A stretch of 64,000 nt of DNA from an uncultured SAR86 cluster bacterium (GTDB lineage Bacteria; Pseudomonadota; Gammaproteobacteria; Magnimaribacterales; TMED112): positions 318,077-382,076 of the forward strand of contig CACATF010000001.1 in the NCBI GenBank assembly GCA_902535365.1, written 5' to 3'. The position numbers were made by a program, and so were the translations under genes. Shown here in pieces: positions 1 through 64,000 of the stretch (its first letter is position 1; every line of letters begins with the position of its first letter). Under the pieces are notes generated by a model. The model saw nothing but the letters and a program-made list of their open reading frames with translations. It was not told where the DNA came from and made no database searches.

Positions 1-2
1 CT

Positions 3-113
3 TGGACTTGCTATGAGGGCAAAGAAAAACCTTGTGGTAAATGCAGTGCCTGTTTAGAGAGAGCAGCTTCATTTCAGGCAATCCAGGTTAACGATCCACT
101 AGATGAGCTATAG
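3..113 (+). CDS. queC: 7-cyano-7-deazaguanine synthase QueC, C-terminal end (5' part outside window)
   Basis: Only the last 36 codons are in the window. They read a zinc-site tail with four cysteines (TCYEGKEKPCGKCSACLER), the hallmark C-terminus of QueC, which converts 7-carboxy-7-deazaguanine to preQ0 with ATP and ammonia in queuosine synthesis. The gene overlaps the start of queE by 11 bases, so the two are translationally close and act in consecutive steps (QueE makes the QueC substrate). The identification rests on this short tail plus the neighbour; both agree. Confidence 0.88.
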   Translation, partial: WTCYEGKEKPCGKCSACLERAASFQAIQVNDPLDEL

Positions 114-732
114 AATCAAAGAAATTTATTTCACACAACAAGGTGAGGGCAGCAACACAGGAAGAGATTTTGTTTTCGTTCGATTTTCAGGCTGCAACCT
201 ATGGAGTGGCAAAGAAAAAAATAGAAAATCAGCAATTTGCCAGTTCTGCGATACTGATTTTTATGGCACCGATGGTATTAATGGTGGTGTCTATTCTGCG
301 AATCAACTAATTGAAAAAATTAAATCTTTATGGGTTAGTAGAGATGACAACATAGCAGTTGTTTTAACAGGCGGTGAGCCTTTATTGCAAGTAAACGACG
401 AATTAGTGGCTGCACTTAAGCAGGAACAGATCTATATTGCAGTGGAAACCAATGGAACCTTAGATGCGCCGGATCATATTGACTGGATTTGCATGAGCCC
501 AAAGGCTAATACTGAAATTAAGTTGAAGAAAGGTAATGAAATTAAGGTTATTTTCCCGCAAGAATCGTTAGACCCAGAAAAATTCTTGTTATTCGACTAT
601 AGTGAGTTTTATCTTCAACCAATGGACTCGAATAAATATCAAGAAAATTTAAATGCAACAATAACTTATTGTCAAAAAAATCCTAAATGGAAGCTAAGCC
701 TGCAAACCCATAAAATTCTTGGTATAAGGTAA
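103..732 (+). CDS. queE: 7-carboxy-7-deazaguanine synthase QueE (radical SAM, Cx14CxxC type)
   Basis: QueE converts 6-carboxytetrahydropterin to 7-carboxy-7-deazaguanine in preQ0/queuosine synthesis. The 209-residue protein has the early glycine-rich segment QQGEGSNTG, iron-sulfur cysteines at residues 31, 46 and 49 (C-x14-C-x2-C instead of the radical-SAM C-x3-C-x2-C), the SAM-binding LTGGEPLLQ near 88-96, and the family ending LSLQTHKILG. The long C-x14-C spacing is a recognised QueE subclass. The start overlaps queC by 11 bases. The 3' end overlaps the convergent prepilin peptidase gene by 50 bases, the largest overlap in the window. Confidence 0.93.
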   Translation: MSYRIKEIYFTQQGEGSNTGRDFVFVRFSGCNLWSGKEKNRKSAICQFCDTDFYGTDGINGGVYSANQLIEKIKSLWVSRDDNIAVVLTGGEPLLQVNDELVAALKQEQIYIAVETNGTLDAPDHIDWICMSPKANTEIKLKKGNEIKVIFPQESLDPEKFLLFDYSEFYLQPMDSNKYQENLNATITYCQKNPKWKLSLQTHKILGIR

Positions 733-1441
733 TAACTAAAAAAGAACCACCAAGCCACGACCCAAAGGCATGCTGTTCCTTGTAACGCTTAACCCACAAT
801 ATTTTTACCAACAAACCAAGTGAGGCCAAAGTTATAGCATAAATGCCAAGAGGAAGTCCTAAATGCAAGCAGATGGAAAAGATTAATATGGCATCACCCA
901 ATCCAAAACCAGCGTAACCCTTAACTTTTAAAAATATAAAATAAAGCAAAAGCAATGCAGCAAATACTATGAGTGCAAACATGAAATTATTTTGCATCAT
1001 CTCAAAACTAGAATTATTTTGATGGTAATTTAGCACCCAAACTAGCATGGCAATATTGATCCAGAGTGGTATTTCTAGATAACGCTCATCGAAAATAACT
1101 AATGCCAAAACTAGAAGCGCAATAATCCCAAGATAGATACTATTTAGAGAAAAGCTTAGAAGCAAAATAACTCCAGCAAAGCCTTCAAGTGCTAAATATT
1201 TAAAATTAATCTGCTTATTACAGCAAGTAGATTTTCCATTTTGAAAAAGATAGGAAAAAACAGGAAAAAGGTTGTACCACTTTAGTTTTTCCCCACAGTG
1301 ATCGCACTTTGATCTTTTAAAAAGTTTATTTCTAAGGGATGTGTCTATCTCGTAATTATCAAATTCATATGTAATCCAGCTGCACAAACTTGCTCCAATC
1401 ATAAAAACAAGAAAAAAATTTACGAAAATTAGAATATCCAT
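683..1441 (-). CDS. pilD: Prepilin peptidase / N-methyltransferase (A24 family, PilD-like)
   Basis: Inner-membrane aspartyl protease that cleaves type IV prepilin leaders and N-methylates the new N-terminus. Starting at the ATG at 1441 gives 252 residues, a first transmembrane helix at 4-24, a cytosolic loop with CDHC at 46-49 and a second cysteine cluster (C73, C74), then several membrane helices. The two catalytic aspartates are visible: D118 (IFDERYLEIP) and D183 in the GLGD motif. The second zinc pair looks altered (S71 where a Cys is usual). No pilin or pilus assembly genes lie nearby. A reading-frame extension upstream to 1558 runs into guaB and is unlikely. Confidence 0.88.
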   Translation of the reverse strand: MDILIFVNFFLVFMIGASLCSWITYEFDNYEIDTSLRNKLFKRSKCDHCGEKLKWYNLFPVFSYLFQNGKSTCCNKQINFKYLALEGFAGVILLLSFSLNSIYLGIIALLVLALVIFDERYLEIPLWINIAMLVWVLNYHQNNSSFEMMQNNFMFALIVFAALLLLYFIFLKVKGYAGFGLGDAILIFSICLHLGLPLGIYAITLASLGLLVKILWVKRYKEQHAFGSWLGGSFLVITLYQEFYGFAGLASI

Positions 1442-1443
1442 CG

Positions 1444-1472
1444 TGGAAACAAAAACACTGTTGCTATATACT
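1444..1472 (+). promoter_or_regulatory. Candidate guaBA promoter
   Basis: TGGAAA (1444-1449), a 17-base spacer and TATACT (1467-1472) fit a sigma-70 promoter. The -10 ends five bases before the guaB ATG, so initiation would fall at or next to the start codon. The whole divergent gap to pilD is only 36 bases, so the -35 abuts the pilD start. Confidence 0.55.
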
Positions 1473-1477
1473 ATATT

Positions 1478-2938
1478 ATGGAAAAGGTTCTGACAGAAGC
1501 TCTCACATTTGACGATGTATTGGTCTTGCCAATGCATTCTGACGTCCTGCCAAAGCAAGTATCGCTTAAAACAAAATTCACTAAAAACATAGATTTAAAC
1601 CTACCGTTTTGCTCAGCAGCAATGGATACTGTAACTGAAGCTAAAATGGCTATCGCCTTAGCATCACTTGGTGGCATTGGCATCATCCATAAAAATAATT
1701 CACCAGAAGAACAGGCCGCTCAAGTTTTGCAGGTCAAAAAATTTGAAAGTGGCATTGTTCGTGATCCTATAACAATCAAATCAACCAACACACTAAAAGA
1801 ATTGGTACAGCTAACAAGAGAATTGAAGATCTCTGGTATGCCTGTGGTCGATGATGAAGAGTTAAAAGGTATCGTGACTAGTAGGGACTTTCGATATGCA
1901 CGAGATGAGGAGCAGCTAGTTTCTGAAATTATGACTCCTAAAGACAAACTAATTACAGTTCATGAAGGTGAAACACAAGATAACGTCAAAGCCTTAATGT
2001 ACAAACATAGAATAGAAAAGATTTTGGTTTTAGACGATAGTGACAAGCTTGTCGGTCTAATAACTATGAAGGACATTGAAAAATCTATCGATTATCCTCT
2101 TGCCTCTCGTGACTCTGAGGGTCGTTTAATAGTTGGTGGTGCAGTTGGCGTATCAAAAGACTTGCAGCAACGAGCCAAGTTGCTGGTTGAGGCTGGAGTC
2201 GACGTCTTTGTGCTTGATAGCGCACATGGAGATTCTAAAGGAGTTGTTGAGGCAGTCAAATTACTTAAGAAAGACTTTCCAAAGATTGATGTTGTTGCCG
2301 GGAATGTTGCCACTGGAACTGGAGCTAAGAATCTAGTTGCTGCAGGCGCTGATGCAATTAAAGTTGGAGTTGGACCTGGATCAATTTGTACCACAAGGAT
2401 TATTGCGGGAGTTGGTGTGCCGCAACTATCTGCAGTAATGGAAGTAGTAAAAGAGGCTAAGGATATCCCTGTTATCTCTGATGGTGGTGTTCGTTATTCT
2501 GGAGATGTTGTAAAAGCCATTGGTGCTGGAGCCAGCACGGTGATGCTTGGCAGTATTTTTGCTGGAACTGAAGAGGCTCCTGGCGAAGTTGAACTCTACC
2601 AAGGTAGAAGTTTTAAAACATACAGAGGTATGGGCTCAATTGGAGCTATGTCTAAGAGAACTGATGCCAATAGGTACATGCAGGGAGAAGATATTGATGC
2701 AGACAAATTAGTGCCTGAAGGCATTGAAGGCAGAGTACCATTTAGAGGCTGGCTGAAAGATGTCGTTTACCAGTTAGAAGGTGGTCTCAGACAAGGCATG
2801 GGTTATACAGGCTCAAAAGATATTGAAGAAATGAAGTCTAAGGTGCAGTTTCAGCGAATCACTAGGTCAGGTGTTCTAGAAAGCCATGTTCATGATGTAA
2901 GTATTACCAAAGAAGCACCAAACTATAGATCTGACTAA
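1478..2938 (+). CDS. guaB: Inosine-5'-monophosphate dehydrogenase
   Basis: NAD-dependent oxidation of IMP to XMP, the committed step to GMP. The 486-residue protein has the standard layout: catalytic barrel with FDDVLVLP at 11-18, two CBS domains at about 90-205, and the active-site loop GPGSICTTRI with Cys304. Length matches the family (E. coli 488). It heads a guaB-guaA unit: its stop TAA overlaps the guaA ATG (TAATG). The start has no ribosome-binding site; a -10 hexamer sits five bases upstream, pointing to a leaderless or nearly leaderless transcript. Confidence 0.97.
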   Translation: MEKVLTEALTFDDVLVLPMHSDVLPKQVSLKTKFTKNIDLNLPFCSAAMDTVTEAKMAIALASLGGIGIIHKNNSPEEQAAQVLQVKKFESGIVRDPITIKSTNTLKELVQLTRELKISGMPVVDDEELKGIVTSRDFRYARDEEQLVSEIMTPKDKLITVHEGETQDNVKALMYKHRIEKILVLDDSDKLVGLITMKDIEKSIDYPLASRDSEGRLIVGGAVGVSKDLQQRAKLLVEAGVDVFVLDSAHGDSKGVVEAVKLLKKDFPKIDVVAGNVATGTGAKNLVAAGADAIKVGVGPGSICTTRIIAGVGVPQLSAVMEVVKEAKDIPVISDGGVRYSGDVVKAIGAGASTVMLGSIFAGTEEAPGEVELYQGRSFKTYRGMGSIGAMSKRTDANRYMQGEDIDADKLVPEGIEGRVPFRGWLKDVVYQLEGGLRQGMGYTGSKDIEEMKSKVQFQRITRSGVLESHVHDVSITKEAPNYRSD

Positions 2939-4461
2939 TGAAAAAAATACTAGTTGTTGATTTTGGATCACAGTATACACAGCTTATAGCTCGTAGACTA
3001 AGAGAGCTCTCCGTCTATTCAGAAGTATGCCCTTGGGACGAAATCCCGGTTTTGGATAATGTGGAAGGGTTTATTTTATCTGGCGGGCCAGAATCATCAA
3101 ATATTGAGGGCAATCCGACTATTGATAGCCTGATTTTTGATAGTAACAAACCAATTTTGGGAATCTGTTATGGCATGCAAGTTCTTGCTCATCAAGAGGC
3201 GGGCCAGATTATCAATGAAGGGAAAAAAGAATTTGGCTATGCCAAAATAAACATCAAAGCCGATACAGTTTTGTTCAAAAATATGAGTGACTCATCAGAC
3301 GTTTGGATGTCTCATGGTGATAAGGTTGAATCTCTGCCGGACGGCTATGCCATTACGGCCACATCAGATAATTCACCTATTGCTGCCTATGAAAATACCT
3401 CAAAAAAATATTTTGGTCTGCAATTTCATCCAGAAGTTACCCATACCGAAAATGGCACTGCGATCATAAAAAACTTTCTTGATATATGTGGTATTGAGCA
3501 GAATTGGAGCTCTGATGATATTCTGCAGCAAATTGATGCGGTGGTCGCAACAGAAGTCAAAGATGAAGAAGTATTATTGGCTTTAAGTGGAGGCGTTGAC
3601 TCAACAGTGCTTGCCGCTGTTTTACATAGAACCTTAGGCAATAGGCTGACATGTGTCATGGTTGACCATGGTTTGCTCAGAAAAGATGAAGCACATAATG
3701 TTGTAACAGGCCTCAAAGAAAAAATAGGCCTTTCGGTTAATTTGGTGAATGCACAAGATATATTCCTTTCTAAACTTGAAGGCGTCACAGACCCTGAGCA
3801 AAAAAGAAAGATTATTGGCAATACATTCATAGAAGTATTTGAAAGCGAGAGTAAAAAATTAAACGACATTAAGTGGCTTGCTCAAGGCACAATATATCCT
3901 GATGTCATTGAATCAGCAGGTAATTCGAAGACAAAAGCAAAAGTCATTAAATCTCATCATAATGTCGGAGGGCTGCCAGAAAGAATGCAGCTTAAATTGT
4001 TAGAGCCCTTTCGTATGCTCTTTAAAGATGAGGTGAGAAAAATAGGCAAAGCTATTGGCTTGCCTAATGAGATTGTGGAAAGGCACCCCTTTCCAGGCCC
4101 AGGTCTTGGGATACGGATTATAGGTGAAGTCAATAAAGATCGATTGGACAAGTTAAGGGAGGCAGATCATATATTCTTATCTGAGCTTAAAAAACAAAAT
4201 CTTTATTATTCCGCAAGCCAGGCTTACGCTTTCTATCTGCCTGTAAAATCTGTTGGTGTGGTAGGTGATAACAGAATCTATGCTGATGTCATTGGACTAA
4301 GGTCAGTGAATACCACTGACTTTATGACAGCAAAAGCAACAGCCTTGCCTCATGAATTTGTTGAGCACGTATCTACTAGAATAGTGAATGAAATTGATGG
4401 CATTAGTAGAGTAGTTTATGACATCACCTCAAAACCGCCAGCTACAATTGAGTGGGAGTAA
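2938..4461 (+). CDS. guaA: GMP synthase (glutamine-hydrolysing)
   Basis: Converts XMP to GMP using glutamine and ATP. The N-terminal class I amidotransferase domain shows the nucleophile Cys77 (GICYGMQ) with His164 and Glu166 (FHPEV). The ATP pyrophosphatase domain starts near 212 with the PP-loop ALSGGVDST, and the C-terminal dimerisation domain ends in the usual ...PPATIEWE. Length 507 residues is in the family range. It shares one base with guaB, so the two GMP steps are co-transcribed. Its stop abuts the convergent DoxX gene without a single base between. Confidence 0.97.
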   Translation: MKKILVVDFGSQYTQLIARRLRELSVYSEVCPWDEIPVLDNVEGFILSGGPESSNIEGNPTIDSLIFDSNKPILGICYGMQVLAHQEAGQIINEGKKEFGYAKINIKADTVLFKNMSDSSDVWMSHGDKVESLPDGYAITATSDNSPIAAYENTSKKYFGLQFHPEVTHTENGTAIIKNFLDICGIEQNWSSDDILQQIDAVVATEVKDEEVLLALSGGVDSTVLAAVLHRTLGNRLTCVMVDHGLLRKDEAHNVVTGLKEKIGLSVNLVNAQDIFLSKLEGVTDPEQKRKIIGNTFIEVFESESKKLNDIKWLAQGTIYPDVIESAGNSKTKAKVIKSHHNVGGLPERMQLKLLEPFRMLFKDEVRKIGKAIGLPNEIVERHPFPGPGLGIRIIGEVNKDRLDKLREADHIFLSELKKQNLYYSASQAYAFYLPVKSVGVVGDNRIYADVIGLRSVNTTDFMTAKATALPHEFVEHVSTRIVNEIDGISRVVYDITSKPPATIEWE

Positions 4462-4851
4462 TCAAGCTTGAGCACTTCTTTTGCTTAAAACCAACAGTCC
4501 TGCAAATATCCCTAAATTTTTTACAAAGTTTTGGGTTTCATGTGCTTGATTAGCATCCCCAGCCATATTCCAAAAATCATGAATATAAAAATTTATTAAT
4601 AGTGTCACGACGGCTAGCACCAATGCTCCCATATAAACGTATTTGCCAACCATCAACATTGTTCCAAAAAATATTTGTGCGATTGCAACTAACGAGAGAG
4701 AAAAAGTAGGGAAGGGTACTTCTCTTAAGACGACAACATCCAAGTTATCTTGAAACAAAAAAACTTTAGCTAGACCAGGTAACAGGAAATATAAGCCAAG
4801 CAAAAACCTGCCGACAATATAAAAATATCTATCGGCAGTTATGCTATTCAC
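4462..4851 (-). CDS. DoxX-family membrane protein
   Basis: Small protein with four predicted transmembrane helices. The first helix carries the DoxX-like pattern VGRFLLGLYFLLPGLAKV. I place the start at the GTG at 4851, whose G is shared with the TAG stop of the upstream DUF305/LVIVD gene (TAGTG), the same stop-start coupling seen elsewhere here; an ATG at 4881 would add ten residues inside that gene. DoxX-like proteins occur in redox or stress modules, but the reaction of this one is unknown. It is the second gene of a two-gene unit with the secreted DUF305 protein, which suggests a shared envelope role. Confidence 0.7.
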   Translation of the reverse strand: MNSITADRYFYIVGRFLLGLYFLLPGLAKVFLFQDNLDVVVLREVPFPTFSLSLVAIAQIFFGTMLMVGKYVYMGALVLAVVTLLINFYIHDFWNMAGDANQAHETQNFVKNLGIFAGLLVLSKRSAQA

Positions 4852-7016
4852 TAATTTCCAGAACCTGCAGCTTGTGGCCAAGTCATTGGCATTTGCTGCT
4901 GAGGATTAAACAATCTTTTGGGACCTTCTGCTGGGTAAGCATTATTGGCACTTTCAATATCTGCCTCTGAGAGGTATTCACTGGGCACCAGTTTAAAGAC
5001 ATCTAGCCCACGCACTATTTCTGTGCCATAAATTACTCCTTCATAGAAATACACTGACCAAAATCCACCTGTGCCAAGACTATCTTCAGAAATTGGCCCC
5101 CTATCAAAATAGCCTATCTCAATTGGATTGCTTGAATCAGTAAAATCCATGATTGAAATACCACCTTGATACCAAGCTTGAACAAAAATATCTCGGCCTT
5201 GAACCGGAATGATTGAGCCATTGTGAGCAACACAGTTTTCAGTTTCAGTTTGTGGTGCAGGCATTTTGTAATGACTCTTAAAGACAAGCTCACCATCAAC
5301 AATGTCATAAATTGCATTAGCACCCCAATTTAATGGATCCCAAGCACGACACCTAGGCCTGCCACCGCCGCCCCATTCGTCGGTGAAGACAACTTTTGTG
5401 CCATCATTATTAAATGTAGCTGAATGCCAATAGGCAAAACCTTCATCAGTCACAACATCAATTCTTTGTGGATTATATGGATCAGAGATATCAAATAAAA
5501 TACCATTACCAGAGCAAGCTCCAGCAGCAAGATTAGCTGCAGGGAAAACTGTAATGTCATGACACTCATCAGTTCGTGAAGTACGTTGTGTTTGATCCCC
5601 ATGATCACCACCACGCCATAAACCTGCTAAAACTCCAGTCTCTTCATCAGCAAAGACAGCCGGACTCTTAACAATTTTTGCTTGAGATGGATTGTTAAGC
5701 GGAATTTCTATGACATCAATTCGAAACAAAGCTGTCCTGTTATCGCCCGGACTATCAAAACAACCAGCTAACTCTTCTTCATCACGAATACTTGAAGTGC
5801 CTGAGTTATAGACAATAATTTTGCCATCTGCATCTGGTCCTGAAACAACAGAATGAGTATGAGAGCCACGACATGTTTGCACCGCACCAACTTGCATAGG
5901 CATTGTTAAATCAGAAATATCAAAGATTCTTATACCTCTAAATCTTTCTGGTGTTGGTTCAGAACCTGCACCTTGTAAACCACAATCAACTCTACCTCTG
6001 GTATCTTGCACAGACATGATTAATAAATTTTCAACAATTGAGACATCACCTTGACCGCCAGGACAAATGACGGAGGAAATTAGAGAAGGAATACCATCAT
6101 CACCTAGATCATAAATATTAAATCCATGATAACTTCCAGCTACTAAAACATTATCTTTGAAGGCCATATCAGTGTTAGAGAAGCTAAGCATTGGTGATCG
6201 AGTATTTCTTGATGCTTCCTCTATGGACTTAACCTCATCTTTATCGTCGGGGTCTGCAGCTGCTTTCATTGCTGGGTTCTTTGGATCATAAAAACCAACA
6301 GGCTTTCTAAGCGATGCTATTAATTCCATATTGCTAATAGCCTCATCTGCGGTGAAAAGCCCTGCTGCCAAACCAGCTCGCGGATCATCGGAAAGATTGA
6401 TTAATAAACCATTCATTCGCTCAATTTCAATTGCTTGATCATTGGTTAAATCAGAAACAAACTCATTTAAGACCTGGTCATATCTTGAACCAGGTTGTTT
6501 TTTTAAAGTATCAACCATTTCAATTGCACCATCATGATGATTAATCATGAGCTGAAGAAATAGTCTATCGAAGTCAGTCCCTTTTGAGTTTTCCAAGTTT
6601 TTAAGCTGCAAAGGTGAAGCCATGCCAGCCATTTTATGCATACCCATGTGCTTCATTTCATATTTTGTACTCTCATCACGGTCTTTTAACCATGATTCCA
6701 TAAAATTTATTTCATCTGCTTGTGATCCTTCAATTCGTCCTGCTAAGTCAATAATGGCAGGTGAGTTAGTTCTTTGTGGTGCTAGTTTTGACATTGTCAA
6801 AGCTTGTTCATGATGGACAATCATGCCTTGCATGAAATAAACATCAGCTGTGGTGTAAGAGCTATTTGCTATGTTTGTTGCTTCTACAGCACTGATTGAT
6901 TTAGTTTGTTGGCCTGGCGCTCCAGGCTGAAGAATTGGTGATGGTTCACCTTTATCATCAGCAATAATAGATGATGATAGTAACGTTGTTATGAGTATTA
7001 AATTAATTTTAGACAT
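4851..7016 (-). CDS. Secreted DUF305 plus LVIVD-repeat (beta-propeller) protein
   Basis: A 721-residue exported protein. The start at 7016 gives a clean signal peptide (about 1-19, ending SSSIIA). Residues 55-208 form a DUF305 domain with two similar halves, each carrying a His-His pair in a helix (MIVHHEQA, H68-H69; MINHHDGA, H160-H161). After a linker, residues about 280-680 are LVIVD-like repeats (for example GFNIYDLGD, GIRIFDISD, GILFDISD, GISIMDFTD), predicted to form a beta-propeller. Paired cysteines and buried aspartates suggest a folded extracytoplasmic protein. DUF305 proteins are often linked to metal, especially copper, handling; a substrate cannot be named here. An alternative ATG lies at 7022. 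Confidence 0.8.
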   Translation of the reverse strand: MSKINLILITTLLSSSIIADDKGEPSPILQPGAPGQQTKSISAVEATNIANSSYTTADVYFMQGMIVHHEQALTMSKLAPQRTNSPAIIDLAGRIEGSQADEINFMESWLKDRDESTKYEMKHMGMHKMAGMASPLQLKNLENSKGTDFDRLFLQLMINHHDGAIEMVDTLKKQPGSRYDQVLNEFVSDLTNDQAIEIERMNGLLINLSDDPRAGLAAGLFTADEAISNMELIASLRKPVGFYDPKNPAMKAAADPDDKDEVKSIEEASRNTRSPMLSFSNTDMAFKDNVLVAGSYHGFNIYDLGDDGIPSLISSVICPGGQGDVSIVENLLIMSVQDTRGRVDCGLQGAGSEPTPERFRGIRIFDISDLTMPMQVGAVQTCRGSHTHSVVSGPDADGKIIVYNSGTSSIRDEEELAGCFDSPGDNRTALFRIDVIEIPLNNPSQAKIVKSPAVFADEETGVLAGLWRGGDHGDQTQRTSRTDECHDITVFPAANLAAGACSGNGILFDISDPYNPQRIDVVTDEGFAYWHSATFNNDGTKVVFTDEWGGGGRPRCRAWDPLNWGANAIYDIVDGELVFKSHYKMPAPQTETENCVAHNGSIIPVQGRDIFVQAWYQGGISIMDFTDSSNPIEIGYFDRGPISEDSLGTGGFWSVYFYEGVIYGTEIVRGLDVFKLVPSEYLSEADIESANNAYPAEGPKRLFNPQQQMPMTWPQAAGSGN

Positions 7017-7069
7017 CCGCATAGTTTTACAAAAATAATTGTTTGGTACAAGAAACCAAGTTATTTATA

Positions 7070-7075
7070 TATAAT
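7070..7075 (+). promoter_or_regulatory. -10 element (TATAAT) of the Mpo1-like gene
   Basis: Perfect TATAAT with exactly six bases to the ATG at 7082, predicting transcription from the A of the start codon. No ribosome-binding site precedes the gene. Confidence 0.6.
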
Positions 7076-7081
7076 TTAGAA

Positions 7082-7387
7082 ATGAAAAAATACAAGAATA
7101 TAAATGAATTTTATCCGTATTACCTTACCGAGCATGAAGGTAAACATACCAAACTTTTTCATTTTATAGGGACTGCACTATCAATTTATTTTCTTGTTCG
7201 TCTTTTTGTAACACTTGAACCTATAAATCTATTATTTGCATTATTATCCGGATATGGATTTGCATGGGTTAGCCATTTTTTTATTGAAAAAAATAAACCA
7301 GCAACTTTTACCTATCCTTTTTTTAGCCTAGTAAGTGACTACATTATGTTTTGGGAGATCTTAAGGGGTAAGCATAAGATTTTCTAA
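7082..7387 (+). CDS. Mpo1-like (DUF962) small membrane protein
   Basis: A 101-residue protein with the DUF962 pattern: FYPYYLTEHEGKHTKLFHFIGT near the N-terminus, two hydrophobic helices, then GYGFAWVSHFFIEKNKPATF and YPFFSLVSDYIMFW. The conserved histidines H18, H22, H27 and the SHF histidine would be the iron ligands. The yeast homologue Mpo1 is an iron-dependent dioxygenase in fatty acid alpha-oxidation; the bacterial function is unproven. The ATG at 7082 is chosen because the conserved domain starts there and a TATAAT lies six bases before it. The stop overlaps xthA by four bases. Confidence 0.82.
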   Translation: MKKYKNINEFYPYYLTEHEGKHTKLFHFIGTALSIYFLVRLFVTLEPINLLFALLSGYGFAWVSHFFIEKNKPATFTYPFFSLVSDYIMFWEILRGKHKIF

Positions 7388-8196
7388 GAAAATTCAAGAT
7401 CGAGATCTAAAACTACAGGGCAATGATCAGATGGTTTTTCCATTGCTCTTAAATCATGGTCAATTTCTGAGGAAATATATTTTTCTTGAAGTTCTTTAGA
7501 CAGAAGAAAATGATCAATTCTTAACCCTCTCTTAGGGTCTTGATCAAAGCCTCTTGATCTATAGTCAAACCAAGAGCATTTTGTTGAATCAGGATTGAGT
7601 TTTCTCCAAGTATCTTCGAGACCTGTTGCTAAAAGCTTGTCATACCATTCAATCTCTTCAGGTAAAAAAGCAGTGTGCCCCTCTCTCAACCATCTTTTAA
7701 TGCCATCTTCATTCATCCCAATGTCATTTCTATGTGGTGCAATATTGAAATCGCCTGTGAGCACAATATTAGTATCTAGATTCTTCATATGTTTGGTAAT
7801 TCTTTTGTAGTACCTATCCTTATATGGGAATTTATCTAGGTGTTTTCTATTTTCACCTTGTGGGAAATAGGAATTGCATAAAGACATTACTCCAACTGAA
7901 GTTTGAAAATCACACTGAATATATCTTTTTTGTGCTTCGTCATCACCACCATTTAATCCTTTGATAACATTAGTTGGTTCTGTTTTTGAGAATATTGCAA
8001 CGCCATGAAATCCCTTTTGACCATAATTAAAGTATTTGTACCCCAAGGACTCAGGAATTTGTGGTGGAAAATCTTCATCGCTAACTTTTATTTCTTGTAT
8101 AGCAATAAGATCAGGGTCATAAACCTCCTTCAATTTTTCTAATTGGTGAGGACGCGCTCTTAAGCCATTTATATTGAAACTAATGATTCTTATCAT
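7384..8196 (-). CDS. xthA: Exodeoxyribonuclease III
   Basis: AP endonuclease and 3'-5' exonuclease of base excision repair. The 270-residue protein begins MIRIISFNINGLRA and shows the metal ligand Glu in IQEIKVSD, the catalytic GDFNIAP block and the C-terminal SDHCPVVLD histidine. Length matches the family (E. coli 268). It is the last gene of a minus-strand run (sirtuin, mazG, acyltransferase, prc, xthA). Its ATG overlaps the TGA of prc by four bases, so translation is probably coupled. Confidence 0.95.
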   Translation of the reverse strand: MIRIISFNINGLRARPHQLEKLKEVYDPDLIAIQEIKVSDEDFPPQIPESLGYKYFNYGQKGFHGVAIFSKTEPTNVIKGLNGGDDEAQKRYIQCDFQTSVGVMSLCNSYFPQGENRKHLDKFPYKDRYYKRITKHMKNLDTNIVLTGDFNIAPHRNDIGMNEDGIKRWLREGHTAFLPEEIEWYDKLLATGLEDTWRKLNPDSTKCSWFDYRSRGFDQDPKRGLRIDHFLLSKELQEKYISSEIDHDLRAMEKPSDHCPVVLDLDLEFS

Positions 8197-10139
8197 GATG
8201 TAACTTGTATTAAATCTTCAATGATATTTAGTGATTGGTCAATCTCAGCATCTAGAACAAAGTCATAATCCTCATCTAAGTTTAGGTAGTCTTCATAAGT
8301 TTCAAGCTGATCTAGTCCCGAGATTTTTCTGTTAAGATTGATCAGTTCAAGTGTTTTTGTCCTATCTTCGTTCTGTCTGTTTTGCCGAGAGTTAAAATTA
8401 AGGCTGAGCACCTCATCTTTTTCATTACTCATTTTTATTTCAGAAATCTTTTGGTAATAAGGTGATTGATCAATTCTTTGAGAATGTGTTGCTGAGAAAT
8501 TATTTAAAGGCAAGGTTGGCTTTGCAAAGAACAATGCTTGATCAATTTGAGAGGGTTTGATTGCATTGTCATATCTGTCTTCACCAGCACCATCACTTTC
8601 TAGCAATGAGGGAAGCTCTAGGTCTGGTTCCACTCCTGCAAGCTGTGTTGGTTCTCCAGTTACCCTGTAATATAGCGAATCAGTTAACTTAATTTGACCA
8701 TTGATGGTATTTTTAAATCTCTGAACACTCCCTTTACCAAATGTGGTTTGCCCAACCACCAGAGCTCTATTGTAATCCTGCATTGCTCCAGCAAAAATTT
8801 CAGAAGCTGATGCAGAAAATTTATTTACCAATACTATTAGTGGTTTATTCCAAGTTCTTGTTGTTTGCCAAGTCGTATAGATTTCCAGTTCTCTCTCTGG
8901 GCTTTTCACTTGCACTGTCGGTCCAGAATCAATAAATAATCTGGTTAATGAATCAGCTTCATGAAGAAAACCACCTCCATTGTTTCTCAAATCTAAGATA
9001 ACGCCATCAACTCCACTTAACTTGAAATCAATAAGAAAGCGTTTGATATCTTGTGTGGCACTTTTGCATCCATATTGGCTGATTCTCAAGCACTCAATAT
9101 CACTATAAAAAGATGGAAGCTTTATATACCCAATTTCATAATTATCCATTTCAATCACTTCTTTTGAGGCATCACTTTCTTCCAAAGATACCTTTCCACG
9201 TTCAAGCTCAATTATTTTAGTTGTACTGTCTGTTTCAACTTCAAGTTTTACAATAGTTCCTTCATCGCCGCGGATAGAGTCAACAATATCATCAAGCCGC
9301 CACCCAATAACATTCTCCATAACACCATCACTGCCTTGACCAACAGAGATAATTCTGTCGCCCACATTAATTTTCTTTGAATTTATGGCAGGACCACCTG
9401 GCATTAACTCTTCAATCTTAGCTTTTTCATTCTCATAGCCTAAAATCGCTCCTATCCCTTCAAACGAAAGATTCATTCTTAGATTCCAGTTTTCAATGTC
9501 CCTTTGAGAGAAGTATGAAGAGTGAGGATCAAGAAGAGATAGAAAATTATTTGCAAGTACACCAAATTTATCAGAAGCTCTTATCTTCTTTAATGAAGAA
9601 ATTCTATCTTTATAATTATTTAGTAGCTCCTTGCGTGCCTCTTCAAAATCATCACCATCAAGCATTTTTACAATTAATTCGTTTTTAATTATCTTGCGTT
9701 CATAATCCTCGATTTCGTCTTTATTATTCATAAAGCCCCTGTCTTTATTGAAGGAAATGGATTCATCAAGATCAAAATTAAACCTATATTTCATAAGAAG
9801 ATCTTTTCTAAGTTCGAGAGAAAGAGAGTACCTATCATAAAAGACCTCAACAACATTATTTAAAACATCGTAGGTGTTGGTTAATTCTTCACTTTGAAAC
9901 TTTGAGATATCACTTTCCAAAAAAATTGATTTCTGTGGATCAAGTTTATTGATGAAATCAGATAGAAACTCTCCATCAATATCTTGTTGAGCATTAAAAT
10001 CTAAGATTGAAGAGTTTTCAAACGCAAATGTAATTGAATTAAACTCTTCTTGGTAATCAATATCACTCTTGTTTGTCTCATTTGAACACGAGCTTAAGAG
10101 AATAAGAGCAATTAACCTAAAAAACTGATTTAATGCCAT
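8193..10139 (-). CDS. prc: Tail-specific protease Prc/Tsp (S41A), lipoprotein form
   Basis: Carboxy-terminal processing protease of the periplasm. I choose the ATG at 10139 because it gives a lipoprotein signal peptide (MALNQFFRLIALILLSSC, lipobox LSSC at 15-18), unlike the cleaved signal of E. coli Tsp. The 648-residue protein has an N-terminal helical domain, a PDZ domain with FEGIGAILGYE and GGPA, then the S41 catalytic domain with Ser in NKFSASASEIFAGA and Lys in TTFGKGSVQ, and the C-terminal Tsp-type extension. It overlaps the acyltransferase gene by 23 bases. Likely role: trimming envelope proteins, possibly cell-wall hydrolase turnover. Confidence 0.92.
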   Translation of the reverse strand: MALNQFFRLIALILLSSCSNETNKSDIDYQEEFNSITFAFENSSILDFNAQQDIDGEFLSDFINKLDPQKSIFLESDISKFQSEELTNTYDVLNNVVEVFYDRYSLSLELRKDLLMKYRFNFDLDESISFNKDRGFMNNKDEIEDYERKIIKNELIVKMLDGDDFEEARKELLNNYKDRISSLKKIRASDKFGVLANNFLSLLDPHSSYFSQRDIENWNLRMNLSFEGIGAILGYENEKAKIEELMPGGPAINSKKINVGDRIISVGQGSDGVMENVIGWRLDDIVDSIRGDEGTIVKLEVETDSTTKIIELERGKVSLEESDASKEVIEMDNYEIGYIKLPSFYSDIECLRISQYGCKSATQDIKRFLIDFKLSGVDGVILDLRNNGGGFLHEADSLTRLFIDSGPTVQVKSPERELEIYTTWQTTRTWNKPLIVLVNKFSASASEIFAGAMQDYNRALVVGQTTFGKGSVQRFKNTINGQIKLTDSLYYRVTGEPTQLAGVEPDLELPSLLESDGAGEDRYDNAIKPSQIDQALFFAKPTLPLNNFSATHSQRIDQSPYYQKISEIKMSNEKDEVLSLNFNSRQNRQNEDRTKTLELINLNRKISGLDQLETYEDYLNLDEDYDFVLDAEIDQSLNIIEDLIQVTS

Positions 10140-11013
10140 ATCTTTGCTTTTCTCTTTCAATGATTTGATCTTTTTCTTCCCAAATTTCTTCAAGGAATGC
10201 TTTAAGTTTCGCTCTTAATTCATCATTGTTTGAATAATCTTGCCCTCTGAGCTCTTCTGGTATCTTATAGGTATTGATAGTGACGCTTGCTTGACGTAAA
10301 TCTCCACACAGAAAGTCCCAAAAACCACGTTTATCGGAGTTGTAGACAAGAGTAATATCAGTGAGGTGATCTATGTATGGCATGACCTCTAGTGTGTAAC
10401 CCATCCCACCAATTTTGGGAGGCATTAAGTTTTTAAATTTGCTGTTTGAGGCATCGTACTTTTCTTTATCAATCCTTGTGCCTTCAATAAATCCCGCCAC
10501 ATTAGTTGGAAAGAGCTCATAAACCTTGCAGGCGCGAAGAGTAGCTTGTTTGTCTGTTTTAGCAAGTTCAGGATTAGCCATAATGGCTTCTTTAGATCTT
10601 CTTACCACATAAGGCATAGCTAAACCAAGATTTGCAGTCCAAGTTAACGGCAACCACCAAAGTTGCGATTTCATGAAAATTCTTGGAACGCTTTGTAAGG
10701 TATTAGTGAAGTAAAGAAATAGAAATATATCTGCCCAGCTTAAATGATTGATGGTTGTAAATTGCCAAATATCTTTTTTGAGTTTTTCCATGCCTTCAAC
10801 TCTATAATCAGCACCATGCATTAAATCTTGTATACGGCTATTAAAAAATAGATACAACTCTGCCAACCTTTCATTGAGCTTAAGAATAAGTATTTGAAAT
10901 GGTTTGATTGGAATAAGTCTTAAAAAACCCAATGGGGTTACAATCAGTATGACCCAGATTGCATTCAGCAAAACAAGCAAAAAAGTTATACACCCTCTAA
11001 TAGTTCTTATCAT
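10117..11013 (-). CDS. PlsC-type acyltransferase (YihG-like)
   Basis: Inner-membrane acyltransferase of the glycerophosphate acyltransferase superfamily, 298 residues. An N-terminal membrane helix (about 4-25) precedes the catalytic NHLSWAD motif (His-x4-Asp), and the substrate-binding motif FIEGTR follows about 85 residues later. Among characterised proteins it most resembles E. coli YihG/YihE-neighbour type acyltransferases, linked to unusual lysophospholipid acylation; the substrate is not decided by the sequence. The ATG at 11013 overlaps the mazG stop (ATGA), preferred over an ATG at 11028. Confidence 0.83.
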   Translation of the reverse strand: MIRTIRGCITFLLVLLNAIWVILIVTPLGFLRLIPIKPFQILILKLNERLAELYLFFNSRIQDLMHGADYRVEGMEKLKKDIWQFTTINHLSWADIFLFLYFTNTLQSVPRIFMKSQLWWLPLTWTANLGLAMPYVVRRSKEAIMANPELAKTDKQATLRACKVYELFPTNVAGFIEGTRIDKEKYDASNSKFKNLMPPKIGGMGYTLEVMPYIDHLTDITLVYNSDKRGFWDFLCGDLRQASVTINTYKIPEELRGQDYSNNDELRAKLKAFLEEIWEEKDQIIEREKQRYGIKSVF

Positions 11014-11789
11014 TTTACTTCCTGCCAAAGTTGTTCCATCTCTTCTAAACTCATATCATCCAAGTTTTTTCCACGTTCTTTTGATAAATTTTCCATATCT
11101 TTGAATCTTTTTTCAAATTTTAGGTTTGTTTTTCTAATGACATCCTCGGGTTCAATATCATAGTAACGAGAAAGGTTAACTAATGTAAAAAATATATCAC
11201 CCATTTCCTCCGAGATGCCTGCTTTAGATTTTTTCTCATGCTCAAATTTCAATTCTGATATTTCTTCATCAAGTTTTTTCATTACTTCATTAGCATCATT
11301 CCAATCAAAACCAACACGTTTTGCTCTTTTTTGTAATTTCTTTGCTCTTGTAAGGCTTGGAAGGTTGCTAGGAACGTCATCTAAAATTGAATCGAGGTTT
11401 TTATCTTTTCTCTCTTGCGCTTTAACATCTTCCCATATCTCTAAGCTTCCTTCTGCAGTATCTGTCGAGCTATCTGCAAAGACATGTGGATGTCGTCTTA
11501 TAAGTTTTGAGTTCAGCTCGTCAACAACCTCATTAAGGTTAAAAATGTTTTGCTCTTTTGCCATTTCGGCATGAAATACGATCTGAAATAATAAATCTCC
11601 TAATTCGGCTTTTAAGCTTTCAAAATCTTCTCTTTCGATCGCATCAGCAACTTCATAAGCTTCTTCTATTGCGCAGGATGCAATTGATTTAAAGTCTTGC
11701 TCTCTATCCCAAGGGCAGCCAGTATCAGGATTCCTTAATTTTTTGAAAGTGGAAAGCAGCTCTTCAAGACTATTTGCTAATTTGCTCAT
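11010..11789 (-). CDS. mazG: Nucleoside triphosphate pyrophosphohydrolase MazG
   Basis: Hydrolyses (d)NTPs to NMP and PPi, a housecleaning enzyme. The 259-residue protein has two MazG domains: the first begins GCPWDREQDF and carries the metal-binding pattern EEAYEVADAI with ELGDLL; the second has EISELKFE and EEMGDIFFTLVNL. Length agrees with E. coli MazG (263). The start lies within the last 20 bases of the sirtuin gene, and the stop overlaps the acyltransferase start, so it is part of the same operon. Confidence 0.93.
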   Translation of the reverse strand: MSKLANSLEELLSTFKKLRNPDTGCPWDREQDFKSIASCAIEEAYEVADAIEREDFESLKAELGDLLFQIVFHAEMAKEQNIFNLNEVVDELNSKLIRRHPHVFADSSTDTAEGSLEIWEDVKAQERKDKNLDSILDDVPSNLPSLTRAKKLQKRAKRVGFDWNDANEVMKKLDEEISELKFEHEKKSKAGISEEMGDIFFTLVNLSRYYDIEPEDVIRKTNLKFEKRFKDMENLSKERGKNLDDMSLEEMEQLWQEVK

Positions 11790-12519
11790 AGATATTTTCT
11801 AGTTTTTCATTAATTACAAACTCTGCAGCAGAATCAAATGGTGTTGAGTCATAATTAAGAATGATTAGTTTAGCATTATTATTTAAAGCTATTCTTGGAA
11901 AATGATTTGCTGGTGAAACCTTTAAAGAGCTCCCCATAACAATGAAATATCTGCATTGACTAGATTTTTCTTTAGCCAGTGATAGTTTTGCTGAGTCTAA
12001 TTGCTGACCAAAAGAAATGGTTGCAACCTTTACATAGCCATTTTGACATTTAGGACACAGTGGAAAGTTATCTGCTTTGCTATATTCTTCATAAAAGTCT
12101 TTGACATCATATTCCTCATTGCAATTAAGGCATGCTGCTTTTCGAGTTGTGCCATGAATTTCAATTATTTGGTCTGGCAAGCACTCCTCTGACGTATGTA
12201 ACCCATCAATATTCTGAGTTATATGAGAGTTAAGATGATTTCTTTTCAATGCTTTTTCAATTAGAGCATGCATTTTCGTTGGTTTTGCATTAGTTAGCTC
12301 ATGATGAATGGCTATATTGTTCTGCCAAGATTTTTTTCTCGATTCTGTCGAGGTTAAATAGTCAGAAAAATGCACTGGTTTATTTTTAGTCCAAAAACCC
12401 TTAGCATCAGACCTAAAATCAGGCAGCCCTGCGGCGGTACTTAATCCTGCACCTGAAAGGAACGTAATGGCATCATCCCCTTCAATGATTTGTTTTAAAG
12501 TTTTAAAATAGTCTTCCAA
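11770..12519 (-). CDS. cobB: NAD-dependent protein deacylase (sirtuin)
   Basis: Sir2-family enzyme that removes acyl groups from lysine using NAD. Visible motifs: GAGLSTAAGLPDFRS (NAD binding), TQNIDGLH, the catalytic His in EIHGTT, a zinc site CLNC...CPKC, and GSSLKVSP. It is 249 residues long. The conserved GAGLS motif begins only about 22 residues from the first codon, which forces the start to be at or very near the TTG at 12519; no ATG is available. That TTG shares its base with the ATG of divergent nadK. A TATATT lies six bases upstream, so the mRNA is probably leaderless. Confidence 0.9.
   Translation of the reverse strand: MEDYFKTLKQIIEGDDAITFLSGAGLSTAAGLPDFRSDAKGFWTKNKPVHFSDYLTSTESRKKSWQNNIAIHHELTNAKPTKMHALIEKALKRNHLNSHITQNIDGLHTSEECLPDQIIEIHGTTRKAACLNCNEEYDVKDFYEEYSKADNFPLCPKCQNGYVKVATISFGQQLDSAKLSLAKEKSSQCRYFIVMGSSLKVSPANHFPRIALNNNAKLIILNYDSTPFDSAAEFVINEKLENIYEQISK
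12504..12509 (+). promoter_or_regulatory. -10 element (TAAAAT) of nadK
   Basis: TAAAAT with nine bases to the ATG of nadK, placing initiation two or three bases before the start codon. The element lies inside the coding sequence of the divergent sirtuin. Confidence 0.45.
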
Positions 12520-13355
12520 TGTTTAAATATAAAAAATTATTAGTTGTAGCATACGACCAAGAAAAGACCCAAAGTGCTCTTGCGCATGTTAGTCAAATTC
12601 TATCAGAGAATAATGTTTCTTTCGTAACATATACGCCTAAAACAGACCTGCCTTCCACGGATGGCATAGATTTAATCACTGTAATTGGGGGTGATGGATC
12701 CATGCTCTCTGCTGCAAAAGATTTTCAACATCTTGATGTGCCTTTTGTGGGGATTAATCTTGGTAAAGTTGGCTTTATGGCTGATCTTGATTATGGAAGT
12801 GTTGATCAAAATTTAATAGAGGTATTAAAGGGTAACTGTTTGCCTGAAACCAAAGAAACAATTGACTGTATCTATAATGGCAAGATTTATACAGCCTATA
12901 ACGAAATTGTTTTGCACACACAAAAAAGCTACAAGCTTATGCAATTCGAAGTGAAGGTAAATGATAATTTTGTCTATCGCAAAAGGGCAGATGGTCTAAT
13001 CATATCTACCTCAAATGGCTCAACCGCTTACTCCTTGTCTGCCGGGGGACCAATTGTTTCTCCTGATGTTAGTGCTTTGGTCATTACTTCTCTAAATCCT
13101 TTGTCTTTATCAGCTAGACCTTTGCTTATTCCTACAGATTCTAAGGTTGAGGTGTCTTTAACAAAAACACCACCTAACACCGATAGCTATATCATTATTG
13201 ATGGCAATGAGGAAATCAAAGTTGAGGAAGGCTTGAGTACATTTAAAATCCAAAAAAGCGCAAAAGGTTTTAAATTATTACATCCTTTGGATCATGACTT
13301 CTATACAGCTTGTAGGGATAAGCTTAATTGGAGTCTCTCTAAGGACGAAAAATAG
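12519..13355 (+). CDS. nadK: NAD kinase
   Basis: Phosphorylates NAD to NADP. The 278-residue protein carries the GGDGSML nucleotide-binding motif near residue 54 and the NGSTAYSLSAGGPI substrate motif, both diagnostic. Length is normal (E. coli 292). The start ATG shares its first base with the TTG start of the divergent NAD-consuming sirtuin, so the promoters of each gene must lie in the coding region of the other. It is followed after 34 bases by galU. Confidence 0.95.
   Translation: MFKYKKLLVVAYDQEKTQSALAHVSQILSENNVSFVTYTPKTDLPSTDGIDLITVIGGDGSMLSAAKDFQHLDVPFVGINLGKVGFMADLDYGSVDQNLIEVLKGNCLPETKETIDCIYNGKIYTAYNEIVLHTQKSYKLMQFEVKVNDNFVYRKRADGLIISTSNGSTAYSLSAGGPIVSPDVSALVITSLNPLSLSARPLLIPTDSKVEVSLTKTPPNTDSYIIIDGNEEIKVEEGLSTFKIQKSAKGFKLLHPLDHDFYTACRDKLNWSLSKDEK
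12526..12531 (-). promoter_or_regulatory. -10 element (TATATT) of the sirtuin operon
   Basis: On the minus strand TATATT is followed by six bases and the TTG start at 12519. It lies inside the first codons of nadK. Confidence 0.45.
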
Positions 13356-13375
13356 AAGAAATTCACCACTTTCTG

Positions 13376-13381
13376 TATAAT
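13376..13381 (+). promoter_or_regulatory. -10 element (TATAAT) of galU
   Basis: Perfect TATAAT eight bases before the galU ATG, in the 34-base gap after nadK. Predicts a leader of about two bases and no room for a ribosome-binding site. Confidence 0.6.
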
Positions 13382-13389
13382 CCAACACA

Positions 13390-14256
13390 ATGAAAATTAA
13401 AAAAGCAGTTTTTCCTGTAGCAGGGTTTGGAACAAGATTCTTACCAGCAACAAAAGCAACTCCAAAAGAGATGCTCCCTGTTGTTGATAAGCCAATTATT
13501 CAATATGCAGTTGAAGAAGCTGCTGCAGCTGGCATAGAAGAATTTATTTTCATTACTCATCATGCAAAAAGAGCTATTGATGATCATTTTGATGAAAATC
13601 ATGAGCTTGTTGATGCTCTATCAAAGAATAATAAAACTGAATTTTTAAAAAAGATTCAAAATATAGGCGGTAAGCAGGCAAAATTTACCTTCATAAGACA
13701 AGGTGAGCCTAAAGGCCTTGGTCACGCTATAGGATGTGCCAAGCATGTCATTGAAAACAATGAGAGTTTTGCAGTGATATTGGCAGATGATCTGATGATG
13801 ACAGAGGGCAAAAATGTTTTGGAGCAGATGATCGAGGTAGCTAGAGAAAAGGATGCCCAAGTATTAGGTTTAGAACGGATTGAAGGTGAAGACATATCAA
13901 AGTTTGGAGTCGTCGACCCAATAGAAACTGGCAAAATTTGCACATTGAAAGGCATTGTTGAGAAACCTAGTTTTTCAGAAGCACCTTCTGAGCTAGCTGT
14001 AGTGGGCAGATATATTTTTAATGGCTCAATTTTTGATCATATAAATAATGATGCGCCGGGCATAAATGGTGAGATACAAATCACCGATGCAATCCTGAGT
14101 GATATTGCCAACTTTGTTGGTTATGAGTTTGATGGTAGGCGTTTTGATTGCGGGAGCAAAATAGGGTATCTAAAAGCTAATATTGAGTTTGGTCTAGCAG
14201 ATGGTGAATTAGGGTCTGAATTAGCTGAATATTTAAAAGGAAAGAAAGATTTATAA
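13390..14256 (+). CDS. galU: UTP-glucose-1-phosphate uridylyltransferase
   Basis: Makes UDP-glucose from UTP and glucose-1-phosphate for cell-envelope glycans. The 288-residue protein begins with the nucleotidyltransferase signature FPVAGFGTRFLPATKA and KEMLPVVDKP, followed by QYAVEEA and the metal-binding ILADDLMM. Length matches GalU. Its end overlaps the probable ATT start of pyrD by eight bases, so pyrD is likely co-transcribed and translationally coupled. Confidence 0.95.
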   Translation: MKIKKAVFPVAGFGTRFLPATKATPKEMLPVVDKPIIQYAVEEAAAAGIEEFIFITHHAKRAIDDHFDENHELVDALSKNNKTEFLKKIQNIGGKQAKFTFIRQGEPKGLGHAIGCAKHVIENNESFAVILADDLMMTEGKNVLEQMIEVAREKDAQVLGLERIEGEDISKFGVVDPIETGKICTLKGIVEKPSFSEAPSELAVVGRYIFNGSIFDHINNDAPGINGEIQITDAILSDIANFVGYEFDGRRFDCGSKIGYLKANIEFGLADGELGSELAEYLKGKKDL

Positions 14257-15226
14257 ATTTCTAAGAACATTAATATTTTTAATACCTCCTGAAACAGCGC
14301 ATTACCTATCAAGCATTTTCTTAAAAATTTTCTCTCGGTTTTATCGTTTTAAACAAACAGTAACTGAGGTTAAGGGTCTTAAAGTCAAAAATAAATTAGG
14401 TTTAGCTGCTGGCATGGATAAAAATGGTGAGATCATTGATCAAATGGATCACATTGGTTTCGGTTTCATTGAAATTGGTACTGTTACTCCAAAACCACAA
14501 TATGGAAATCCTAAACCCAGACTTAAAAGATTGGTTAAAGAAGAGTCTTTAATTAACAGTTTGGGGTTCAACAATAGAGGAGCTGACAATCTCCTGAAAA
14601 GATTAGTTAATCGAAATAAAAATATTACTCTTGGTATCAACATTGGTCCAAACAAAACCACACCTTTCGATCAAGTCCATGAGGATTATATTTTCTGCAT
14701 GCAAAAACTTGCTAGGTTTGCAGATTACATCACCATCAATATATCCTCGCCCAATACAGCAAACCTCAGAGAGTTTCATAAAAGAGAAAACCTTGAAAGA
14801 CTTTTAAACTTAGTTATTGATGAGAGAAATGCAACGCCAAACAAACCTAAATTATTTGTTAAATTCTCCCCAGATGAAGACTTAAAAATTTATGCAGACA
14901 TGATTGAGCTAATTAATTCAATCGAAATAGACGGGGTGATAGTATCCAATACGACCAATGATTCTGACTTAAAAAACAGTGTTGGCGTATCAAAGATTCC
15001 AGGCGGTTTATCAGGAAAAATTCTTTCAAATAAATCAAACAGACTTCTAAATTTTGTAAATGAGAATTTGAATGATAAAAAAATTCTTGTTGCAGTTGGT
15101 GGTGTTTTTGATGTAGATTCTTATAACGAAAAACTTGATCTTGGTGCTGATCTGGTCCAAATGTATACTGGTTTGATCTATGAGGGCCCTAATCAAGTGA
15201 GAGAAATTATAAGAAATGGCAAGTAA
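14249..15226 (+). CDS. pyrD: Dihydroorotate dehydrogenase (quinone), apparent ATT start
   Basis: Class 2 membrane-associated enzyme oxidising dihydroorotate to orotate with quinone. Homology clearly extends upstream of the first ATG (14414): the frame reads LGLAAGMDKNG across it and, further up, IYKFLRTLIFLIPPETAHY, matching the start of E. coli PyrD. The frame is open back to a stop at 14234 and holds no ATG, GTG or TTG before 14414. ATT at 14249 gives 325 residues, near the family length, and overlaps galU by eight bases. FMN and substrate motifs (NISSPNTANLR, KFSPD, VSNTT, GGLSG) are present. Starting at 14414 would remove the membrane helices and part of the active site. Confidence 0.85.
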   Translation: MYKFLRTLIFLIPPETAHYLSSIFLKIFSRFYRFKQTVTEVKGLKVKNKLGLAAGMDKNGEIIDQMDHIGFGFIEIGTVTPKPQYGNPKPRLKRLVKEESLINSLGFNNRGADNLLKRLVNRNKNITLGINIGPNKTTPFDQVHEDYIFCMQKLARFADYITINISSPNTANLREFHKRENLERLLNLVIDERNATPNKPKLFVKFSPDEDLKIYADMIELINSIEIDGVIVSNTTNDSDLKNSVGVSKIPGGLSGKILSNKSNRLLNFVNENLNDKKILVAVGGVFDVDSYNEKLDLGADLVQMYTGLIYEGPNQVREIIRNGK

Positions 15227-17699
15227 ATCTTTAGTAATTGTTGAGTCACCATCAAAAGCAAAAACAATAAGCAAATATCTCGGGAACGAATATATCGTTA
15301 AATCCAGTGTTGGTCATGTAAGAAGGCTGCCTAAGGGAAGCAAAGCAATTGATTTAACAAACTGGGATGTTAACTATGAGATAGATCCAAAAAAAGAAAA
15401 AGTTGTAAAAGATCTTAAATCATCCGCTAAAAAAGTAGAAAATGTTTTTCTTGCTACTGACTTAGATAGAGAAGGTGAAGCTATTGCATGGCATCTAAAA
15501 GAAATATTAGGAAAGAAACTAAATTATTCACGTGTAAGATTTAATGAGATCACTAAAGCAGCAATACAAGAAGCCTTTGAAGCACCAGGTGACCTTGATG
15601 ATGGTTTAATTGATGCTCAAAAAACACGCAGGATTCTAGATCGAATAGTTGGTTATGACCTTTCAAGCCTTCTATGGCAAAAAATAGGTAGTTACGGAAA
15701 ACTTTCAGCAGGTCGTGTTCAGTCTGTTGCTGTCAGGTTGGTAGTTGATAGAGAAAAAGAAATTAAATCATTCTCTCCAAAAGAATACTGGGAGCTTGAA
15801 GTTGCAATTAAGCATGAGGAAAGAGAGGTAATCTTTAAACTCAATACCAAAAAATCAAACCTTGATTTAAACAATGAGGAAGAAGCAACAAAACTTGAGG
15901 AATTGCTCTTAAGTTCAGAGCTTGAAATAACTGCAAATGAGAAATCTAAGAGAAAAATACCTGTTAAGCCTCCTTTTATAACATCTACATTGCAACAAAC
16001 AGCAAGTTCTATGCTGGGCTATAGCTTGTCTAAAACAATGAAGCTTGCACAAGATTTATATACTGGTGGTTATATCTCATACATGAGAACTGATTCACCA
16101 AACCTTAGTGTCTTAGCTCAAAATAATTGCAAACAATACCTTCTTGATAAATATGGAGAAACTTATTCAACTCCAAGAAATTTTTCCTCAAAAGCATCAA
16201 ATTCACAAGAAGCACACGAAGCTATCAGGCCAACAGATGTTACTTTTACACACAATGAGCTTTCGCTTAGTGCAGATCATAAAAAGTTATACAAATTAAT
16301 ATGGGATAGATTCGTTGCATCACAAATGCCACAGCCTGAGATAAATGTGAATAGCATCAAAGCCAAAGTTGGTGACAATATTTTAGAAACTTCACTCAGC
16401 AGCATAAGTTTTGATGGTTTTTATAAAGTCATGCCTCCTGGAAAGAACAGTGGCTATGTTGATTACGATTTAGAATCATTAAAAATTGGCTTAAACAAAG
16501 AGATTTCAAAAGTTACTAAATCGCAACATTTCACAAAACCACCATCAAGGTATTCTGAAGCAAGTCTAGTAAAAGAACTAGAAAAGAGAGGTATTGGCAG
16601 ACCATCAACATACCAGGAAATAATTACCAATATCCAAGAAAGAGGTTATGTCAGAAGTGAAAGCAAAAGGCTCTATGCAACAAAGATTGCTAACCTTATT
16701 TCTGATCGATTGTTTAAATCATTCAATAGAGTCATGGACTATGGCTTTACTGCAGAGATGGAAAAAAGTCTTGATGAAGTAGCAGAGGGCAAAGAAGATT
16801 GGAAAAAATTATTGGAAAGTTTTTATAAAGATTTTACTGAGGCAAAAGAAAATGCTTCCCAAACTATGGAAAGAAATGCTCCAATCAATACTGATGTTGA
16901 CTGTTATGCATGCGGTAAAAGAAAAATGCATTTGAGAACAAATCAAAATGGTCAATTTTTAGGGTGCGAGGGATACTTAGAAGAAGGTGATGAGCAATGC
17001 AAAAATACATACTCGTTAATTTCTGTTGATCTGTTTGATGATAATGATGATAAGGAAGCAGAGAGTATATTCAATAAAACAAAATGTGATATTTGTGGTT
17101 CAGTTATGGATGGATACATAATAGATGAAAAAAGAAAACTTCATATATGTGCAAACTCTCCTATTTGTTCAGGAACCAAACTTGAAGAAGGAGAATTCAT
17201 TAAACCTAAGAACGATGAAGAAGATTTAATTGATTGTCATAAGTGCTCAGGAAAAATGGAATTGAAGCTTGGCAGGTTTGGAAAATATTACGCATGCCAA
17301 GAATGCGATGCCACAAGACAATTAATGAAAAACGGTGAGTTGAAACCTATTTTCATGGATCCTATCAGAATGGAAGATCTAAAATGTCAAAAATGTGATG
17401 ATATCTATTTACTAAGAGACAGCCTTAAAGGACTATTTTTAGCAGCCTCCCAGTTCCCGAAAAATAGAGAAACAAGAGCTCCTTTAATTACAGAAATAAA
17501 ACCTATTGCGAATGATCTGCCAGAAAAATACCATCATTTTTCTTCAGCACCAGATAACGATCCTGATGGTGAACCATTGGTCGTTCGCTTTAATAGAAAA
17601 GATGGAACCCATAATCTTTCTGCAGAGAGCGGGGGCAAGAAAAAGAAGATTTTTTATGCTTACAAAGATGGTTCCTGGAAAGAAATGTCCAGAGATTAG
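15216..17699 (+). CDS. topA: DNA topoisomerase I
   Basis: Relaxes negative supercoils. The 827-residue protein opens with the TOPRIM motif IVESPSKAKTI (8-18), continues with TDLDREGEAIAWHL (81-94) and has the active-site tyrosine Y289 in ISYMRTDS. The C-terminal part carries zinc-ribbon repeats (CYACGKRKM, CDICGSVMDG, CHKCSGKMELKLG, CQKCDDIY), so the full E. coli-like layout is kept. The start overlaps pyrD by 11 bases. No SOS-type operator is present at its own start. Confidence 0.96.
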   Translation: MASKSLVIVESPSKAKTISKYLGNEYIVKSSVGHVRRLPKGSKAIDLTNWDVNYEIDPKKEKVVKDLKSSAKKVENVFLATDLDREGEAIAWHLKEILGKKLNYSRVRFNEITKAAIQEAFEAPGDLDDGLIDAQKTRRILDRIVGYDLSSLLWQKIGSYGKLSAGRVQSVAVRLVVDREKEIKSFSPKEYWELEVAIKHEEREVIFKLNTKKSNLDLNNEEEATKLEELLLSSELEITANEKSKRKIPVKPPFITSTLQQTASSMLGYSLSKTMKLAQDLYTGGYISYMRTDSPNLSVLAQNNCKQYLLDKYGETYSTPRNFSSKASNSQEAHEAIRPTDVTFTHNELSLSADHKKLYKLIWDRFVASQMPQPEINVNSIKAKVGDNILETSLSSISFDGFYKVMPPGKNSGYVDYDLESLKIGLNKEISKVTKSQHFTKPPSRYSEASLVKELEKRGIGRPSTYQEIITNIQERGYVRSESKRLYATKIANLISDRLFKSFNRVMDYGFTAEMEKSLDEVAEGKEDWKKLLESFYKDFTEAKENASQTMERNAPINTDVDCYACGKRKMHLRTNQNGQFLGCEGYLEEGDEQCKNTYSLISVDLFDDNDDKEAESIFNKTKCDICGSVMDGYIIDEKRKLHICANSPICSGTKLEEGEFIKPKNDEEDLIDCHKCSGKMELKLGRFGKYYACQECDATRQLMKNGELKPIFMDPIRMEDLKCQKCDDIYLLRDSLKGLFLAASQFPKNRETRAPLITEIKPIANDLPEKYHHFSSAPDNDPDGEPLVVRFNRKDGTHNLSAESGGKKKKIFYAYKDGSWKEMSRD

Positions 17700-17730
17700 T
17701 AAAAACACTTTAATAATTCATAAAAGCACC

Positions 17731-17736
17731 TAATAT
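17731..17736 (+). promoter_or_regulatory. -10 element (TAATAT) of the small acidic protein gene
   Basis: TAATAT with exactly six bases to the ATG at 17743; no ribosome-binding site is visible in the 43-base gap after topA. Confidence 0.4.
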
Positions 17737-17742
17737 AAAAGT

Positions 17743-18006
17743 ATGTCCAAATATTTAGAACTTGTTGAGATTTCTGAAGGCGTTATCGTCTTAAGAAGAT
17801 CAGATGCAAAAGACTCTCCATTGGTAAAAATCGAATTTTCAGGTGATGTTAAGTCTCTTTTGAATGGTATGGAGTTTGATGTTGCAAAAGAGATGATCAA
17901 AGCTGGAATCGAAACCCTAAATAGTGATATTGATCTTGATTCTTTAGATGATGATATGTTGGATACAATAATGAAGAAAGATCTAGAAGATCGAGTAATT
18001 CATTAA
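17743..18006 (+). CDS. Small acidic protein of unknown function
   Basis: An 87-residue, strongly acidic soluble protein with no signal peptide or membrane segment. The N-terminal half looks like beta strands (YLELVEISEGVIVLRR, PLVKIEFSG), the C-terminal half helical and rich in Asp (SDIDLDSLDDDM). Its place between topA and lexA matches a small conserved hypothetical found at that position in other gammaproteobacteria such as Pseudomonas (from memory, not checked). Its TAA overlaps the lexA stop on the other strand through a shared TTAA. Function not known. Confidence 0.72.
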   Translation: MSKYLELVEISEGVIVLRRSDAKDSPLVKIEFSGDVKSLLNGMEFDVAKEMIKAGIETLNSDIDLDSLDDDMLDTIMKKDLEDRVIH

Positions 18007-18593
18007 ACTGATTCTCTAATTACGCCTACTGCTTTACCTTCAATAGCAAAATATGTTTGTTCAGATACATGAATGTCCTCGTAAGCTGAGTTTTCAGCAA
18101 TTAATTTTATTGAGGTTTTATTCTTGCTAAATCTTTTTAAGGTGACATCTTCATCTATGCGCGCGACAACAATTTCACCATTTTCTGCATTGTTAGTTTT
18201 TTTAATACCAACTAAATCATTGTCTAAAATGCCAGCCTCTACCATGCTATCGCCTTGAACTCTCAGAAAGAAATCAACTCCTTTAGTTAATGGATTTAAA
18301 GGGATGGTTTTTTCGATGTTCTCTACTGCTAAGATCGGTGAACCAGCTGCTACAGAACCAACAAGAGGTATCCCAGATGCTTCTTCAACAAGTTTAATGC
18401 CTCTTGAAGAGCCTGGAACTTTTTCTATGACTCCTTTTTTTACAAGAGCTTTAATGTGTGACTCTGCTGCATTTACTGATTTAAAATCCAATATTCTTGC
18501 AATTTCAGCTCGAGTTGGTGGGTAACCATTGTTCTGCATTGATTCTTTGATAACATCAAAGACTTTGATCTGTTGAGCTGTAAGGTTTAACAT
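18003..18593 (-). CDS. lexA: SOS repressor LexA
   Basis: Represses SOS genes and self-cleaves when RecA is activated. The 196-residue protein has the N-terminal winged-helix domain (1-70, YPPTRAEIARILDF with SVNAAESHIKAL), the cleavage site Ala83-Gly84 (SVAAGSPI), and an intact Ser-Lys dyad: Ser116 in QGDSMVEAGI and Lys153 in VTLKRF. The start ATG follows a perfect CTGT-N8-ACAG operator by a few bases, so the gene is autoregulated. It is transcribed away from the 5'-nucleotidase gene, which shares the operator region. Confidence 0.96.
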   Translation of the reverse strand: MLNLTAQQIKVFDVIKESMQNNGYPPTRAEIARILDFKSVNAAESHIKALVKKGVIEKVPGSSRGIKLVEEASGIPLVGSVAAGSPILAVENIEKTIPLNPLTKGVDFFLRVQGDSMVEAGILDNDLVGIKKTNNAENGEIVVARIDEDVTLKRFSKNKTSIKLIAENSAYEDIHVSEQTYFAIEGKAVGVIRESV

Positions 18594-18596
18594 ATA

Positions 18597-18612
18597 CTGT
18601 AATTATATACAG
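18597..18612. promoter_or_regulatory. LexA operator (SOS box) between lexA and the 5'-nucleotidase gene
   Basis: CTGTAATTATATACAG is a perfect CTGT-N8-ACAG LexA site. It contains the minus-strand lexA -10 (TATAAT, 18607-18602), eight bases before the lexA ATG. It lies 24 bases upstream of the divergent gene at 18637, whose likely -10 (TATGAA, 18619-18624) puts its -35 on the operator, so LexA should affect both directions. Confidence 0.9.
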
Positions 18613-18636
18613 TTAATTTATGAATGTACAAATAAA

Positions 18637-19515
18637 ATGTCAATTTTAAAAATAGGTATAAGCTCAAGAGCACTTTTTGACTTAAATGAAAGTCATAAGA
18701 TTTTTAAAGAAAAAGGGATAGAAGAATATGCCAAATACCAAAGACATAATGAAAATAGTCCTTTGGAGAAAGGTGTAGCCTTTGCCTTGGTTGAGAAGCT
18801 TCTACGCATGAATAAGCCAAAGGATAAAATTGTTGAAGTTATTCTATTATCAAGAAACAGTTCTGATACTGGCCTTAGAATTTTTAACTCTATTGAGAAA
18901 AACAAACTAGACATCACAAGAGCAGTATTTTCTGGAGGTGAAAGCCCATTCCCTTATGTTGATGCTTTAGATATAGATTTATTTTTATCTGCTGACGTAA
19001 ACGATGTGAAAATGGCAATTGAAAAAAATATCGCAGCAGCACATATTCTTACAGATAATTATCAACCATCTGAAAGCGATGAATTAAGAATAGGCTTTGA
19101 TGCTGATGCGGTTATATTCTCGGATGAATCCGAGGTCACCTTTAAGAAAAAAGGTCTAAAAAAATATCTGAAAGAGGAGGGCGCATCAAAAAAACCAATG
19201 AACCCAGGACCATTTAATGGGTTTTTAAAGAAACTAAATATTATTCAATCTAAGTTTTCAGTAAGTAAGTGCCCCATAAGAATTGCTCTTGTAACAGCTA
19301 GAGCCGCACCAGCACATAAAAGAGTTATTAATACACTTAGAAAACAAAATATTAGAATCGATGAAACATTCTTTTTGGGAGGTTTGCCAAAAGGTAAGTT
19401 CCTGAAAGGCTTTTCTGCTGATATTTTTTTCGATGATCTTACAGAAAATTGCCTGGAAGCAACTAGCCATGTATCCACTGGTCATGTACCATACGGGATA
19501 AATAATCCCAAATGA
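18637..19515 (+). CDS. Cytosolic 5'-nucleotidase (cN-I family)
   Basis: A 292-residue protein of the 5'-nucleotidase family PF06189, HAD-like, which dephosphorylates nucleoside monophosphates. Recognisable parts: KIGISSRALFDL at the start, EVILLSRNSSDTGLRIF, the HAD-like aspartate motif RIGFDADAVIFSDESE near 147-162, IALVTARAAPAHKRVI and a late FFLGGLPKG...FFDD segment. It is the first of twelve tightly packed plus-strand genes; its stop overlaps thrH (ATGA). It faces lexA across a single SOS box, so DNA damage may raise its expression; that is inference. Confidence 0.85.
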   Translation: MSILKIGISSRALFDLNESHKIFKEKGIEEYAKYQRHNENSPLEKGVAFALVEKLLRMNKPKDKIVEVILLSRNSSDTGLRIFNSIEKNKLDITRAVFSGGESPFPYVDALDIDLFLSADVNDVKMAIEKNIAAAHILTDNYQPSESDELRIGFDADAVIFSDESEVTFKKKGLKKYLKEEGASKKPMNPGPFNGFLKKLNIIQSKFSVSKCPIRIALVTARAAPAHKRVINTLRKQNIRIDETFFLGGLPKGKFLKGFSADIFFDDLTENCLEATSHVSTGHVPYGINNPK

Positions 19516-20099
19516 AAATACTTTGCACAGATCTTGAAGGTACCCTTGCCCCTGAAATATGGCAAGAAATTGGCCGTCATTATAATATTCCTGAACTCAA
19601 CGCTACAACAAGAGAAATACCTGAGTTTGAAGATTTAATGAATATGCGAATGGAAGCGCTTAAACATAACACCATCAAATACTCAGATCTCAAAGAATTT
19701 CTTAAAACTATTGAACCATATGAAGGTGCTAAAGAATTCTTAAGCTCATTGACTGATAAGTATCAGGTTGTGATTGTTTCAGACACTTTTTATGAATTGG
19801 CTTTGCCATTGATCAAAAAACTTGGAGATTTTCCAATTCTTTGTCATCACCTTCATATTGAAGATGACTACATCAAGTCATACAGCAAGAGACAAGATGA
19901 ACCTAAAAGAAATGTTGTTAAAGGTTTTAGGTCAATGAATTTTGAGTGTTTCTGTATGGGTGATTCTTATAATGATATTCAAATGATTGATGAATCTGAT
20001 GGCGCCTTTATATTTGCGCCTGAAGAAATCAAGAACTCTAGGCCTGATATAATGAGCTTTGATAATTACTTAGATTTAAAAAATTACTTAATGAAATGA
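19512..20099 (+). CDS. thrH: Phosphoserine phosphatase / homoserine phosphotransferase (ThrH type)
   Basis: HAD-superfamily enzyme of 195 residues. The opening [17 protein letters not shown] has the DxExT-type nucleophile loop typical of ThrH (DLEG in place of DFDG), then VSDTFYE and the metal-binding [10 protein letters not shown]. Pseudomonas ThrH hydrolyses phosphoserine and can move its phosphate to homoserine. Length matches the family. Both ends overlap neighbours by four bases (ATGA), so it is embedded in the operon between the 5'-nucleotidase and queH. Confidence 0.88.
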
Positions 20100-20761
20100 A
20101 CTCTTACAATTTAGAAAATTTTAAAAGACCTAAGTTAACAATGCCAAATAATGGCAAAAAGCTACTGATGCATAGCTGTTGTGCACCATGTGCTGGTGAA
20201 ATTATGGAGGCTGTTGCAGCATCTGGCATTGATACAACAATATATTTCTATAACCCTAATATTCACCCACGAGAGGAGTACGAAATAAGAAAAGAAGAAA
20301 ACATTAGATTTGCAGAGAAGCTTGGTTTTGATTTTATCGATGCCGATTATGATAAAGATAATTGGTTTGAGAGAGTTAAAGGGCTAGAAGATGAGCCCGA
20401 AAGAGGTAAGAGATGTACTGTGTGCTTTGATATGAGATTTGAGAGAAGCGCATTATATGCAAAAGAAAATGGATTTGACGTGTTTGCTACAACACTAGGC
20501 ATTTCAAGATGGAAAGACCTTAACCAGATTAATAATTCTGGCTTAAGGGCCGCAAATAGGTATAATAACCTCACATTTTGGGATTTTAATTGGAGAAAAC
20601 AGGGGGGTTCATCCCGAATGCTAGAAATCTCCAAACAAGAAAAGTTCTATAAGCAAGAATATTGCGGTTGTGTGTATAGCTTGAGAGATACCAATAGGTG
20701 GAGAAAATCTAACGGCCGTGAAATTATAAAAAGAGGAATTAACTTCTACGAGATAAAATAA
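20096..20761 (+). CDS. queH: Epoxyqueuosine reductase QueH
   Basis: Catalyses the last step of queuosine formation on tRNA, epoxyqueuosine to queuosine. The 221-residue protein shows the adjacent cysteines of HSCCAPC near residue 27, [17 protein letters not shown], the second cysteine pair [19 protein letters not shown] and a late YCGC, the pattern of the DUF208/QueH family. QueH replaces the cobalamin-dependent QueG, so the cell needs no B12 for this step. Together with queC and queE at the window start, three queuosine genes are present but not adjacent. Confidence 0.93.
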
Positions 20762-21876
20762 TGAAAAAATTAGAAGGCGCAGGATTAAGGGGTCAGTCTG
20801 CAGGACAAACATCACTATCAACCGTTGAACAAGAAGGCAGTCTAAGATATTTGGGCTACAGTATTGAAGACCTTGCAGAAAATGCTTCTTTTGAAGAAGT
20901 AGCGTACTTATTGCTTTTAGGTAAATTGCCAACATCATCAGAACTTGCAGAGTTTGAAGACGAGCTAATGAATCAAAGAACGATGCCTGATTCGCTTGTT
21001 AGTGTTGTTGAATCAATCCCAGCTTCAGCTCACCCAATGGAAGTTGTGAGAACAATTATTTCTTATATGGGAGTTATTGAGCCAGAAAAATCATTTGATG
21101 ATCAGCTTGCGATTGCTAAGCGTTTGATAGGCGTAACAACTACTGCCATTGTTTACTGGTATAACTTTTCCCATAATGGAGTAAAGGTAAGCCAAGATTC
21201 TGGCGAAAGATCAGTAGCAGGTCACTTCCTAAAATTACTCAGACAAGAAGACATTCCAGAATTAGACAAAAAAACTCTGGATGTGTCATTAACTTTATAT
21301 GCTGAACACGAATTTAATGCTTCAACTTTTACAGGTAGAGTTTGTGCATCAACCCTTTCAGACCTTCACTCTTGTTTAACTGCAGCAGTTGGTAGTTTAC
21401 GAGGTCCTTTGCACGGTGGAGCCAATGAAGAAGCAATGAAAATGTTGCAACAAATTAATTCCGTTGAGGAAGTTAAGAGTTTTGTTGATCAAAAGTTTGA
21501 GAACAAAGAAAAAATTATGGGATTCGGCCACGCAGTTTATTCAATCAAAGATCCAAGAAGCAACATCATTAAGAAATTTTCTGAGCAGCTTTCTGTTGGT
21601 CACGAACACAAATTGTTGCACGATGCAGCTGCAGAAATGGAAGCTTACATGTGGGAAAGAAAGAAATTATTCCCAAATACTGATTTCTTTATGGCTCCTG
21701 CATATCACTATATTGGTATACCAACTGATTTATTTACACCACTTTTCGCAATAGCTCGAATTGTAGGTTGGTCAGCACATGCCTTTGAACAAAGAAGCAA
21801 CAATAGAATAATTAGACCAAGTGCAGAATATATTGGCCCTGAAGATAGAAACTGGGTTGATATTGAATCAAGGTAA
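20761..21876 (+). CDS. prpC: 2-methylcitrate synthase
   Basis: Condenses propionyl-CoA with oxaloacetate. The 371-residue protein matches PrpC rather than housekeeping citrate synthase: GLRGQSAGQTSLST at the start, LYAEHEFNASTF, GPLHGGANEEAM, GFGHAVYSIKDPRS and the ending IIRPSAEYIGPEDR, which closely parallels E. coli PrpC. It lies directly before prpD with a TAATG overlap, supporting a methylcitrate-cycle role. prpB is not in the window. Some overlap with citrate synthase activity is possible. Confidence 0.9.
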   Translation: MKKLEGAGLRGQSAGQTSLSTVEQEGSLRYLGYSIEDLAENASFEEVAYLLLLGKLPTSSELAEFEDELMNQRTMPDSLVSVVESIPASAHPMEVVRTIISYMGVIEPEKSFDDQLAIAKRLIGVTTTAIVYWYNFSHNGVKVSQDSGERSVAGHFLKLLRQEDIPELDKKTLDVSLTLYAEHEFNASTFTGRVCASTLSDLHSCLTAAVGSLRGPLHGGANEEAMKMLQQINSVEEVKSFVDQKFENKEKIMGFGHAVYSIKDPRSNIIKKFSEQLSVGHEHKLLHDAAAEMEAYMWERKKLFPNTDFFMAPAYHYIGIPTDLFTPLFAIARIVGWSAHAFEQRSNNRIIRPSAEYIGPEDRNWVDIESR

Positions 21877-23258
21877 TGTCTAAATTCGATCCAGTAATAC
21901 ATAAACTCACAAATTTCACACAGACATTTGTTGCGGATGAATCATCATTGCAAGAGGCTAAAACATGCTTTTTTGATAGCTTGGCATGCTCATTTTTAGC
22001 ACTTGAGCACGACAAAGTTCGAAACTTTTGTTCACTCGCATACATCAAGGATTCCTCAGGCAGCGTTGGGGTGATAGGAACGGATACAAAAACCAATGTT
22101 GTTGATGCAACATTTTTAAATGGAGCATTAATAAGATGGTTGGATTTTAATGATACATGGCTTGCAAAGGAGTGGGGCCATCCGTCTGATAATTTAGCGG
22201 CTATCTTGGCCTTAACTGATTATCTGAAAACAGAGAGAGACATAACATTCAACCTAAGAGATATTTTAAATTTCATGGTCATAGCTCACGAAATACAGGG
22301 AGCATTAGCTATTGAAAATAGCTTTAATAAAGAAGGTTTAGATCATGTGGTTCTTGTAAAGATTGCTTCGGCTGCAGTAGCTTCAAAGATGTTAGGGCAT
22401 GATCATGAGCAAATGAGTGCTGTAATTAGTAATGCATTTGTGGATGGACAGAGTTTAAGAACATACCGCCATTTTCCAAATACAGGGGCAAGAAAAAGCT
22501 GGGCTGCTGGAGATGCTGGTGCAAGAGGCGTCAAACTTGCATTTATTTCAGAAGTTAGTGACGAGCATTATCCATCTGTCATTTCTGCTGAGGTATGGGG
22601 ATTCAATGATGTCTTAATGGGAGACAATCCAGTTAAGCTTGAGCGAGAGCTAAATTCTTATGTTATGGATAACATACTTTATAAGGTTAATTTTCCTGCT
22701 GAGTTTCATGCACAAACAGCTGCTGAAGCTGCAATAAAGCTCCACCCACAAATTGCCTTTGATGAAATTGCGCACATTAATATTCATACACAGGAACCTG
22801 GTGTGAGAATTATTTCAAAACAAGGGCCTCTAACAAATTATGCTGATCGAGATCATTGTATTGAATACATAGTGGCTTGGTGCTTGTTAAATGGAAATTT
22901 AGATGCTAATTCCTACACAGATGAAGCTGCATCGGATTTAAGAATTGATAGCTTAAGAGAAATTACTTCCACATCAGAAAACACCGAATATACAAATAGG
23001 TATTACAATCTTGATGAGCGAGCTATTCCAAATAAAGTTACTGTGACATTAAAAAATGGCGATGTAATGGAAGAAGAAGTAATTTATCCATTGGGTCACA
23101 GAGAGAGAAGAGAGGAGTCAAAACCATATCTGAAGCAAAAATTTAATAATAGTCTTGAAAATACTGGGTTAGATCAGACCTTTTTATCTGATGCTTACAA
23201 CTCTTTAGATTTAGATAAAGTTGAAATTTACGATATTCTGAAGAAAATATACAAATAA
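21876..23258 (+). CDS. prpD: 2-methylcitrate dehydratase
   Basis: MmgE/PrpD-family enzyme of 460 residues that dehydrates 2-methylcitrate to 2-methyl-cis-aconitate. Long blocks match E. coli Prp[85 protein letters not shown] and YPLGHRERR. It is coupled to prpC by a one-base stop/start overlap. The next step (hydration) could be done by AcnB, encoded about 5 kb downstream on the other strand. Confidence 0.92.
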
Positions 23259-23259
23259 T

Positions 23260-24333
23260 ATGTCTGGAAATACATTTGGAACAATTTTTAAATTAACTAC
23301 CTTTGGGGAGAGTCATGGTGTTGCTTTAGGAGCAATAGTTGATGGGTGCCCCCCAAATATCCCGCTTACTATTGAGGATATTCAGGAAGAATTAGATAGA
23401 CGAAAACCTGGACAGTCACGATATGTAACACAAAGGAAGGAAGATGATGCTGTCGAGATTTTATCAGGAGTTTTTGAAGGAAAAACAACTGGAACTCCAA
23501 TAGGGTTAATAATTAAAAATAAAGACCAAAAATCAAAAGACTATGAGAATGTCAAAGATAAATTTCGACCTGGACATGCTGATTTTACGTATCAACAAAA
23601 GTATGGGATAAGGGATTACCGTGGTGGAGGAAGAGCAAGCGCTCGAGAAACTGCTATGCGTGTTGCTGGTGGAGCTATTGCAAAAAAAATCTTAGCTACA
23701 CTTGGTGTAAATATTTCAGCAGGTGTTGTGCAGATAGGAGATATTCAAGCTGATAAAGTTTCTCTAGCAGATACAGCTAATAATGATTTCAATTTTGTAG
23801 ATACGGACAAAATTAGTGAGCTTGAAACTTTTTTTCAAGCTTTAATTAAGGATCAAGATTCTGTTGGCGCAAAGATATTGGTAAGAATCAATGGTTTAAT
23901 GCCAGGAGTAGGATCGCCAGTATTCTCAAAATTAGATGCCGAACTTGCAAAAGCAATGATGGGTGTAAATGCTGTTAAAGCTGTTGAGATTGGCGCTGGC
24001 GCTAATGTTGTAAACATGAGAGGTTCAGGGAATAGAGATTTAATGGTCAAAGCTGGTTTCCTTTCAAACAATTCTGGAGGAATACTTGGCGGCATTTCAA
24101 ATGGCGAAGATATAGATATCTATATATCACTAAAACCAACATCAAGCATCTCTCAAAAAACAACAACTGTTAACAAAGACAATGAAGAGGTTGATCTACA
24201 AGTTAAAGGAAGACATGATCCCTGTGTTGGTTTGCGTGCTGCTCCAATTCTTGAAGCAATGGCAGCTTTATGCATATTAGATCAAGTGCTTCTTGATAAA
24301 GGACAATGCTTTAATGTCGATAGAGACTCTTAA
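23260..24333 (+). CDS. aroC: Chorismate synthase
   Basis: Makes chorismate from EPSP, with reduced FMN as cofactor. The 357-residue protein begins [19 protein letters not shown], continues [19 protein letters not shown], and has the signature [20 protein letters not shown] and the late [12 protein letters not shown]. Length equals typical AroC. One base separates it from prpD, and its 3' end contains the start of the FimV-like gene (20-base overlap). Confidence 0.97.
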
Positions 24334-24715
24334 AACTTTTCTTCAAAATCTTGATCTTGCACTGCTTTTAAAAGACCCTTCAGCTTTTTTTCTAGATTAT
24401 GGTATGGAAATTAGTAATCTACAGGTCGCAGTAATTGTTGGAATAATCTCGTTATTTATTATTGAGCTCAAAATAAAACATGACACAAAAAAATATCAAA
24501 AAAAGAGTGAAAATCTTATTGATTTTGAAGAAACATCTTATGAAAGTAATGAAATAAGCTCTAATCCAGTTACACAAAAAATTGACTTGGCTATTGCTCT
24601 AATGAATATGGGGAGTGTAAGCAAAGCAAAAAAAATACTAACTAAACTTAAACAAAATAAATTAACAAACAAAGAATCTAAACAAATTAAAAAACTTATT
24701 AAAGAGATAGATTAA
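24314..24715 (+). CDS. FimV-like membrane protein, reduced form
   Basis: A 133-residue protein starting at the ATG at 24314, with one central transmembrane helix ([17 protein letters not shown]) followed by a Lys-rich linker and a C-terminal helical segment ([23 protein letters not shown]) that resembles the C-terminal domain of FimV. FimV normally lies just upstream of truA in gammaproteobacteria and is a large peptidoglycan-binding polar hub; here LysM and most of the protein are missing. The assignment relies on position and the short C-terminal match. Start at 24293 would only add seven residues. Confidence 0.6.
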
Positions 24716-25500
24716 TGCCAAGATATTTTGTCCAGCTTGAGTATAAAGGTTCAAATTACTTAGGGTTTCAAAAACAATCGAATACAAAAAGAACTATCCA
24801 AGGCCACCTAGAGAAAGCTCTTTCCAAAATTGCCAATGAGTCTGTTAAAACTACCTGTTCAGGACGTACTGATTCTGGTGTTCATGCGACAAATCAAATT
24901 GTTCACTTCGATACAAACTCAAGAAGAACTATAGATTCATGGGTAAAAGGAACAAATAGATACTTACCAGATGATATATCGGTAATAAACCTTTATAAAG
25001 TGAACAAGGACCACCATGCCAGGTTTGATGCAGTTAAAAGAACGTACAAATACCTTCTTAAAAAAAGTAATAACAATACTGGTCTTGAAAATGAACAATG
25101 TTTGCTAATTAGAGAGAATATAGATGCTGCTGCAATGCACAAAGCAGCCCAACATCTTGTTGGCGAAAAAGATTTTTCATCTTTTCGAGCTTCAGGCTGT
25201 CAGTCTAACTCGGCAATGCGTGAAATTTTTGAGGTGTCGGTTAAAACCAAAGGACCATACATTATTTTTTCCATAGTGGGGAACGCTTTTTTGCTAAATA
25301 TGATAAGAATTATTGTTGGCACTTTATTAGAAGTAGGCAAAAAGAAAATAACTGTTAAACAATTCAAAGATATTATTGCTGCGAAAAAGAGATCAGAAGC
25401 CGGTAAAACAGTATCACCAAATGGGTTATATTTTATAGGACCAGAGTATAATGATTTTCAATATATAAAAAATACGGTATTGATAGATGAATTGGATTAA
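24715..25500 (+). CDS. truA: tRNA pseudouridine(38-40) synthase
   Basis: Isomerises uridines 38-40 in the tRNA anticodon arm. The 261-residue protein shows RYFVQLEYKGSNYLGFQ, the catalytic Asp in CSGRTDSGVHA, VHFDT, RFDAVKRTYKY and the late NMIRIIVGTL motif. Length is typical. It overlaps its upstream neighbour by one base and accD by 14 bases. Confidence 0.96.
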   Translation: MPRYFVQLEYKGSNYLGFQKQSNTKRTIQGHLEKALSKIANESVKTTCSGRTDSGVHATNQIVHFDTNSRRTIDSWVKGTNRYLPDDISVINLYKVNKDHHARFDAVKRTYKYLLKKSNNNTGLENEQCLLIRENIDAAAMHKAAQHLVGEKDFSSFRASGCQSNSAMREIFEVSVKTKGPYIIFSIVGNAFLLNMIRIIVGTLLEVGKKKITVKQFKDIIAAKKRSEAGKTVSPNGLYFIGPEYNDFQYIKNTVLIDELD

Positions 25501-26347
25501 AGATTTTATACCCACAATGAAGAGAAACATTTCTCAAACATTTGGGAATGATAAAGATAGCAAAATACCAGAAGGGCTGTGGAAGTCGTGTGACAAATGT
25601 GGGTCCATCCTCTATATCCCTGAACTCAAGAAAAATTCTTATGTCTGTTCAAAGTGCTCTCATCATTTTAAGGTTAACGTAACTGAAAGAATCGATATCA
25701 CCTTTGATAAGGATACTTACGTCAATCTCAATGATGCCGAGCAATTTAATGATTATTTACAATTCAAAGATACTAAAAAATATAAAGATCGATACCAAGA
25801 TGCACTTGCCAAATCAGATGCAGATGAAGCAATTTCAATTGGCACAGGCAAAGTGCTTGGCAAAGATATTGTTGTAGCAATTTTTGAGTTTGATTTTCTG
25901 GGAGGTTCAATGGGAGCTGTTGTTGGGAAAAGGTTTACAAAAGCAGTTGACTATGCAGTTGAGCACAATTTTCCATTAGTTGCTTTTTCAACAAGTGGAG
26001 GGGCACGCATGCAAGAATCGATGATTTCATTATTCCAAATGGGCAAAACGGCCGCTGCTGTTAAAAAATTAAAGAAGAAAAAATTACCATTCATTTCTGT
26101 ATTAGTTGATCCATGCTATGGGGGAGTCACTGCTAGTTTAGCGATGCTAGGGGATTTAATAATTGCCGAACCAAAAGCTAGAATAGGGTTTTCTGGAAAG
26201 AGAGTCATTCAAGATACTGTAAAAGAAGAATTACCTAAAGATTTTCAAACTTCAGAAAAACAATTAGAGAAAGGTTTTGTCGACAAGATAGTAAATAGAA
26301 AGGATCTCAGAGAATTTCTCGACAAAATGCTTACTATCCTTCAATAA
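25487..26347 (+). CDS. accD: Acetyl-CoA carboxylase carboxyltransferase subunit beta
   Basis: Beta half of the carboxyltransferase that makes malonyl-CoA for fatty acid synthesis. The 286-residue protein begins NWIKDF as in other AccD, has the zinc ribbon CDKC...CSKC at about 35-58, then the crotonase-type core with GGSMGAVVGK, FSTSGGARMQESM and VLVDPCYGGVTASLAML. The start inside truA is supported by the conserved N-terminus. Its partner accA is not in the window. Its TAA overlaps the next ATG by one base; folC, the usual next gene, is absent. Confidence 0.96.
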   Translation: MNWIKDFIPTMKRNISQTFGNDKDSKIPEGLWKSCDKCGSILYIPELKKNSYVCSKCSHHFKVNVTERIDITFDKDTYVNLNDAEQFNDYLQFKDTKKYKDRYQDALAKSDADEAISIGTGKVLGKDIVVAIFEFDFLGGSMGAVVGKRFTKAVDYAVEHNFPLVAFSTSGGARMQESMISLFQMGKTAAAVKKLKKKKLPFISVLVDPCYGGVTASLAMLGDLIIAEPKARIGFSGKRVIQDTVKEELPKDFQTSEKQLEKGFVDKIVNRKDLREFLDKMLTILQ

Positions 26348-26802
26348 TGAGAGAGCTCGTAAAATATTTCCTCGGCATAGTCATAATCGTGACTATTATT
26401 TATACGGTCTATATCAGTTATAACGTTTTTAAATTTGTAAGTTCTGAAGAATCAACAGCTAACATAGCTGACTACGAGCTTAAAATTTCTTTAATTGATG
26501 AGGAGATTATTGAGCTTGAGAATAAATTTAATGAACAACAGCTAAGAGATAATTCAAATAGCATAGTTATGAATTACGATGGCACACCAGTAGCTTGGGT
26601 GGTAATGCTTGAGCTTGAAGAAAATTTAAACTTTGAAGAGATTGAGAACTCACTTTTGGAGAGTGGCTTTATTTCTTTTCAAAAAGATAACGCTTTATAC
26701 ATTGGGCCTTATATTGATAAGCTTCAACTTGAAGAAGCAAAAAAATATATTTTGGATAACTTCTCAGTTGAAACAAATGAGATACAACAGTGGAAGATTT
26801 AA
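26347..26802 (+). CDS. SPOR-domain membrane protein (DedD-like)
   Basis: A 151-residue protein with an N-terminal transmembrane anchor (about 7-29), an acidic coiled-coil-like stretch (LIDEEIIELENKFNEQ) and a C-terminal SPOR-like domain (AWVVMLELEEN to LYIGPYIDKLQLEEAKKYI). SPOR domains bind denuded septal peptidoglycan. Position between accD and cvpA is that of dedD in gammaproteobacteria, which supports the call although sequence similarity is modest. It is shorter than E. coli DedD (220). Confidence 0.68.
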   Translation: MRELVKYFLGIVIIVTIIYTVYISYNVFKFVSSEESTANIADYELKISLIDEEIIELENKFNEQQLRDNSNSIVMNYDGTPVAWVVMLELEENLNFEEIENSLLESGFISFQKDNALYIGPYIDKLQLEEAKKYILDNFSVETNEIQQWKI

Positions 26803-27254
26803 ACTTTAGCATTCTTGATATTCTGCTGTTCACTGGATTGTTCCTTCTGTTTGTACGGGTGAGGGGGAATGGCATTATTAAAGAATTGGTATTTCTATCT
26901 ATCCTGCTTGTCTATGCATACATCACATTAAATAATCTTGAAACTGTATATGGCTACTTTGATAAGCAAGGTTTGAGCTATGCTGATGAGATTTACAATG
27001 GATTTTTAATTTTATTTGCAACTGCAGGTTTACCATTTGTTAATTTCTTTTCAGGGCTTTATATTCCAAAAATTAAAGGGGTAGCAAGTATGATCTTGGG
27101 ATGTGCTCTAGCAATTATTCGCTTCCTATTATTAATTTTCTTTATTTTGCAGCTGTTTCCATCTATATCTGAGTCAGCTTTGGTGTACAATTCATTTGTA
27201 ATTAATTTTTTACTCTCATACTTCGAGAATATTTTTATTTACCTACTTATTTAA
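26790..27254 (+). CDS. cvpA: CvpA-family membrane protein
   Basis: A 154-residue protein with four predicted membrane helices. The pattern FSILDILLFTGLFLLFVRVRG resembles the CvpA opening, and the gene sits directly before purF as in E. coli, where CvpA is needed for colicin V production and for envelope stress resistance; its molecular role is not settled. It starts with GTG, 13 bases inside the SPOR gene, and ends with a TAATG overlap onto purF. Confidence 0.8.
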   Translation: MEDLNFSILDILLFTGLFLLFVRVRGNGIIKELVFLSILLVYAYITLNNLETVYGYFDKQGLSYADEIYNGFLILFATAGLPFVNFFSGLYIPKIKGVASMILGCALAIIRFLLLIFFILQLFPSISESALVYNSFVINFLLSYFENIFIYLLI

Positions 27255-28714
27255 TGTGCGGGATAGTTGGCTTAGTTCAGAAGGACGATTGTTTTACTGA
27301 ACTTTATGATTCTTTAATAATGCTTCAACACAGGGGGCAGGATGCAGCTGGAATGACAGTCTGTAAAAAAGGCAACCTCCACTCACGTAAATCTAAAGGC
27401 CTGGTAAGTGAAGTTTTTAATCAGCAGCATTTTGAAAGATTACGAGGAACATATGGTATTGGTCATGTGCGATATCCAACTGCTGGTGGAAATACTAAAG
27501 AATATGCCCAACCAATGTATGTAAATTCTCCCTATGGTATCTCACTAGCTCACAACGGCAATTTATCGAATACTAAAGAGCTAGCAGAAGAACTATTTCA
27601 TAGTGATTTGAGACATATATCAACAAACAGTGATTCAGAGGTTTTATTAAATATTCTTGCTCATGAAATTTCAAAGAGTAAGGAGACTGAGCCTGGACCA
27701 GACACTTTTTTTAATGCCGTAAGAAATACCTATCGAAGGTGTGAAGGTAGTATCAATGTAGTTTCAATTATTACTGATTATGGCTTACTTGCCTTTAGAG
27801 ATAGGTATGGCATCCGACCTCTATCACTTGGTTCGAGAGTAAATGAAGATGGTAGTAAAGATTATATGGTATCTTCAGAAAGCGCCGCTTTTGCATGTTC
27901 AAATTATGAGTTAGAAAGAGACCTGCAACCAGGAGAAGCAATTTTTATTACATTCAACGGAGATCTATTTTCTGAAATTTGCTGTGAAGAGACAGCATTA
28001 ACGCCATGTTTATTTGAGTTTGTCTATTTTGCCAGACCAGACTCTGTTATCGATGGTATTAGTGTTTATCAAGCACGACAAGCAATGGGCACGAAACTTG
28101 CAGAGAAGATTAAAAAACACATTGCAGATGACGATATTGATGTTGTCATACCAATACCAGAAAGTTCCATCACAAGTGGCGTCAAGGTGGCAGAAGTTCT
28201 TAACAAAGAGATAGCTTTTGGATTTGTTAAGAATAGATATGTTGGAAGGACATTTATTATGCCAGAACAAGGACTGAGAAGAGCATCTGTTAGGCGAAAG
28301 CTTAACCCAATATTTGATGAATTTAAGGGCAAGAATGTTTTATTAGTCGACGATTCAATTGTGCGCGGCACCACAATGAAAGAAATTGTCGAGATGTGTT
28401 ACAAAGCAGGAGCTCAAAAAGTTTCTGTTGCATCAGCAGCTCCAGAAGTTATGTACCCAAATGTTTATGGCATAGATATGGCAGCAAAACAGGATTTAGT
28501 CGCCAGTGGCAGGTCACTTGAGGAAATTAAAGACTTTCTAGGTTGCGATAATCTGGTATATCAAGATTTAGAAGATCTTGTCAGTTCTGTTATGGAGTTA
28601 AATCCAGAATTAGATGGGGTTGAAAAATCTATTTTTGACGGCGAATATCCTACGAATATTTCAGATGAGTATTTAGATACTTTAGAGAAAGCAAGAAGTA
28701 TGGCTAATCTTTAA
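27254..28714 (+). CDS. purF: Amidophosphoribosyltransferase
   Basis: First committed step of purine synthesis, PRPP plus glutamine to phosphoribosylamine. The 486-residue protein has the N-terminal nucleophile Cys2 (MCGIVG), the Ntn-hydrolase glutamine-binding LAHNGNLSN and NSDSE, and the PRPP-binding loop VLLVDDSIVRGTT. Length fits (E. coli 505). It closes the twelve-gene run and overlaps the 3' end of the convergent acnB by 11 bases. With purL, guaB and guaA it gives four purine genes in the window, in three places. Confidence 0.96.
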   Translation: MCGIVGLVQKDDCFTELYDSLIMLQHRGQDAAGMTVCKKGNLHSRKSKGLVSEVFNQQHFERLRGTYGIGHVRYPTAGGNTKEYAQPMYVNSPYGISLAHNGNLSNTKELAEELFHSDLRHISTNSDSEVLLNILAHEISKSKETEPGPDTFFNAVRNTYRRCEGSINVVSIITDYGLLAFRDRYGIRPLSLGSRVNEDGSKDYMVSSESAAFACSNYELERDLQPGEAIFITFNGDLFSEICCEETALTPCLFEFVYFARPDSVIDGISVYQARQAMGTKLAEKIKKHIADDDIDVVIPIPESSITSGVKVAEVLNKEIAFGFVKNRYVGRTFIMPEQGLRRASVRRKLNPIFDEFKGKNVLLVDDSIVRGTTMKEIVEMCYKAGAQKVSVASAAPEVMYPNVYGIDMAAKQDLVASGRSLEEIKDFLGCDNLVYQDLEDLVSSVMELNPELDGVEKSIFDGEYPTNISDEYLDTLEKARSMANL

Positions 28715-31283
28715 CTTCTTCCACATTCAGTAATGAAATATCCATATCTCTGACCTTTTTTTGGTAGTCTTCAATTTCATTAAAGTTCATGTATCTAAAT
28801 ATTTCCTGACTCATAGAATTTAAATCAGTCATGTATTCACGATACTCCTCAGCAGTTGGAATTTTTCCTAAAAGTGATGAAATTGCGGTGACTTCTGAGG
28901 AAGCCAAATAGACATTGCAACCATCACCCATTCTGTTTGGAAAGTTTCTGGTTGAAGTAGAAATCATTGTAGAGTTGTCCGCAGCTCTTGCCTGATTACC
29001 CATGCAAAGAGAGCAGCCTGGTATTTCTACCCTAGCTTCAGATTTCTCAAAGATATCATAATAGCCTTCAACAGTAAGTTGGTGTTCATCCATTCTTGTA
29101 GGAGGCACCACCCAGAATCTTGTTTTAGTTTTGCCATATTTTTCAAGCAGTTTCCCAGCAGCCCTGAAATGACCAATATTAGTCATGCAGGAACCAAGAA
29201 AAGTCTCATGCACTTTATCACCAGCAACTTCACTAAGTTTTTTTACATCATCTGGATCATTAGGGCAGCATAAAAGCGGCTCATCAATTTCATCAAGAGG
29301 TATTTCGATAACTGCTGCATACTCAGCATCTTTATCAGCTTCCATTAGTTCAGGATTTTCTATCCATTTCTCCATTTCACGTGCGCGTCTCTCTAAGGTT
29401 TTTGGATCATGGTATCCTTCTGAAATCATCCACCTCAGTAGGGTAATATTTGATTGCAAATATTCTATGACTGGCTCTTTGTCGAGTTTAACAGTGCAGC
29501 CTGATGCAGATCTTTCAGCTGAAGCATCTGACAGTTCAAATGCTTGTTCGATTTTCAAGTTTGGCAAACCCTCTATTTCTAGACATCTTCCAGAAAAGAT
29601 GTTTTTCTTGTTCTTTTTATCCAGGGTAAGAAGATCTTGTTTCATTGCATAGTATGGAATGGCATGCACTAAGTCTCTGATTGTAATTCCAGGTTTCAGC
29701 TCACCTGAGAATCTTACTAAAACACTTTCTGGCATTTCTAAAGGCATGACCCCAAGTGTTGCAGCAAATGCAACCATTCCTGATCCAGCAGGAAAACTTA
29801 TGCCTATCGGAAATCTTGTATGACTGTCACCCCCAGTACCAACTGTATCTGGTAACAACATTCTATTAAGCCATGAGTGAATAATTCCATCTCCTGGTCT
29901 TAAAGATACACCACCACGATTGATAAAAAAGTCAGGAAGAGTCCTATGAGTGACCTCATCAACGGGTTTAGGATAAGCTGCTGTATGGCAAAAGGACTGC
30001 ATAACAAGATCAGATGAAAATCCTAGACATGCAAGTTCCTTTAACTCATCTCTTGTCATTGGGCCTGTAGTATCTTGCGAACCTACTGTTGTCATTCTTG
30101 GTTCACAATACTGCCCAGCTCTTACTCCACTCATTCCACAGGCTTTTCCTACCATCTTTTGTGCAAGAGTGAATCCTTTTTGTGATGTTTCACCGTCACC
30201 ATATCTTCGAAATACATCTGAAGGTGGTAAATCAAGTTTCTCTCTCGTTTTGTCAGTGAGCTGTCTGCCTATAATCAGGTTTATTCGCCCACCAGCTTGA
30301 ACTTCATCAAAGATCACATCGCTTTTAAATTCAAAGGTACTTATAACCTCTAAAGTTTCAGCATCTAATACTTGCCCATCATAAGGTTTTAAAATAATTT
30401 TTTTACCGTGATCTAAGTTATCAACATCAAGCTCAATTGGTAACGCTCCTGAATCTTGTAATGTATTGTAAAAAATTGGAGCAATTTTGTTCCCAAAACA
30501 AAAACCACCAGTTCTTTTAGCAGGAACGCATGGAATGTCTTCGCCCATGTGCCAAAGCATAGAGTTTGCAGCAGATTTTCTGGATGAACCTGTTCCAACA
30601 ACATCGCCAACAAAAACTAACTGTGAACCATCTTGCTTGAGTTCTTCAAGTTTTTCCAAAGGACTTTCCATATTTTCTGAAAATTTCAAAAATGCTTGGG
30701 CGTGAAGAGGTATATCAGGTCTTGACCATGCTTCTTTAGCAGGAGAAAAATCATCAGTGTTTGTTTCGCCACTAACCTTGTATACGGTCAGTTGAATTTC
30801 CTTTGCAAGAGAGGGTTTATTTTTAAACCATTCAGCTTCTGCCCATGAATGTATTATGTCTTTTGCATGCTCATTATTCTTGCTTAGATCAAAGATTTCA
30901 TTAAATGCATCATACACAAGGATTGTGCTCTTAAGCGCTTCTGCAGCAGCAGATCCGAATTTCCCAATCTTGAGTATCTCTACAAGCGCCTCAACTGAAT
31001 AACCGCCCAGCATTGTGCCTAACATTGAAATTGCTTTTTCTGGTGAAATTAAATCAGTGGTTAGCTTTTCAGTGGCTATATCTTTTAAAAAAGCTGCTTT
31101 TACATAAGCTGCTTCATCCACTCCTGGTGGAACTTCATTCTCTAGAAGATCTAAAAGGTCATTGCTACCTTTTCCTTGTTCAAAAACATTTGCAATTTCC
31201 TGCACTTGTTCAGCATTCAGAGGTAAAGGAGGTAGTCCTTGCTCTTCTCGAGCAATCTTTTCTTTGTAATAGCCCTCTAACAT
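28704..31283 (-). CDS. acnB: Bifunctional aconitate hydratase 2 / 2-methylisocitrate dehydratase
   Basis: Citrate to isocitrate interconversion in the TCA cycle; AcnB also hydrates 2-methyl-cis-aconitate. I start at the ATG at 31283 (MLEGYYKE), giving 859 residues, close to E. coli AcnB (865). The AcnB-specific N-terminal HEAT-like domain comes first, then the swivel domain (FVGDVVGTGSSRKSAANSML) and the iron-sulfur domain with TGPMTRDELKELAC and two cluster cysteines in GCSLCMGNQARA. A GTG at 31301 would add six residues. Transcribed alone; converges on purF. Confidence 0.96.
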   Translation of the reverse strand: MLEGYYKEKIAREEQGLPPLPLNAEQVQEIANVFEQGKGSNDLLDLLENEVPPGVDEAAYVKAAFLKDIATEKLTTDLISPEKAISMLGTMLGGYSVEALVEILKIGKFGSAAAEALKSTILVYDAFNEIFDLSKNNEHAKDIIHSWAEAEWFKNKPSLAKEIQLTVYKVSGETNTDDFSPAKEAWSRPDIPLHAQAFLKFSENMESPLEKLEELKQDGSQLVFVGDVVGTGSSRKSAANSMLWHMGEDIPCVPAKRTGGFCFGNKIAPIFYNTLQDSGALPIELDVDNLDHGKKIILKPYDGQVLDAETLEVISTFEFKSDVIFDEVQAGGRINLIIGRQLTDKTREKLDLPPSDVFRRYGDGETSQKGFTLAQKMVGKACGMSGVRAGQYCEPRMTTVGSQDTTGPMTRDELKELACLGFSSDLVMQSFCHTAAYPKPVDEVTHRTLPDFFINRGGVSLRPGDGIIHSWLNRMLLPDTVGTGGDSHTRFPIGISFPAGSGMVAFAATLGVMPLEMPESVLVRFSGELKPGITIRDLVHAIPYYAMKQDLLTLDKKNKKNIFSGRCLEIEGLPNLKIEQAFELSDASAERSASGCTVKLDKEPVIEYLQSNITLLRWMISEGYHDPKTLERRAREMEKWIENPELMEADKDAEYAAVIEIPLDEIDEPLLCCPNDPDDVKKLSEVAGDKVHETFLGSCMTNIGHFRAAGKLLEKYGKTKTRFWVVPPTRMDEHQLTVEGYYDIFEKSEARVEIPGCSLCMGNQARAADNSTMISTSTRNFPNRMGDGCNVYLASSEVTAISSLLGKIPTAEEYREYMTDLNSMSQEIFRYMNFNEIEDYQKKVRDMDISLLNVEEVKD

Positions 31284-31346
31284 ATTGAAAAATTTGATCA
31301 CAATTCTACATCTAAGTTATCTTAATAGAAAGAATAACAAATAATA

Positions 31347-31805
31347 ATGAGTGATAAGTTGATCAAAAGAACCCCCTGTATAGGAGTATGCTCCACTACT
31401 TATGGTGATGATATTTGTCGAGGCTGTAAAAGATTCCGTCATGAGGTTACAGGCTGGATTAATTATAGCGATAATGAAAAAGATATCGTCAACAGGCGTC
31501 TAGAGAAATTTAAGATTCTTGTCCTTAAGGATAAATTTAAGGTTACCGATCAAAAATTATTATTATCAAAGCTTCTCGAAGCACGCATATCCTTCAATCA
31601 AGATTTAGATCCCTTGTGTTGGGTTTTTGATTTGCTTCGTTCTACTTCACTTGATGGTCTAAACATTAAAGAGCTTGGGTTAGCGGTTATGCCTGATTTT
31701 GATCAAGTTTCTCTTTCAGATCTAAGGGATGAAATTAACAAAGAGTTTTTTGAGCTCTCTGAGGCACATTACACAAGATATATTCAGCCCAAATCATTTA
31801 ACTAA
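31347..31805 (+). CDS. DUF1289 protein with C-terminal extension
   Basis: A 152-residue protein. The first 55 residues are a DUF1289 domain: TPCIGVCSTTYGDDICRGCKRF has the family's cysteines (C11, C15, C24, C27) followed by a helical segment with ITGWINYS-like VTGWINYSD. DUF1289 is common in proteobacteria and suspected to bind a metal or Fe-S centre, but no reaction is known. The remaining 95 residues have no family I recognise; the domain usually occurs alone or in shorter proteins. It overlaps umuC by eight bases tail to tail. Confidence 0.75.
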   Translation: MSDKLIKRTPCIGVCSTTYGDDICRGCKRFRHEVTGWINYSDNEKDIVNRRLEKFKILVLKDKFKVTDQKLLLSKLLEARISFNQDLDPLCWVFDLLRSTSLDGLNIKELGLAVMPDFDQVSLSDLRDEINKEFFELSEAHYTRYIQPKSFN

Positions 31806-33060
31806 CTTCTGGCAGTTCCTCAACCTTTGTTGTGTACCTCTTTGATTTTATTTGTCTCTTCATCCTCCATGTATTAATAAACCCTTGATTACCAAAACCA
31901 ATTCTTGCTATTTCCATCATATTTATATGATCTACTGTTCTCATTAGTTCTCTTGAAGATTTGCTATCAATATTTTTATCAAACAATGACATTTGATATC
32001 CATAACTTTTAGTAAAATCGCTCAGCAAGACTCCAGCTTTTGAATATTGGTATCCATCCATAAATACTGAGTTAAGAATTTGATTTGCATTCTTGATTAT
32101 TATGCGAGAATCGTCTGTTGGATAGGCAAGCTCTATATGCCTCGATGCATAAATTTGTTTGATGTTGTTATTAAACCTATTCGACCTGATAAAAGCTGTA
32201 ATAATTCTACATTTTTGGGATTCATGCCTAAGTTTTTCTGCAGCTCTGCTAGCATGAAAGCTGATTGCTTCAGATAAAATCTTCTTTGAAGTTATGCTTC
32301 TACCGAAACTCCTGCTAACCATGATTTGTTTTTTGGGTTCCATAAAATTGTTGGTTGTAATACATGGCTGCCCTCGAAGCTCTCTTACTGTTCTTTCTAA
32401 AATGACATTAAAATTACTTCCCACCAGCCTTGGGTCCAATTGACTTAGATCATATGCATTGCTGATTCCAATTTCCTTTAATCTAATTGTCAGCCGTCTA
32501 CCGACACCCCATATTTTGTCGATGGAAGTGGACTTTAGAAAATGGCGAGTGATATCCTTATTTGCCAAAATTACAACTCCTCCATACCTTGGGTCATCTT
32601 TTGCTACCTTGTTTGCTAATTTTGATAGAGTTCTTGTTGGAGCTATGCCTATGCTGACTGGTATGCCTACCCACTTCTTTATTTTATCCCTACAGTCATG
32701 AGCAAAATTTATGAGATCTATGTTGGTTTTAAATGAGCTAAGGTCCAAGAAAGCTTCGTCTATGCTGTAGATATCAATTTCAGGACAAAATTCAGTTAAT
32801 ACATTCATCACCCTGTTCGAGATGTCAGCATAAAGTTCATAGTTGGAAGAGAAAACTATCCCGTTGCTATTGAGATACTTATCCTTTACCTGGTACCAAG
32901 GCTGACCCATGCCTATTCCCATTAGTTTTGCTTCAGATGATCTGGCTATGACACAACCATCATTATTGCTCAGGACAACAATTGGCTTGTTTCTTAGATC
33001 AGGTCTAAATATTTTTTCGCATGAAGCATAGAAGCTATTGCAATCAACAAGAGCAAACAT
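31798..33060 (-). CDS. umuC: Translesion DNA polymerase V catalytic subunit UmuC
   Basis: Y-family polymerase for damage bypass. The 420-residue protein (E. coli 422) keeps the catalytic residues: Asp6 in MFALVDCNSFYASCE and Asp101-Glu102 in YSIDEAFLDL; VGIPVSIGIAPTRTLSKLAN and KIWGVGRR follow. A clamp-binding motif QMSLF lies at 356-360 and the UmuC tail YTTKVEELPEVS is present. It shares one base with umuD (TAATG), so the pair is co-translated and under the SOS box upstream of umuD. It appears fully functional, in contrast to its partner. Confidence 0.95.
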   Translation of the reverse strand: MFALVDCNSFYASCEKIFRPDLRNKPIVVLSNNDGCVIARSSEAKLMGIGMGQPWYQVKDKYLNSNGIVFSSNYELYADISNRVMNVLTEFCPEIDIYSIDEAFLDLSSFKTNIDLINFAHDCRDKIKKWVGIPVSIGIAPTRTLSKLANKVAKDDPRYGGVVILANKDITRHFLKSTSIDKIWGVGRRLTIRLKEIGISNAYDLSQLDPRLVGSNFNVILERTVRELRGQPCITTNNFMEPKKQIMVSRSFGRSITSKKILSEAISFHASRAAEKLRHESQKCRIITAFIRSNRFNNNIKQIYASRHIELAYPTDDSRIIIKNANQILNSVFMDGYQYSKAGVLLSDFTKSYGYQMSLFDKNIDSKSSRELMRTVDHINMMEIARIGFGNQGFINTWRMKRQIKSKRYTTKVEELPEVS

Positions 33061-33461
33061 TAGTAAGTATTAATGGAAGAGGTCACAACCCCCAATAGTT
33101 CAAAATCTATAATTGTATCTATATCTATTCTGGTATTGTTTTGACAATCGGTGATTAGGTATTTTTTGTTACCAATAATAAGCTTGCGACATAAAAAACT
33201 ATCATTAATAGTTGCGACAATGATATCGCCATTGCCAGGCTGAATGCTTCTGTCAATCACCAGAATACAGTTATTTTTAATGCCAGAAAATATCATCTCA
33301 TGACCTCTGAATCGCATTAAAAATGTAGCACTAGGTCTTTTTACTAGCAGTTCATTTAAATTAATTGGATTCTCTATATAGTCATTTGCTGGGCTGGGGA
33401 AACCAGAGTGTTTTAGGTTTTTATGAGGCAAGTAATCCCCATTCTTCTCTTTAGAAAACAT
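33060..33461 (-). CDS. umuD: UmuD homologue lacking the Ser-Lys catalytic dyad
   Basis: Partner of UmuC in polymerase V. The 133-residue protein aligns along its length with E. coli UmuD (139): an N-terminal arm of 19 residues, the cleavage-site region HSGFPSPANDYIE, LNELLVKRPSATF, and the ending LLGVVTSSI. But the nucleophile motif GDSM is GHEM here (Glu55 for Ser60), and FTVKKL is FLCRKL (Arg92 for Lys97). The bases at these codons (GAG and an Arg codon) read cleanly. In E. coli these residues perform the self-cleavage that activates UmuD. The arm is kept, so the protein is not a pre-trimmed UmuD'. Either cleavage is done by something else or uncleaved protein works. Confidence 0.88.
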   Translation of the reverse strand: MFSKEKNGDYLPHKNLKHSGFPSPANDYIENPINLNELLVKRPSATFLMRFRGHEMIFSGIKNNCILVIDRSIQPGNGDIIVATINDSFLCRKLIIGNKKYLITDCQNNTRIDIDTIIDFELLGVVTSSINTY

Positions 33462-33471
33462 ATATAAAGTA

Positions 33472-33487
33472 CTGTATATTTATACAG
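33472..33487. promoter_or_regulatory. LexA operator (SOS box) upstream of umuDC
   Basis: CTGTATATTTATACAG is a perfect CTGT-N8-ACAG site, in fact a near-complete palindrome, ending ten bases before the umuD ATG (minus strand). It lies in the 43-base gap between the lpxH stop and umuD, so umuDC are SOS-inducible. Confidence 0.92.
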
Positions 33488-33504
33488 TATTTTATACTAA
33501 TTTA

Positions 33505-34215
33505 TTATAGGGTGAAAGACTTAAGTTCCAGATGTTCTTGATTATATTCAATGACCCATCCTTCTTCTTCCCAGCTTCCAAGGACAGCTCTTAATGCGTT
33601 ACCAGCCTGGTGAATTTTAGGCCTATGTGTGTGGCCATGGATAAGGTAATCGATATTATGATCACTGATAATTTGAGAAACATAGTCGCAATTAACATCC
33701 ATGATGTTCTCAGGTTTATTGCTACTTCTTTTAGCACTTTCTGCACGCATATTATTAGCAAAAGCAATTCTTTCATCAATTGGTTTAGCAAGGAAGGTAT
33801 TTTTCCATGAGTCTGATCTAATTTCTTTTTTCATTTCTTGGTATTCAACATCATCAGTGCAAAAAGAATCTCCATGAGCAACCATCACACTTTTATTTCC
33901 AATTTCGATCAGAGTCATATCTTCAATAATCTTAACCCCAGTATTTTTTTCAAATTCAGAGCCAATCAAGAAGTCTCTATTACCATGAACAAAGAAAATA
34001 TCTAAACCAGAGTCGGTTGCTGCTTTAAGCTTTTGTTGAATGCTTAGGTTTACAGGTTCGTTATCATCATCACCAATCCAGTATTCAAAAAAATCACCAA
34101 GAATATAAAGTTGTTGATATTTGTTCTGAGCAGAATTCAGAAAATTGAAGAATCCTGCAGTCTTATCATTCTCAACTGGTTCAAGATGGAGATCTGAGAT
34201 AAATGCAATAGTCAT
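33505..34215 (-). CDS. lpxH: UDP-2,3-diacylglucosamine diphosphatase
   Basis: Calcineurin-like phosphoesterase of lipid A synthesis, making lipid X and UMP. Starting at the ATG at 34215 gives 236 residues (E. coli 240) beginning TIAFISDLHLEP. Metal-binding motifs in order: SDLHL, GDFFEYWIGDD, VHGNRDFLIG, MVAHGDSFC, HGHTHRPKIH. A TATCAT lies six bases before this ATG, which favours it over the upstream ATG at 34239. Its presence shows the organism makes LPS. Divergent to the S9 peptidase gene. Confidence 0.94.
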   Translation of the reverse strand: MTIAFISDLHLEPVENDKTAGFFNFLNSAQNKYQQLYILGDFFEYWIGDDDNEPVNLSIQQKLKAATDSGLDIFFVHGNRDFLIGSEFEKNTGVKIIEDMTLIEIGNKSVMVAHGDSFCTDDVEYQEMKKEIRSDSWKNTFLAKPIDERIAFANNMRAESAKRSSNKPENIMDVNCDYVSQIISDHNIDYLIHGHTHRPKIHQAGNALRAVLGSWEEEGWVIEYNQEHLELKSFTL

Positions 34216-34221
34216 ATATTG

Positions 34222-34227
34222 ATGATA
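34222..34227 (-). promoter_or_regulatory. -10 element (TATCAT) of lpxH
   Basis: On the minus strand TATCAT is followed by six bases (CAATAT) and the lpxH ATG at 34215; this predicts a leaderless transcript. Confidence 0.45.
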
Positions 34228-34266
34228 AATCTTTTTCACTTATTATGGAAAAACCTAAAATACCCT

Positions 34267-34272
34267 TAAAAT
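34267..34272 (+). promoter_or_regulatory. -10 element (TAAAAT) of the S9 peptidase gene
   Basis: TAAAAT with six bases to the ATG at 34279. The AGG just before the ATG touches the start codon and is too close to act as a ribosome-binding site. Confidence 0.45.
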
Positions 34273-34278
34273 TGCAGG

Positions 34279-36360
34279 ATGAAAAATATTATTGTTATTT
34301 GTATAGCGTTTTTAATTATGAGTTGTAGTGAGGAAAAAGAGATAGTTGTTGATACCACAGATCCTTATCTATGGCTTGAAGAAGTTGAGGGTGATGACGC
34401 ACTTGCATGGGTCAAAAGTCAAAATGAAATAACAGAAGCTAGGTACTCTGAATCAGAAAGTTTCACCAGTACCTACGAGGAACTTCTAGAAGAGTACCAA
34501 TCAAATGATCGTATTCCTTATGCTTACGTTCAGGGTGGCATGATGTATAACTTCTGGCGTGATGAAACCAATGTTAGAGGACTATGGCGCAGAACATCGA
34601 TTGACTCATACAAAACCGATCAACCAGAATGGGAAATTTTATTAGATATTGACGAGCTCGCAAAAAAAGAAGGTCAAAACTGGGTCTACAAAGGTTCAGA
34701 TTGTCTAGCACCCAATTATGAAAAATGTTTGATGAGGTTATCTATCGGCGGGAAAGATGCTGTAGTTACAAGAGAGTTTAATTTAGTTAGTAAAACTTTC
34801 GTAGAAAATGGTTTTAACACAAGTGAATCAAAACAATCATCAGGCTGGATCAATGAAAATCAAATTATGATTGCCACAGATTTTGGCGAAGGCAGCATGA
34901 ATGAATCAGGCTATGCGCGTCAAGTAAAGATCTGGACAAGGGGAGAGAATCTAGAAGATGTTGAAGTTGTCTTTGATGGTGATTACAAAAAGATCTTTAG
35001 TTTTCCATTTTCTTCAATCAGACCGGATGGAAATTACTATGGCATTTTAGAAGGCCCAACATTTTTTACTAAAGTTTTGTATTTATTTAAAGACAATGAG
35101 TTAGTTAAGTTAGATCTTCCATTGAGAATGGATGTTAATGGCACATTTAAAGGCTCACTTATAGTTAGTCTTGATGAGGACTGGAGAGGCTACAGCTCTG
35201 GTTCATTGGTTGCAGTCAACATTGCAGATGCCCTGGAAAATCAGATATCTGATGAATCAATAGAATTGATCTTTGCACCATCTGATAAAAGATTTTTAAG
35301 AGGCGTAAGTTTGGGGCGTGATGAAATCTATGTCTCAGTTATGGATAACATTAACGGAAAAATTCTTCACTATGAGAAAGTTGGACCAAATTGGAGCGAG
35401 AGTGAAATCAGAAGTTTTGGCAACGCTGAGCTATCAGTATCTAGTCTCGATGAATGGGCAGATCACTTGTTTATAAGTTCAGAAAGCTTTACCGAACCAA
35501 CCTCTCTTTATTACGCTAATTCTGAAAAGGATTTTGAAAAAATAAAATCTTTTCCTGAAAAATTTGATCCAGAAAAATATAAAGTTGAGCAGCTCTATGC
35601 TACTTCTGCTGACGGTACAGAAATTCCATATTTCCAAGTTTCGAATGTTGGTATGGAGGCAAATTCAAACAACCCAACTTTACTTTATGGTTATGGCGGT
35701 TTTCAAATTTCTTTAACGCCTTCCTATCTTGGCTCATTTGCTCGCCAGTGGTTAGATGCAGGTGGAGTTTACGTAATTGCTAATATTAGAGGTGGTGGTG
35801 AATTTGGACCTGAGTGGCATCAGTCAGCATTAAAAGAAAATAGACAAAGAGTATATGATGACTTTATTTCTGTTGGTGAAACTCTTATAAGTACAGGAGT
35901 AACCTCAAGTGAGCACTTAGGTATCAGGGGCGGATCTAATGGCGGTTTACTCGTTGGAGCGGTCGTTGCTCAACGTCCAGATTTGTTCAACGCTGTTATT
36001 TGTGCTGTCCCACTTCTAGATATGTATCGATATGACAAGCTCTTAGCTGGTGCTTCATGGGTAGATGAATATGGTGACCCAGATAATCCTGAGGAATGGA
36101 GTTTTATCAGTAAGTACTCACCATATCAGAATGTTTTTGCAGACAAAAATTACCCAGAGATTTATTTTTACACATCTACAAAAGACGATCGTGTGCATCC
36201 TGGGCATGCCAGAAAAATGGCTAAGAAGATGTTAGATCAGGGTCATGAAGTCATCTACTATGAGAACATAGAAGGAGGGCACTCAGCTGCTGCCAACTTA
36301 AAACAATCTGCTTATATGACTACGTTGCAACTCGAATATCTTAAAGATAAGTTGCTTTAA
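34279..36360 (+). CDS. Prolyl oligopeptidase family (S9) lipoprotein
   Basis: A 693-residue serine peptidase anchored as a lipoprotein: signal MKNIIVICIAFLIMSC with Cys16 as the acylated residue. The N-terminal DPYLWLEEVEGDDALAWV is the start of S9A proteins; a seven-bladed beta-propeller follows (about 75-400), then the alpha/beta-hydrolase domain with the nucleophile in GIRGGSNGGLLVG and the catalytic His in IEGGHSAAANL. It likely degrades proline-containing peptides in the periplasm for nutrition. It heads a four-gene plus-strand group; the next start is five bases after its stop. Confidence 0.92.
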   Translation: MKNIIVICIAFLIMSCSEEKEIVVDTTDPYLWLEEVEGDDALAWVKSQNEITEARYSESESFTSTYEELLEEYQSNDRIPYAYVQGGMMYNFWRDETNVRGLWRRTSIDSYKTDQPEWEILLDIDELAKKEGQNWVYKGSDCLAPNYEKCLMRLSIGGKDAVVTREFNLVSKTFVENGFNTSESKQSSGWINENQIMIATDFGEGSMNESGYARQVKIWTRGENLEDVEVVFDGDYKKIFSFPFSSIRPDGNYYGILEGPTFFTKVLYLFKDNELVKLDLPLRMDVNGTFKGSLIVSLDEDWRGYSSGSLVAVNIADALENQISDESIELIFAPSDKRFLRGVSLGRDEIYVSVMDNINGKILHYEKVGPNWSESEIRSFGNAELSVSSLDEWADHLFISSESFTEPTSLYYANSEKDFEKIKSFPEKFDPEKYKVEQLYATSADGTEIPYFQVSNVGMEANSNNPTLLYGYGGFQISLTPSYLGSFARQWLDAGGVYVIANIRGGGEFGPEWHQSALKENRQRVYDDFISVGETLISTGVTSSEHLGIRGGSNGGLLVGAVVAQRPDLFNAVICAVPLLDMYRYDKLLAGASWVDEYGDPDNPEEWSFISKYSPYQNVFADKNYPEIYFYTSTKDDRVHPGHARKMAKKMLDQGHEVIYYENIEGGHSAAANLKQSAYMTTLQLEYLKDKLL

Positions 36361-36365
36361 GCTTA

Positions 36366-37256
36366 ATGACAGATATTACTCTTTTGACTTGTCGGGCCTA
36401 CTATAAGCCCGACAATGTTACGCCTTACATTCAAAACATTCTTCTTGAGCAAGAACTTTTGAAATCTGCATTTGAATCGCAAGGTTTAAAAGTTGATATT
36501 ACTTATTGGGACAATCCATCTTATGAATGGCAACAGACTAAATCTGTTCTTTTTCGCACGGTATGGGATTATTTTGAAAGATTTGATGAATTTTGGGATT
36601 GGCTGGAACAAGTCAAAACCAAAACAAAATTAATTAATTCCTATGAACTTATCAAATGGAATATTGATAAACATTATTTAAGAGATTTAAAAAATAATGG
36701 CATTCAAGTAGTGCCAACTTATTTTGCTGATAGGGGAAATAACATTAGCCTTCAAGAAATAGCCAACTTAAATGATTGGAAACATATAGTCATTAAACCA
36801 GCCATTTCTGCATCAGCATTTAACACCTACAAAATAACCAACGATGAGATAGAACAGAAGGAACAGCTATTTGATGAATTGCTGCAAACACATGATATGT
36901 TGGTCCAACCATTCTTTCCAACTATCTCTGAGCTTGGCGAAGCATCATTAATGGTATTTGGAGGCAAGTTCACTCATGCCATATTAAAAAAAGCCAAGGC
37001 AGGAGATTTTCGCGTTCAGGACGACTTTGGTGGTACTGTTCATAACTACAATCCAACTCAAGAAGAGATCAAATTTGCAGAAAAGGTTTTTCAGTCTTGC
37101 ACTTCATTGCCAATTTATGGAAGGGTCGATATTGTCTGGGACTCAAATAAACATATATATCTTTCAGAGCTTGAAATTATTGAACCCGAGCTCTGGATTA
37201 GAAATAGGCCAGAAAGTGCAAATAAAATCGCAGAGGCTGTAAATAAGATTTTATAA
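36366..37256 (+). CDS. ATP-grasp domain protein
   Basis: A 296-residue cytosolic protein with the ATP-grasp layout seen in RimK/glutathione-synthetase relatives: an N-terminal pre-ATP-grasp part (ITLLTCRAYY, RTVWDYFERFDEF), then HIVIKPAISASAFNTYK (ATP-binding lysine), DMLVQPFFPTISELGEASLMVF and the metal-binding tail GRVDIVW...LSELEIIEPELWI. Enzymes of this fold ligate a carboxylate to an amine or thiol, but the substrate is unknown. The adjacent S9 peptidase could link it to peptides; this is only context. Confidence 0.75.
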   Translation: MTDITLLTCRAYYKPDNVTPYIQNILLEQELLKSAFESQGLKVDITYWDNPSYEWQQTKSVLFRTVWDYFERFDEFWDWLEQVKTKTKLINSYELIKWNIDKHYLRDLKNNGIQVVPTYFADRGNNISLQEIANLNDWKHIVIKPAISASAFNTYKITNDEIEQKEQLFDELLQTHDMLVQPFFPTISELGEASLMVFGGKFTHAILKKAKAGDFRVQDDFGGTVHNYNPTQEEIKFAEKVFQSCTSLPIYGRVDIVWDSNKHIYLSELEIIEPELWIRNRPESANKIAEAVNKIL

Positions 37257-37265
37257 TTAAGTTTT

Positions 37266-37270
37266 AGGAG
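37266..37270 (+). promoter_or_regulatory. Shine-Dalgarno site of the NTF2-like gene
   Basis: AGGAG four bases before the ATG at 37275, one of the few clear ribosome-binding sites in the window. It shows the canonical mode is also used in this genome, here within an operon. Confidence 0.65.
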
Positions 37271-37274
37271 AATT

Positions 37275-37625
37275 ATGAGTTGTTCAGAAAGTGTAACTAA
37301 AGTCGTTGAAAAATATGTCGAATCAATGAAAGAATCGAGTGCAGATAAAGTGCGGGAAGCATTTCACCCTAATGCAAAAGTAGTGGGCCATCTTCATGGT
37401 GATTTTTTAGAGATGAGCACTGAGGATTTTGCTGGATTTGTTGCAGCGCAAGAGCCAGCAGAAGTGGAGTATGAAATTCTTTCCACTGATGTCGAGGGCA
37501 CAACTGCAGCAGTGAAGATTAGGGATAAATATTTAGGCATTACTTTTTTAGATACCTTGTCACTAATTAAGATTGATGGTGAGTGGAGCATATACAACAA
37601 GCTGTTTAATGTTGAAGATGAATAA
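37275..37625 (+). CDS. NTF2-like (SnoaL / putative lumazine-binding type) protein
   Basis: A 116-residue soluble protein with the alpha plus beta cone fold pattern: an N-terminal helix (TKVVEKYVESMKES), HPNAKVVGHLHGDFLEM, then strands VEYEILSTDVEGTTAAVKI, FLDTLSLIKIDGEWSIYNKLF. This matches the putative lumazine-binding branch of the NTF2 superfamily. These are small-molecule binding or hydrolase-like proteins; the ligand is unknown. A good AGGAG precedes it. Its last eight bases overlap the next gene. Confidence 0.78.
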   Translation: MSCSESVTKVVEKYVESMKESSADKVREAFHPNAKVVGHLHGDFLEMSTEDFAGFVAAQEPAEVEYEILSTDVEGTTAAVKIRDKYLGITFLDTLSLIKIDGEWSIYNKLFNVEDE

Positions 37626-38019
37626 GGTTCTTGCACCCCTTCTTTTTCTATTAATGCATGAAGGTGCATATTCAGAGTGCAGAAAGGTTCCTATATACGA
37701 AGCTAAATATGACTTTACCTGGTATCAAACCCATGGTTCTTATGACTGTGTTTTAGCAGAACAAATGGAATCTGATGATATGCTTGCGGGTTATTGGTTC
37801 GAGGAAAAAACAGGAACTCTTTTTATTGTGATAAATAATATAAGAGTCGGCAAAGACATTGATCTTGATTATTATGGTTTCAACGAAAACTATATTAATT
37901 CTTTGTTGAAAAGAATTGATAATGCTAAAGCAATAAAGTTACGAAGAAGATTTAGCTATGACGGTTCTATACAACCGCAAATTGAGCTACGTCTAGAAGA
38001 GGCAGGGTTTAAAAGATAA
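37618..38019 (+). CDS. Small secreted protein of unknown function
   Basis: A 133-residue protein. I start at the ATG at 37618, which gives a short signal peptide (NKVLAPLLFLLMHEGAYS). The mature part has two cysteines (ECRK near 20 and SYDCVL near 41) that may form a disulfide, and mixed strands (TGTLFIVINNIRV). No family recognised. The gene overlaps the NTF2-like gene by eight bases and ends 46 bases from the tRNA-Asn on the other strand. Confidence 0.68.
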   Translation: MNKVLAPLLFLLMHEGAYSECRKVPIYEAKYDFTWYQTHGSYDCVLAEQMESDDMLAGYWFEEKTGTLFIVINNIRVGKDIDLDYYGFNENYINSLLKRIDNAKAIKLRRRFSYDGSIQPQIELRLEEAGFKR

Positions 38020-38065
38020 TTTTTTGAATCCTAATAATTCTAGAAGTAGTGGTAGAAGCAAAAAG

Positions 38066-38141
38066 TGGCTCCCCGAACTGGGCTCGAACCAGTGACCCAC
38101 TGATTAACAGTCAGTTGCTCTACCAACTGAGCTATCGGGGA
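38066..38141 (-). tRNA. tRNA-Asn (anticodon GTT)
   Basis: Full cloverleaf on the minus strand, 76 bases with encoded CCA. Acceptor TCCCCGA pairs with TCGGGGA; D arm AGCTCAGTTGGTAGAGC; anticodon stem CTGAC...GTGGG region with loop CTGTTAATC, anticodon GTT; T arm CTGGTTCGAGCCCAG. This is a target for queuosine, consistent with the que genes in the window. Confidence 0.97.
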
Positions 38142-38151
38142 ACGAATAGGA

Positions 38152-38157
38152 ATTATA
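38152..38157 (-). promoter_or_regulatory. -10 element (TATAAT) of tRNA-Asn
   Basis: Minus-strand TATAAT ending eleven bases before the mature tRNA 5' end, in the 41-base gap shared with divergent uvrB. A weak TTTTTA 17 bases upstream could be the -35. Confidence 0.5.
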
Positions 38158-38182
38158 TACAACTATTTAGAAATTAAAAACA

Positions 38183-40186
38183 ATGTCAGGCTTTAAAGTA
38201 ATCTCTGATTTCTCTCCGAAGGGAGATCAACCTGCTGCAATCACAAAAATTGTTGAAAATCTAAACAATGGTCTGCTTAATCAGACGCTATTAGGTGTAA
38301 CTGGGTCAGGAAAAACTTACACAATTGCAAAAGTTATTGAGGAAACTCAAAGGCCTGCCATTATTATGGCCCCAAATAAAACATTAGCCGCTCAACTTTA
38401 TGGTGAATTCAAAGATTTCTTTCCAGAGAATAGGGTCGAGTACTTTATTTCTTACTACGATTATTATCAACCAGAAGCCTACGTGCCATCCTCTGATACT
38501 TACATTGCCAAAGATGCCAATATCAATGAACACATCGAGCAAATGCGATTGTCAGCAACAAAAGCTTTGATTGAATCAGAAAACACCATTGTCGTAGCAT
38601 CAGTTTCTGCCATTTATGGTTTAGGAGATCCAAAATCTTATCTAAAAATGGTTCTCAATTTAAGCCGTGGGGAAGAAGTAAATCAAAGAGATATTTTGAG
38701 GCAGCTAGCTACCATGCAGTATTCAAGAAATGATTTAGATTTTCAAAGATCTAACTTTAGGGTAAGGGGTAATGTGATTGATATTTTCCCTGCTGAAGCA
38801 GAAAAAGAAGCTATTCGTATTGAATTAGAATTTGATAAGATCGTTAACATTTCTTATTTTGATCCATTAACTGGTTCAATTTATAGAGATGTTCCAAGAG
38901 TAACTATTTTTCCAAAAACACATTACGTTACTCCTCAAGAAACTATTGATAGTGCTATTGAGCAAATTAAAACAGAATTAGATGAGCGATTGGTTGAATT
39001 GAAAGCTAACAATAAGTTACTAGAAGCACAAAGGCTTGAGGAACGAACAAATTATGATTTAGAAATGATGGCTGAGCTGGGCTATTGCAACGGAGTAGAA
39101 AACTATTCCAGATATTTATCAGGACGAAAACCAGGTGAAGCTCCACCATGTTTATTTGACTATGTGCCTAAGAACGCAATTGTCTTTATGGATGAATCCC
39201 ATGTTTCAGTTCCACAGATAGGAGGAATGTTCAAAGGAGACCGATCAAGGAAAGAAACTTTAGTGGAATATGGTTTTCGACTACCAAGTGCTCTTGATAA
39301 CAGGCCGTTAAAATTTGAAGAATGGAATAAACTTGCCCCACAAAGAGTATTTGTTTCAGCAACACCTGGAAAATGGGAAAAAGAAAACTCAGACAATCAA
39401 GTTGAACTGCTTGTTAGGCCAACAGGACTCGTTGATCCTCAAGTTGAGATCAAACCCGCCACACACCAAGTTGAAGATGTTTTAGAGGAGGCTGCAGCAA
39501 CGACAGCAAAAGGGTTCAGAACACTGATTACAACACTCACAAAAAAAATGGCAGAGGATTTAACAGACTATTTATACGAAAAAGGTTTAGGTGTTCGATA
39601 TATGCACTCTGATGTCGATTCAGTTGAAAGAGTAGAGATATTAAGAGATTTAAGGCTTGGTGAATTTGATATCTTAGTCGGAATAAATCTGCTCAGAGAG
39701 GGTCTCGACTTACCAGAAGTTGGTCTAGTTGCAATTTTAGATGCTGATAAAGAAGGTTTCTTAAGATCAGAGGGTTCGCTTATCCAAACTATTGGACGAG
39801 CCGCACGAAACCTTGAGGGTAAGGCAATTCTATATACGGATAAAATAACTGGCTCAATAGACAGGGCTCTTGCTGAGACAAATAGAAGACGAGATATTCA
39901 AGAAAAATATAATATTGAAAATAACATCACGCCAAAAACAGCAACATCAAGAATTAAAGACGTAATGGAGGGTGCCAGATCACTTAAAAAACAAAAAAGT
40001 GAAACTAATGAGCCTGCCGATCTATATGATGTATCAAAAGTTAATTACCATAACATTGGTAAAGAGATAAAGAAGCTTGAAAAATTAATGAAAAGTTCAG
40101 CAAAGAACTTAGATTTTGAAGAGGCAGCTCGTTACAGAGATTTAATCAAAGAACTTAAAGATAAGGTACTCATAAATAAAGCATAA
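38183..40186 (+). CDS. uvrB: Excinuclease ABC subunit B
   Basis: DNA-damage recognition helicase of nucleotide excision repair. The 667-residue protein has Walker [11 protein letters not shown] near 39-48, the beta-hairpin [12 protein letters not shown], the DEAD-like MDESH, motif [12 protein letters not shown] and the C-terminal UVR motif (EIKKLEKLM to [10 protein letters not shown]). Length fits (E. coli 673). No CTGT-N8-ACAG site is present upstream, so unlike in E. coli it may not be SOS-controlled. Stop overlaps purL (TAATG). Confidence 0.97.
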
Positions 40187-43100
40187 TGGCTCACCAAACA
40201 ATTTTCTTACAAGGTGATGAAGTTATTTCAGCGCTCGACGAAAAGAGAATATTTGGCAAAGCGCTAAATCTTAATAATTCTTATCTATATGCAGTCCAAC
40301 TTAAGGATGGCTCTGAAGACCTACCAAAGATAAAAAAAATATTAGCTGCAAAAGAAATTGCTTTTTCTCCAAATTTAATTTTGACACCTAGGCTTGGCAC
40401 ACAAAGCTCTTGGTCAAGCAAGGCGCAAGATATTTTTAAAAATATTGGCGTAGATTCGCTCATTAGAGTTGAGCGATTTAAAGGGTTTGAGGGTAATGCC
40501 GAACAACATGAAGAAATTATAAATAATTACTTCGATAGAATGACTGAGTCGAGCTTTTCTGATTTAGATTCAACTAAAGAAATTTTTAAAACTCGAGAGC
40601 GAAGGCTTACAAATAAATTCAACATCCATGAAGAGGAATCTTTGTTAGAGGAGCTTAATGATGAGCTTGGTCTTGCTTTAAATGATCATGAGAAAAAATA
40701 CCTTCAAGATTTATTTACTAAGTTAAATAGGCCTGTAACAGATGCTGAGCTTATGATGTTCGCTCAGATTAACTCTGAACACTGTCGACATAAAATTTTT
40801 AGATCAAAATGGAAAACTGACATTCCTTTTAGCCATGACTCTCTTTTTGATGCTATTAAATCTACAACCAAACCTGATATGTCACATGTTTTGTCTGCCT
40901 ACCATGACAATTCAGCAGTGATGTCATCTTTCTCAGAGGGTATGTTGGAAATTTCAGGTGATGATGTATTCAAAAAAACACCAGAAAAAGTTCACACAAC
41001 TATTAAGGTTGAAACACACAACCACCCTACAGGCATCTCACCATATGAAGGGGCTGCAACAGGTTCTGGTGGTGAAATCAGAGATTGTTCTGCAACTGGA
41101 CGAGTAGCACGTCCCAAAGCTGGCTTTATGGGACTTTGTTTATCTCATCTTAGACTGACTGAAGATTTAGAATCTTGGGAAACCAATCCCAATAAGCCTG
41201 ATTTTCTTAGCAGCCCAATGGAGATAATAAGAGATGCTCCTTTAGGCTCAGCAGCCTATAACAACGAGTTTGGCCGGCCAGCAATCTATGGTTATTTTAG
41301 AACACTTGAATACAAGGAATATGGTTTTCATAAGCCTGTTATGTTGGCAGGTGGTATTGGATCAATTAAAGAGGACCAAATTAAAAAAGGTGAACCTCAG
41401 CCTGGTGATTTAGTTATTGTTCTGGGTGGGCCTGCCATGCTGATAGGTTTAGGGGGAGGCTCAGCAAGTTCAACCAAAAAAACAAACTCAAATTCAGATT
41501 TAGATTACGCATCAGTACAAAGATCTAACCCTGAGATGCAAAGAAGAGCGCAACAAGTCTTGGATAAATTCAATGAAAGAGGTTCCAAAAATCCTATTAC
41601 CTTTATTCATGACGTTGGAGCAGGGGGCATCTCTAATGCAATTCCCGAGCTAGCAAAAGATACTAAACTTGGAGTGGATATCGATCTAAATGCAATCTAT
41701 TCAACAGATATGACTATGTCACCTATGGAACTGTGGTGTAATGAGTCACAAGAAAGGTATGTTTTCTCAATCCCAGAAGAAAAACTACCTGCTTTAGAAT
41801 ACATATGCCAAAGAGAGAGATGTCCATTTTCAGTAGCAGGTAATCTTACCCAAGAAAAAATAGTTAAAGTCAATTTCAAAGATGAAGTAATTGTTAACTT
41901 AGCCCTTGATGACTTGTTTGGTGATATACCACTACCTGAACTCATTGCCCAAGATTTTTTACGAACCACACCTAAAGAAGAGCTGCCTGAAGAAGATATA
42001 AGCATATTGTTAAATAATGTTCTAAAGTTTCCAGCCGTTGGCTCAAAGAAATTCTTAGTCACTATCGGTGACAGGACTGTAAACGGGCTTGTGTACCGTG
42101 ATCAACTTATTGGCAACAAACAAATGCCAGTCAGCGATTATGCAGCAACGCTTGATAATTATGACTCATACTCAGGCCAGGTTATTTCAGTTGGAGAAAA
42201 ACCTAATTTAGCAATTGAAAATCCAGAAGCATCATCACGCATGGCACTAGCAGAAGCTATTACTAATATATGTGGTGTTAAGCACCAAGATTTGGATTCA
42301 ATCTGCTTTTCTGCAAACTGGATGAGTTCAACTAAAACTGCTGATGAGCGAGGCGATTTGTTAAGAGGGGTGCAAAGCTTGGCAAATCTTGCTGATGCAT
42401 TAAATGTTTCCATACCAGTTGGGAAAGATTCACTTTCAATGAATGTAACTTGGAATGAGGATGGTGAAACAAAATCTGTTACATCTCCAATGACTTTAAA
42501 TATATCTTCCTTTTCAAATGTTAAGGATCTTAGAAAATCAGTTACACCAGAGTTACAGCACAAGGATTCAACACTAGTACATATTTGGATGCATGATGAT
42601 GAGCCTCGAATGGGCGGAAGCGCTCTCTATCAAACGCTGAAACTTTATGGCGGGGTAACACCAGATATTGATGATCCAGAAAAGTTAAAAAGCTTGTTTA
42701 ACACTGCCCAAGATCTTTTGGATTCATCATTAATTAGCGCGATGCATGATATTTCAGATGGTGGTTTGGTAATTTCGTTAATAGAAATGTCATTGTGTTC
42801 AAGCATCGGTTTGGATATGAGGATGGATATTTCATCAAAAGAAAAACTTATTCCATCTTTGTTTGCTGAAGAGGCTGGAATTGTAGTTGAGGTGCAAAAT
42901 GAAAACTTAGCTAAAGTTAAAGAAATGCTAAAGAATAGCAATCTTTCTTATGCAGATGTAGCAAAGACAACAGACGAACAAGCTGTAAATATTTTTCATT
43001 TTAATGAAACAGTTTTTTCAGATACATTGCAAAACTTATTTAATGCATGGAGCGATGTAAGTTATAAGGTTCAGAGATTAAGGGACAATATTGAAACTGC

Positions 43101-43953
43101 AGAAAGCGAAAGAAAAACTAATCAAGAATTTCAAAAATTCTTAACCCCAGATATTAAATTTGATATACCTCCCGCACAAAAAAAACTATTTGGGAAAAAG
43201 CCAAAGATAGCATTATTACGAGAACAAGGCATAAACGGCCATTATGATATGGCAGCAGCTTTAATGGCTGCAGGTTTTGAAGTTCATGATGTTCATATGA
43301 GTCAAATAGCCACAAAGATAAAGAATTTTGACGAATATAGTGGTCTTGTGATTCCAGGTGGCTTTTCCTACGGCGATGTTCTCGGTGCAGGCTCAGGCAT
43401 GTCAAATACAATCCTCTTTAATCAAGAAATTAACTCAATTTTTTCTGAATTTTTAAACAACGATAGGAAATTTGCTTTAGGAATTTGTAACGGGTGTCAG
43501 TTTATGTCTGGCTTAAAAACATTGATCCCTGGTGGAGATTCAATGCCAAAATTTGTTAAGAACTTTTCTAATCAATACGAATGTAGATTGGTTCAGCTAC
43601 AGCTTCAAGACAGCGAATCTATCTTATTCAAGGGCATGGAAGGTAGCACAATACCCGTAATGGTCTCTCATGGAGAAGGTCGAGCAGTATTTGAGCAAAA
43701 TGAAAAAAATGTAGTGGCACGTTATGTGGATCCAAACCATAAATCAACAGAAACCTACCCATTCAATCCAAATGGATCTCTGAATGGTGTTGCTGGTGTT
43801 TGTAATGATGATGGAAGGATAACAATCATGATGCCTCATCCAGAGAGAACATTTTTAACTAAACAATTCTCATGGGCTCCCAAGGATTGGGGAGAATTAT
43901 CCCCATGGTTTAAGATGTTTGACAATGCTTACCTGTTTTCTAAGAAAAACTAG
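40186..43953 (+). CDS. purL: Phosphoribosylformylglycinamidine synthase
   Basis: Large single-chain FGAM synthase, fourth step of purine synthesis, 1255 residues (E. coli 1295). The N-terminal PurS-like domain is followed by [13 protein letters not shown], the FGAM synthase core with [21 protein letters not shown]-type sequence near residue 270-290, a second AIRS-like half ([10 protein letters not shown]), and the C-terminal glutaminase with Cys in [14 protein letters not shown] and His in MMPHPERTF. It is coupled to uvrB by a one-base overlap. Its TAG shares CTAG with the convergent Nudix gene. Confidence 0.97.
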
Positions 43954-44483
43954 CGCTTGTACTCCAAGACCTCATTAAAAACTTTCTCATCACCATGCTC
44001 AAGATAAATTTTTAAGGTTTTGATTACTGTTGGGAATGCAAGTTCCTCCCAAGGAATCTCATCAACTTTAAATAATTTCACTTCACTACTTTCAGGAGTC
44101 GGCCCAAAATCATCATTTACAATTTTGCCAGAGAAAAAAGTATAGATTTGGTTTATGTGAGGAACACTCAAAATAGTAAATAATTTCACATCACTTACAT
44201 TAAGTTTTGCTTCCTCAAGCGTCTCTCGTTCTGCACCTTCTTGGATACTTTCGCCATTTTCCAAAAAGCCGGCTGGTAGAGTCCAAAAGCCGTCTCTTGG
44301 CTCAATAGATCTTTTGCATAAGAGAATTTCACCTTGATCATTGTAGGGTAATACACCAGTAACAATATTTGGATTCACATAAAAAATTTCCCCGCAACTT
44401 TGACAAACATCTCTTTCACGATTGTCACCATCAGGAATAGTTTTTATTATTTCAGCAGAAGAACATATTGGACAAAAATTCAT
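43950..44483 (-). CDS. Nudix hydrolase with N-terminal zinc ribbon
   Basis: Starting at the ATG at 44483 gives a 177-residue protein that opens with a zinc ribbon (CPICSS...[12 protein letters not shown]) and then a Nudix box, [21 protein letters not shown]. The box has Ala where the final Gly of GX5EX7REUXEEXGU is usual. The arrangement recalls NADH pyrophosphatase-type and related Nudix enzymes, whose substrates are nucleoside diphosphate derivatives. An ATG at 44513 is possible but would abut the divergent ATG and remove the promoter space. Confidence 0.85.
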
Positions 44484-44499
44484 AAAAAAATCTTTACCA

Positions 44500-44505
44500 A
44501 TTATA
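44500..44505 (-). promoter_or_regulatory. -10 element (TATAAT) of the Nudix gene
   Basis: Minus-strand TATAAT inside the palindromic ATTATAAT; initiation would leave a leader of about ten bases before the ATG at 44483. It overlaps the plus-strand -10 of the divergent gene. Confidence 0.4.
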
Positions 44506-44507
44506 AT
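44502..44507 (+). promoter_or_regulatory. -10 element (TATAAT) of the gamma-carbonic-anhydrase-like gene
   Basis: Perfect TATAAT with exactly six bases to the ATG at 44514, predicting a leaderless transcript. Confidence 0.6.
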
Positions 44508-44513
44508 AGACAT

Positions 44514-45041
44514 ATGATTTATAGCCTAGGAGAAAAAAAACCTAAATTTAGTAATGAGGATGTATGGATTGCTGACTCAGCTGATTTAATTGGAAATGTT
44601 GTGCTGGATGCTGATGTTTCGGTTTGGTTTAACGTAACTATCCGCGCGGATAATGATCTCATTCACATCAAACAGGGCTCAAATGTTCAAGATAACTCAG
44701 TAATTCACACTGATGAAGGAATCCCTGTGGTAATTGGCCAGGATGTAACTGTTGGGCATAAAGTAATAGTGCACGGTGCTCAGATTGGAGATAATACAAT
44801 TATTGGTATGGGTACTGTTATCATGAACCATGCAGTAGTTGGAGAAAATTGTATTATTGGAGCCAACTCACTAATTACAGAAAGAAAGGAATTTCCAGCA
44901 AATAGCTTGATTATGGGTAGTCCTGCAAAAGTTGTACGTGAGCTATCTGAGGATGAGGTAAAATTTTTAAAACTGAGTGCTGAGTTTTACACACAGAAAT
45001 CAAAAAAATACAGAGATGAATTGAAACATGAAGTTAAGTGA
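44514..45041 (+). CDS. Gamma-carbonic-anhydrase-like hexapeptide protein (YrdA type)
   Basis: A 175-residue left-handed beta-helix protein. Hexapeptide repeats run through VWIADSADLIGNVVLDADVSVWFNVTIRAD, and the family's metal histidines are visible in SVIHTDEG, TVGHKVIVHGAQIG; DNTIIGMGTVIMNHAVVG follows. Bacterial YrdA-type proteins bind zinc but often lack clear carbonic anhydrase activity. The ATG at 44514 follows TATAAT by six bases. Its end overlaps alaS by 14 bases. Confidence 0.88.
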   Translation: MIYSLGEKKPKFSNEDVWIADSADLIGNVVLDADVSVWFNVTIRADNDLIHIKQGSNVQDNSVIHTDEGIPVVIGQDVTVGHKVIVHGAQIGDNTIIGMGTVIMNHAVVGENCIIGANSLITERKEFPANSLIMGSPAKVVRELSEDEVKFLKLSAEFYTQKSKKYRDELKHEVK

Positions 45042-47589
45042 ATTAAGAAAAAGGTTTTTAAAATATTTTGAATCTAAGGGGCATAAAAAAATTGCTTCAA
45101 GCGACCTTGTGCCCCATGGTGACGACAGTATTATGTTCACCAATGCAGGGATGGTTCAATTTAAAGATACCTTTCTGGGACTAGAAACTAGAGATTATAG
45201 TGCTACGACTTCTCAAAAATGTTTGCGGGCAGGTGGAAAGCATAATGATCTAGAAAATGTTGGATTTACGACAAGACACCAAACTTTTTTTGAAATGTTG
45301 GGCAACTTCAGCTTTGGTGAATACTTCAAAGAAGGTGCAATCGAATATGCCTGGGAATTTTTAACAGTTGATCTACAGATTCCAGCTGACAAGCTATGGA
45401 TCACTGTGCATGAGACAGACTCAGAATCAGAAAGCATCTGGATTGATAAAATAGGAGTTCCAAAAGATCGAGTCGCAAGGTTAGGTGATGAAGATAATTT
45501 TTGGTCCATGGGCGATACAGGTCCATGCGGGCCGTGCTCTGAAATATTTTACGACTATGGAGAAGAGTATGAAGGAGAAAAACCAAGTGATGGAGATACC
45601 GGGGACAGATATGTAGAGGTATGGAACTTAGTTTTCATGGAATTTAACAGGGACAGTAAAGGCAAGCTTACTCCGCTCCCAAACAAATGTGTTGATACTG
45701 GTATGGGCTTGGAGCGTATATGTTCAGTTATGCAAAATACTGGTTCAAACTTTGAAATAGACGCAATCAAGAGATTTAAAGATGAAATATCTAGTGAATT
45801 TCCAGAACCGAATGACCAATCTTTGAATGTTATTGCTGATCATATCAGAGCTGCATTTTTTCTCATGTTTGAAGATATTTATCCTTCAAATGAAGGTAGA
45901 GGTTATGTTTTACGAAGAATTGTAAGAAGAGCAATTAGACATGGGTACAAGATGGGCTTAAAAGAACCATTTATGCATAACCAGCTTAATGCTCTGCAAG
46001 ATATTTATGCAGAAGACTTCCCAGATGAATTCACCAAATTTTCAAAGATAAAAGATATCTTAAAAGAGGAAGAAACAGCATTTTTTAAGACCCTGTCTGC
46101 TGGAATTAAAATTTTTGAGCAAAATATTCCTACAAAAGATTCAGAAAAAATGTCAGGAGAAATCGCATTTAAACTACATGACACATATGGTTTTCCTATT
46201 GACCTAACAATGACCATGGCATCTGAAAAAGGCTTTGAAATTGATCAAGACCTATTTAACTCACTTATGCAGGTCCAAAAAGAAGGTTCAAAAAAGAACT
46301 CAAAGTTTGATGTAAAAGATATTGTTATTAATCCAAAGCTCAAATCAAAATTTGTGGGTTACAGTGATGCAAGATGTGAGGGCCAGTGCATAGCTTTATT
46401 TGATGAAGACGGGAATGAGGCAAAATCTATTGATAAAAAAGGCTTTGCTCTTTTTTCAGAAACACCTTTCTATGCTGAATCAGGTGGCCAGGTTGGAGAT
46501 CAAGGCTCAGTTGTTGGCAAGGAATTTGATATTAGGGTAGTGGATTGCAAAAAAATTGGTGATTTTCATCTCCATCATATAGTTGTTGAGAAAGGGAATA
46601 TTAAGCTCGAAGATCAAGCAACATTATTTATTGATGAAGAAAGAAGAAAAAACATTGTCAACAACCACTCTGCAACACACTTACTGCATTCTGCTCTTAG
46701 AAAAGTTTTAGGTGATTCTGTTTTTCAAAAAGGATCATTAGTTACAGATGAAAAGCTCAGATTTGATTTTTCTTACAATAAAAAGCTTTCTGAAACTGAG
46801 ATTAGCGATGTTGAGAATCTAGTTAACGAACAAATCCAAAAAAGTTCTGAAACTGTTGTTGAGTCAATGTCCTTTGATCAAGCTATTGAGAATGGTGCGT
46901 TGGCATTCTTTGGTGACAAGTATGGCGATGAGGTTAGAGTACTAAAAATTGGAGGAGATTTTTCAACAGAATTATGTGGCGGGACACATGTTACTAACAC
47001 ATCTGAAATAGAAGGGTTTATTATATCTAATGAAACATCGGTTTCTTCAGGAGTAAGAAGGATTGAAGCTATGACAGGATCAAACTTAATTGAAAAATCA
47101 AAAGATGCACTAAACAAGCTTAAAAAACTATCTGAGATGTTAAATGTTCCGAATGAGGAACTGGAAACACGAGTATCAGACCTGCTAAAAGAAAATAAGA
47201 AGCTAAAGTCATCAAAAAAAACAGAAAAAAGTTTAAGTTCTGAAACCCTCCTTAGTGAATCGCATTTGGTTGATGGAAAAAAAGGGGAGGTTGTAGTGCA
47301 TAGGAATGCATCCATTGAGATGTTGCGTCGGTATGCTGATAAATCAGTAAAGGATGCTGCAGTAAGCTTCTCTATTTTAATTTCAACAGATGATGAAAAG
47401 GTATCCTACATAGTCACGGCTAAACAAAATGAAAAATTCTCTGCAAAAGATCTTATTCAGATCGTCAATACTGCTTTCAATGGTAGCGGTGGAGGAAGAG
47501 ATGATTTCGCGCAAGGCGGAAGTCAAGAAGCAGGTGACATTGAAAATAAATTTAATGCCCTTAATATAAACCTTCAATCTTCAATTTAA
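45028..47589 (+). CDS. alaS: Alanyl-tRNA synthetase
   Basis: Charges tRNA-Ala. The 853-residue protein (E. coli 876) has the class II catalytic core with TSQKCLRAGGKHNDLENVG and HQTFFEMLGNFSFG, the editing domain with HSATHLLHSALR and CGGTHV (zinc ligands), and a C-terminal oligomerisation part ending GSGGGRDDFAQGG. A coiled-coil segment lies between editing and C-terminal domains. It overlaps the upstream gene by 14 bases, and its TAA shares one base with the carboxylesterase ATG. Confidence 0.97.
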   Translation: MKLSELRKRFLKYFESKGHKKIASSDLVPHGDDSIMFTNAGMVQFKDTFLGLETRDYSATTSQKCLRAGGKHNDLENVGFTTRHQTFFEMLGNFSFGEYFKEGAIEYAWEFLTVDLQIPADKLWITVHETDSESESIWIDKIGVPKDRVARLGDEDNFWSMGDTGPCGPCSEIFYDYGEEYEGEKPSDGDTGDRYVEVWNLVFMEFNRDSKGKLTPLPNKCVDTGMGLERICSVMQNTGSNFEIDAIKRFKDEISSEFPEPNDQSLNVIADHIRAAFFLMFEDIYPSNEGRGYVLRRIVRRAIRHGYKMGLKEPFMHNQLNALQDIYAEDFPDEFTKFSKIKDILKEEETAFFKTLSAGIKIFEQNIPTKDSEKMSGEIAFKLHDTYGFPIDLTMTMASEKGFEIDQDLFNSLMQVQKEGSKKNSKFDVKDIVINPKLKSKFVGYSDARCEGQCIALFDEDGNEAKSIDKKGFALFSETPFYAESGGQVGDQGSVVGKEFDIRVVDCKKIGDFHLHHIVVEKGNIKLEDQATLFIDEERRKNIVNNHSATHLLHSALRKVLGDSVFQKGSLVTDEKLRFDFSYNKKLSETEISDVENLVNEQIQKSSETVVESMSFDQAIENGALAFFGDKYGDEVRVLKIGGDFSTELCGGTHVTNTSEIEGFIISNETSVSSGVRRIEAMTGSNLIEKSKDALNKLKKLSEMLNVPNEELETRVSDLLKENKKLKSSKKTEKSLSSETLLSESHLVDGKKGEVVVHRNASIEMLRRYADKSVKDAAVSFSILISTDDEKVSYIVTAKQNEKFSAKDLIQIVNTAFNGSGGGRDDFAQGGSQEAGDIENKFNALNINLQSSI

Positions 47590-49346
47590 TGATCAGATAT
47601 TCAATTGCAATTTTTATATTGCTTGTAACAGCTTCTTGCTCAACAATTTCAAATTTTAATGAAACAGATAAAGATATAGTAGTTAAATCCCAATCAGGTA
47701 ACTATTTGGGGATTGAAGCTACAGATCTCTATGTATTTAAAGGCATACCTTACGCTGAACCACCAGTTGATGATTTGCGATGGAGAGCTCCAAGAGATGT
47801 TGAGTACCTTGATGCAATTATTGATGCAACTGAATTTAAGAACGAATGTGTTCAGCCAAAAGATAATTCTTCAATATTTAATAGAAATTTATCCACTGGA
47901 GACGAAGACTGCCTTTATCTCAACATTTATGTCCCCAAAAACCAAAATTCACTGAACAAAAATAAATTCCCTGTCATGTACTGGATACATGGTGGATCAA
48001 ATATTTGGGGAGCTGGCAGCGATTATGATTTTTCAAATTTGGCCATAAGTCAGCAAGTAATTGTAGTAACAATTAATTATCGCCTTGGCTTGTTTGGTTG
48101 GTTTGCATCGCCATTCTTTGCTGAAACAGGTAAAGGTCTCGACAAATCATATAACTTTGGACATCTGGATATTATCAAAGGCCTTGAGTGGGTTAATCAA
48201 AACATATCATCATTTGGTGGCGACAAGAATAATGTCACTATTTTTGGTGAGTCTGCAGGAGGGTCAAATACATTAACAATGATTGCTTCTCCATTGGCTG
48301 AAGGTTTGTTTCACAAAGCTATCTCTCAATCAGGGTATGTTTCATCTTATTCGACTGAGTATGCAGAAAGCATTTCCGAGCTTTCTTCTAAAAATATCTT
48401 CGCAGAAGATATTAAATACCTAACTGATTCCAATGAAATAGTTAATTATCTCCAAGGGTTAACTCAAACAGAGGTCTATGAGAAATATATTGCGACAGCA
48501 GAAAAATATGTTTACCCAATCACACCAATAACTATGCGAGACGGGATAGTAGTTCCTAAAGAAGGTATCTATAAAGCCTTAGAGAAAGCTGATCCTGACT
48601 TAATTGTTGTTGCTGGCACAAACAAAGATGAAATGAATTATTGGTTTGTAAATTCAGAATATTTTTATGACACATCTTTTGAAATCAGACGAACACTTAA
48701 ACGCAGTGAAGCTAATCTACGCAGCTGGAATAAATACCGAAGTGCTATATGGCGCTACAAAGGTGCTGAAGAACCACTTCGCAGAATGAGCAAATCCAAT
48801 GACAACCTATACTCATACAGGCTAGATTGGGATGAAGAGGATGATGGTATTTTTGGTGACTATTCATTATTTGTTGGTGCTGCTCATGGAATAGATGTGC
48901 CGCTTATCTCAAATTCTTTTGATATGGAGCAGATACCTTGGTACATAAAAAATATCTTATTTCCAGAGTCTTCAGCAGAGGGTCGAGATGCATTGAGCAG
49001 CTTGATGATGCGTTATTGGGGCAATATTGCAAAATATGGGGATCCAAATGTATTTGTTTCACAAAAATGGGAGAAATTTACCGCTAATGATAATCAAATG
49101 ATTATTTTAGATAATCCAGAGGACCCAAATTTTGGGATGGTTACAAACCCAGTGGTGCCAAAGACTTTATTAAAAGAAATTGAATCGGACTCAGCTTTAG
49201 AGATAGAAGAAAGATGTCTTATTGGTTGGATAGCTGTACGTGATTTTAACGAAGATAAAAAACCAAAACCTCCTTTTGATTTTTGTTCAAACTTCTCAGA
49301 TGAAGACCTACTAAAGCTTAGAAATAAAGTTGAGGGTCGAGGTTAA
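47589..49346 (+). CDS. Carboxylesterase type B lipoprotein
   Basis: A 585-residue alpha/beta hydrolase exported as a lipoprotein (signal MIRYSIAIFILLVTASC, Cys17). The family landmarks are clear: YLGIEATDLYVFKGIPYAEPP, EDCLYLNIYVP, the oxyanion-hole WIHGGSNIWG, the nucleophile in FGESAGGSNT (near residue 220), Glu in GTNKDEMNYW and His in AAHGIDVPL. It probably hydrolyses ester bonds of exogenous substrates in the periplasm. Its place downstream of alaS with a one-base overlap is unusual company for a tRNA synthetase. The gap after it is 85 bases. Confidence 0.9.
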   Translation: MIRYSIAIFILLVTASCSTISNFNETDKDIVVKSQSGNYLGIEATDLYVFKGIPYAEPPVDDLRWRAPRDVEYLDAIIDATEFKNECVQPKDNSSIFNRNLSTGDEDCLYLNIYVPKNQNSLNKNKFPVMYWIHGGSNIWGAGSDYDFSNLAISQQVIVVTINYRLGLFGWFASPFFAETGKGLDKSYNFGHLDIIKGLEWVNQNISSFGGDKNNVTIFGESAGGSNTLTMIASPLAEGLFHKAISQSGYVSSYSTEYAESISELSSKNIFAEDIKYLTDSNEIVNYLQGLTQTEVYEKYIATAEKYVYPITPITMRDGIVVPKEGIYKALEKADPDLIVVAGTNKDEMNYWFVNSEYFYDTSFEIRRTLKRSEANLRSWNKYRSAIWRYKGAEEPLRRMSKSNDNLYSYRLDWDEEDDGIFGDYSLFVGAAHGIDVPLISNSFDMEQIPWYIKNILFPESSAEGRDALSSLMMRYWGNIAKYGDPNVFVSQKWEKFTANDNQMIILDNPEDPNFGMVTNPVVPKTLLKEIESDSALEIEERCLIGWIAVRDFNEDKKPKPPFDFCSNFSDEDLLKLRNKVEGRG

Positions 49347-49416
49347 TTCTTGCATCGACGGCCTAAAAGTTAATCATCTTATTTTTTCAACACCAAATTA
49401 TGGTTAAATAATAATT

Positions 49417-49421
49417 AGGAG
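49417..49421 (+). promoter_or_regulatory. Shine-Dalgarno site of the small secreted protein at 49432
   Basis: AGGAG ten bases before the ATG, within an 85-base gap that also holds AT-rich -10-like sequence (TAAATAAT). This gene therefore has a normal leader. Confidence 0.5.
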
Positions 49422-49431
49422 TTAGATAATC

Positions 49432-49863
49432 ATGAAAAATATTTTCTTTTTAATTTTATATGTATCAATGTTTTCATTTTCACATTCAGCAAAAGAAGGT
49501 GATTTAGATGGCGCATGGAGGGCAATAGAAGCCTTTATTAATGGCGAAAGGCAAGAAGTTGTTGATGGTTTAATGGTTGCCACAGAAGGCTATATGTCGA
49601 TAAATTGGACCGCAGCTGATGGCAATAAATACTTTAACTATTCTTCTTATGAGTTTGATGGAGGTATGGTTAATGTTGAGATTCTCAATCATTCACTTGA
49701 CCAATACATTGGAGCAAAGTTTTCTCATAAACCAGACTTCATGGGAGATAAAAAATCTTACATCACTACTTTTGTATGGGATGAAGTTGAATACACCCAC
49801 AGATGGGAGAAAATGAGTTGCGCCACAGAAAGATGTGCACGAAGTTCAAATTTCGGTAAATAA
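49432..49863 (+). CDS. Small secreted protein, lipocalin-like pattern
   Basis: A 143-residue protein with a cleavable signal peptide (about 1-20, ending HSA). The mature part begins GDLDGAWRAIEAF and continues as a series of short beta strands (MSINWTAADGNKYF, MVNVEILNHSL, SYITTFVWDEVEYTHRWEKM), which fits a small beta-barrel of the calycin/lipocalin-like type. Two cysteines near the end (SCATERCARS) may form a disulfide. No specific family or ligand can be named. Confidence 0.68.
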   Translation: MKNIFFLILYVSMFSFSHSAKEGDLDGAWRAIEAFINGERQEVVDGLMVATEGYMSINWTAADGNKYFNYSSYEFDGGMVNVEILNHSLDQYIGAKFSHKPDFMGDKKSYITTFVWDEVEYTHRWEKMSCATERCARSSNFGK

Positions 49864-49900
49864 ACTGAGAAATTTTAACTAGTTAAAATACTTAAAAAGC

Positions 49901-49938
49901 ATGAGATAGTAAATTCTGTATGGTTTTTGCTATCTCAT
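49901..49938. repeat. Inverted repeat in the tRNA-Ser promoter region
   Basis: ATGAGATAG (49901-49909) and CTATCTCAT (49930-49938) are exact inverted repeats; with a wobble pair and three A-T pairs the stem extends to 13. On the minus strand the second arm is followed by GCTTTTTAAG, terminator-like, but no minus-strand gene ends here. On the plus strand there is no T run. The right arm overlaps the candidate -35 of the tRNA-Ser promoter, so it may instead be a regulatory or protein-binding site. Confidence 0.55.
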
Positions 49939-49955
49939 CATTCTCATCATAAAAT
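49927..49955 (+). promoter_or_regulatory. Candidate tRNA-Ser promoter
   Basis: TTGCTA (49927-49932), a 17-base spacer and TAAAAT (49950-49955); initiation would be near 49962, about 21 bases before the mature tRNA. The -35 overlaps the inverted repeat. Confidence 0.55.
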
Positions 49956-49982
49956 ACGCATTCTAATAAGTTTTTATTAACC

Positions 49983-50072
49983 GGAGAGGTGGCTGAGTGG
50001 TCGAAAGCGGCACCCTGCTAAGGTGTTACACGGGCAACTGTGTCGAGGGTTCGAATCCCTCTCTCTCCGCCA
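49983..50072 (+). tRNA. tRNA-Ser (anticodon GCT)
   Basis: A 90-base class II tRNA with encoded CCA. Acceptor GGAGAGG pairs with TCTCTCC (one wobble); anticodon arm CACCCTGCTAAGGTG gives GCT; the long variable arm ACACGGGCAACTGTGT and T arm GAGGGTTCGAATCCCTC are clear. The next gene starts only 16 bases after the CCA. Confidence 0.97.
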
Positions 50073-50088
50073 CATTGAAGATATTAAA

Positions 50089-50865
50089 ATGAGACTCTTT
50101 TTCCTTCTTTTAATTCTAAGCTCATGCAGCACAATAATGGAGCAAAATACGATTTTTCCTACAGAAGGAAAATCAGGAGGAATAATTTATTTCCCCATTA
50201 ATATAGATACACAAACATACAAAGTAATAAAAGATAATCAAACTTTTCATATTGTGGGCTTACCATACGTCACAGAAGATCAATTCGTTAATATTGGTGG
50301 TAGTGAGATTCTTGTTAAAGCGGTAGATTATGGCGAATCAAGAATCACCATAGATAATCCAACCTTTGTATCGCCAAGCCTGGAGGAAAGAGAACGTGCT
50401 TCAGCAGAATATTTACTAGTCCAAAAACTAATTGCTCAACAAACTGAGCAGCTCGCCTTTGATCTTGAGTTTATTTCTCCGGTTGATACCTTGATAACAA
50501 GCCCATATGGAAAGAAAAGATTTATTAATGATGCTCCACGTTCCCCGCACTTAGCAACTGATATTAGAGGCAAGGAGGGCACTCCAATAGTCGCCCCTAA
50601 AGATGGAAGAGCTGTTTTAGTTGATAACCATTTCTATGGCGGCAATATAGTTTTACTTGATCACGGTGGAGGGCTTTTCTCGTCATATAGCCATATGCAA
50701 AAACATAATATTCTGGAAGGAGAGCTGGTTAAAAAAGGGACAGTGATTGGTTTTGTTGGATCAACTGGAAGAGTAACAGGGCCACATTTGCATTGGACCA
50801 TCTATCTTAATGAAAATAGAATCAACCCAGAATTGTTTATAGAGCTTGATTACCTTCAAGACTGA
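50089..50865 (+). CDS. M23-family peptidase lipoprotein (LytM fold)
   Basis: A 258-residue lipoprotein (signal MRLFFLLLILSSC, lipobox LSSC) with an N-terminal beta domain (about 30-125) and a C-terminal M23 domain. The zinc motifs are intact: HLATDIRG (His-x3-Asp) and HLHW; GTPIVAPKDGRAVLVDNHFYGGNIVLLDHGGGL is the family core near residues 165-200. It should be a peptidoglycan endopeptidase of the periplasm. The ATG at 50089 starts the lipoprotein signal; a frame extension to 50023 would lie inside the tRNA. With no promoter in the 16-base gap it is probably co-transcribed with tRNA-Ser. It overlaps pdxH tail to tail by ten bases. Confidence 0.9.
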   Translation: MRLFFLLLILSSCSTIMEQNTIFPTEGKSGGIIYFPINIDTQTYKVIKDNQTFHIVGLPYVTEDQFVNIGGSEILVKAVDYGESRITIDNPTFVSPSLEERERASAEYLLVQKLIAQQTEQLAFDLEFISPVDTLITSPYGKKRFINDAPRSPHLATDIRGKEGTPIVAPKDGRAVLVDNHFYGGNIVLLDHGGGLFSSYSHMQKHNILEGELVKKGTVIGFVGSTGRVTGPHLHWTIYLNENRINPELFIELDYLQD

Positions 50866-51458
50866 AGGAAAAATTTTTCCCATTGATCGCCATTTCTCTT
50901 GTAGCATTCTCGGTAGTTCAGCCTATCTTTGTTGGCCTCCCAAAATTCAAAGAAAGTGACCTTTACTTGGTAGCCACCCCAATTTTCTGGTCTAACTTCC
51001 TCAAGCTCCCCAGATTCAATTGAAGACTTTATGTGTTCATACCTATCTTCAAGCATTTCATAAGAATCAATGAGCTTTGATTGGTCAGATGCAATCGCAG
51101 CAATATTTTTGCCCTGTTCTCGACCATAGAAATGCTCATCAGAGAATTTTTCAGGGCATTTTGATATGATGCCTTCAGCTCTTATTTGCACATCAATTGA
51201 TGGCCACCAAAAATTTATGGCAACCTTTTGATTTTTATCAAAATCCAATGCCTTATTGCTAGTGTAGCTTGAGAAAAAAATTAGATTATCCTCAAAAAAA
51301 TATTTGAAATTAACATATCGTGCGTGTGGTGCTCCGTCTTGATCGACTGAAGAGATGCAGCCCGCTTCTGTAAAAGGTTGACCAGCATCTTCAGCTTGCA
51401 GGTAAAAATCTTGAAACTTTAAAAATGGTATAGATTCTGGAAGGCTTTTAAAAAGCAT
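50856..51458 (-). CDS. pdxH: Pyridoxamine 5'-phosphate oxidase
   Basis: FMN enzyme that makes pyridoxal 5'-phosphate. The 200-residue protein shows DQDGAPHARYVNFKYF, FFSSYTSNKALDFDKNQKVA and INFWWPSIDVQIRAEG, and the ending KDRLNYRECYKRNGDQWEKF, which corresponds to the conserved RLHDR...W tail of PdxH although the usual arginine triplet is changed. Length is slightly below E. coli PdxH (218). Its ATG shares one base with the pyk stop (TGATG). PLP is the cofactor of the nearby Kbl. Confidence 0.88.
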   Translation of the reverse strand: MLFKSLPESIPFLKFQDFYLQAEDAGQPFTEAGCISSVDQDGAPHARYVNFKYFFEDNLIFFSSYTSNKALDFDKNQKVAINFWWPSIDVQIRAEGIISKCPEKFSDEHFYGREQGKNIAAIASDQSKLIDSYEMLEDRYEHIKSSIESGELEEVRPENWGGYQVKVTFFEFWEANKDRLNYRECYKRNGDQWEKFFLQS

Positions 51459-52858
51459 CAGTCCATGAACCTTATTTGTATTGCATCAGCATAAATGTCT
51501 GAAAAAATTCCTGAAATGACAACAAACTTCTTTCTGCCCTTGAGCTTAAATTTACCTTTTAATACATTGAATGCAGAATTGATAGTTTTTTCATGATTGG
51601 CACCAAATTTCATGAATAAGTTTTCTACGGATGAAGCAAGTGAAAGCTTTCCTTGTGTCTCTTTATTATTAGTGAATGCGTAAACTGGTACTTTTGGCCT
51701 GGCTCTCGAAATTAAGTTTGCTGTAAATCCACTTCTTGTTAAAACAACAATGGCATCAGCATCAATTTTCTCAACCAGTTCAACTGATGTAGCAGCTAAA
51801 GTATGCCAATCTGTTTCTTGCTTAAATCCATCCTGAAATTTTAAAGTCTCAGATCTTTCGGCATTTAAGGCTATATCTCTCATGTACTCAACACATTTAA
51901 ATGGATACTTTCCAACACTAGTTTCGCCAGACAGCATTAATGCATCTGCACCTTCATAGACTGCATTTGCAACATCGGATACTTCAGCTCTCGTTGGGTG
52001 AGGATTCTGAATCATTGATTCAAGAAGCTGGGTTGCAACAATAGATTTTTTACCATACTTGGCAGCAACCTTAATCATTTTTCTTTGAATATATGGCAAG
52101 TTGGTAATATCAGTCTCGATACCCAAATCACCCCTCGCAACCATCACTCCATCCGAGTTGCTCACTATCTCATCTAAGTTTGAAAGGCCTTCTTGATCTT
52201 CAACCTTAACAAAAATTTCAATGCCTTCCCCTCTTTTCTTTAAGAAAGTTCTAAGTGTCTTAAGATCATTCTTTGTTCTGCAAAACGATAAGGCAATGAA
52301 GTTAATGCCTTTTTTAAGAGCATGATTGAGGTCTTTTTTATCCTTATCGGTCAGAGTGGGAAGTTTGATTTTTGCTCCAGGAAAATTGACATGTTTTTTT
52401 CCTGCAATTGCCCCATTATCAAGAACCTCACAAGTAATATTATTTCCAAGACCAATATTGAGAATTTTTAACTCTATAGCACCATTGTCTAAAGATATCT
52501 TCCCGCCTTTTTTAATACCTTTAACATACTTAAGGTTATCTATTTGTAATGACTTCTTTCCCTTGATATTTTTATTTGGTGTTAGAACAAGCTCTTCACC
52601 TTTCTTTAGCTCAAGAATATCTGAACTTTTGGCTGTTCTTATTTCAGGACCTTGTGTATCAACCATGATACCTATCGATTTATCTGCTGATTTATTGATT
52701 TTAGTTACGTAATCAATAACCTCATCTAAATCAGCATGACTAGCGTGAGACATATTGACTCTCACCACATTCATACCTTTTTTATAGAGATTTAGTATCC
52801 CTTCTTTAGATCTGGTACTAGGCCCAACTGTCGTAATAATTTTTGTTCGTTTATGCAT
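51458..52858 (-). CDS. pyk: Pyruvate kinase
   Basis: Transfers phosphate from PEP to ADP. The 466-residue protein starts KRTKIITTVGPSTRSKEG and carries VRVNMSHASHADL, DTQGPEIRTAK, the active-site block IEIFVKVEDQEGL, VMVARGDLGIE and ATQLLESMI, TSVGKYPFKCVEYM (MLSGETSVGKYP). It is single-copy in the window and shares a 36-base divergent gap with kbl. The candidate -10 (minus-strand TATAAT at 52886-52881) would give a leader of about 16 bases. Confidence 0.95.
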   Translation of the reverse strand: MHKRTKIITTVGPSTRSKEGILNLYKKGMNVVRVNMSHASHADLDEVIDYVTKINKSADKSIGIMVDTQGPEIRTAKSSDILELKKGEELVLTPNKNIKGKKSLQIDNLKYVKGIKKGGKISLDNGAIELKILNIGLGNNITCEVLDNGAIAGKKHVNFPGAKIKLPTLTDKDKKDLNHALKKGINFIALSFCRTKNDLKTLRTFLKKRGEGIEIFVKVEDQEGLSNLDEIVSNSDGVMVARGDLGIETDITNLPYIQRKMIKVAAKYGKKSIVATQLLESMIQNPHPTRAEVSDVANAVYEGADALMLSGETSVGKYPFKCVEYMRDIALNAERSETLKFQDGFKQETDWHTLAATSVELVEKIDADAIVVLTRSGFTANLISRARPKVPVYAFTNNKETQGKLSLASSVENLFMKFGANHEKTINSAFNVLKGKFKLKGRKKFVVISGIFSDIYADAIQIRFMD

Positions 52859-52882
52859 ACACAGTTTTTTTAATTTTTTTAT

Positions 52883-52888
52883 TATAAT
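52883..52888 (+). promoter_or_regulatory. -10 element (TATAAT) of kbl-tdh
   Basis: Perfect TATAAT with exactly six bases to the GTG start of kbl at 52895. It overlaps a minus-strand TATAAT in the ATTATAAT palindrome, which may serve pyk. Confidence 0.58.
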
Positions 52889-52894
52889 CTCATT

Positions 52895-54088
52895 GTGAGC
52901 AAAAGTTTTTATTCCTCAATAGATAAAGAGGTAGAAAATATAAGAAATGAGGGCCTTTTTAAAGAAGAACGGCACATTTCTTCCCCACAACAAACAGAAA
53001 TTAACCTAATTGATGGTCAAAAGGTTCTTAACTTTTGTGCAAATGACTATCTTGGTTTAGCTAACAATGATGAGATAAAGAAGGCTGCCAGAGATACTCT
53101 TGAGACAGATGGTTTTGGCATGGCATCAGTAAGATTCATATGCGGTACTAATGATTTACACCAAAAGCTTGAGAAGCGATTAAGCAGATTCCTAGGATAT
53201 GAAGATTGCATCTTATATGTTGCATGTTTTGATGCAAATGGAGGCTTATTTGAGCCACTCTTTCATGCAGAGGATGCGATTATTAGTGATGAATTAAATC
53301 ATGCTTCCATAATTGATGGCATTCGGCTAACAAAAGCTATGCGGTTCAGATATAAGCATAGCAACATGCAGAGTCTTGAAGAATGTTTATTGAGAGCTGT
53401 GGATCAGGGAGCAAGACATAAAGTAATTGTTACTGATGGAGTTTTTTCTATGGATGGCTCTTTTGCAAAACTAGATTCTATTGTGGGTCTTGCAAAGAAA
53501 TATGATGCATTAATCATGGTGGATGACTGCCATGCAACAGGATTTATTGGCAAGCAAGGCAAGGGAACTGCGGAATATTATGGGCTTGAAGGCGAGGTTG
53601 ATTTCTTAACCGGAACCTTAGGAAAAGCTCTGGGAGGGGCCTCTGGGGGTTTTACCTGTGCTAACAAAAATGTCATAGACTTATTAAAGCAAAGATCAAG
53701 ACCTTACCTTTTCTCCAATGCATTATCGCCCTCAATTGTGTCAGCTAGTTTAAAAGCTCTCGATATTGTTGAGACTGATCACGAACGTCGAGAGCGTATC
53801 AATGAAAATACAAAATATTTCAGATCAAAAATGAAAAATCTTGGCTATACCATTCTTGGGGATGAGCATCCGATCACACCTGTCATGTTAGGTGATGCAA
53901 AAATAGCACAAGAAATGTCAAAAAGACTTCTTGAGAAAGGCTTATATGCTATTGGATTCTTTTTCCCAGTTGTTCCTGAGGGCAAGGCAAGAATAAGGTT
54001 GCAAGTAAATAGTGAACACAAAAAAGAGGAATTGGATAAAGCTGTTACAATATTTGAGGAAGTTGGAAAAGAACTAGGCATTTTATGA
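52895..54088 (+). CDS. kbl: Glycine C-acetyltransferase (2-amino-3-ketobutyrate CoA ligase)
   Basis: PLP enzyme that splits 2-amino-3-ketobutyrate with CoA to glycine and acetyl-CoA, the second step of threonine degradation. The 397-residue protein has FCANDYLGLANN, the PLP-binding MVDDCHATGF and the Schiff-base Lys244 in TGTLGKALGGASGG. Length equals E. coli Kbl (398). It starts with GTG, six bases after TATAAT. Its TGA overlaps the tdh ATG (ATGA), so both steps are made together. Confidence 0.96.
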   Translation: MSKSFYSSIDKEVENIRNEGLFKEERHISSPQQTEINLIDGQKVLNFCANDYLGLANNDEIKKAARDTLETDGFGMASVRFICGTNDLHQKLEKRLSRFLGYEDCILYVACFDANGGLFEPLFHAEDAIISDELNHASIIDGIRLTKAMRFRYKHSNMQSLEECLLRAVDQGARHKVIVTDGVFSMDGSFAKLDSIVGLAKKYDALIMVDDCHATGFIGKQGKGTAEYYGLEGEVDFLTGTLGKALGGASGGFTCANKNVIDLLKQRSRPYLFSNALSPSIVSASLKALDIVETDHERRERINENTKYFRSKMKNLGYTILGDEHPITPVMLGDAKIAQEMSKRLLEKGLYAIGFFFPVVPEGKARIRLQVNSEHKKEELDKAVTIFEEVGKELGIL

Positions 54089-55110
54089 AAGCATTGGTCA
54101 AAGATATTGATGGTATAGGTTTAACTCTAAGAGAAGTTAAAAAACCAACGATTCAGGCTAATGAAGTCTTAATAAAAATTAAATCAACTGCAATATGTGG
54201 TACCGATCTACATATCTGGAATTGGGATGCTTGGGCAAGTAGCACAATTAAAATTCCAATGACCGTAGGCCATGAGTTTATGGGTGAGATAGAAGAGATT
54301 GGTGAAAACGTCGAAAGCCTTAGTGTTGGCATGAGGGTATCTGCTGAAGGGCATATCGCAGGATCTAATAGCAGAAATGCCAAAGCAGGTAAGTTGCACT
54401 TAGACCCTGACACTGTAAATTTAGGCGTTGATAGGGAAGGGGCATTTGCAGAATATCTTATGATGCCAGCTTCTAATGTTGTTGCATTACCTGAGTCAGT
54501 AAGCAATGAAGTTGGCAGTATTTTAGATCCATTTGGAAATGCTGTGCATGCAACATTGTCTTTTGACTTAGTTGGTGAAGATGTATTAATTACTGGGGCT
54601 GGACCAATAGGCATAATGTCAGCAGCAATTGCAGAACATGTTGGTGCACGAAATGTACTAATAAGCGATATAAATGATGAAAGGCTCAAGCTGGCTCAAA
54701 AAGTATGCAATGCAGAAACATTTAACCCAACCAAAGAAAATCTCAAAGAAAAAATGCAATCTATGGGTTTAAAAGAAGGTTTTGATATAGGTTTGGAGAT
54801 GTCAGGTTCCGAAGCTGCACTTGATCAAATGGTTGATGCAATGATTATGGGTGGCAAAGTTGCTTTACTTGGAATACCACCAGAAAAAATCAATTTTGAT
54901 CTGTCAAAAGTTATTTTTAAAGCCTTAACATTAAAAGCTATTTATGGACGTGAGGTTTTTGAAACTTGGTACAAAGGTTTAGCCTTGCTCGATTCAGGTT
55001 TGGATATAAAAAATGTAATTACACACACGTTCCATTACACAGAATTTGAAGAAGCATTCAATCTATTAAATTCTGGAAAAGCTGGAAAGGTTGTTCTTAA
55101 TTGGCACTAG
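54085..55110 (+). CDS. tdh: L-threonine 3-dehydrogenase lacking the structural zinc site
   Basis: Oxidises threonine to 2-amino-3-ketobutyrate with NAD. The 341-residue protein aligns end to end with E. coli Tdh (341). Catalytic zinc ligands are kept: Cys38 (CGTDLHIWNWD), His63 and Glu64 (VGHEFMGE); the NAD fold shows GAGPIGIMSAA. But the lobe that binds the structural zinc in E. coli with Cys93, 96, 99 and 107 reads GHIAGSNSRNAKAGKLHLD, with Gly93, Ser96, Ala99 and Asp107. All four cysteines are gone and the loop length is unchanged. The rest, including YGREVFETWYK, is highly conserved. It overlaps the convergent hydrolase gene by 14 bases. Confidence 0.95.
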   Translation: MKALVKDIDGIGLTLREVKKPTIQANEVLIKIKSTAICGTDLHIWNWDAWASSTIKIPMTVGHEFMGEIEEIGENVESLSVGMRVSAEGHIAGSNSRNAKAGKLHLDPDTVNLGVDREGAFAEYLMMPASNVVALPESVSNEVGSILDPFGNAVHATLSFDLVGEDVLITGAGPIGIMSAAIAEHVGARNVLISDINDERLKLAQKVCNAETFNPTKENLKEKMQSMGLKEGFDIGLEMSGSEAALDQMVDAMIMGGKVALLGIPPEKINFDLSKVIFKALTLKAIYGREVFETWYKGLALLDSGLDIKNVITHTFHYTEFEEAFNLLNSGKAGKVVLNWH

Positions 55111-56269
55111 ATTCACTAAGTCCAAAAATAAGATTCTGAATTTTTGTCACACCTTCGCACTCGTCAGGCGAAGTGAATGGGCAATGATAGATAGAAATTC
55201 CTTTCGCCTGCGTATTTGGAATATTTAAATTAGGATCATCCACAAACTCATCATTTCCATCTGATGGGGCAGGGGCGAGCAACTCAGTTATTGCTCTAAC
55301 CCATGAATAAGGCATCCAAAGTAAATAAGCCAGGGGACCAAAATTTACTTTGTAACCTTTAGATGAATCGTGAATATATTTTGTTAGCCGAACGAAGACC
55401 AAATTTTCTTGGGGAATAATATAGAGCATTTCCCCATCAGTTACTTCAAGACCAACAAGAGATTTATTTTGATCAAACTTTCTCACCGACCAATGTAAGC
55501 CAAACCATTCACCTTTACCTTCTGAAAGAGGCTTGATAGATTCTGCTAAGAAACTCTGATCAATTATCTGCTTCCCATCCCAAACACCACCATTATCAAT
55601 GAGCTGCCCAAACTTCATGAGATCTCGCGGCGTTATATCAATTCCATAATAAGTCATGTCGTTGCCCTCTGTATCTTGCCAAAGCCCATAATGACTGATC
55701 CCCAAAGGTGCAAAAATCTCATTTGCTAAAACTTCGTGTGCCCCTTTCATAAAAATGCTTTTAATAATTGGATTGAGCAGCATTGTGTTCACATTATTGT
55801 ATTCATACTTCTCACCAGCAGGAGCTACTTTTTTTACATTGAGGGCAAACTCAAGATTATTCAGCGAGAAGAACATTTCTTGGTTTTCGTACTGAGTTAT
55901 TTCAAAACCAGATTTCATCGCCAGGAGGTTTCGAAGGCTAACGTCACCTCTGTCATCACTGGAGAATTCAGGGATATATTTTTTAATTGGATCATCAAGA
56001 GAGACATCAAATCCTTGTTCAATTGCTACACCTATGAGTGCTGCATAAAAAGTTTTTGCTAGTGACCAAGTGGTACCTAAGTCATTTTGATCATAACCAT
56101 CTGCATATTCTTCAAATATGATTTGGTTATTTTTTGAAATTAGAACTCCCTGTGTTGCTGGATCGTCTAAAATATAGTCTTTAAGCTGATCAAATACCTC
56201 TGTATTTATTTCATCAGCTGCCTTAATTGTGCAACTAAATGCAATTAGAAGTACTAGACTAAGTCTCAT
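55097..56269 (-). CDS. Secreted beta-lactamase-fold serine hydrolase (paralogue 2)
   Basis: A 390-residue exported protein (signal about 1-18, ending IKA) of the class C beta-lactamase/penicillin-binding family. The nucleophile motif SxxK is SLAK in TTWSLAKTFYAALIG and the Y-x-N motif is YNN in KYEYNNVNTMLL. The third motif is weak: where the paralogue has SGKFGQFVFV this protein reads VTDGEMLYIIP. It overlaps its tandem partner by 11 bases; both share the opening layout and YITKY-like ending strand, so they arose by duplication. Such enzymes cleave esters or D-amino acid peptides; the substrate is unknown. Confidence 0.84.
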   Translation of the reverse strand: MRLSLVLLIAFSCTIKAADEINTEVFDQLKDYILDDPATQGVLISKNNQIIFEEYADGYDQNDLGTTWSLAKTFYAALIGVAIEQGFDVSLDDPIKKYIPEFSSDDRGDVSLRNLLAMKSGFEITQYENQEMFFSLNNLEFALNVKKVAPAGEKYEYNNVNTMLLNPIIKSIFMKGAHEVLANEIFAPLGISHYGLWQDTEGNDMTYYGIDITPRDLMKFGQLIDNGGVWDGKQIIDQSFLAESIKPLSEGKGEWFGLHWSVRKFDQNKSLVGLEVTDGEMLYIIPQENLVFVRLTKYIHDSSKGYKVNFGPLAYLLWMPYSWVRAITELLAPAPSDGNDEFVDDPNLNIPNTQAKGISIYHCPFTSPDECEGVTKIQNLIFGLSESSAN

Positions 56270-57455
56270 CAGATTCGAGTGTTGCCATTGTATCTACAAT
56301 TTCAACATACTTTTCATAAAACTCTTTTGATTCACCCTCTGCAAGAGTATATGGAGTTTGCACACTCCCTTTTTCAAAATCAATTAAACCTATGTCATAA
56401 AGAAACCTTGATACACCCAAAGCAGCATTTACACTACCAAGGAACTTCAAGAACCTTAATGGACCAAAGTTCTGCACCTCACCACCACTTGGGTAATATT
56501 TAGTAATGCGGGTAAAGATAATATCCCTATCTTTATCAACAAATACAAATTGTCCAAATTTGCCACTTGTATTATAGATTTTAGCCTGATCATCGTACTT
56601 GGATATCCACCATTGCAAGCTATAGCCTCTGGTATCACTATGGCTCCAGCCCATACTAGGTGTGCTGCCCCAATAAAGTTTTAAAGATTCATCAACATAT
56701 TCTTTTGAAATTACCTGTTCACCGTTCCAATTACCATCACGAGAAAATAACAAACCAAACTTAGAGTAATCTCTTGCTGACATGTCTAAACAACAGTAGG
56801 TTAGGGTGTTCCCAGCACTATCTTCCCAAGCAGTATAGTTGGTCAAATTAATTTTGCTAAAAATTCTCTCATCGATGAGAGTTTTAGCAGTTTTTCCAGT
56901 AGCGTTCTTGAGGATTTCCCCAATCATCATTGAATTGACATTGTTGTATTGAAATTTTTCTCCCGGCTCACTTTCCATGCCAACTTTAAATGCATATTCC
57001 ATATGATCATCCTCGAAAAACATCATTTCATGCTCATGGCTTGGAAATTCAAGACCGCTAGTCATATTTAGAATTTGTCTGATGGTAATATCTTTTTTAC
57101 CAGCTGTGCCGTACTCCTTTACGTACTTGCTTACTGGATCATCTAAGCTGTCAATTTCACCTTTATCAAGTGAAATACCTATCAAAGCTGCATAGAAACT
57201 TTTTGCTGTTGACCAGGATGTGCCATATGAGTCTTGATTGAAACCATCAGCATACTGTTCTTTCACAATGTACCCGTCTTTTATTAAAACAGCACCCATT
57301 GTTGCTTGATCACTAAAAGTTAAGTCAAAAAGTTTATCAATTTGCTCTTCATTTAAATTTGATTCTTGTGCTGTTCGTGTCTCCCATGTGTTACCTGGAA
57401 AATAAGCTTCAGCTATTGTGAAGCTTGATATTAAGAGTGTTATAAGTAGACGCAT
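56259..57455 (-). CDS. Secreted beta-lactamase-fold serine hydrolase (paralogue 1)
   Basis: A 398-residue exported protein (signal about 1-17, ending AEA). SxxK is STAK in TSWSTAKSFYAALIG, Y-x-N is YNN in KFQYNNVNSMM, and the third motif region is TSGKFGQFVFVD, as in EstB-type esterases and 6-aminohexanoate-dimer-hydrolase-like enzymes. It is the first gene of the pair and has a purine-rich AGGGGG close to the ATG at 57455. The ending carries an extra 40 residues past the fold. Divergent from the ccm operon by 57 bases. Confidence 0.86.
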   Translation of the reverse strand: MRLLITLLISSFTIAEAYFPGNTWETRTAQESNLNEEQIDKLFDLTFSDQATMGAVLIKDGYIVKEQYADGFNQDSYGTSWSTAKSFYAALIGISLDKGEIDSLDDPVSKYVKEYGTAGKKDITIRQILNMTSGLEFPSHEHEMMFFEDDHMEYAFKVGMESEPGEKFQYNNVNSMMIGEILKNATGKTAKTLIDERIFSKINLTNYTAWEDSAGNTLTYCCLDMSARDYSKFGLLFSRDGNWNGEQVISKEYVDESLKLYWGSTPSMGWSHSDTRGYSLQWWISKYDDQAKIYNTSGKFGQFVFVDKDRDIIFTRITKYYPSGGEVQNFGPLRFLKFLGSVNAALGVSRFLYDIGLIDFEKGSVQTPYTLAEGESKEFYEKYVEIVDTMATLESDET

Positions 57456-57512
57456 TTTCCCCCTTCTTTGGTTTCTGTTGGTAGAATAATAACATATTAC
57501 AGCTCAATAATT

Positions 57513-58085
57513 ATGCCCCTAATTCAGTTTGAAAACCTTTCTCACAAAGTAGATGAAAAAATCATTTTTAATAAATTAAGTTCAACATTAGATATTAATG
57601 AGATTGTAGAAATTAGGGGTCCAAACGGATCAGGCAAATCTACGCTTCTAAAATATATTTGTGGGTTACATACGTCTAAAAACATAATTTTATCTGAAAG
57701 TTCTGAAAATAATATTGCATATCTTGGCCACAAAAATGCATTTGTCGAAGAAATAAGCTTGAGACAAAACTTCAAATTAAATGGCACTAATTTAAAAGAT
57801 GAATTGCTCAAAATATTTGGATTAAGCAAACTTAAAAATCAAAAATATTTCTCTTTGTCTTATGGAGAAAAAAGGAAAGCTGCTTTAGTTAATCTTTTTC
57901 AATCGCAAAAGAAGATCTGGGTAATTGATGAGCCTTTCTCAGGACTAGATGGCGCATCAATTGATGCAATAAAAAAAATCATTAAAAAACATGCAGATGA
58001 TGGCGGTTTAATAGTTCTTGCAAACCATCAAGAAGAGATAGATGGTAGCAAAAAGATTCATCTAGGGGGTATCAATGCTAGCTAG
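57513..58085 (+). CDS. ccmA: Heme exporter ATP-binding subunit CcmA
   Basis: ATPase of the CcmABCD complex that releases heme-loaded CcmE during cytochrome c maturation. From the ATG at 57513 it has 190 residues: Walker A GPNGSGKSTLL at about 34-44, the ABC signature LSYGEKRKAAL and Walker B KIWVIDEPFSGLD. An in-frame ATG at 57468 lies upstream of the conserved start and is less likely. A TATTAC (57495-57500) could be the -10 of the operon, giving a leader of about six bases. Confidence 0.93.
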   Translation: MPLIQFENLSHKVDEKIIFNKLSSTLDINEIVEIRGPNGSGKSTLLKYICGLHTSKNIILSESSENNIAYLGHKNAFVEEISLRQNFKLNGTNLKDELLKIFGLSKLKNQKYFSLSYGEKRKAALVNLFQSQKKIWVIDEPFSGLDGASIDAIKKIIKKHADDGGLIVLANHQEEIDGSKKIHLGGINAS

Positions 58086-58692
58086 CCTGAAAAGAGAGAT
58101 AGCCTTAATGTTTTTGATGCCAAAAAACATATACCTGCCATTGGCTGTGTATGGGATTATTTACACAATATTTATCATTTCTAATGAAGCACAAAATAGT
58201 AGCTATTTTGCTAGTTTTATCGCCTCTTTTATAACTATCTTTATTATTTCAGAGAATACATTCAAGCAAGATTTTGACAATGGATACTTAGAAAAGATGA
58301 TTTGCGAACAAAAAAACATCATGCACTACCTTTTCGGCAAATATTTAGCTATTACCATATTTGTTTTCCTGCCAATGGCTATAATTTCTGGAATTTTTAG
58401 CGGAACGCTTAATGGGTCAAATTCAGCGACTTATTTATGTGCACTACTCTTGATGTATTTAACCTTATCTTGCTTTTTTAACCTTGGAAATTCGATTTCA
58501 TTGAGAAGAAATAATAGTCTAAATGCATTATTGATAATTCCGCTTTTGATCCCATTTATAATACTAGTTAAAGAGATTTTCATTGATGGAATCTTTGAAG
58601 CAAATATTAATTTTTTAGTGGCTTACTTTTTATTTGCAGCATCATTTATAAATTTCATAATCATTAAAGTTTTACACATTCAATCAAAGTAA
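58075..58692 (+). CDS. ccmB: Heme exporter membrane subunit CcmB
   Basis: Permease-like subunit with six predicted membrane helices, 205 residues. It starts LASLKREIALMFL, has the internal FKQDFDNGYLEKMICEQ that corresponds to the CcmB segment between the second and third helices, and ends in a long helix followed by a basic tail. It overlaps ccmA by 11 bases, and ccmC begins three bases after it. Position and pattern together make the call secure. Confidence 0.92.
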   Translation: MLASLKREIALMFLMPKNIYLPLAVYGIIYTIFIISNEAQNSSYFASFIASFITIFIISENTFKQDFDNGYLEKMICEQKNIMHYLFGKYLAITIFVFLPMAIISGIFSGTLNGSNSATYLCALLLMYLTLSCFFNLGNSISLRRNNSLNALLIIPLLIPFIILVKEIFIDGIFEANINFLVAYFLFAASFINFIIIKVLHIQSK

Positions 58693-58695
58693 AAA

Positions 58696-59427
58696 ATGTA
58701 TAAATACATAGCAAAATACTTACTTCTTCCAAAAGTTTTTAGATTTTTTGGGGTGGTGGTGTTGCCTTCTTTATTTACCGGCTTGGTGGGGTTTTTTATT
58801 TGTTCTTATTTGGCCTTGTTCGTTCTGCCAGCTGATGCTACCCAACAAGAAATATACAGAATTTTATTTGTGCATGTTCCAGCGGCAATTTTTTCTGAGC
58901 TGATATATATATTTATGGCATGCTGCGGTTTTATTTACCTTGTTTGGAAGACAAAAATCTCTGCAATTATGCTTAGGTCAGCGATTAGTTTAGGTCTGGT
59001 ATTCACACTAATAGTCCTTATTTCAGGGGCAATTTGGGGCAAACCAACTTGGGGCACATATTGGGTTTGGGATGCAAGGATAACGTCTACCTTCATATTG
59101 CTCATACAATACATTGGCTTGCTTGCTCTACGAACATCATTCAATACGATGCAGACCACTGATCAGATTTTGAGCATCGTCGCAATTGTAGGCGCAATAA
59201 ATATTCCAATAATAAAATTTTCTGTGAATTGGTGGAACACGCTCCATCAAAATGCCAGCATTACATTCTCTGGAAGTTCAATTGATGCTGAGATGCTATA
59301 TGTCTTGCCATTAATGCTTATCTCTTTTGGTTTTATTGCTTTTTCAATTTTTGGAAGAAATATTCAATCTGAAATAATCATTAGACAGGGCTCTTCAAAA
59401 AAAATAGGAGAATTAATTAATGGATAG
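58696..59427 (+). CDS. ccmC: Heme transporter CcmC
   Basis: Presents heme to CcmE in the periplasm. The 243-residue membrane protein has six helices and the tryptophan-rich motif WGKPTWGTYWVWDARITS, plus conserved histidines in FVHVPAAI and WWNTLHQNASI. Length agrees with E. coli CcmC (245). It overlaps ccmD by eight bases. Confidence 0.95.
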   Translation: MYKYIAKYLLLPKVFRFFGVVVLPSLFTGLVGFFICSYLALFVLPADATQQEIYRILFVHVPAAIFSELIYIFMACCGFIYLVWKTKISAIMLRSAISLGLVFTLIVLISGAIWGKPTWGTYWVWDARITSTFILLIQYIGLLALRTSFNTMQTTDQILSIVAIVGAINIPIIKFSVNWWNTLHQNASITFSGSSIDAEMLYVLPLMLISFGFIAFSIFGRNIQSEIIIRQGSSKKIGELING

Positions 59428-59548
59428 CATCGAAACTGTATTCTATGTCTACTTTGGAGTGTTTCTAACACTCTCCATTTTATTTATTCTTGCAAATAGA
59501 CAACTTCAAAATCTTATTAACGAGGCCAAAGAGGACCTAGATGATTAG
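59420..59548 (+). CDS. ccmD: Heme exporter protein CcmD
   Basis: A 42-residue protein that is easy to miss: one transmembrane helix (YVYFGVFLTLSILFILAN) and a charged tail (EAKEDLDD). It sits exactly between ccmC and ccmE, overlapping both by eight bases, which is the classical place of ccmD. CcmD stabilises the CcmABC-CcmE complex. Confidence 0.88.
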   Translation: MDSIETVFYVYFGVFLTLSILFILANRQLQNLINEAKEDLDD

Positions 59549-59945
59549 AAAAAATCGTTTAAATAAAATTTATCTTTTAGGCTTCTTTCTCATAGCAACT
59601 ATATCAATCGTATATTTTGTGTTGAAAGCTTTAGATAAAAATATTGATCTATATCTAACCCCTACAGACGTCATTGAATCTAATTATGAGATGAATAACC
59701 AATTTAAGCTTGGTGGCATGGTAAAAGAAGGAAGTGTCAAAAAAACTGATCTTGAAGTTGAATTTATCGTCACTGACTTCAATGAGGAGATTTTGATTAG
59801 TTACCAAGGTATATTGCCAAACCTTTTCAAAGAAAATTCAGGTGTTGTAGCTTCAGGAAGTCTTGATGGAAATATTTTTAAAGCAAAAGAAATACTGGCA
59901 AAACATGATGAAAATTACATGCCAGTCAAACTAGAGGAGAAATAA
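59541..59945 (+). CDS. ccmE: Heme chaperone CcmE
   Basis: Membrane-anchored periplasmic chaperone that carries heme covalently. The 134-residue protein has an N-terminal anchor (10-30), an OB-fold with FKLGGMVKEGSVKK and the heme-binding motif ILAKHDENYMP with His122 and Tyr126, the family's heme ligands. Length is slightly less than E. coli (159), mainly because the Pro-rich tail is short. Confidence 0.96.
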   Translation: MIRKNRLNKIYLLGFFLIATISIVYFVLKALDKNIDLYLTPTDVIESNYEMNNQFKLGGMVKEGSVKKTDLEVEFIVTDFNEEILISYQGILPNLFKENSGVVASGSLDGNIFKAKEILAKHDENYMPVKLEEK

Positions 59946-59950
59946 TAGAA

Positions 59951-61774
59951 TTGCAATTTGATTTCTTTGGTAATGCGCTTTTGGCGCTTTCAACGCTTTT
60001 ATACGGAGTTGTTTTTTCTTCAGTTGTTTTGAATAAGAATAGAAGTGCATCAGTAAAATTGATGCATGCTACTACTGGAATTCTAGCGATATGCATTATC
60101 TACCTTTCATACCAATTTCTTACTGACAATTTTCAGTTTCTGTATGTATTTGAAAATTCAAATACTTTACTCCCTGTTTTCTATAAGTTTTCAGCTCTTT
60201 GGTCCGCCCATGAGGGCTCATTTCTATTAATGATTTTTATGCTTGCTTTGTGCGGATCCATAAATAGTGTGATTATTAAAAATGATAGAGATCTACAATT
60301 TTCAAATGCAGTTTTGTCATTCATTGCATTTTTTTATCTAGTATTTCTTAGTCTAACGTCAAACCCTTTTCAGGTGTTCCCTTATTTGCCTGCAAATGGA
60401 GTCGACCTTAATCCTTTATTACAAGACCCTCTCTTAATCATTCATCCTCCAATGTTGTTTTTTGGTTATGTTTTCTATGCCGTGGTATTTAGTTTTGTCA
60501 TTTCAGGGATTTTCAATAAATTCAATGAGGGCTTAATACAGATACTAAAAGTTTGGTCAGGGATAGCTTGGGCAACCTTATCAGTAGGAATTTTACTTGG
60601 GTCGATGTGGGCATACTATGAGCTAGGTTGGGGAGGATATTGGTTTTGGGATCCTGTGGAGAATGTAGCATTACTACCATGGTTGGCTGGGACGGCATTC
60701 ACACACTCTCTGATATTTCACAAAAACAAAGTATTAATGTCGTGGATGGTATTTCTAGGAATTTTGGCATTTCTTTTGTCAGTAATGGGTTCTTTTATTG
60801 TCAGATCAGGAATTATTAACAGTGTTCATGCTTTTGCGTCCGATCCTTCAAGGGGTGTTTTTTTACTTAGCCTATTTGGTTTATTTTCTTTAGCGTCTTT
60901 TGCTATATTTTTTTGGAAAAGCGAAAAACTTAGTAGCGCTTGGCCTAAAATTAACTCAAAAAGTTATTTGATATTGCTAAACAATATAATCCTAATGACT
61001 ATATTGGTCGTAGTATTCATTGGAACGCTATATCCTATCTTCAATGAGATTTGGTATGGCCAGAAAATAAGTATTGGCCCTAATTACTATTCTGATTTAA
61101 TTACTCCTTTAGTCTTTTTATTGATTTTAGTTTTTACTTATGAACAATTCTTCAAACAAAAATTTAACTATAAATACTTTTTGATAATAATCTTATTGTT
61201 CGCTGCCTATTTGGTTCTACACCTTTTTTATGAAATTTCGTTTGGGCTTTTTGCAGGGTATTTGTTCTTAGGCATTCTATTAATGAGATTAGGCTTTTTC
61301 GTCTATGCAAAAAAACCTATTGCTGCCCATAAAATAGCTGGCCATTTATCAGTGGTAGCCTTAACAACAGCGATTTTATTTAATTACGAATATTCTCAAA
61401 AAGTAGATTTAGTATTAAAGCCAAACGATTCCATCCAGTTCATGGATACAGAAATTGAATTCTTGGGAATAGAGATAGTTGCCGATCAAAATTTTGACAG
61501 TGTCGTTGGTAATTTCCAAATTACATCTAATGACAATGTTTATCAATTAGCCTCTGAGAAGAGAGTCTACAAAATAGGGGGTGTAATCACTTCAGAAACA
61601 GGCATAAAAAGTCTTATCAATAGAGACTTTTTAATTGTTCTCGGAGATAGGTTCAATGATGGGTCTTGGTCTCTAAGGTATTCAATCAAATATGGGATAA
61701 TGTTAATTTGGTTATCATCGATATCTCTTATTTTGTCGATGTTGTATGGAGTGGTACGTCGGTATGAGCAGTAG
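59951..61774 (+). CDS. ccmF: Heme lyase subunit CcmF, TTG start
   Basis: Large membrane protein that ligates heme to apocytochrome c. The 607-residue protein has many helices and the WWD-domain GWGGYWFWDPVENVALLPWL (one aromatic changed, W to Y), FSALWSAHEGSFLL and TPLVFLLIL. No ATG is near the conserved N-terminus, so the TTG at 59951, with GAGGAG about ten bases upstream, is the likely start. Its 3' end overlaps ccmG by 11 bases. Confidence 0.93.
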   Translation: MQFDFFGNALLALSTLLYGVVFSSVVLNKNRSASVKLMHATTGILAICIIYLSYQFLTDNFQFLYVFENSNTLLPVFYKFSALWSAHEGSFLLMIFMLALCGSINSVIIKNDRDLQFSNAVLSFIAFFYLVFLSLTSNPFQVFPYLPANGVDLNPLLQDPLLIIHPPMLFFGYVFYAVVFSFVISGIFNKFNEGLIQILKVWSGIAWATLSVGILLGSMWAYYELGWGGYWFWDPVENVALLPWLAGTAFTHSLIFHKNKVLMSWMVFLGILAFLLSVMGSFIVRSGIINSVHAFASDPSRGVFLLSLFGLFSLASFAIFFWKSEKLSSAWPKINSKSYLILLNNIILMTILVVVFIGTLYPIFNEIWYGQKISIGPNYYSDLITPLVFLLILVFTYEQFFKQKFNYKYFLIIILLFAAYLVLHLFYEISFGLFAGYLFLGILLMRLGFFVYAKKPIAAHKIAGHLSVVALTTAILFNYEYSQKVDLVLKPNDSIQFMDTEIEFLGIEIVADQNFDSVVGNFQITSNDNVYQLASEKRVYKIGGVITSETGIKSLINRDFLIVLGDRFNDGSWSLRYSIKYGIMLIWLSSISLILSMLYGVVRRYEQ

Positions 61775-62279
61775 GTTTGCAATAGTTGGTTTTAGCTTTT
61801 TTCTTCTTTTTCTTGTCTCAAGCTTCTATTTCTTTCTTACAACAGATAGAGAGGTGGCAGCTATTCAAAATCAGGAAGGCAAAAAACTTGAATTAATAGA
61901 TGATTTGTATGATCTTGATGGAAAAAAAATTGATATTAATACAATCACTGAAGGGAAAGTCTTGCTTAATGTTTGGGCTAGTTGGTGCATAACTTGTTTA
62001 GTTGAACACCCATTTTTAAAAGAAATAACACAAGATAAAGATGTGAGGCTGATCGGAATAAGCTACAAAGATCTACCGGAAAATGCAGAGAGATACTTAG
62101 AAAAAAATGGTAATCCTTATGTGTTTTCAATAAGTGATTTTAATGGAAGTTTTTCTTTAAAACTTGGTGTTACTGGTGCACCAGAAACATTTTTAATTAT
62201 TGATGGTGAAATAGTTAAACACCGAATTGGTGAGGTTAATTTAGAGGTTTGGAATGAAAAGTTTAAAGATTATTTTTAG
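61764..62279 (+). CDS. ccmG: Thiol:disulfide interchange protein CcmG/DsbE
   Basis: Membrane-tethered thioredoxin-like protein that reduces apocytochrome c cysteines. From the ATG at 61764 it has 171 residues, an N-terminal anchor (about 5-26), the active site WASWCITC, and the cis-Pro loop GVTGAPETFLI. The active site is WCITC rather than the family's usual WCPxC. It overlaps ccmF by 11 bases and ccmH by 26. Confidence 0.93.
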   Translation: MSSRFAIVGFSFFLLFLVSSFYFFLTTDREVAAIQNQEGKKLELIDDLYDLDGKKIDINTITEGKVLLNVWASWCITCLVEHPFLKEITQDKDVRLIGISYKDLPENAERYLEKNGNPYVFSISDFNGSFSLKLGVTGAPETFLIIDGEIVKHRIGEVNLEVWNEKFKDYF

Positions 62280-62637
62280 TATTATTTTAATTAGCCATTT
62301 TATTTCAGCAGAGCAGTTATATTCAGACCTCTCCATACAAGAGCAGCAGAGGCTTGAGTATTTATCTGACAACATCAGATGTCCAAAGTGTTCCTATGGA
62401 AACATTTCAAGCTCTAACGCACCAATTTCAAAGGATTTGAAGAAAGAAATTGCTCAAATGATTAAAGATGGATACACGGATGACGAAATATTTAATTTAT
62501 TAGCAAATCGTTATGGTGATTACATTATTTTAAAAACAACTCCATCTAACAATAAGCTTATTTTTATACTGCCTTTAATGATTTTTCTTATATCTATATT
62601 TCTTGTAACCACATATACTATAAAAAAATCTAAATGA
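62254..62637 (+). CDS. ccmH: Cytochrome c maturation protein CcmH (short form)
   Basis: A 127-residue protein with a signal peptide (ending ISA), the redox motif IRCPKC (LRCxxC in the family), NAPISKDLKKEIAQMIKDGYTDDE-type helical region, RYGDYIILKTTP and a C-terminal membrane anchor. This corresponds to the N-terminal domain of E. coli CcmH; the CcmI-like TPR part is not encoded next to it, since smc begins at its stop codon (ATGA). Confidence 0.93.
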   Translation: MKSLKIIFSIILISHFISAEQLYSDLSIQEQQRLEYLSDNIRCPKCSYGNISSSNAPISKDLKKEIAQMIKDGYTDDEIFNLLANRYGDYIILKTTPSNNKLIFILPLMIFLISIFLVTTYTIKKSK

Positions 62638-64000
62638 GACTTAAAAGCTTAAAATTAGCAGGGTTTAAAAGTTTTGTTGACCCAATAGAAATTGATTTCC
62701 CAGGAATCATGTGCGGCATTGTTGGCCCAAATGGATGTGGTAAATCAAACATAATCGATGCCATTAAATGGGTGAAAGGGGAGCTATCAGCAAAGAGCCT
62801 AAGAAGTGAAAGCCTGCAAGATGTAATTTTTAATGGATCTGACAATAGAAAACCTGTCAGCCACTGTTCCGTAGAGCTATGCTTTGATAATTCTGAAAAT
62901 TTTCTAGGTGGAGAATATCTAAAATTTGATGAAGTTAGTGTAAAAAGGGAGATGGGTCGTGATGGGCAGTCCACTTATTTTATTAATAATGCAGTTGCAC
63001 GAAGAAGGGATGTGCAAGATCTTTTTCTAGGAACAGGTTTAGGGGGAAATAGCTATGCAATCATAGAGCAAGGCATTATTTCAAGCTTGGTCGGCGCAAA
63101 GCCTGAAGAGCTAAGAAGTTATGTAGAAGAAGCAGCAGGCATATCCAAATACAAGGAAAGAAAAAGAGAAACAGAATCAAGAATCAGAAGAACCTCGGAA
63201 AATATTTCAAGACTCAAAGATCTCGAGGATGAAGTCAAAAGGTCAATCAGAAGGTTAAATGCAGAAGCAAACCTTACTACTAGGTACAAGAAATTAAGAA
63301 CTAAAGAACAAGAGTTCCAAAAATATATTGTGAATGATGATTTGAAGAGTCTTTTAAGTCACATGAACAAATCAGAAAAAGAAAATAAGTCAATTGACCA
63401 GGATATAGAGAAGATTGATGGTGAAAGATTGGCAGTAATCGCTAAAAGGGACGTATGTAAAACAAACCTTATGGAAGGTTTAAAAACTTTGGAGGAAGCC
63501 CAAAGATCATTTTATGAATCAGGAGCAAAAATTTCTTTAATTGAAGAGAAAGAGCGATCTGTATCAAGCAGAATAGAGGAGCTTACAAGTGAAGAGAAAA
63601 AAAATCTTATGAACCTCGATGAACTTGCAAAAGAACAGTCTTCCTCAAAGACAAATCTCGATGAAATTAACCCAAAGATAAAATCAGATATAAAAAACAA
63701 GACCAAAAAATTAATTGAAAAACTTGAAGCAGAGCTTTCATCTAAGGACCAAACATCAATTGAGTCTGAGTTTATGGATACATGGAAAAAGGGCTATGAA
63801 TATGGAATGGGGGAAAATGATGACGCATCTGAAAAGATTAATTCTCTCAAAGAGCAATTTATATCAAGGAATGCACAAATAACAAAAGACATAAAAGAAC
63901 TTAAGGCAAATTTATCAAAAGAGAAAGTAGACCTAACAGAGTTAATTGAAAATAGAAAAAATAACGAACTTCATGTCATTGAGCTAAGGTCTGCGCAAGA
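62634..64000 (+). CDS. smc: Chromosome segregation protein SMC (5' part; continues past the window)
   Basis: The first 455 codons are present with no stop before the window edge. They read RLKSLKLAGFKSFVDP, Walker A GPNGCGKSNIIDAIKWV, then SLQDVIFNGSDNRKP, FINNAVARRRDVQDLFLGTGLG and VEEAAGISKYKERKRE, the N-terminal ATPase half of SMC, followed by the start of a long coiled coil rich in Lys and Glu. SMC organises and helps segregate the chromosome. It overlaps ccmH by four bases, an odd pairing with the ccm operon that may put smc under ccm read-through. Confidence 0.96.
   Translation, partial: MRLKSLKLAGFKSFVDPIEIDFPGIMCGIVGPNGCGKSNIIDAIKWVKGELSAKSLRSESLQDVIFNGSDNRKPVSHCSVELCFDNSENFLGGEYLKFDEVSVKREMGRDGQSTYFINNAVARRRDVQDLFLGTGLGGNSYAIIEQGIISSLVGAKPEELRSYVEEAAGISKYKERKRETESRIRRTSENISRLKDLEDEVKRSIRRLNAEANLTTRYKKLRTKEQEFQKYIVNDDLKSLLSHMNKSEKENKSIDQDIEKIDGERLAVIAKRDVCKTNLMEGLKTLEEAQRSFYESGAKISLIEEKERSVSSRIEELTSEEKKNLMNLDELAKEQSSSKTNLDEINPKIKSDIKNKTKKLIEKLEAELSSKDQTSIESEFMDTWKKGYEYGMGENDDASEKINSLKEQFISRNAQITKDIKELKANLSKEKVDLTELIENRKNNELHVIELRSAQ

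Follow-up and report, generated by a model that had tools for sequence, protein, structure and literature searches.

The UmuD protein of one SAR86 family has lost both residues of its catalytic dyad in all 18 recovered orthologues, and a short basic tail stands in place of its arm motif. Retained are the UmuD' body, the SOS box, UmuC, LexA and RecA. UmuD is the switch subunit of Pol V, a mutagenic repair polymerase, and its self-cleavage is the textbook timer that delays Pol V activity to the late SOS response. We think it likely that the UmuD of this family acts in Pol V like UmuD' and independently of processing, with LexA and RecA as the only gates, and that in this lineage transcription alone probably switches Pol V on. 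A marine lineage appears to have dropped the cleavage timer for what is apparently its sole Y-family polymerase and to have retained the gene, its promoter and LexA. If true, SOS transcription and Pol V activation would have been uncoupled here in the course of evolution. Two questions become open to test: whether cleavage is needed for arm release or for regulation only, and what the polymerase can accommodate ahead of the UmuD' N-terminus.

The stretch of DNA analyzed (64,000 nucleotides; the window) comes from a TMED112-like SAR86 bacterium. We call its family f1 and the other three SAR86 families f2 to f4. The same 21 genomes make up both the window's genus and the whole of f1; they include TMED112 and several SAR86 single-cell genomes, are mostly metagenome-assembled genomes (MAGs) and single-cell genomes, and are mutually concordant. 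The features discussed are listed in Table 1.

Table 1. Positions of the umuDC and lexA features in the window.
Feature	Position	Strand	Basis
umuD, 133 aa, without Ser-Lys dyad	33060..33461	-	sequence match and fold match to UmuD/UmuD'
Glu55 codon, column of catalytic Ser60	33297..33299	-	alignment to 8gmt/1umu
Arg92 codon, column of catalytic Lys97	33186..33188	-	alignment to 8gmt/1umu
N-terminal tail, residues 1-19 (13-19, HKNLKHS)	33405..33461	-	family comparison, pLDDT
GFPSPA, start of the UmuD' body	33387..33404	-	invariant across f1 sequences
SOS box TACTGTATATTTATACAGTA, palindromic half-sites	33470..33489	. (drawn on +)	TACTGT-N8-ACAGTA, zero mismatches
umuC, 420 aa, catalytic motifs intact, overlaps umuD stop codon	31798..33060	-	
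lexA, dyad and Ala-Gly cleavage site intact; internal control for S24 self-cleavage	18003..18593	-	
lexA SOS box, one mismatch	18595-18614		

A UmuD homologue without the Ser-Lys dyad

E. coli UmuD (8gmt) and UmuD' (1umu) can both be aligned to the window protein (phmmer), which places Glu55 at Ser60 and Arg92 at Lys97, as an earlier note on this DNA had proposed. The protein scores 109 bits against the NCBIfam UmuD model NF007621, one bit short of the cut-off of 110, and 71 against the HumD-type model NF051876 (cut-off 120). A structure predicted from 19 aligned sequences has a pLDDT of 78.8, with residues 1-17 below 50; its best PDB matches are UmuD and UmuD' (TMt of 0.86-0.91 for the top four, 0.91 to 8gmt and 0.88 to 1umu). 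In fold, in sequence, in its operon with umuC and in its LexA-type promoter, predicted from the SOS box, the protein resembles UmuD; the Ser-Lys dyad and the arm with its docking motif and C/A-G scissile bond are missing. It has neither the catalytic Ser nor the catalytic Lys of an active S24 peptidase, and by sequence the TMED112-type UmuD is classed as a non-peptidase S24 homologue. Nor does it begin at or near the UmuD' N-terminus as the armless HumD-type proteins do, since 19 residues precede GFPSPA. Besides this UmuD, the genome of the window encodes a single S24 protein, LexA, and a second, normal umuD, one of the two cautions in the earlier note, was found neither there nor in near-complete relatives.

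UmuD orthologues were recovered in 18 of the 21 f1 genomes, the other three being 70-79% complete. Ser60 and Lys97 are both absent from every one of the 18: the replacing pair is Glu/Arg in 14, Asp/Arg in three and Gly/Arg in one, with the Arg written in five different codons across the family. The single Gly55 protein has an acid at position 54 instead. This disposes of the other caution, a single-strain oddity or a sequencing error, as the loss is shared throughout and is present in single-cell genomes.

The E/R or D/R pair probably fills the former Ser-Lys pocket via a salt bridge, an arrangement suggested by the independent occurrence of an acid paired with Arg in another UmuD-like protein (L124, below), and UmuD of f1 would be incapable of cutting itself. 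The invariant Arg and the acid at 55 or 54 might also be read as new catalytic chemistry, in which UmuD still cuts itself through Glu/Arg or another local pair. We regard this as very improbable, given that Gly occupies the nucleophile position in one orthologue, that there is no conserved Ser, Thr or Cys substitute adjacent to it, and that the substrate motif is gone.

Outside f1 the dyad is the rule. Ser/Lys is present in 64 of 64 genes sampled from f2 to f4, apart from the f3 genus g7, and in 112 of 118 UmuD-type matches in class and phylum samples. Both g7 genomes read have Ser/Arg; at these loci (L087 and L171) Lys97 alone is changed to Arg (GKSM/CRRL) and the arm is normal, possibly a half-way state. 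The UmuD tree, built on 114 columns only, hinted at a common ancestry of the Lys-to-Arg change in f1 and g7. This is contradicted by the UvrB tree, in which g7 lies within f3, and by the UmuC tree, in which g7 groups with f3, so that the change in g7 was most likely a separate event. The uvrB gene is in pieces in two f3 genomes, G100 (L200), where there are internal stop codons, and G104 (L201), possibly through sequencing error. Further afield, a UmuD homologue directly 5' of umuC has both dyad residues replaced (GNAQ/LQRL; L246 in G876), as does a UmuD-like protein encoded on the minus strand in G535 (L124; GDDW/LRRV), which has a normal-looking arm. The L124 gene lies just downstream of a gene for a LexA-like S24 protein with an intact dyad, and cleavage in trans by this neighbor is conceivable.

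The N-terminal arm and the proposed mode of activation

The bond cleaved in E. coli UmuD is Cys24-Gly25, and GFPSPA stays on UmuD'. The earlier note took GFPSPA as a sign that the arm and its site were retained; as the first UmuD' segment after cleavage, this motif is uninformative about the arm. The note was right that an arm of 19 residues precedes it, but the f1 arm (19 to 20 residues) is about nine residues shorter than that of f3 (28 residues) and its docking and cleavage motif has been replaced. The arm of the sister families terminates in a hydrophobic motif, xP[LY]F...[VI]x[AV]-G (the hyphen marking the scissile bond), shared by most other UmuDs; that of f1 terminates in HKK[LQ]KHS-G or a closely similar sequence. 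In their last 11 residues the 10 distinct f1 arms (GRAVY -2.24 to -1.35) are all more hydrophilic than 124 other distinct arms (-1.07 to +1.80). None of the 10 has A, C, V or G at the scissile position or V, I, L, A or M at position -3. Counted back from Gly without gaps, T14, L17 and F18 of E. coli correspond to D/N, S/L/P and H/Y in f1.

The tail is not uniformly constrained. Among close pairs, dN/dS is 0.225 for residues 2-12, which are loosely constrained, and 0.046 for residues 13-19, a body-like value, though one drawn from five substitutions only. With the dyad and the arm motif lost and residues 13-19 constrained, both the enzyme and the substrate of self-cleavage are gone and something else has been kept. 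Direct production of a tail-less UmuD' from an internal start is rejected, as no conserved start codon for one occurs in f1. Loss of Lon as the cause of the missing arm motif is likewise rejected, Lon being present in six of eight f1 genomes tested.

A close parallel is E. coli UmuD3A (T14A L17A F18A), which has a full-length arm, is uncleaved and mimics UmuD' (PMC5342242). As in f1, a tail is retained, the docking contacts are removed and the uncleaved protein is UmuD'-like; UmuD3A, however, was engineered and has its dyad intact, whereas f1 is a natural lineage in which the dyad is also lost. The f1 tail would similarly be undocked from its own UmuD body, and the dimer would be UmuD'-like from synthesis and pair directly with UmuC.

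In E. coli, Pol V is delayed by the slow, RecA-driven cleavage of UmuD. With an uncleaved UmuD'-like dimer that step would be absent, leaving LexA repression and activation by RecA-ATP as the gates. These would carry the more weight because the 23 SAR86 genomes tested yielded no Y-family polymerase other than UmuC; DinB appears to be absent from them. Automatic annotation as an autoproteolytic subunit is probably wrong for the f1 clade.

The UmuD' N-terminus is normally a free Gly. The counterpoint is that Gly20 of the f1-type UmuD is preceded by 19 residues. In structural models the UmuD' N-terminus is inserted between two UmuC domains, palm and little finger, close to DNA and the active site (PMC11791011, PMC12926913), and HKKxKHS, just N-terminal to GFPSPA, is probably placed near both. 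The segment may be basic and conserved because an uncleaved subunit would carry it towards the DNA. More tentatively, the arm may have been rebuilt as a permanent basic HKKxKHS segment that enters the cleft between palm and little finger and touches DNA, giving an altered Pol V that is uncleaved and gated by transcription and RecA.

Two results from E. coli bear on whether such a polymerase would be active. The S60A and K97A forms of UmuD strongly reduce Pol V mutagenesis, and K97A keeps UmuC at the membrane (PMC3901139, PMC4552617). Since dyad loss alone is inhibitory there, the case for an active Pol V in f1 rests on the change in the arm. UmuD18, which is uncleaved and has a seven-residue arm, supports low mutagenesis only (PMC5342242), so that a residual tail can impair activity.

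That another protease, or LexA in trans, processes UmuD at the basic HKKxKHS-G is unlikely in our view. The segment N-terminal to the former scissile bond is basic and conserved, as a protease site would be, and cleavage in trans is possible for E. coli UmuD (PMC5342242); yet the only S24 proteins of the genome are LexA and UmuD, LexA's own site is VAA-G where the tail has KHS-G, and no new protease gene adjoins umuDC. Activation without cleavage, by another protease, or under a different checkpoint with an intact arm were the options named in the earlier note. The first is favored and the other two are disfavored, because not only the dyad but also the docking motif of the arm and its A/C-G cleavage site have been lost.

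Constraint and SOS control of the operon

Purifying selection on umuD and umuC in f1 is strong. For the UmuD body, pooled dN/dS is 0.070 (six independent close pairs) and omega under a codon model is 0.035; for umuC the values are 0.067 (five close pairs) and 0.029. The f1 UmuD is slightly less constrained than that of the sister families, for which the same model gives 0.014-0.021 (dS approaches saturation on the full trees), and its stem branch in the UmuD tree is long. The 18 f1 genomes share one umuDC arrangement. The N-terminal and SIDE catalytic motifs of UmuC are conserved in every copy, and 17 of the 18 copies are full length, in line with the intact umuC described for the window; the exception, a frameshifted gene of 248 instead of 420 residues (L010 in G007), is from a MAG that is 66% complete and is probably an assembly error.

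The SOS box of umuD, correctly called perfect in the earlier note, has its core at 33472-33487, 10 nt 5' of the umuD ATG. It is the sole zero-mismatch site in the window, where 1.8 sites with at most two mismatches are expected by chance on average, and wherever DNA upstream of a SAR86 umuD is available, it contains a perfect CTGT-N8-ACAG box.

The slightly raised omega, the long stem branch and the one umuC frameshift are what would be expected if umuDC were on its way to being lost, or if the sequences were assembly artefacts. Neither seems credible: the 18 orthologues are open and strongly constrained and include single-cell genomes, SOS boxes are perfect, and the sole frameshift is in the incomplete MAG. 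The low dN/dS, the perfect boxes and the intact umuC likewise bear out the earlier view that the gene is not simply decaying.

A further alternative is that uncleaved UmuD is a permanent brake, with UmuD2-UmuC serving only a checkpoint or damage tolerance and translesion synthesis largely abandoned. In E. coli, uncleavable UmuD with UmuC does lower mutagenesis and UmuC is held at the membrane (PMC3901139, PMC4552617). Such a brake needs a docked arm, however, as shorter or undocked arms are without an alpha-clamp effect (PMC5342242), and the f1 tail is without the docking motif. The retained catalytic residues of UmuC, its low dN/dS and its standing as the only Y-family polymerase argue that its polymerase activity is in use, and we consider a permanent brake improbable.

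The LexA of the window keeps its VAAG site, GDSM and VTLKRF, in agreement with the intact dyad noted earlier, and both the dyad and the Ala-Gly site are intact in all f1 genomes examined. The loss is therefore specific to UmuD, and the reading that the lineage gave up S24 chemistry or the SOS response as a whole is ruled out. LexA and the f1 UmuD share the S24 fold and membership of the SOS regulon; LexA retains its dyad and cleavage site in these genomes, and UmuD, unlike LexA, has no DNA-binding domain. RecA is present in f1, and most of the positions checked are kept, including Arg243 and Lys245. At position 158 (E. coli numbering), RecA has Asp or Asn in the window's family (L203, L205-L208 and L215) and Glu in every sister family sampled.

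Relation to known UmuD'-like proteins

Our search of a library of open-access papers found none that mentions both UmuD and SAR86. With E. coli UmuD (NF007621/PRK10276, S24 fold) the f1 protein shares the fold, GFPSPA, the operon with umuC, the SOS box and the sequence family; E. coli UmuD has the dyad and the docking and cleavage motif, and the f1 protein has a short basic tail in place of the motif and is without both.

A UmuD' that is free of processing is already known. P1 HumD, a UmuD'-like protein, is described as functional (McLenigan 1999, as cited in PMC4713147 and PMC11541004), and with it and other armless UmuD' proteins (NF051876) the f1 protein shares a UmuD' body that is independent of self-cleavage. 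The armless proteins have no arm at all and, where studied, are phage-borne, plasmid-borne or extra copies; the f1 UmuD is a sole chromosomal copy with a conserved 19-residue tail, and both residues are lost family-wide. The f1 case thus differs in its route, since the protein was disabled in place and a conserved tail retained, in its fixation on the chromosome across a family and in the lack of a second copy.

Four loci in our samples (L217, L221, L229 and L257) have an apparently armless UmuD'-like gene directly 5' of umuC; Lys97 is changed to Arg in L221 and L229, and Ser to Ala in L257. Fifteen IMG/VR contigs (L277-L291) encode short UmuD'-like proteins that start with or contain MGFPSPANDYIE. 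No umuC was seen beside genes of this type at the loci inspected, and in those of the proteins that were aligned the whole GxSM region is deleted.
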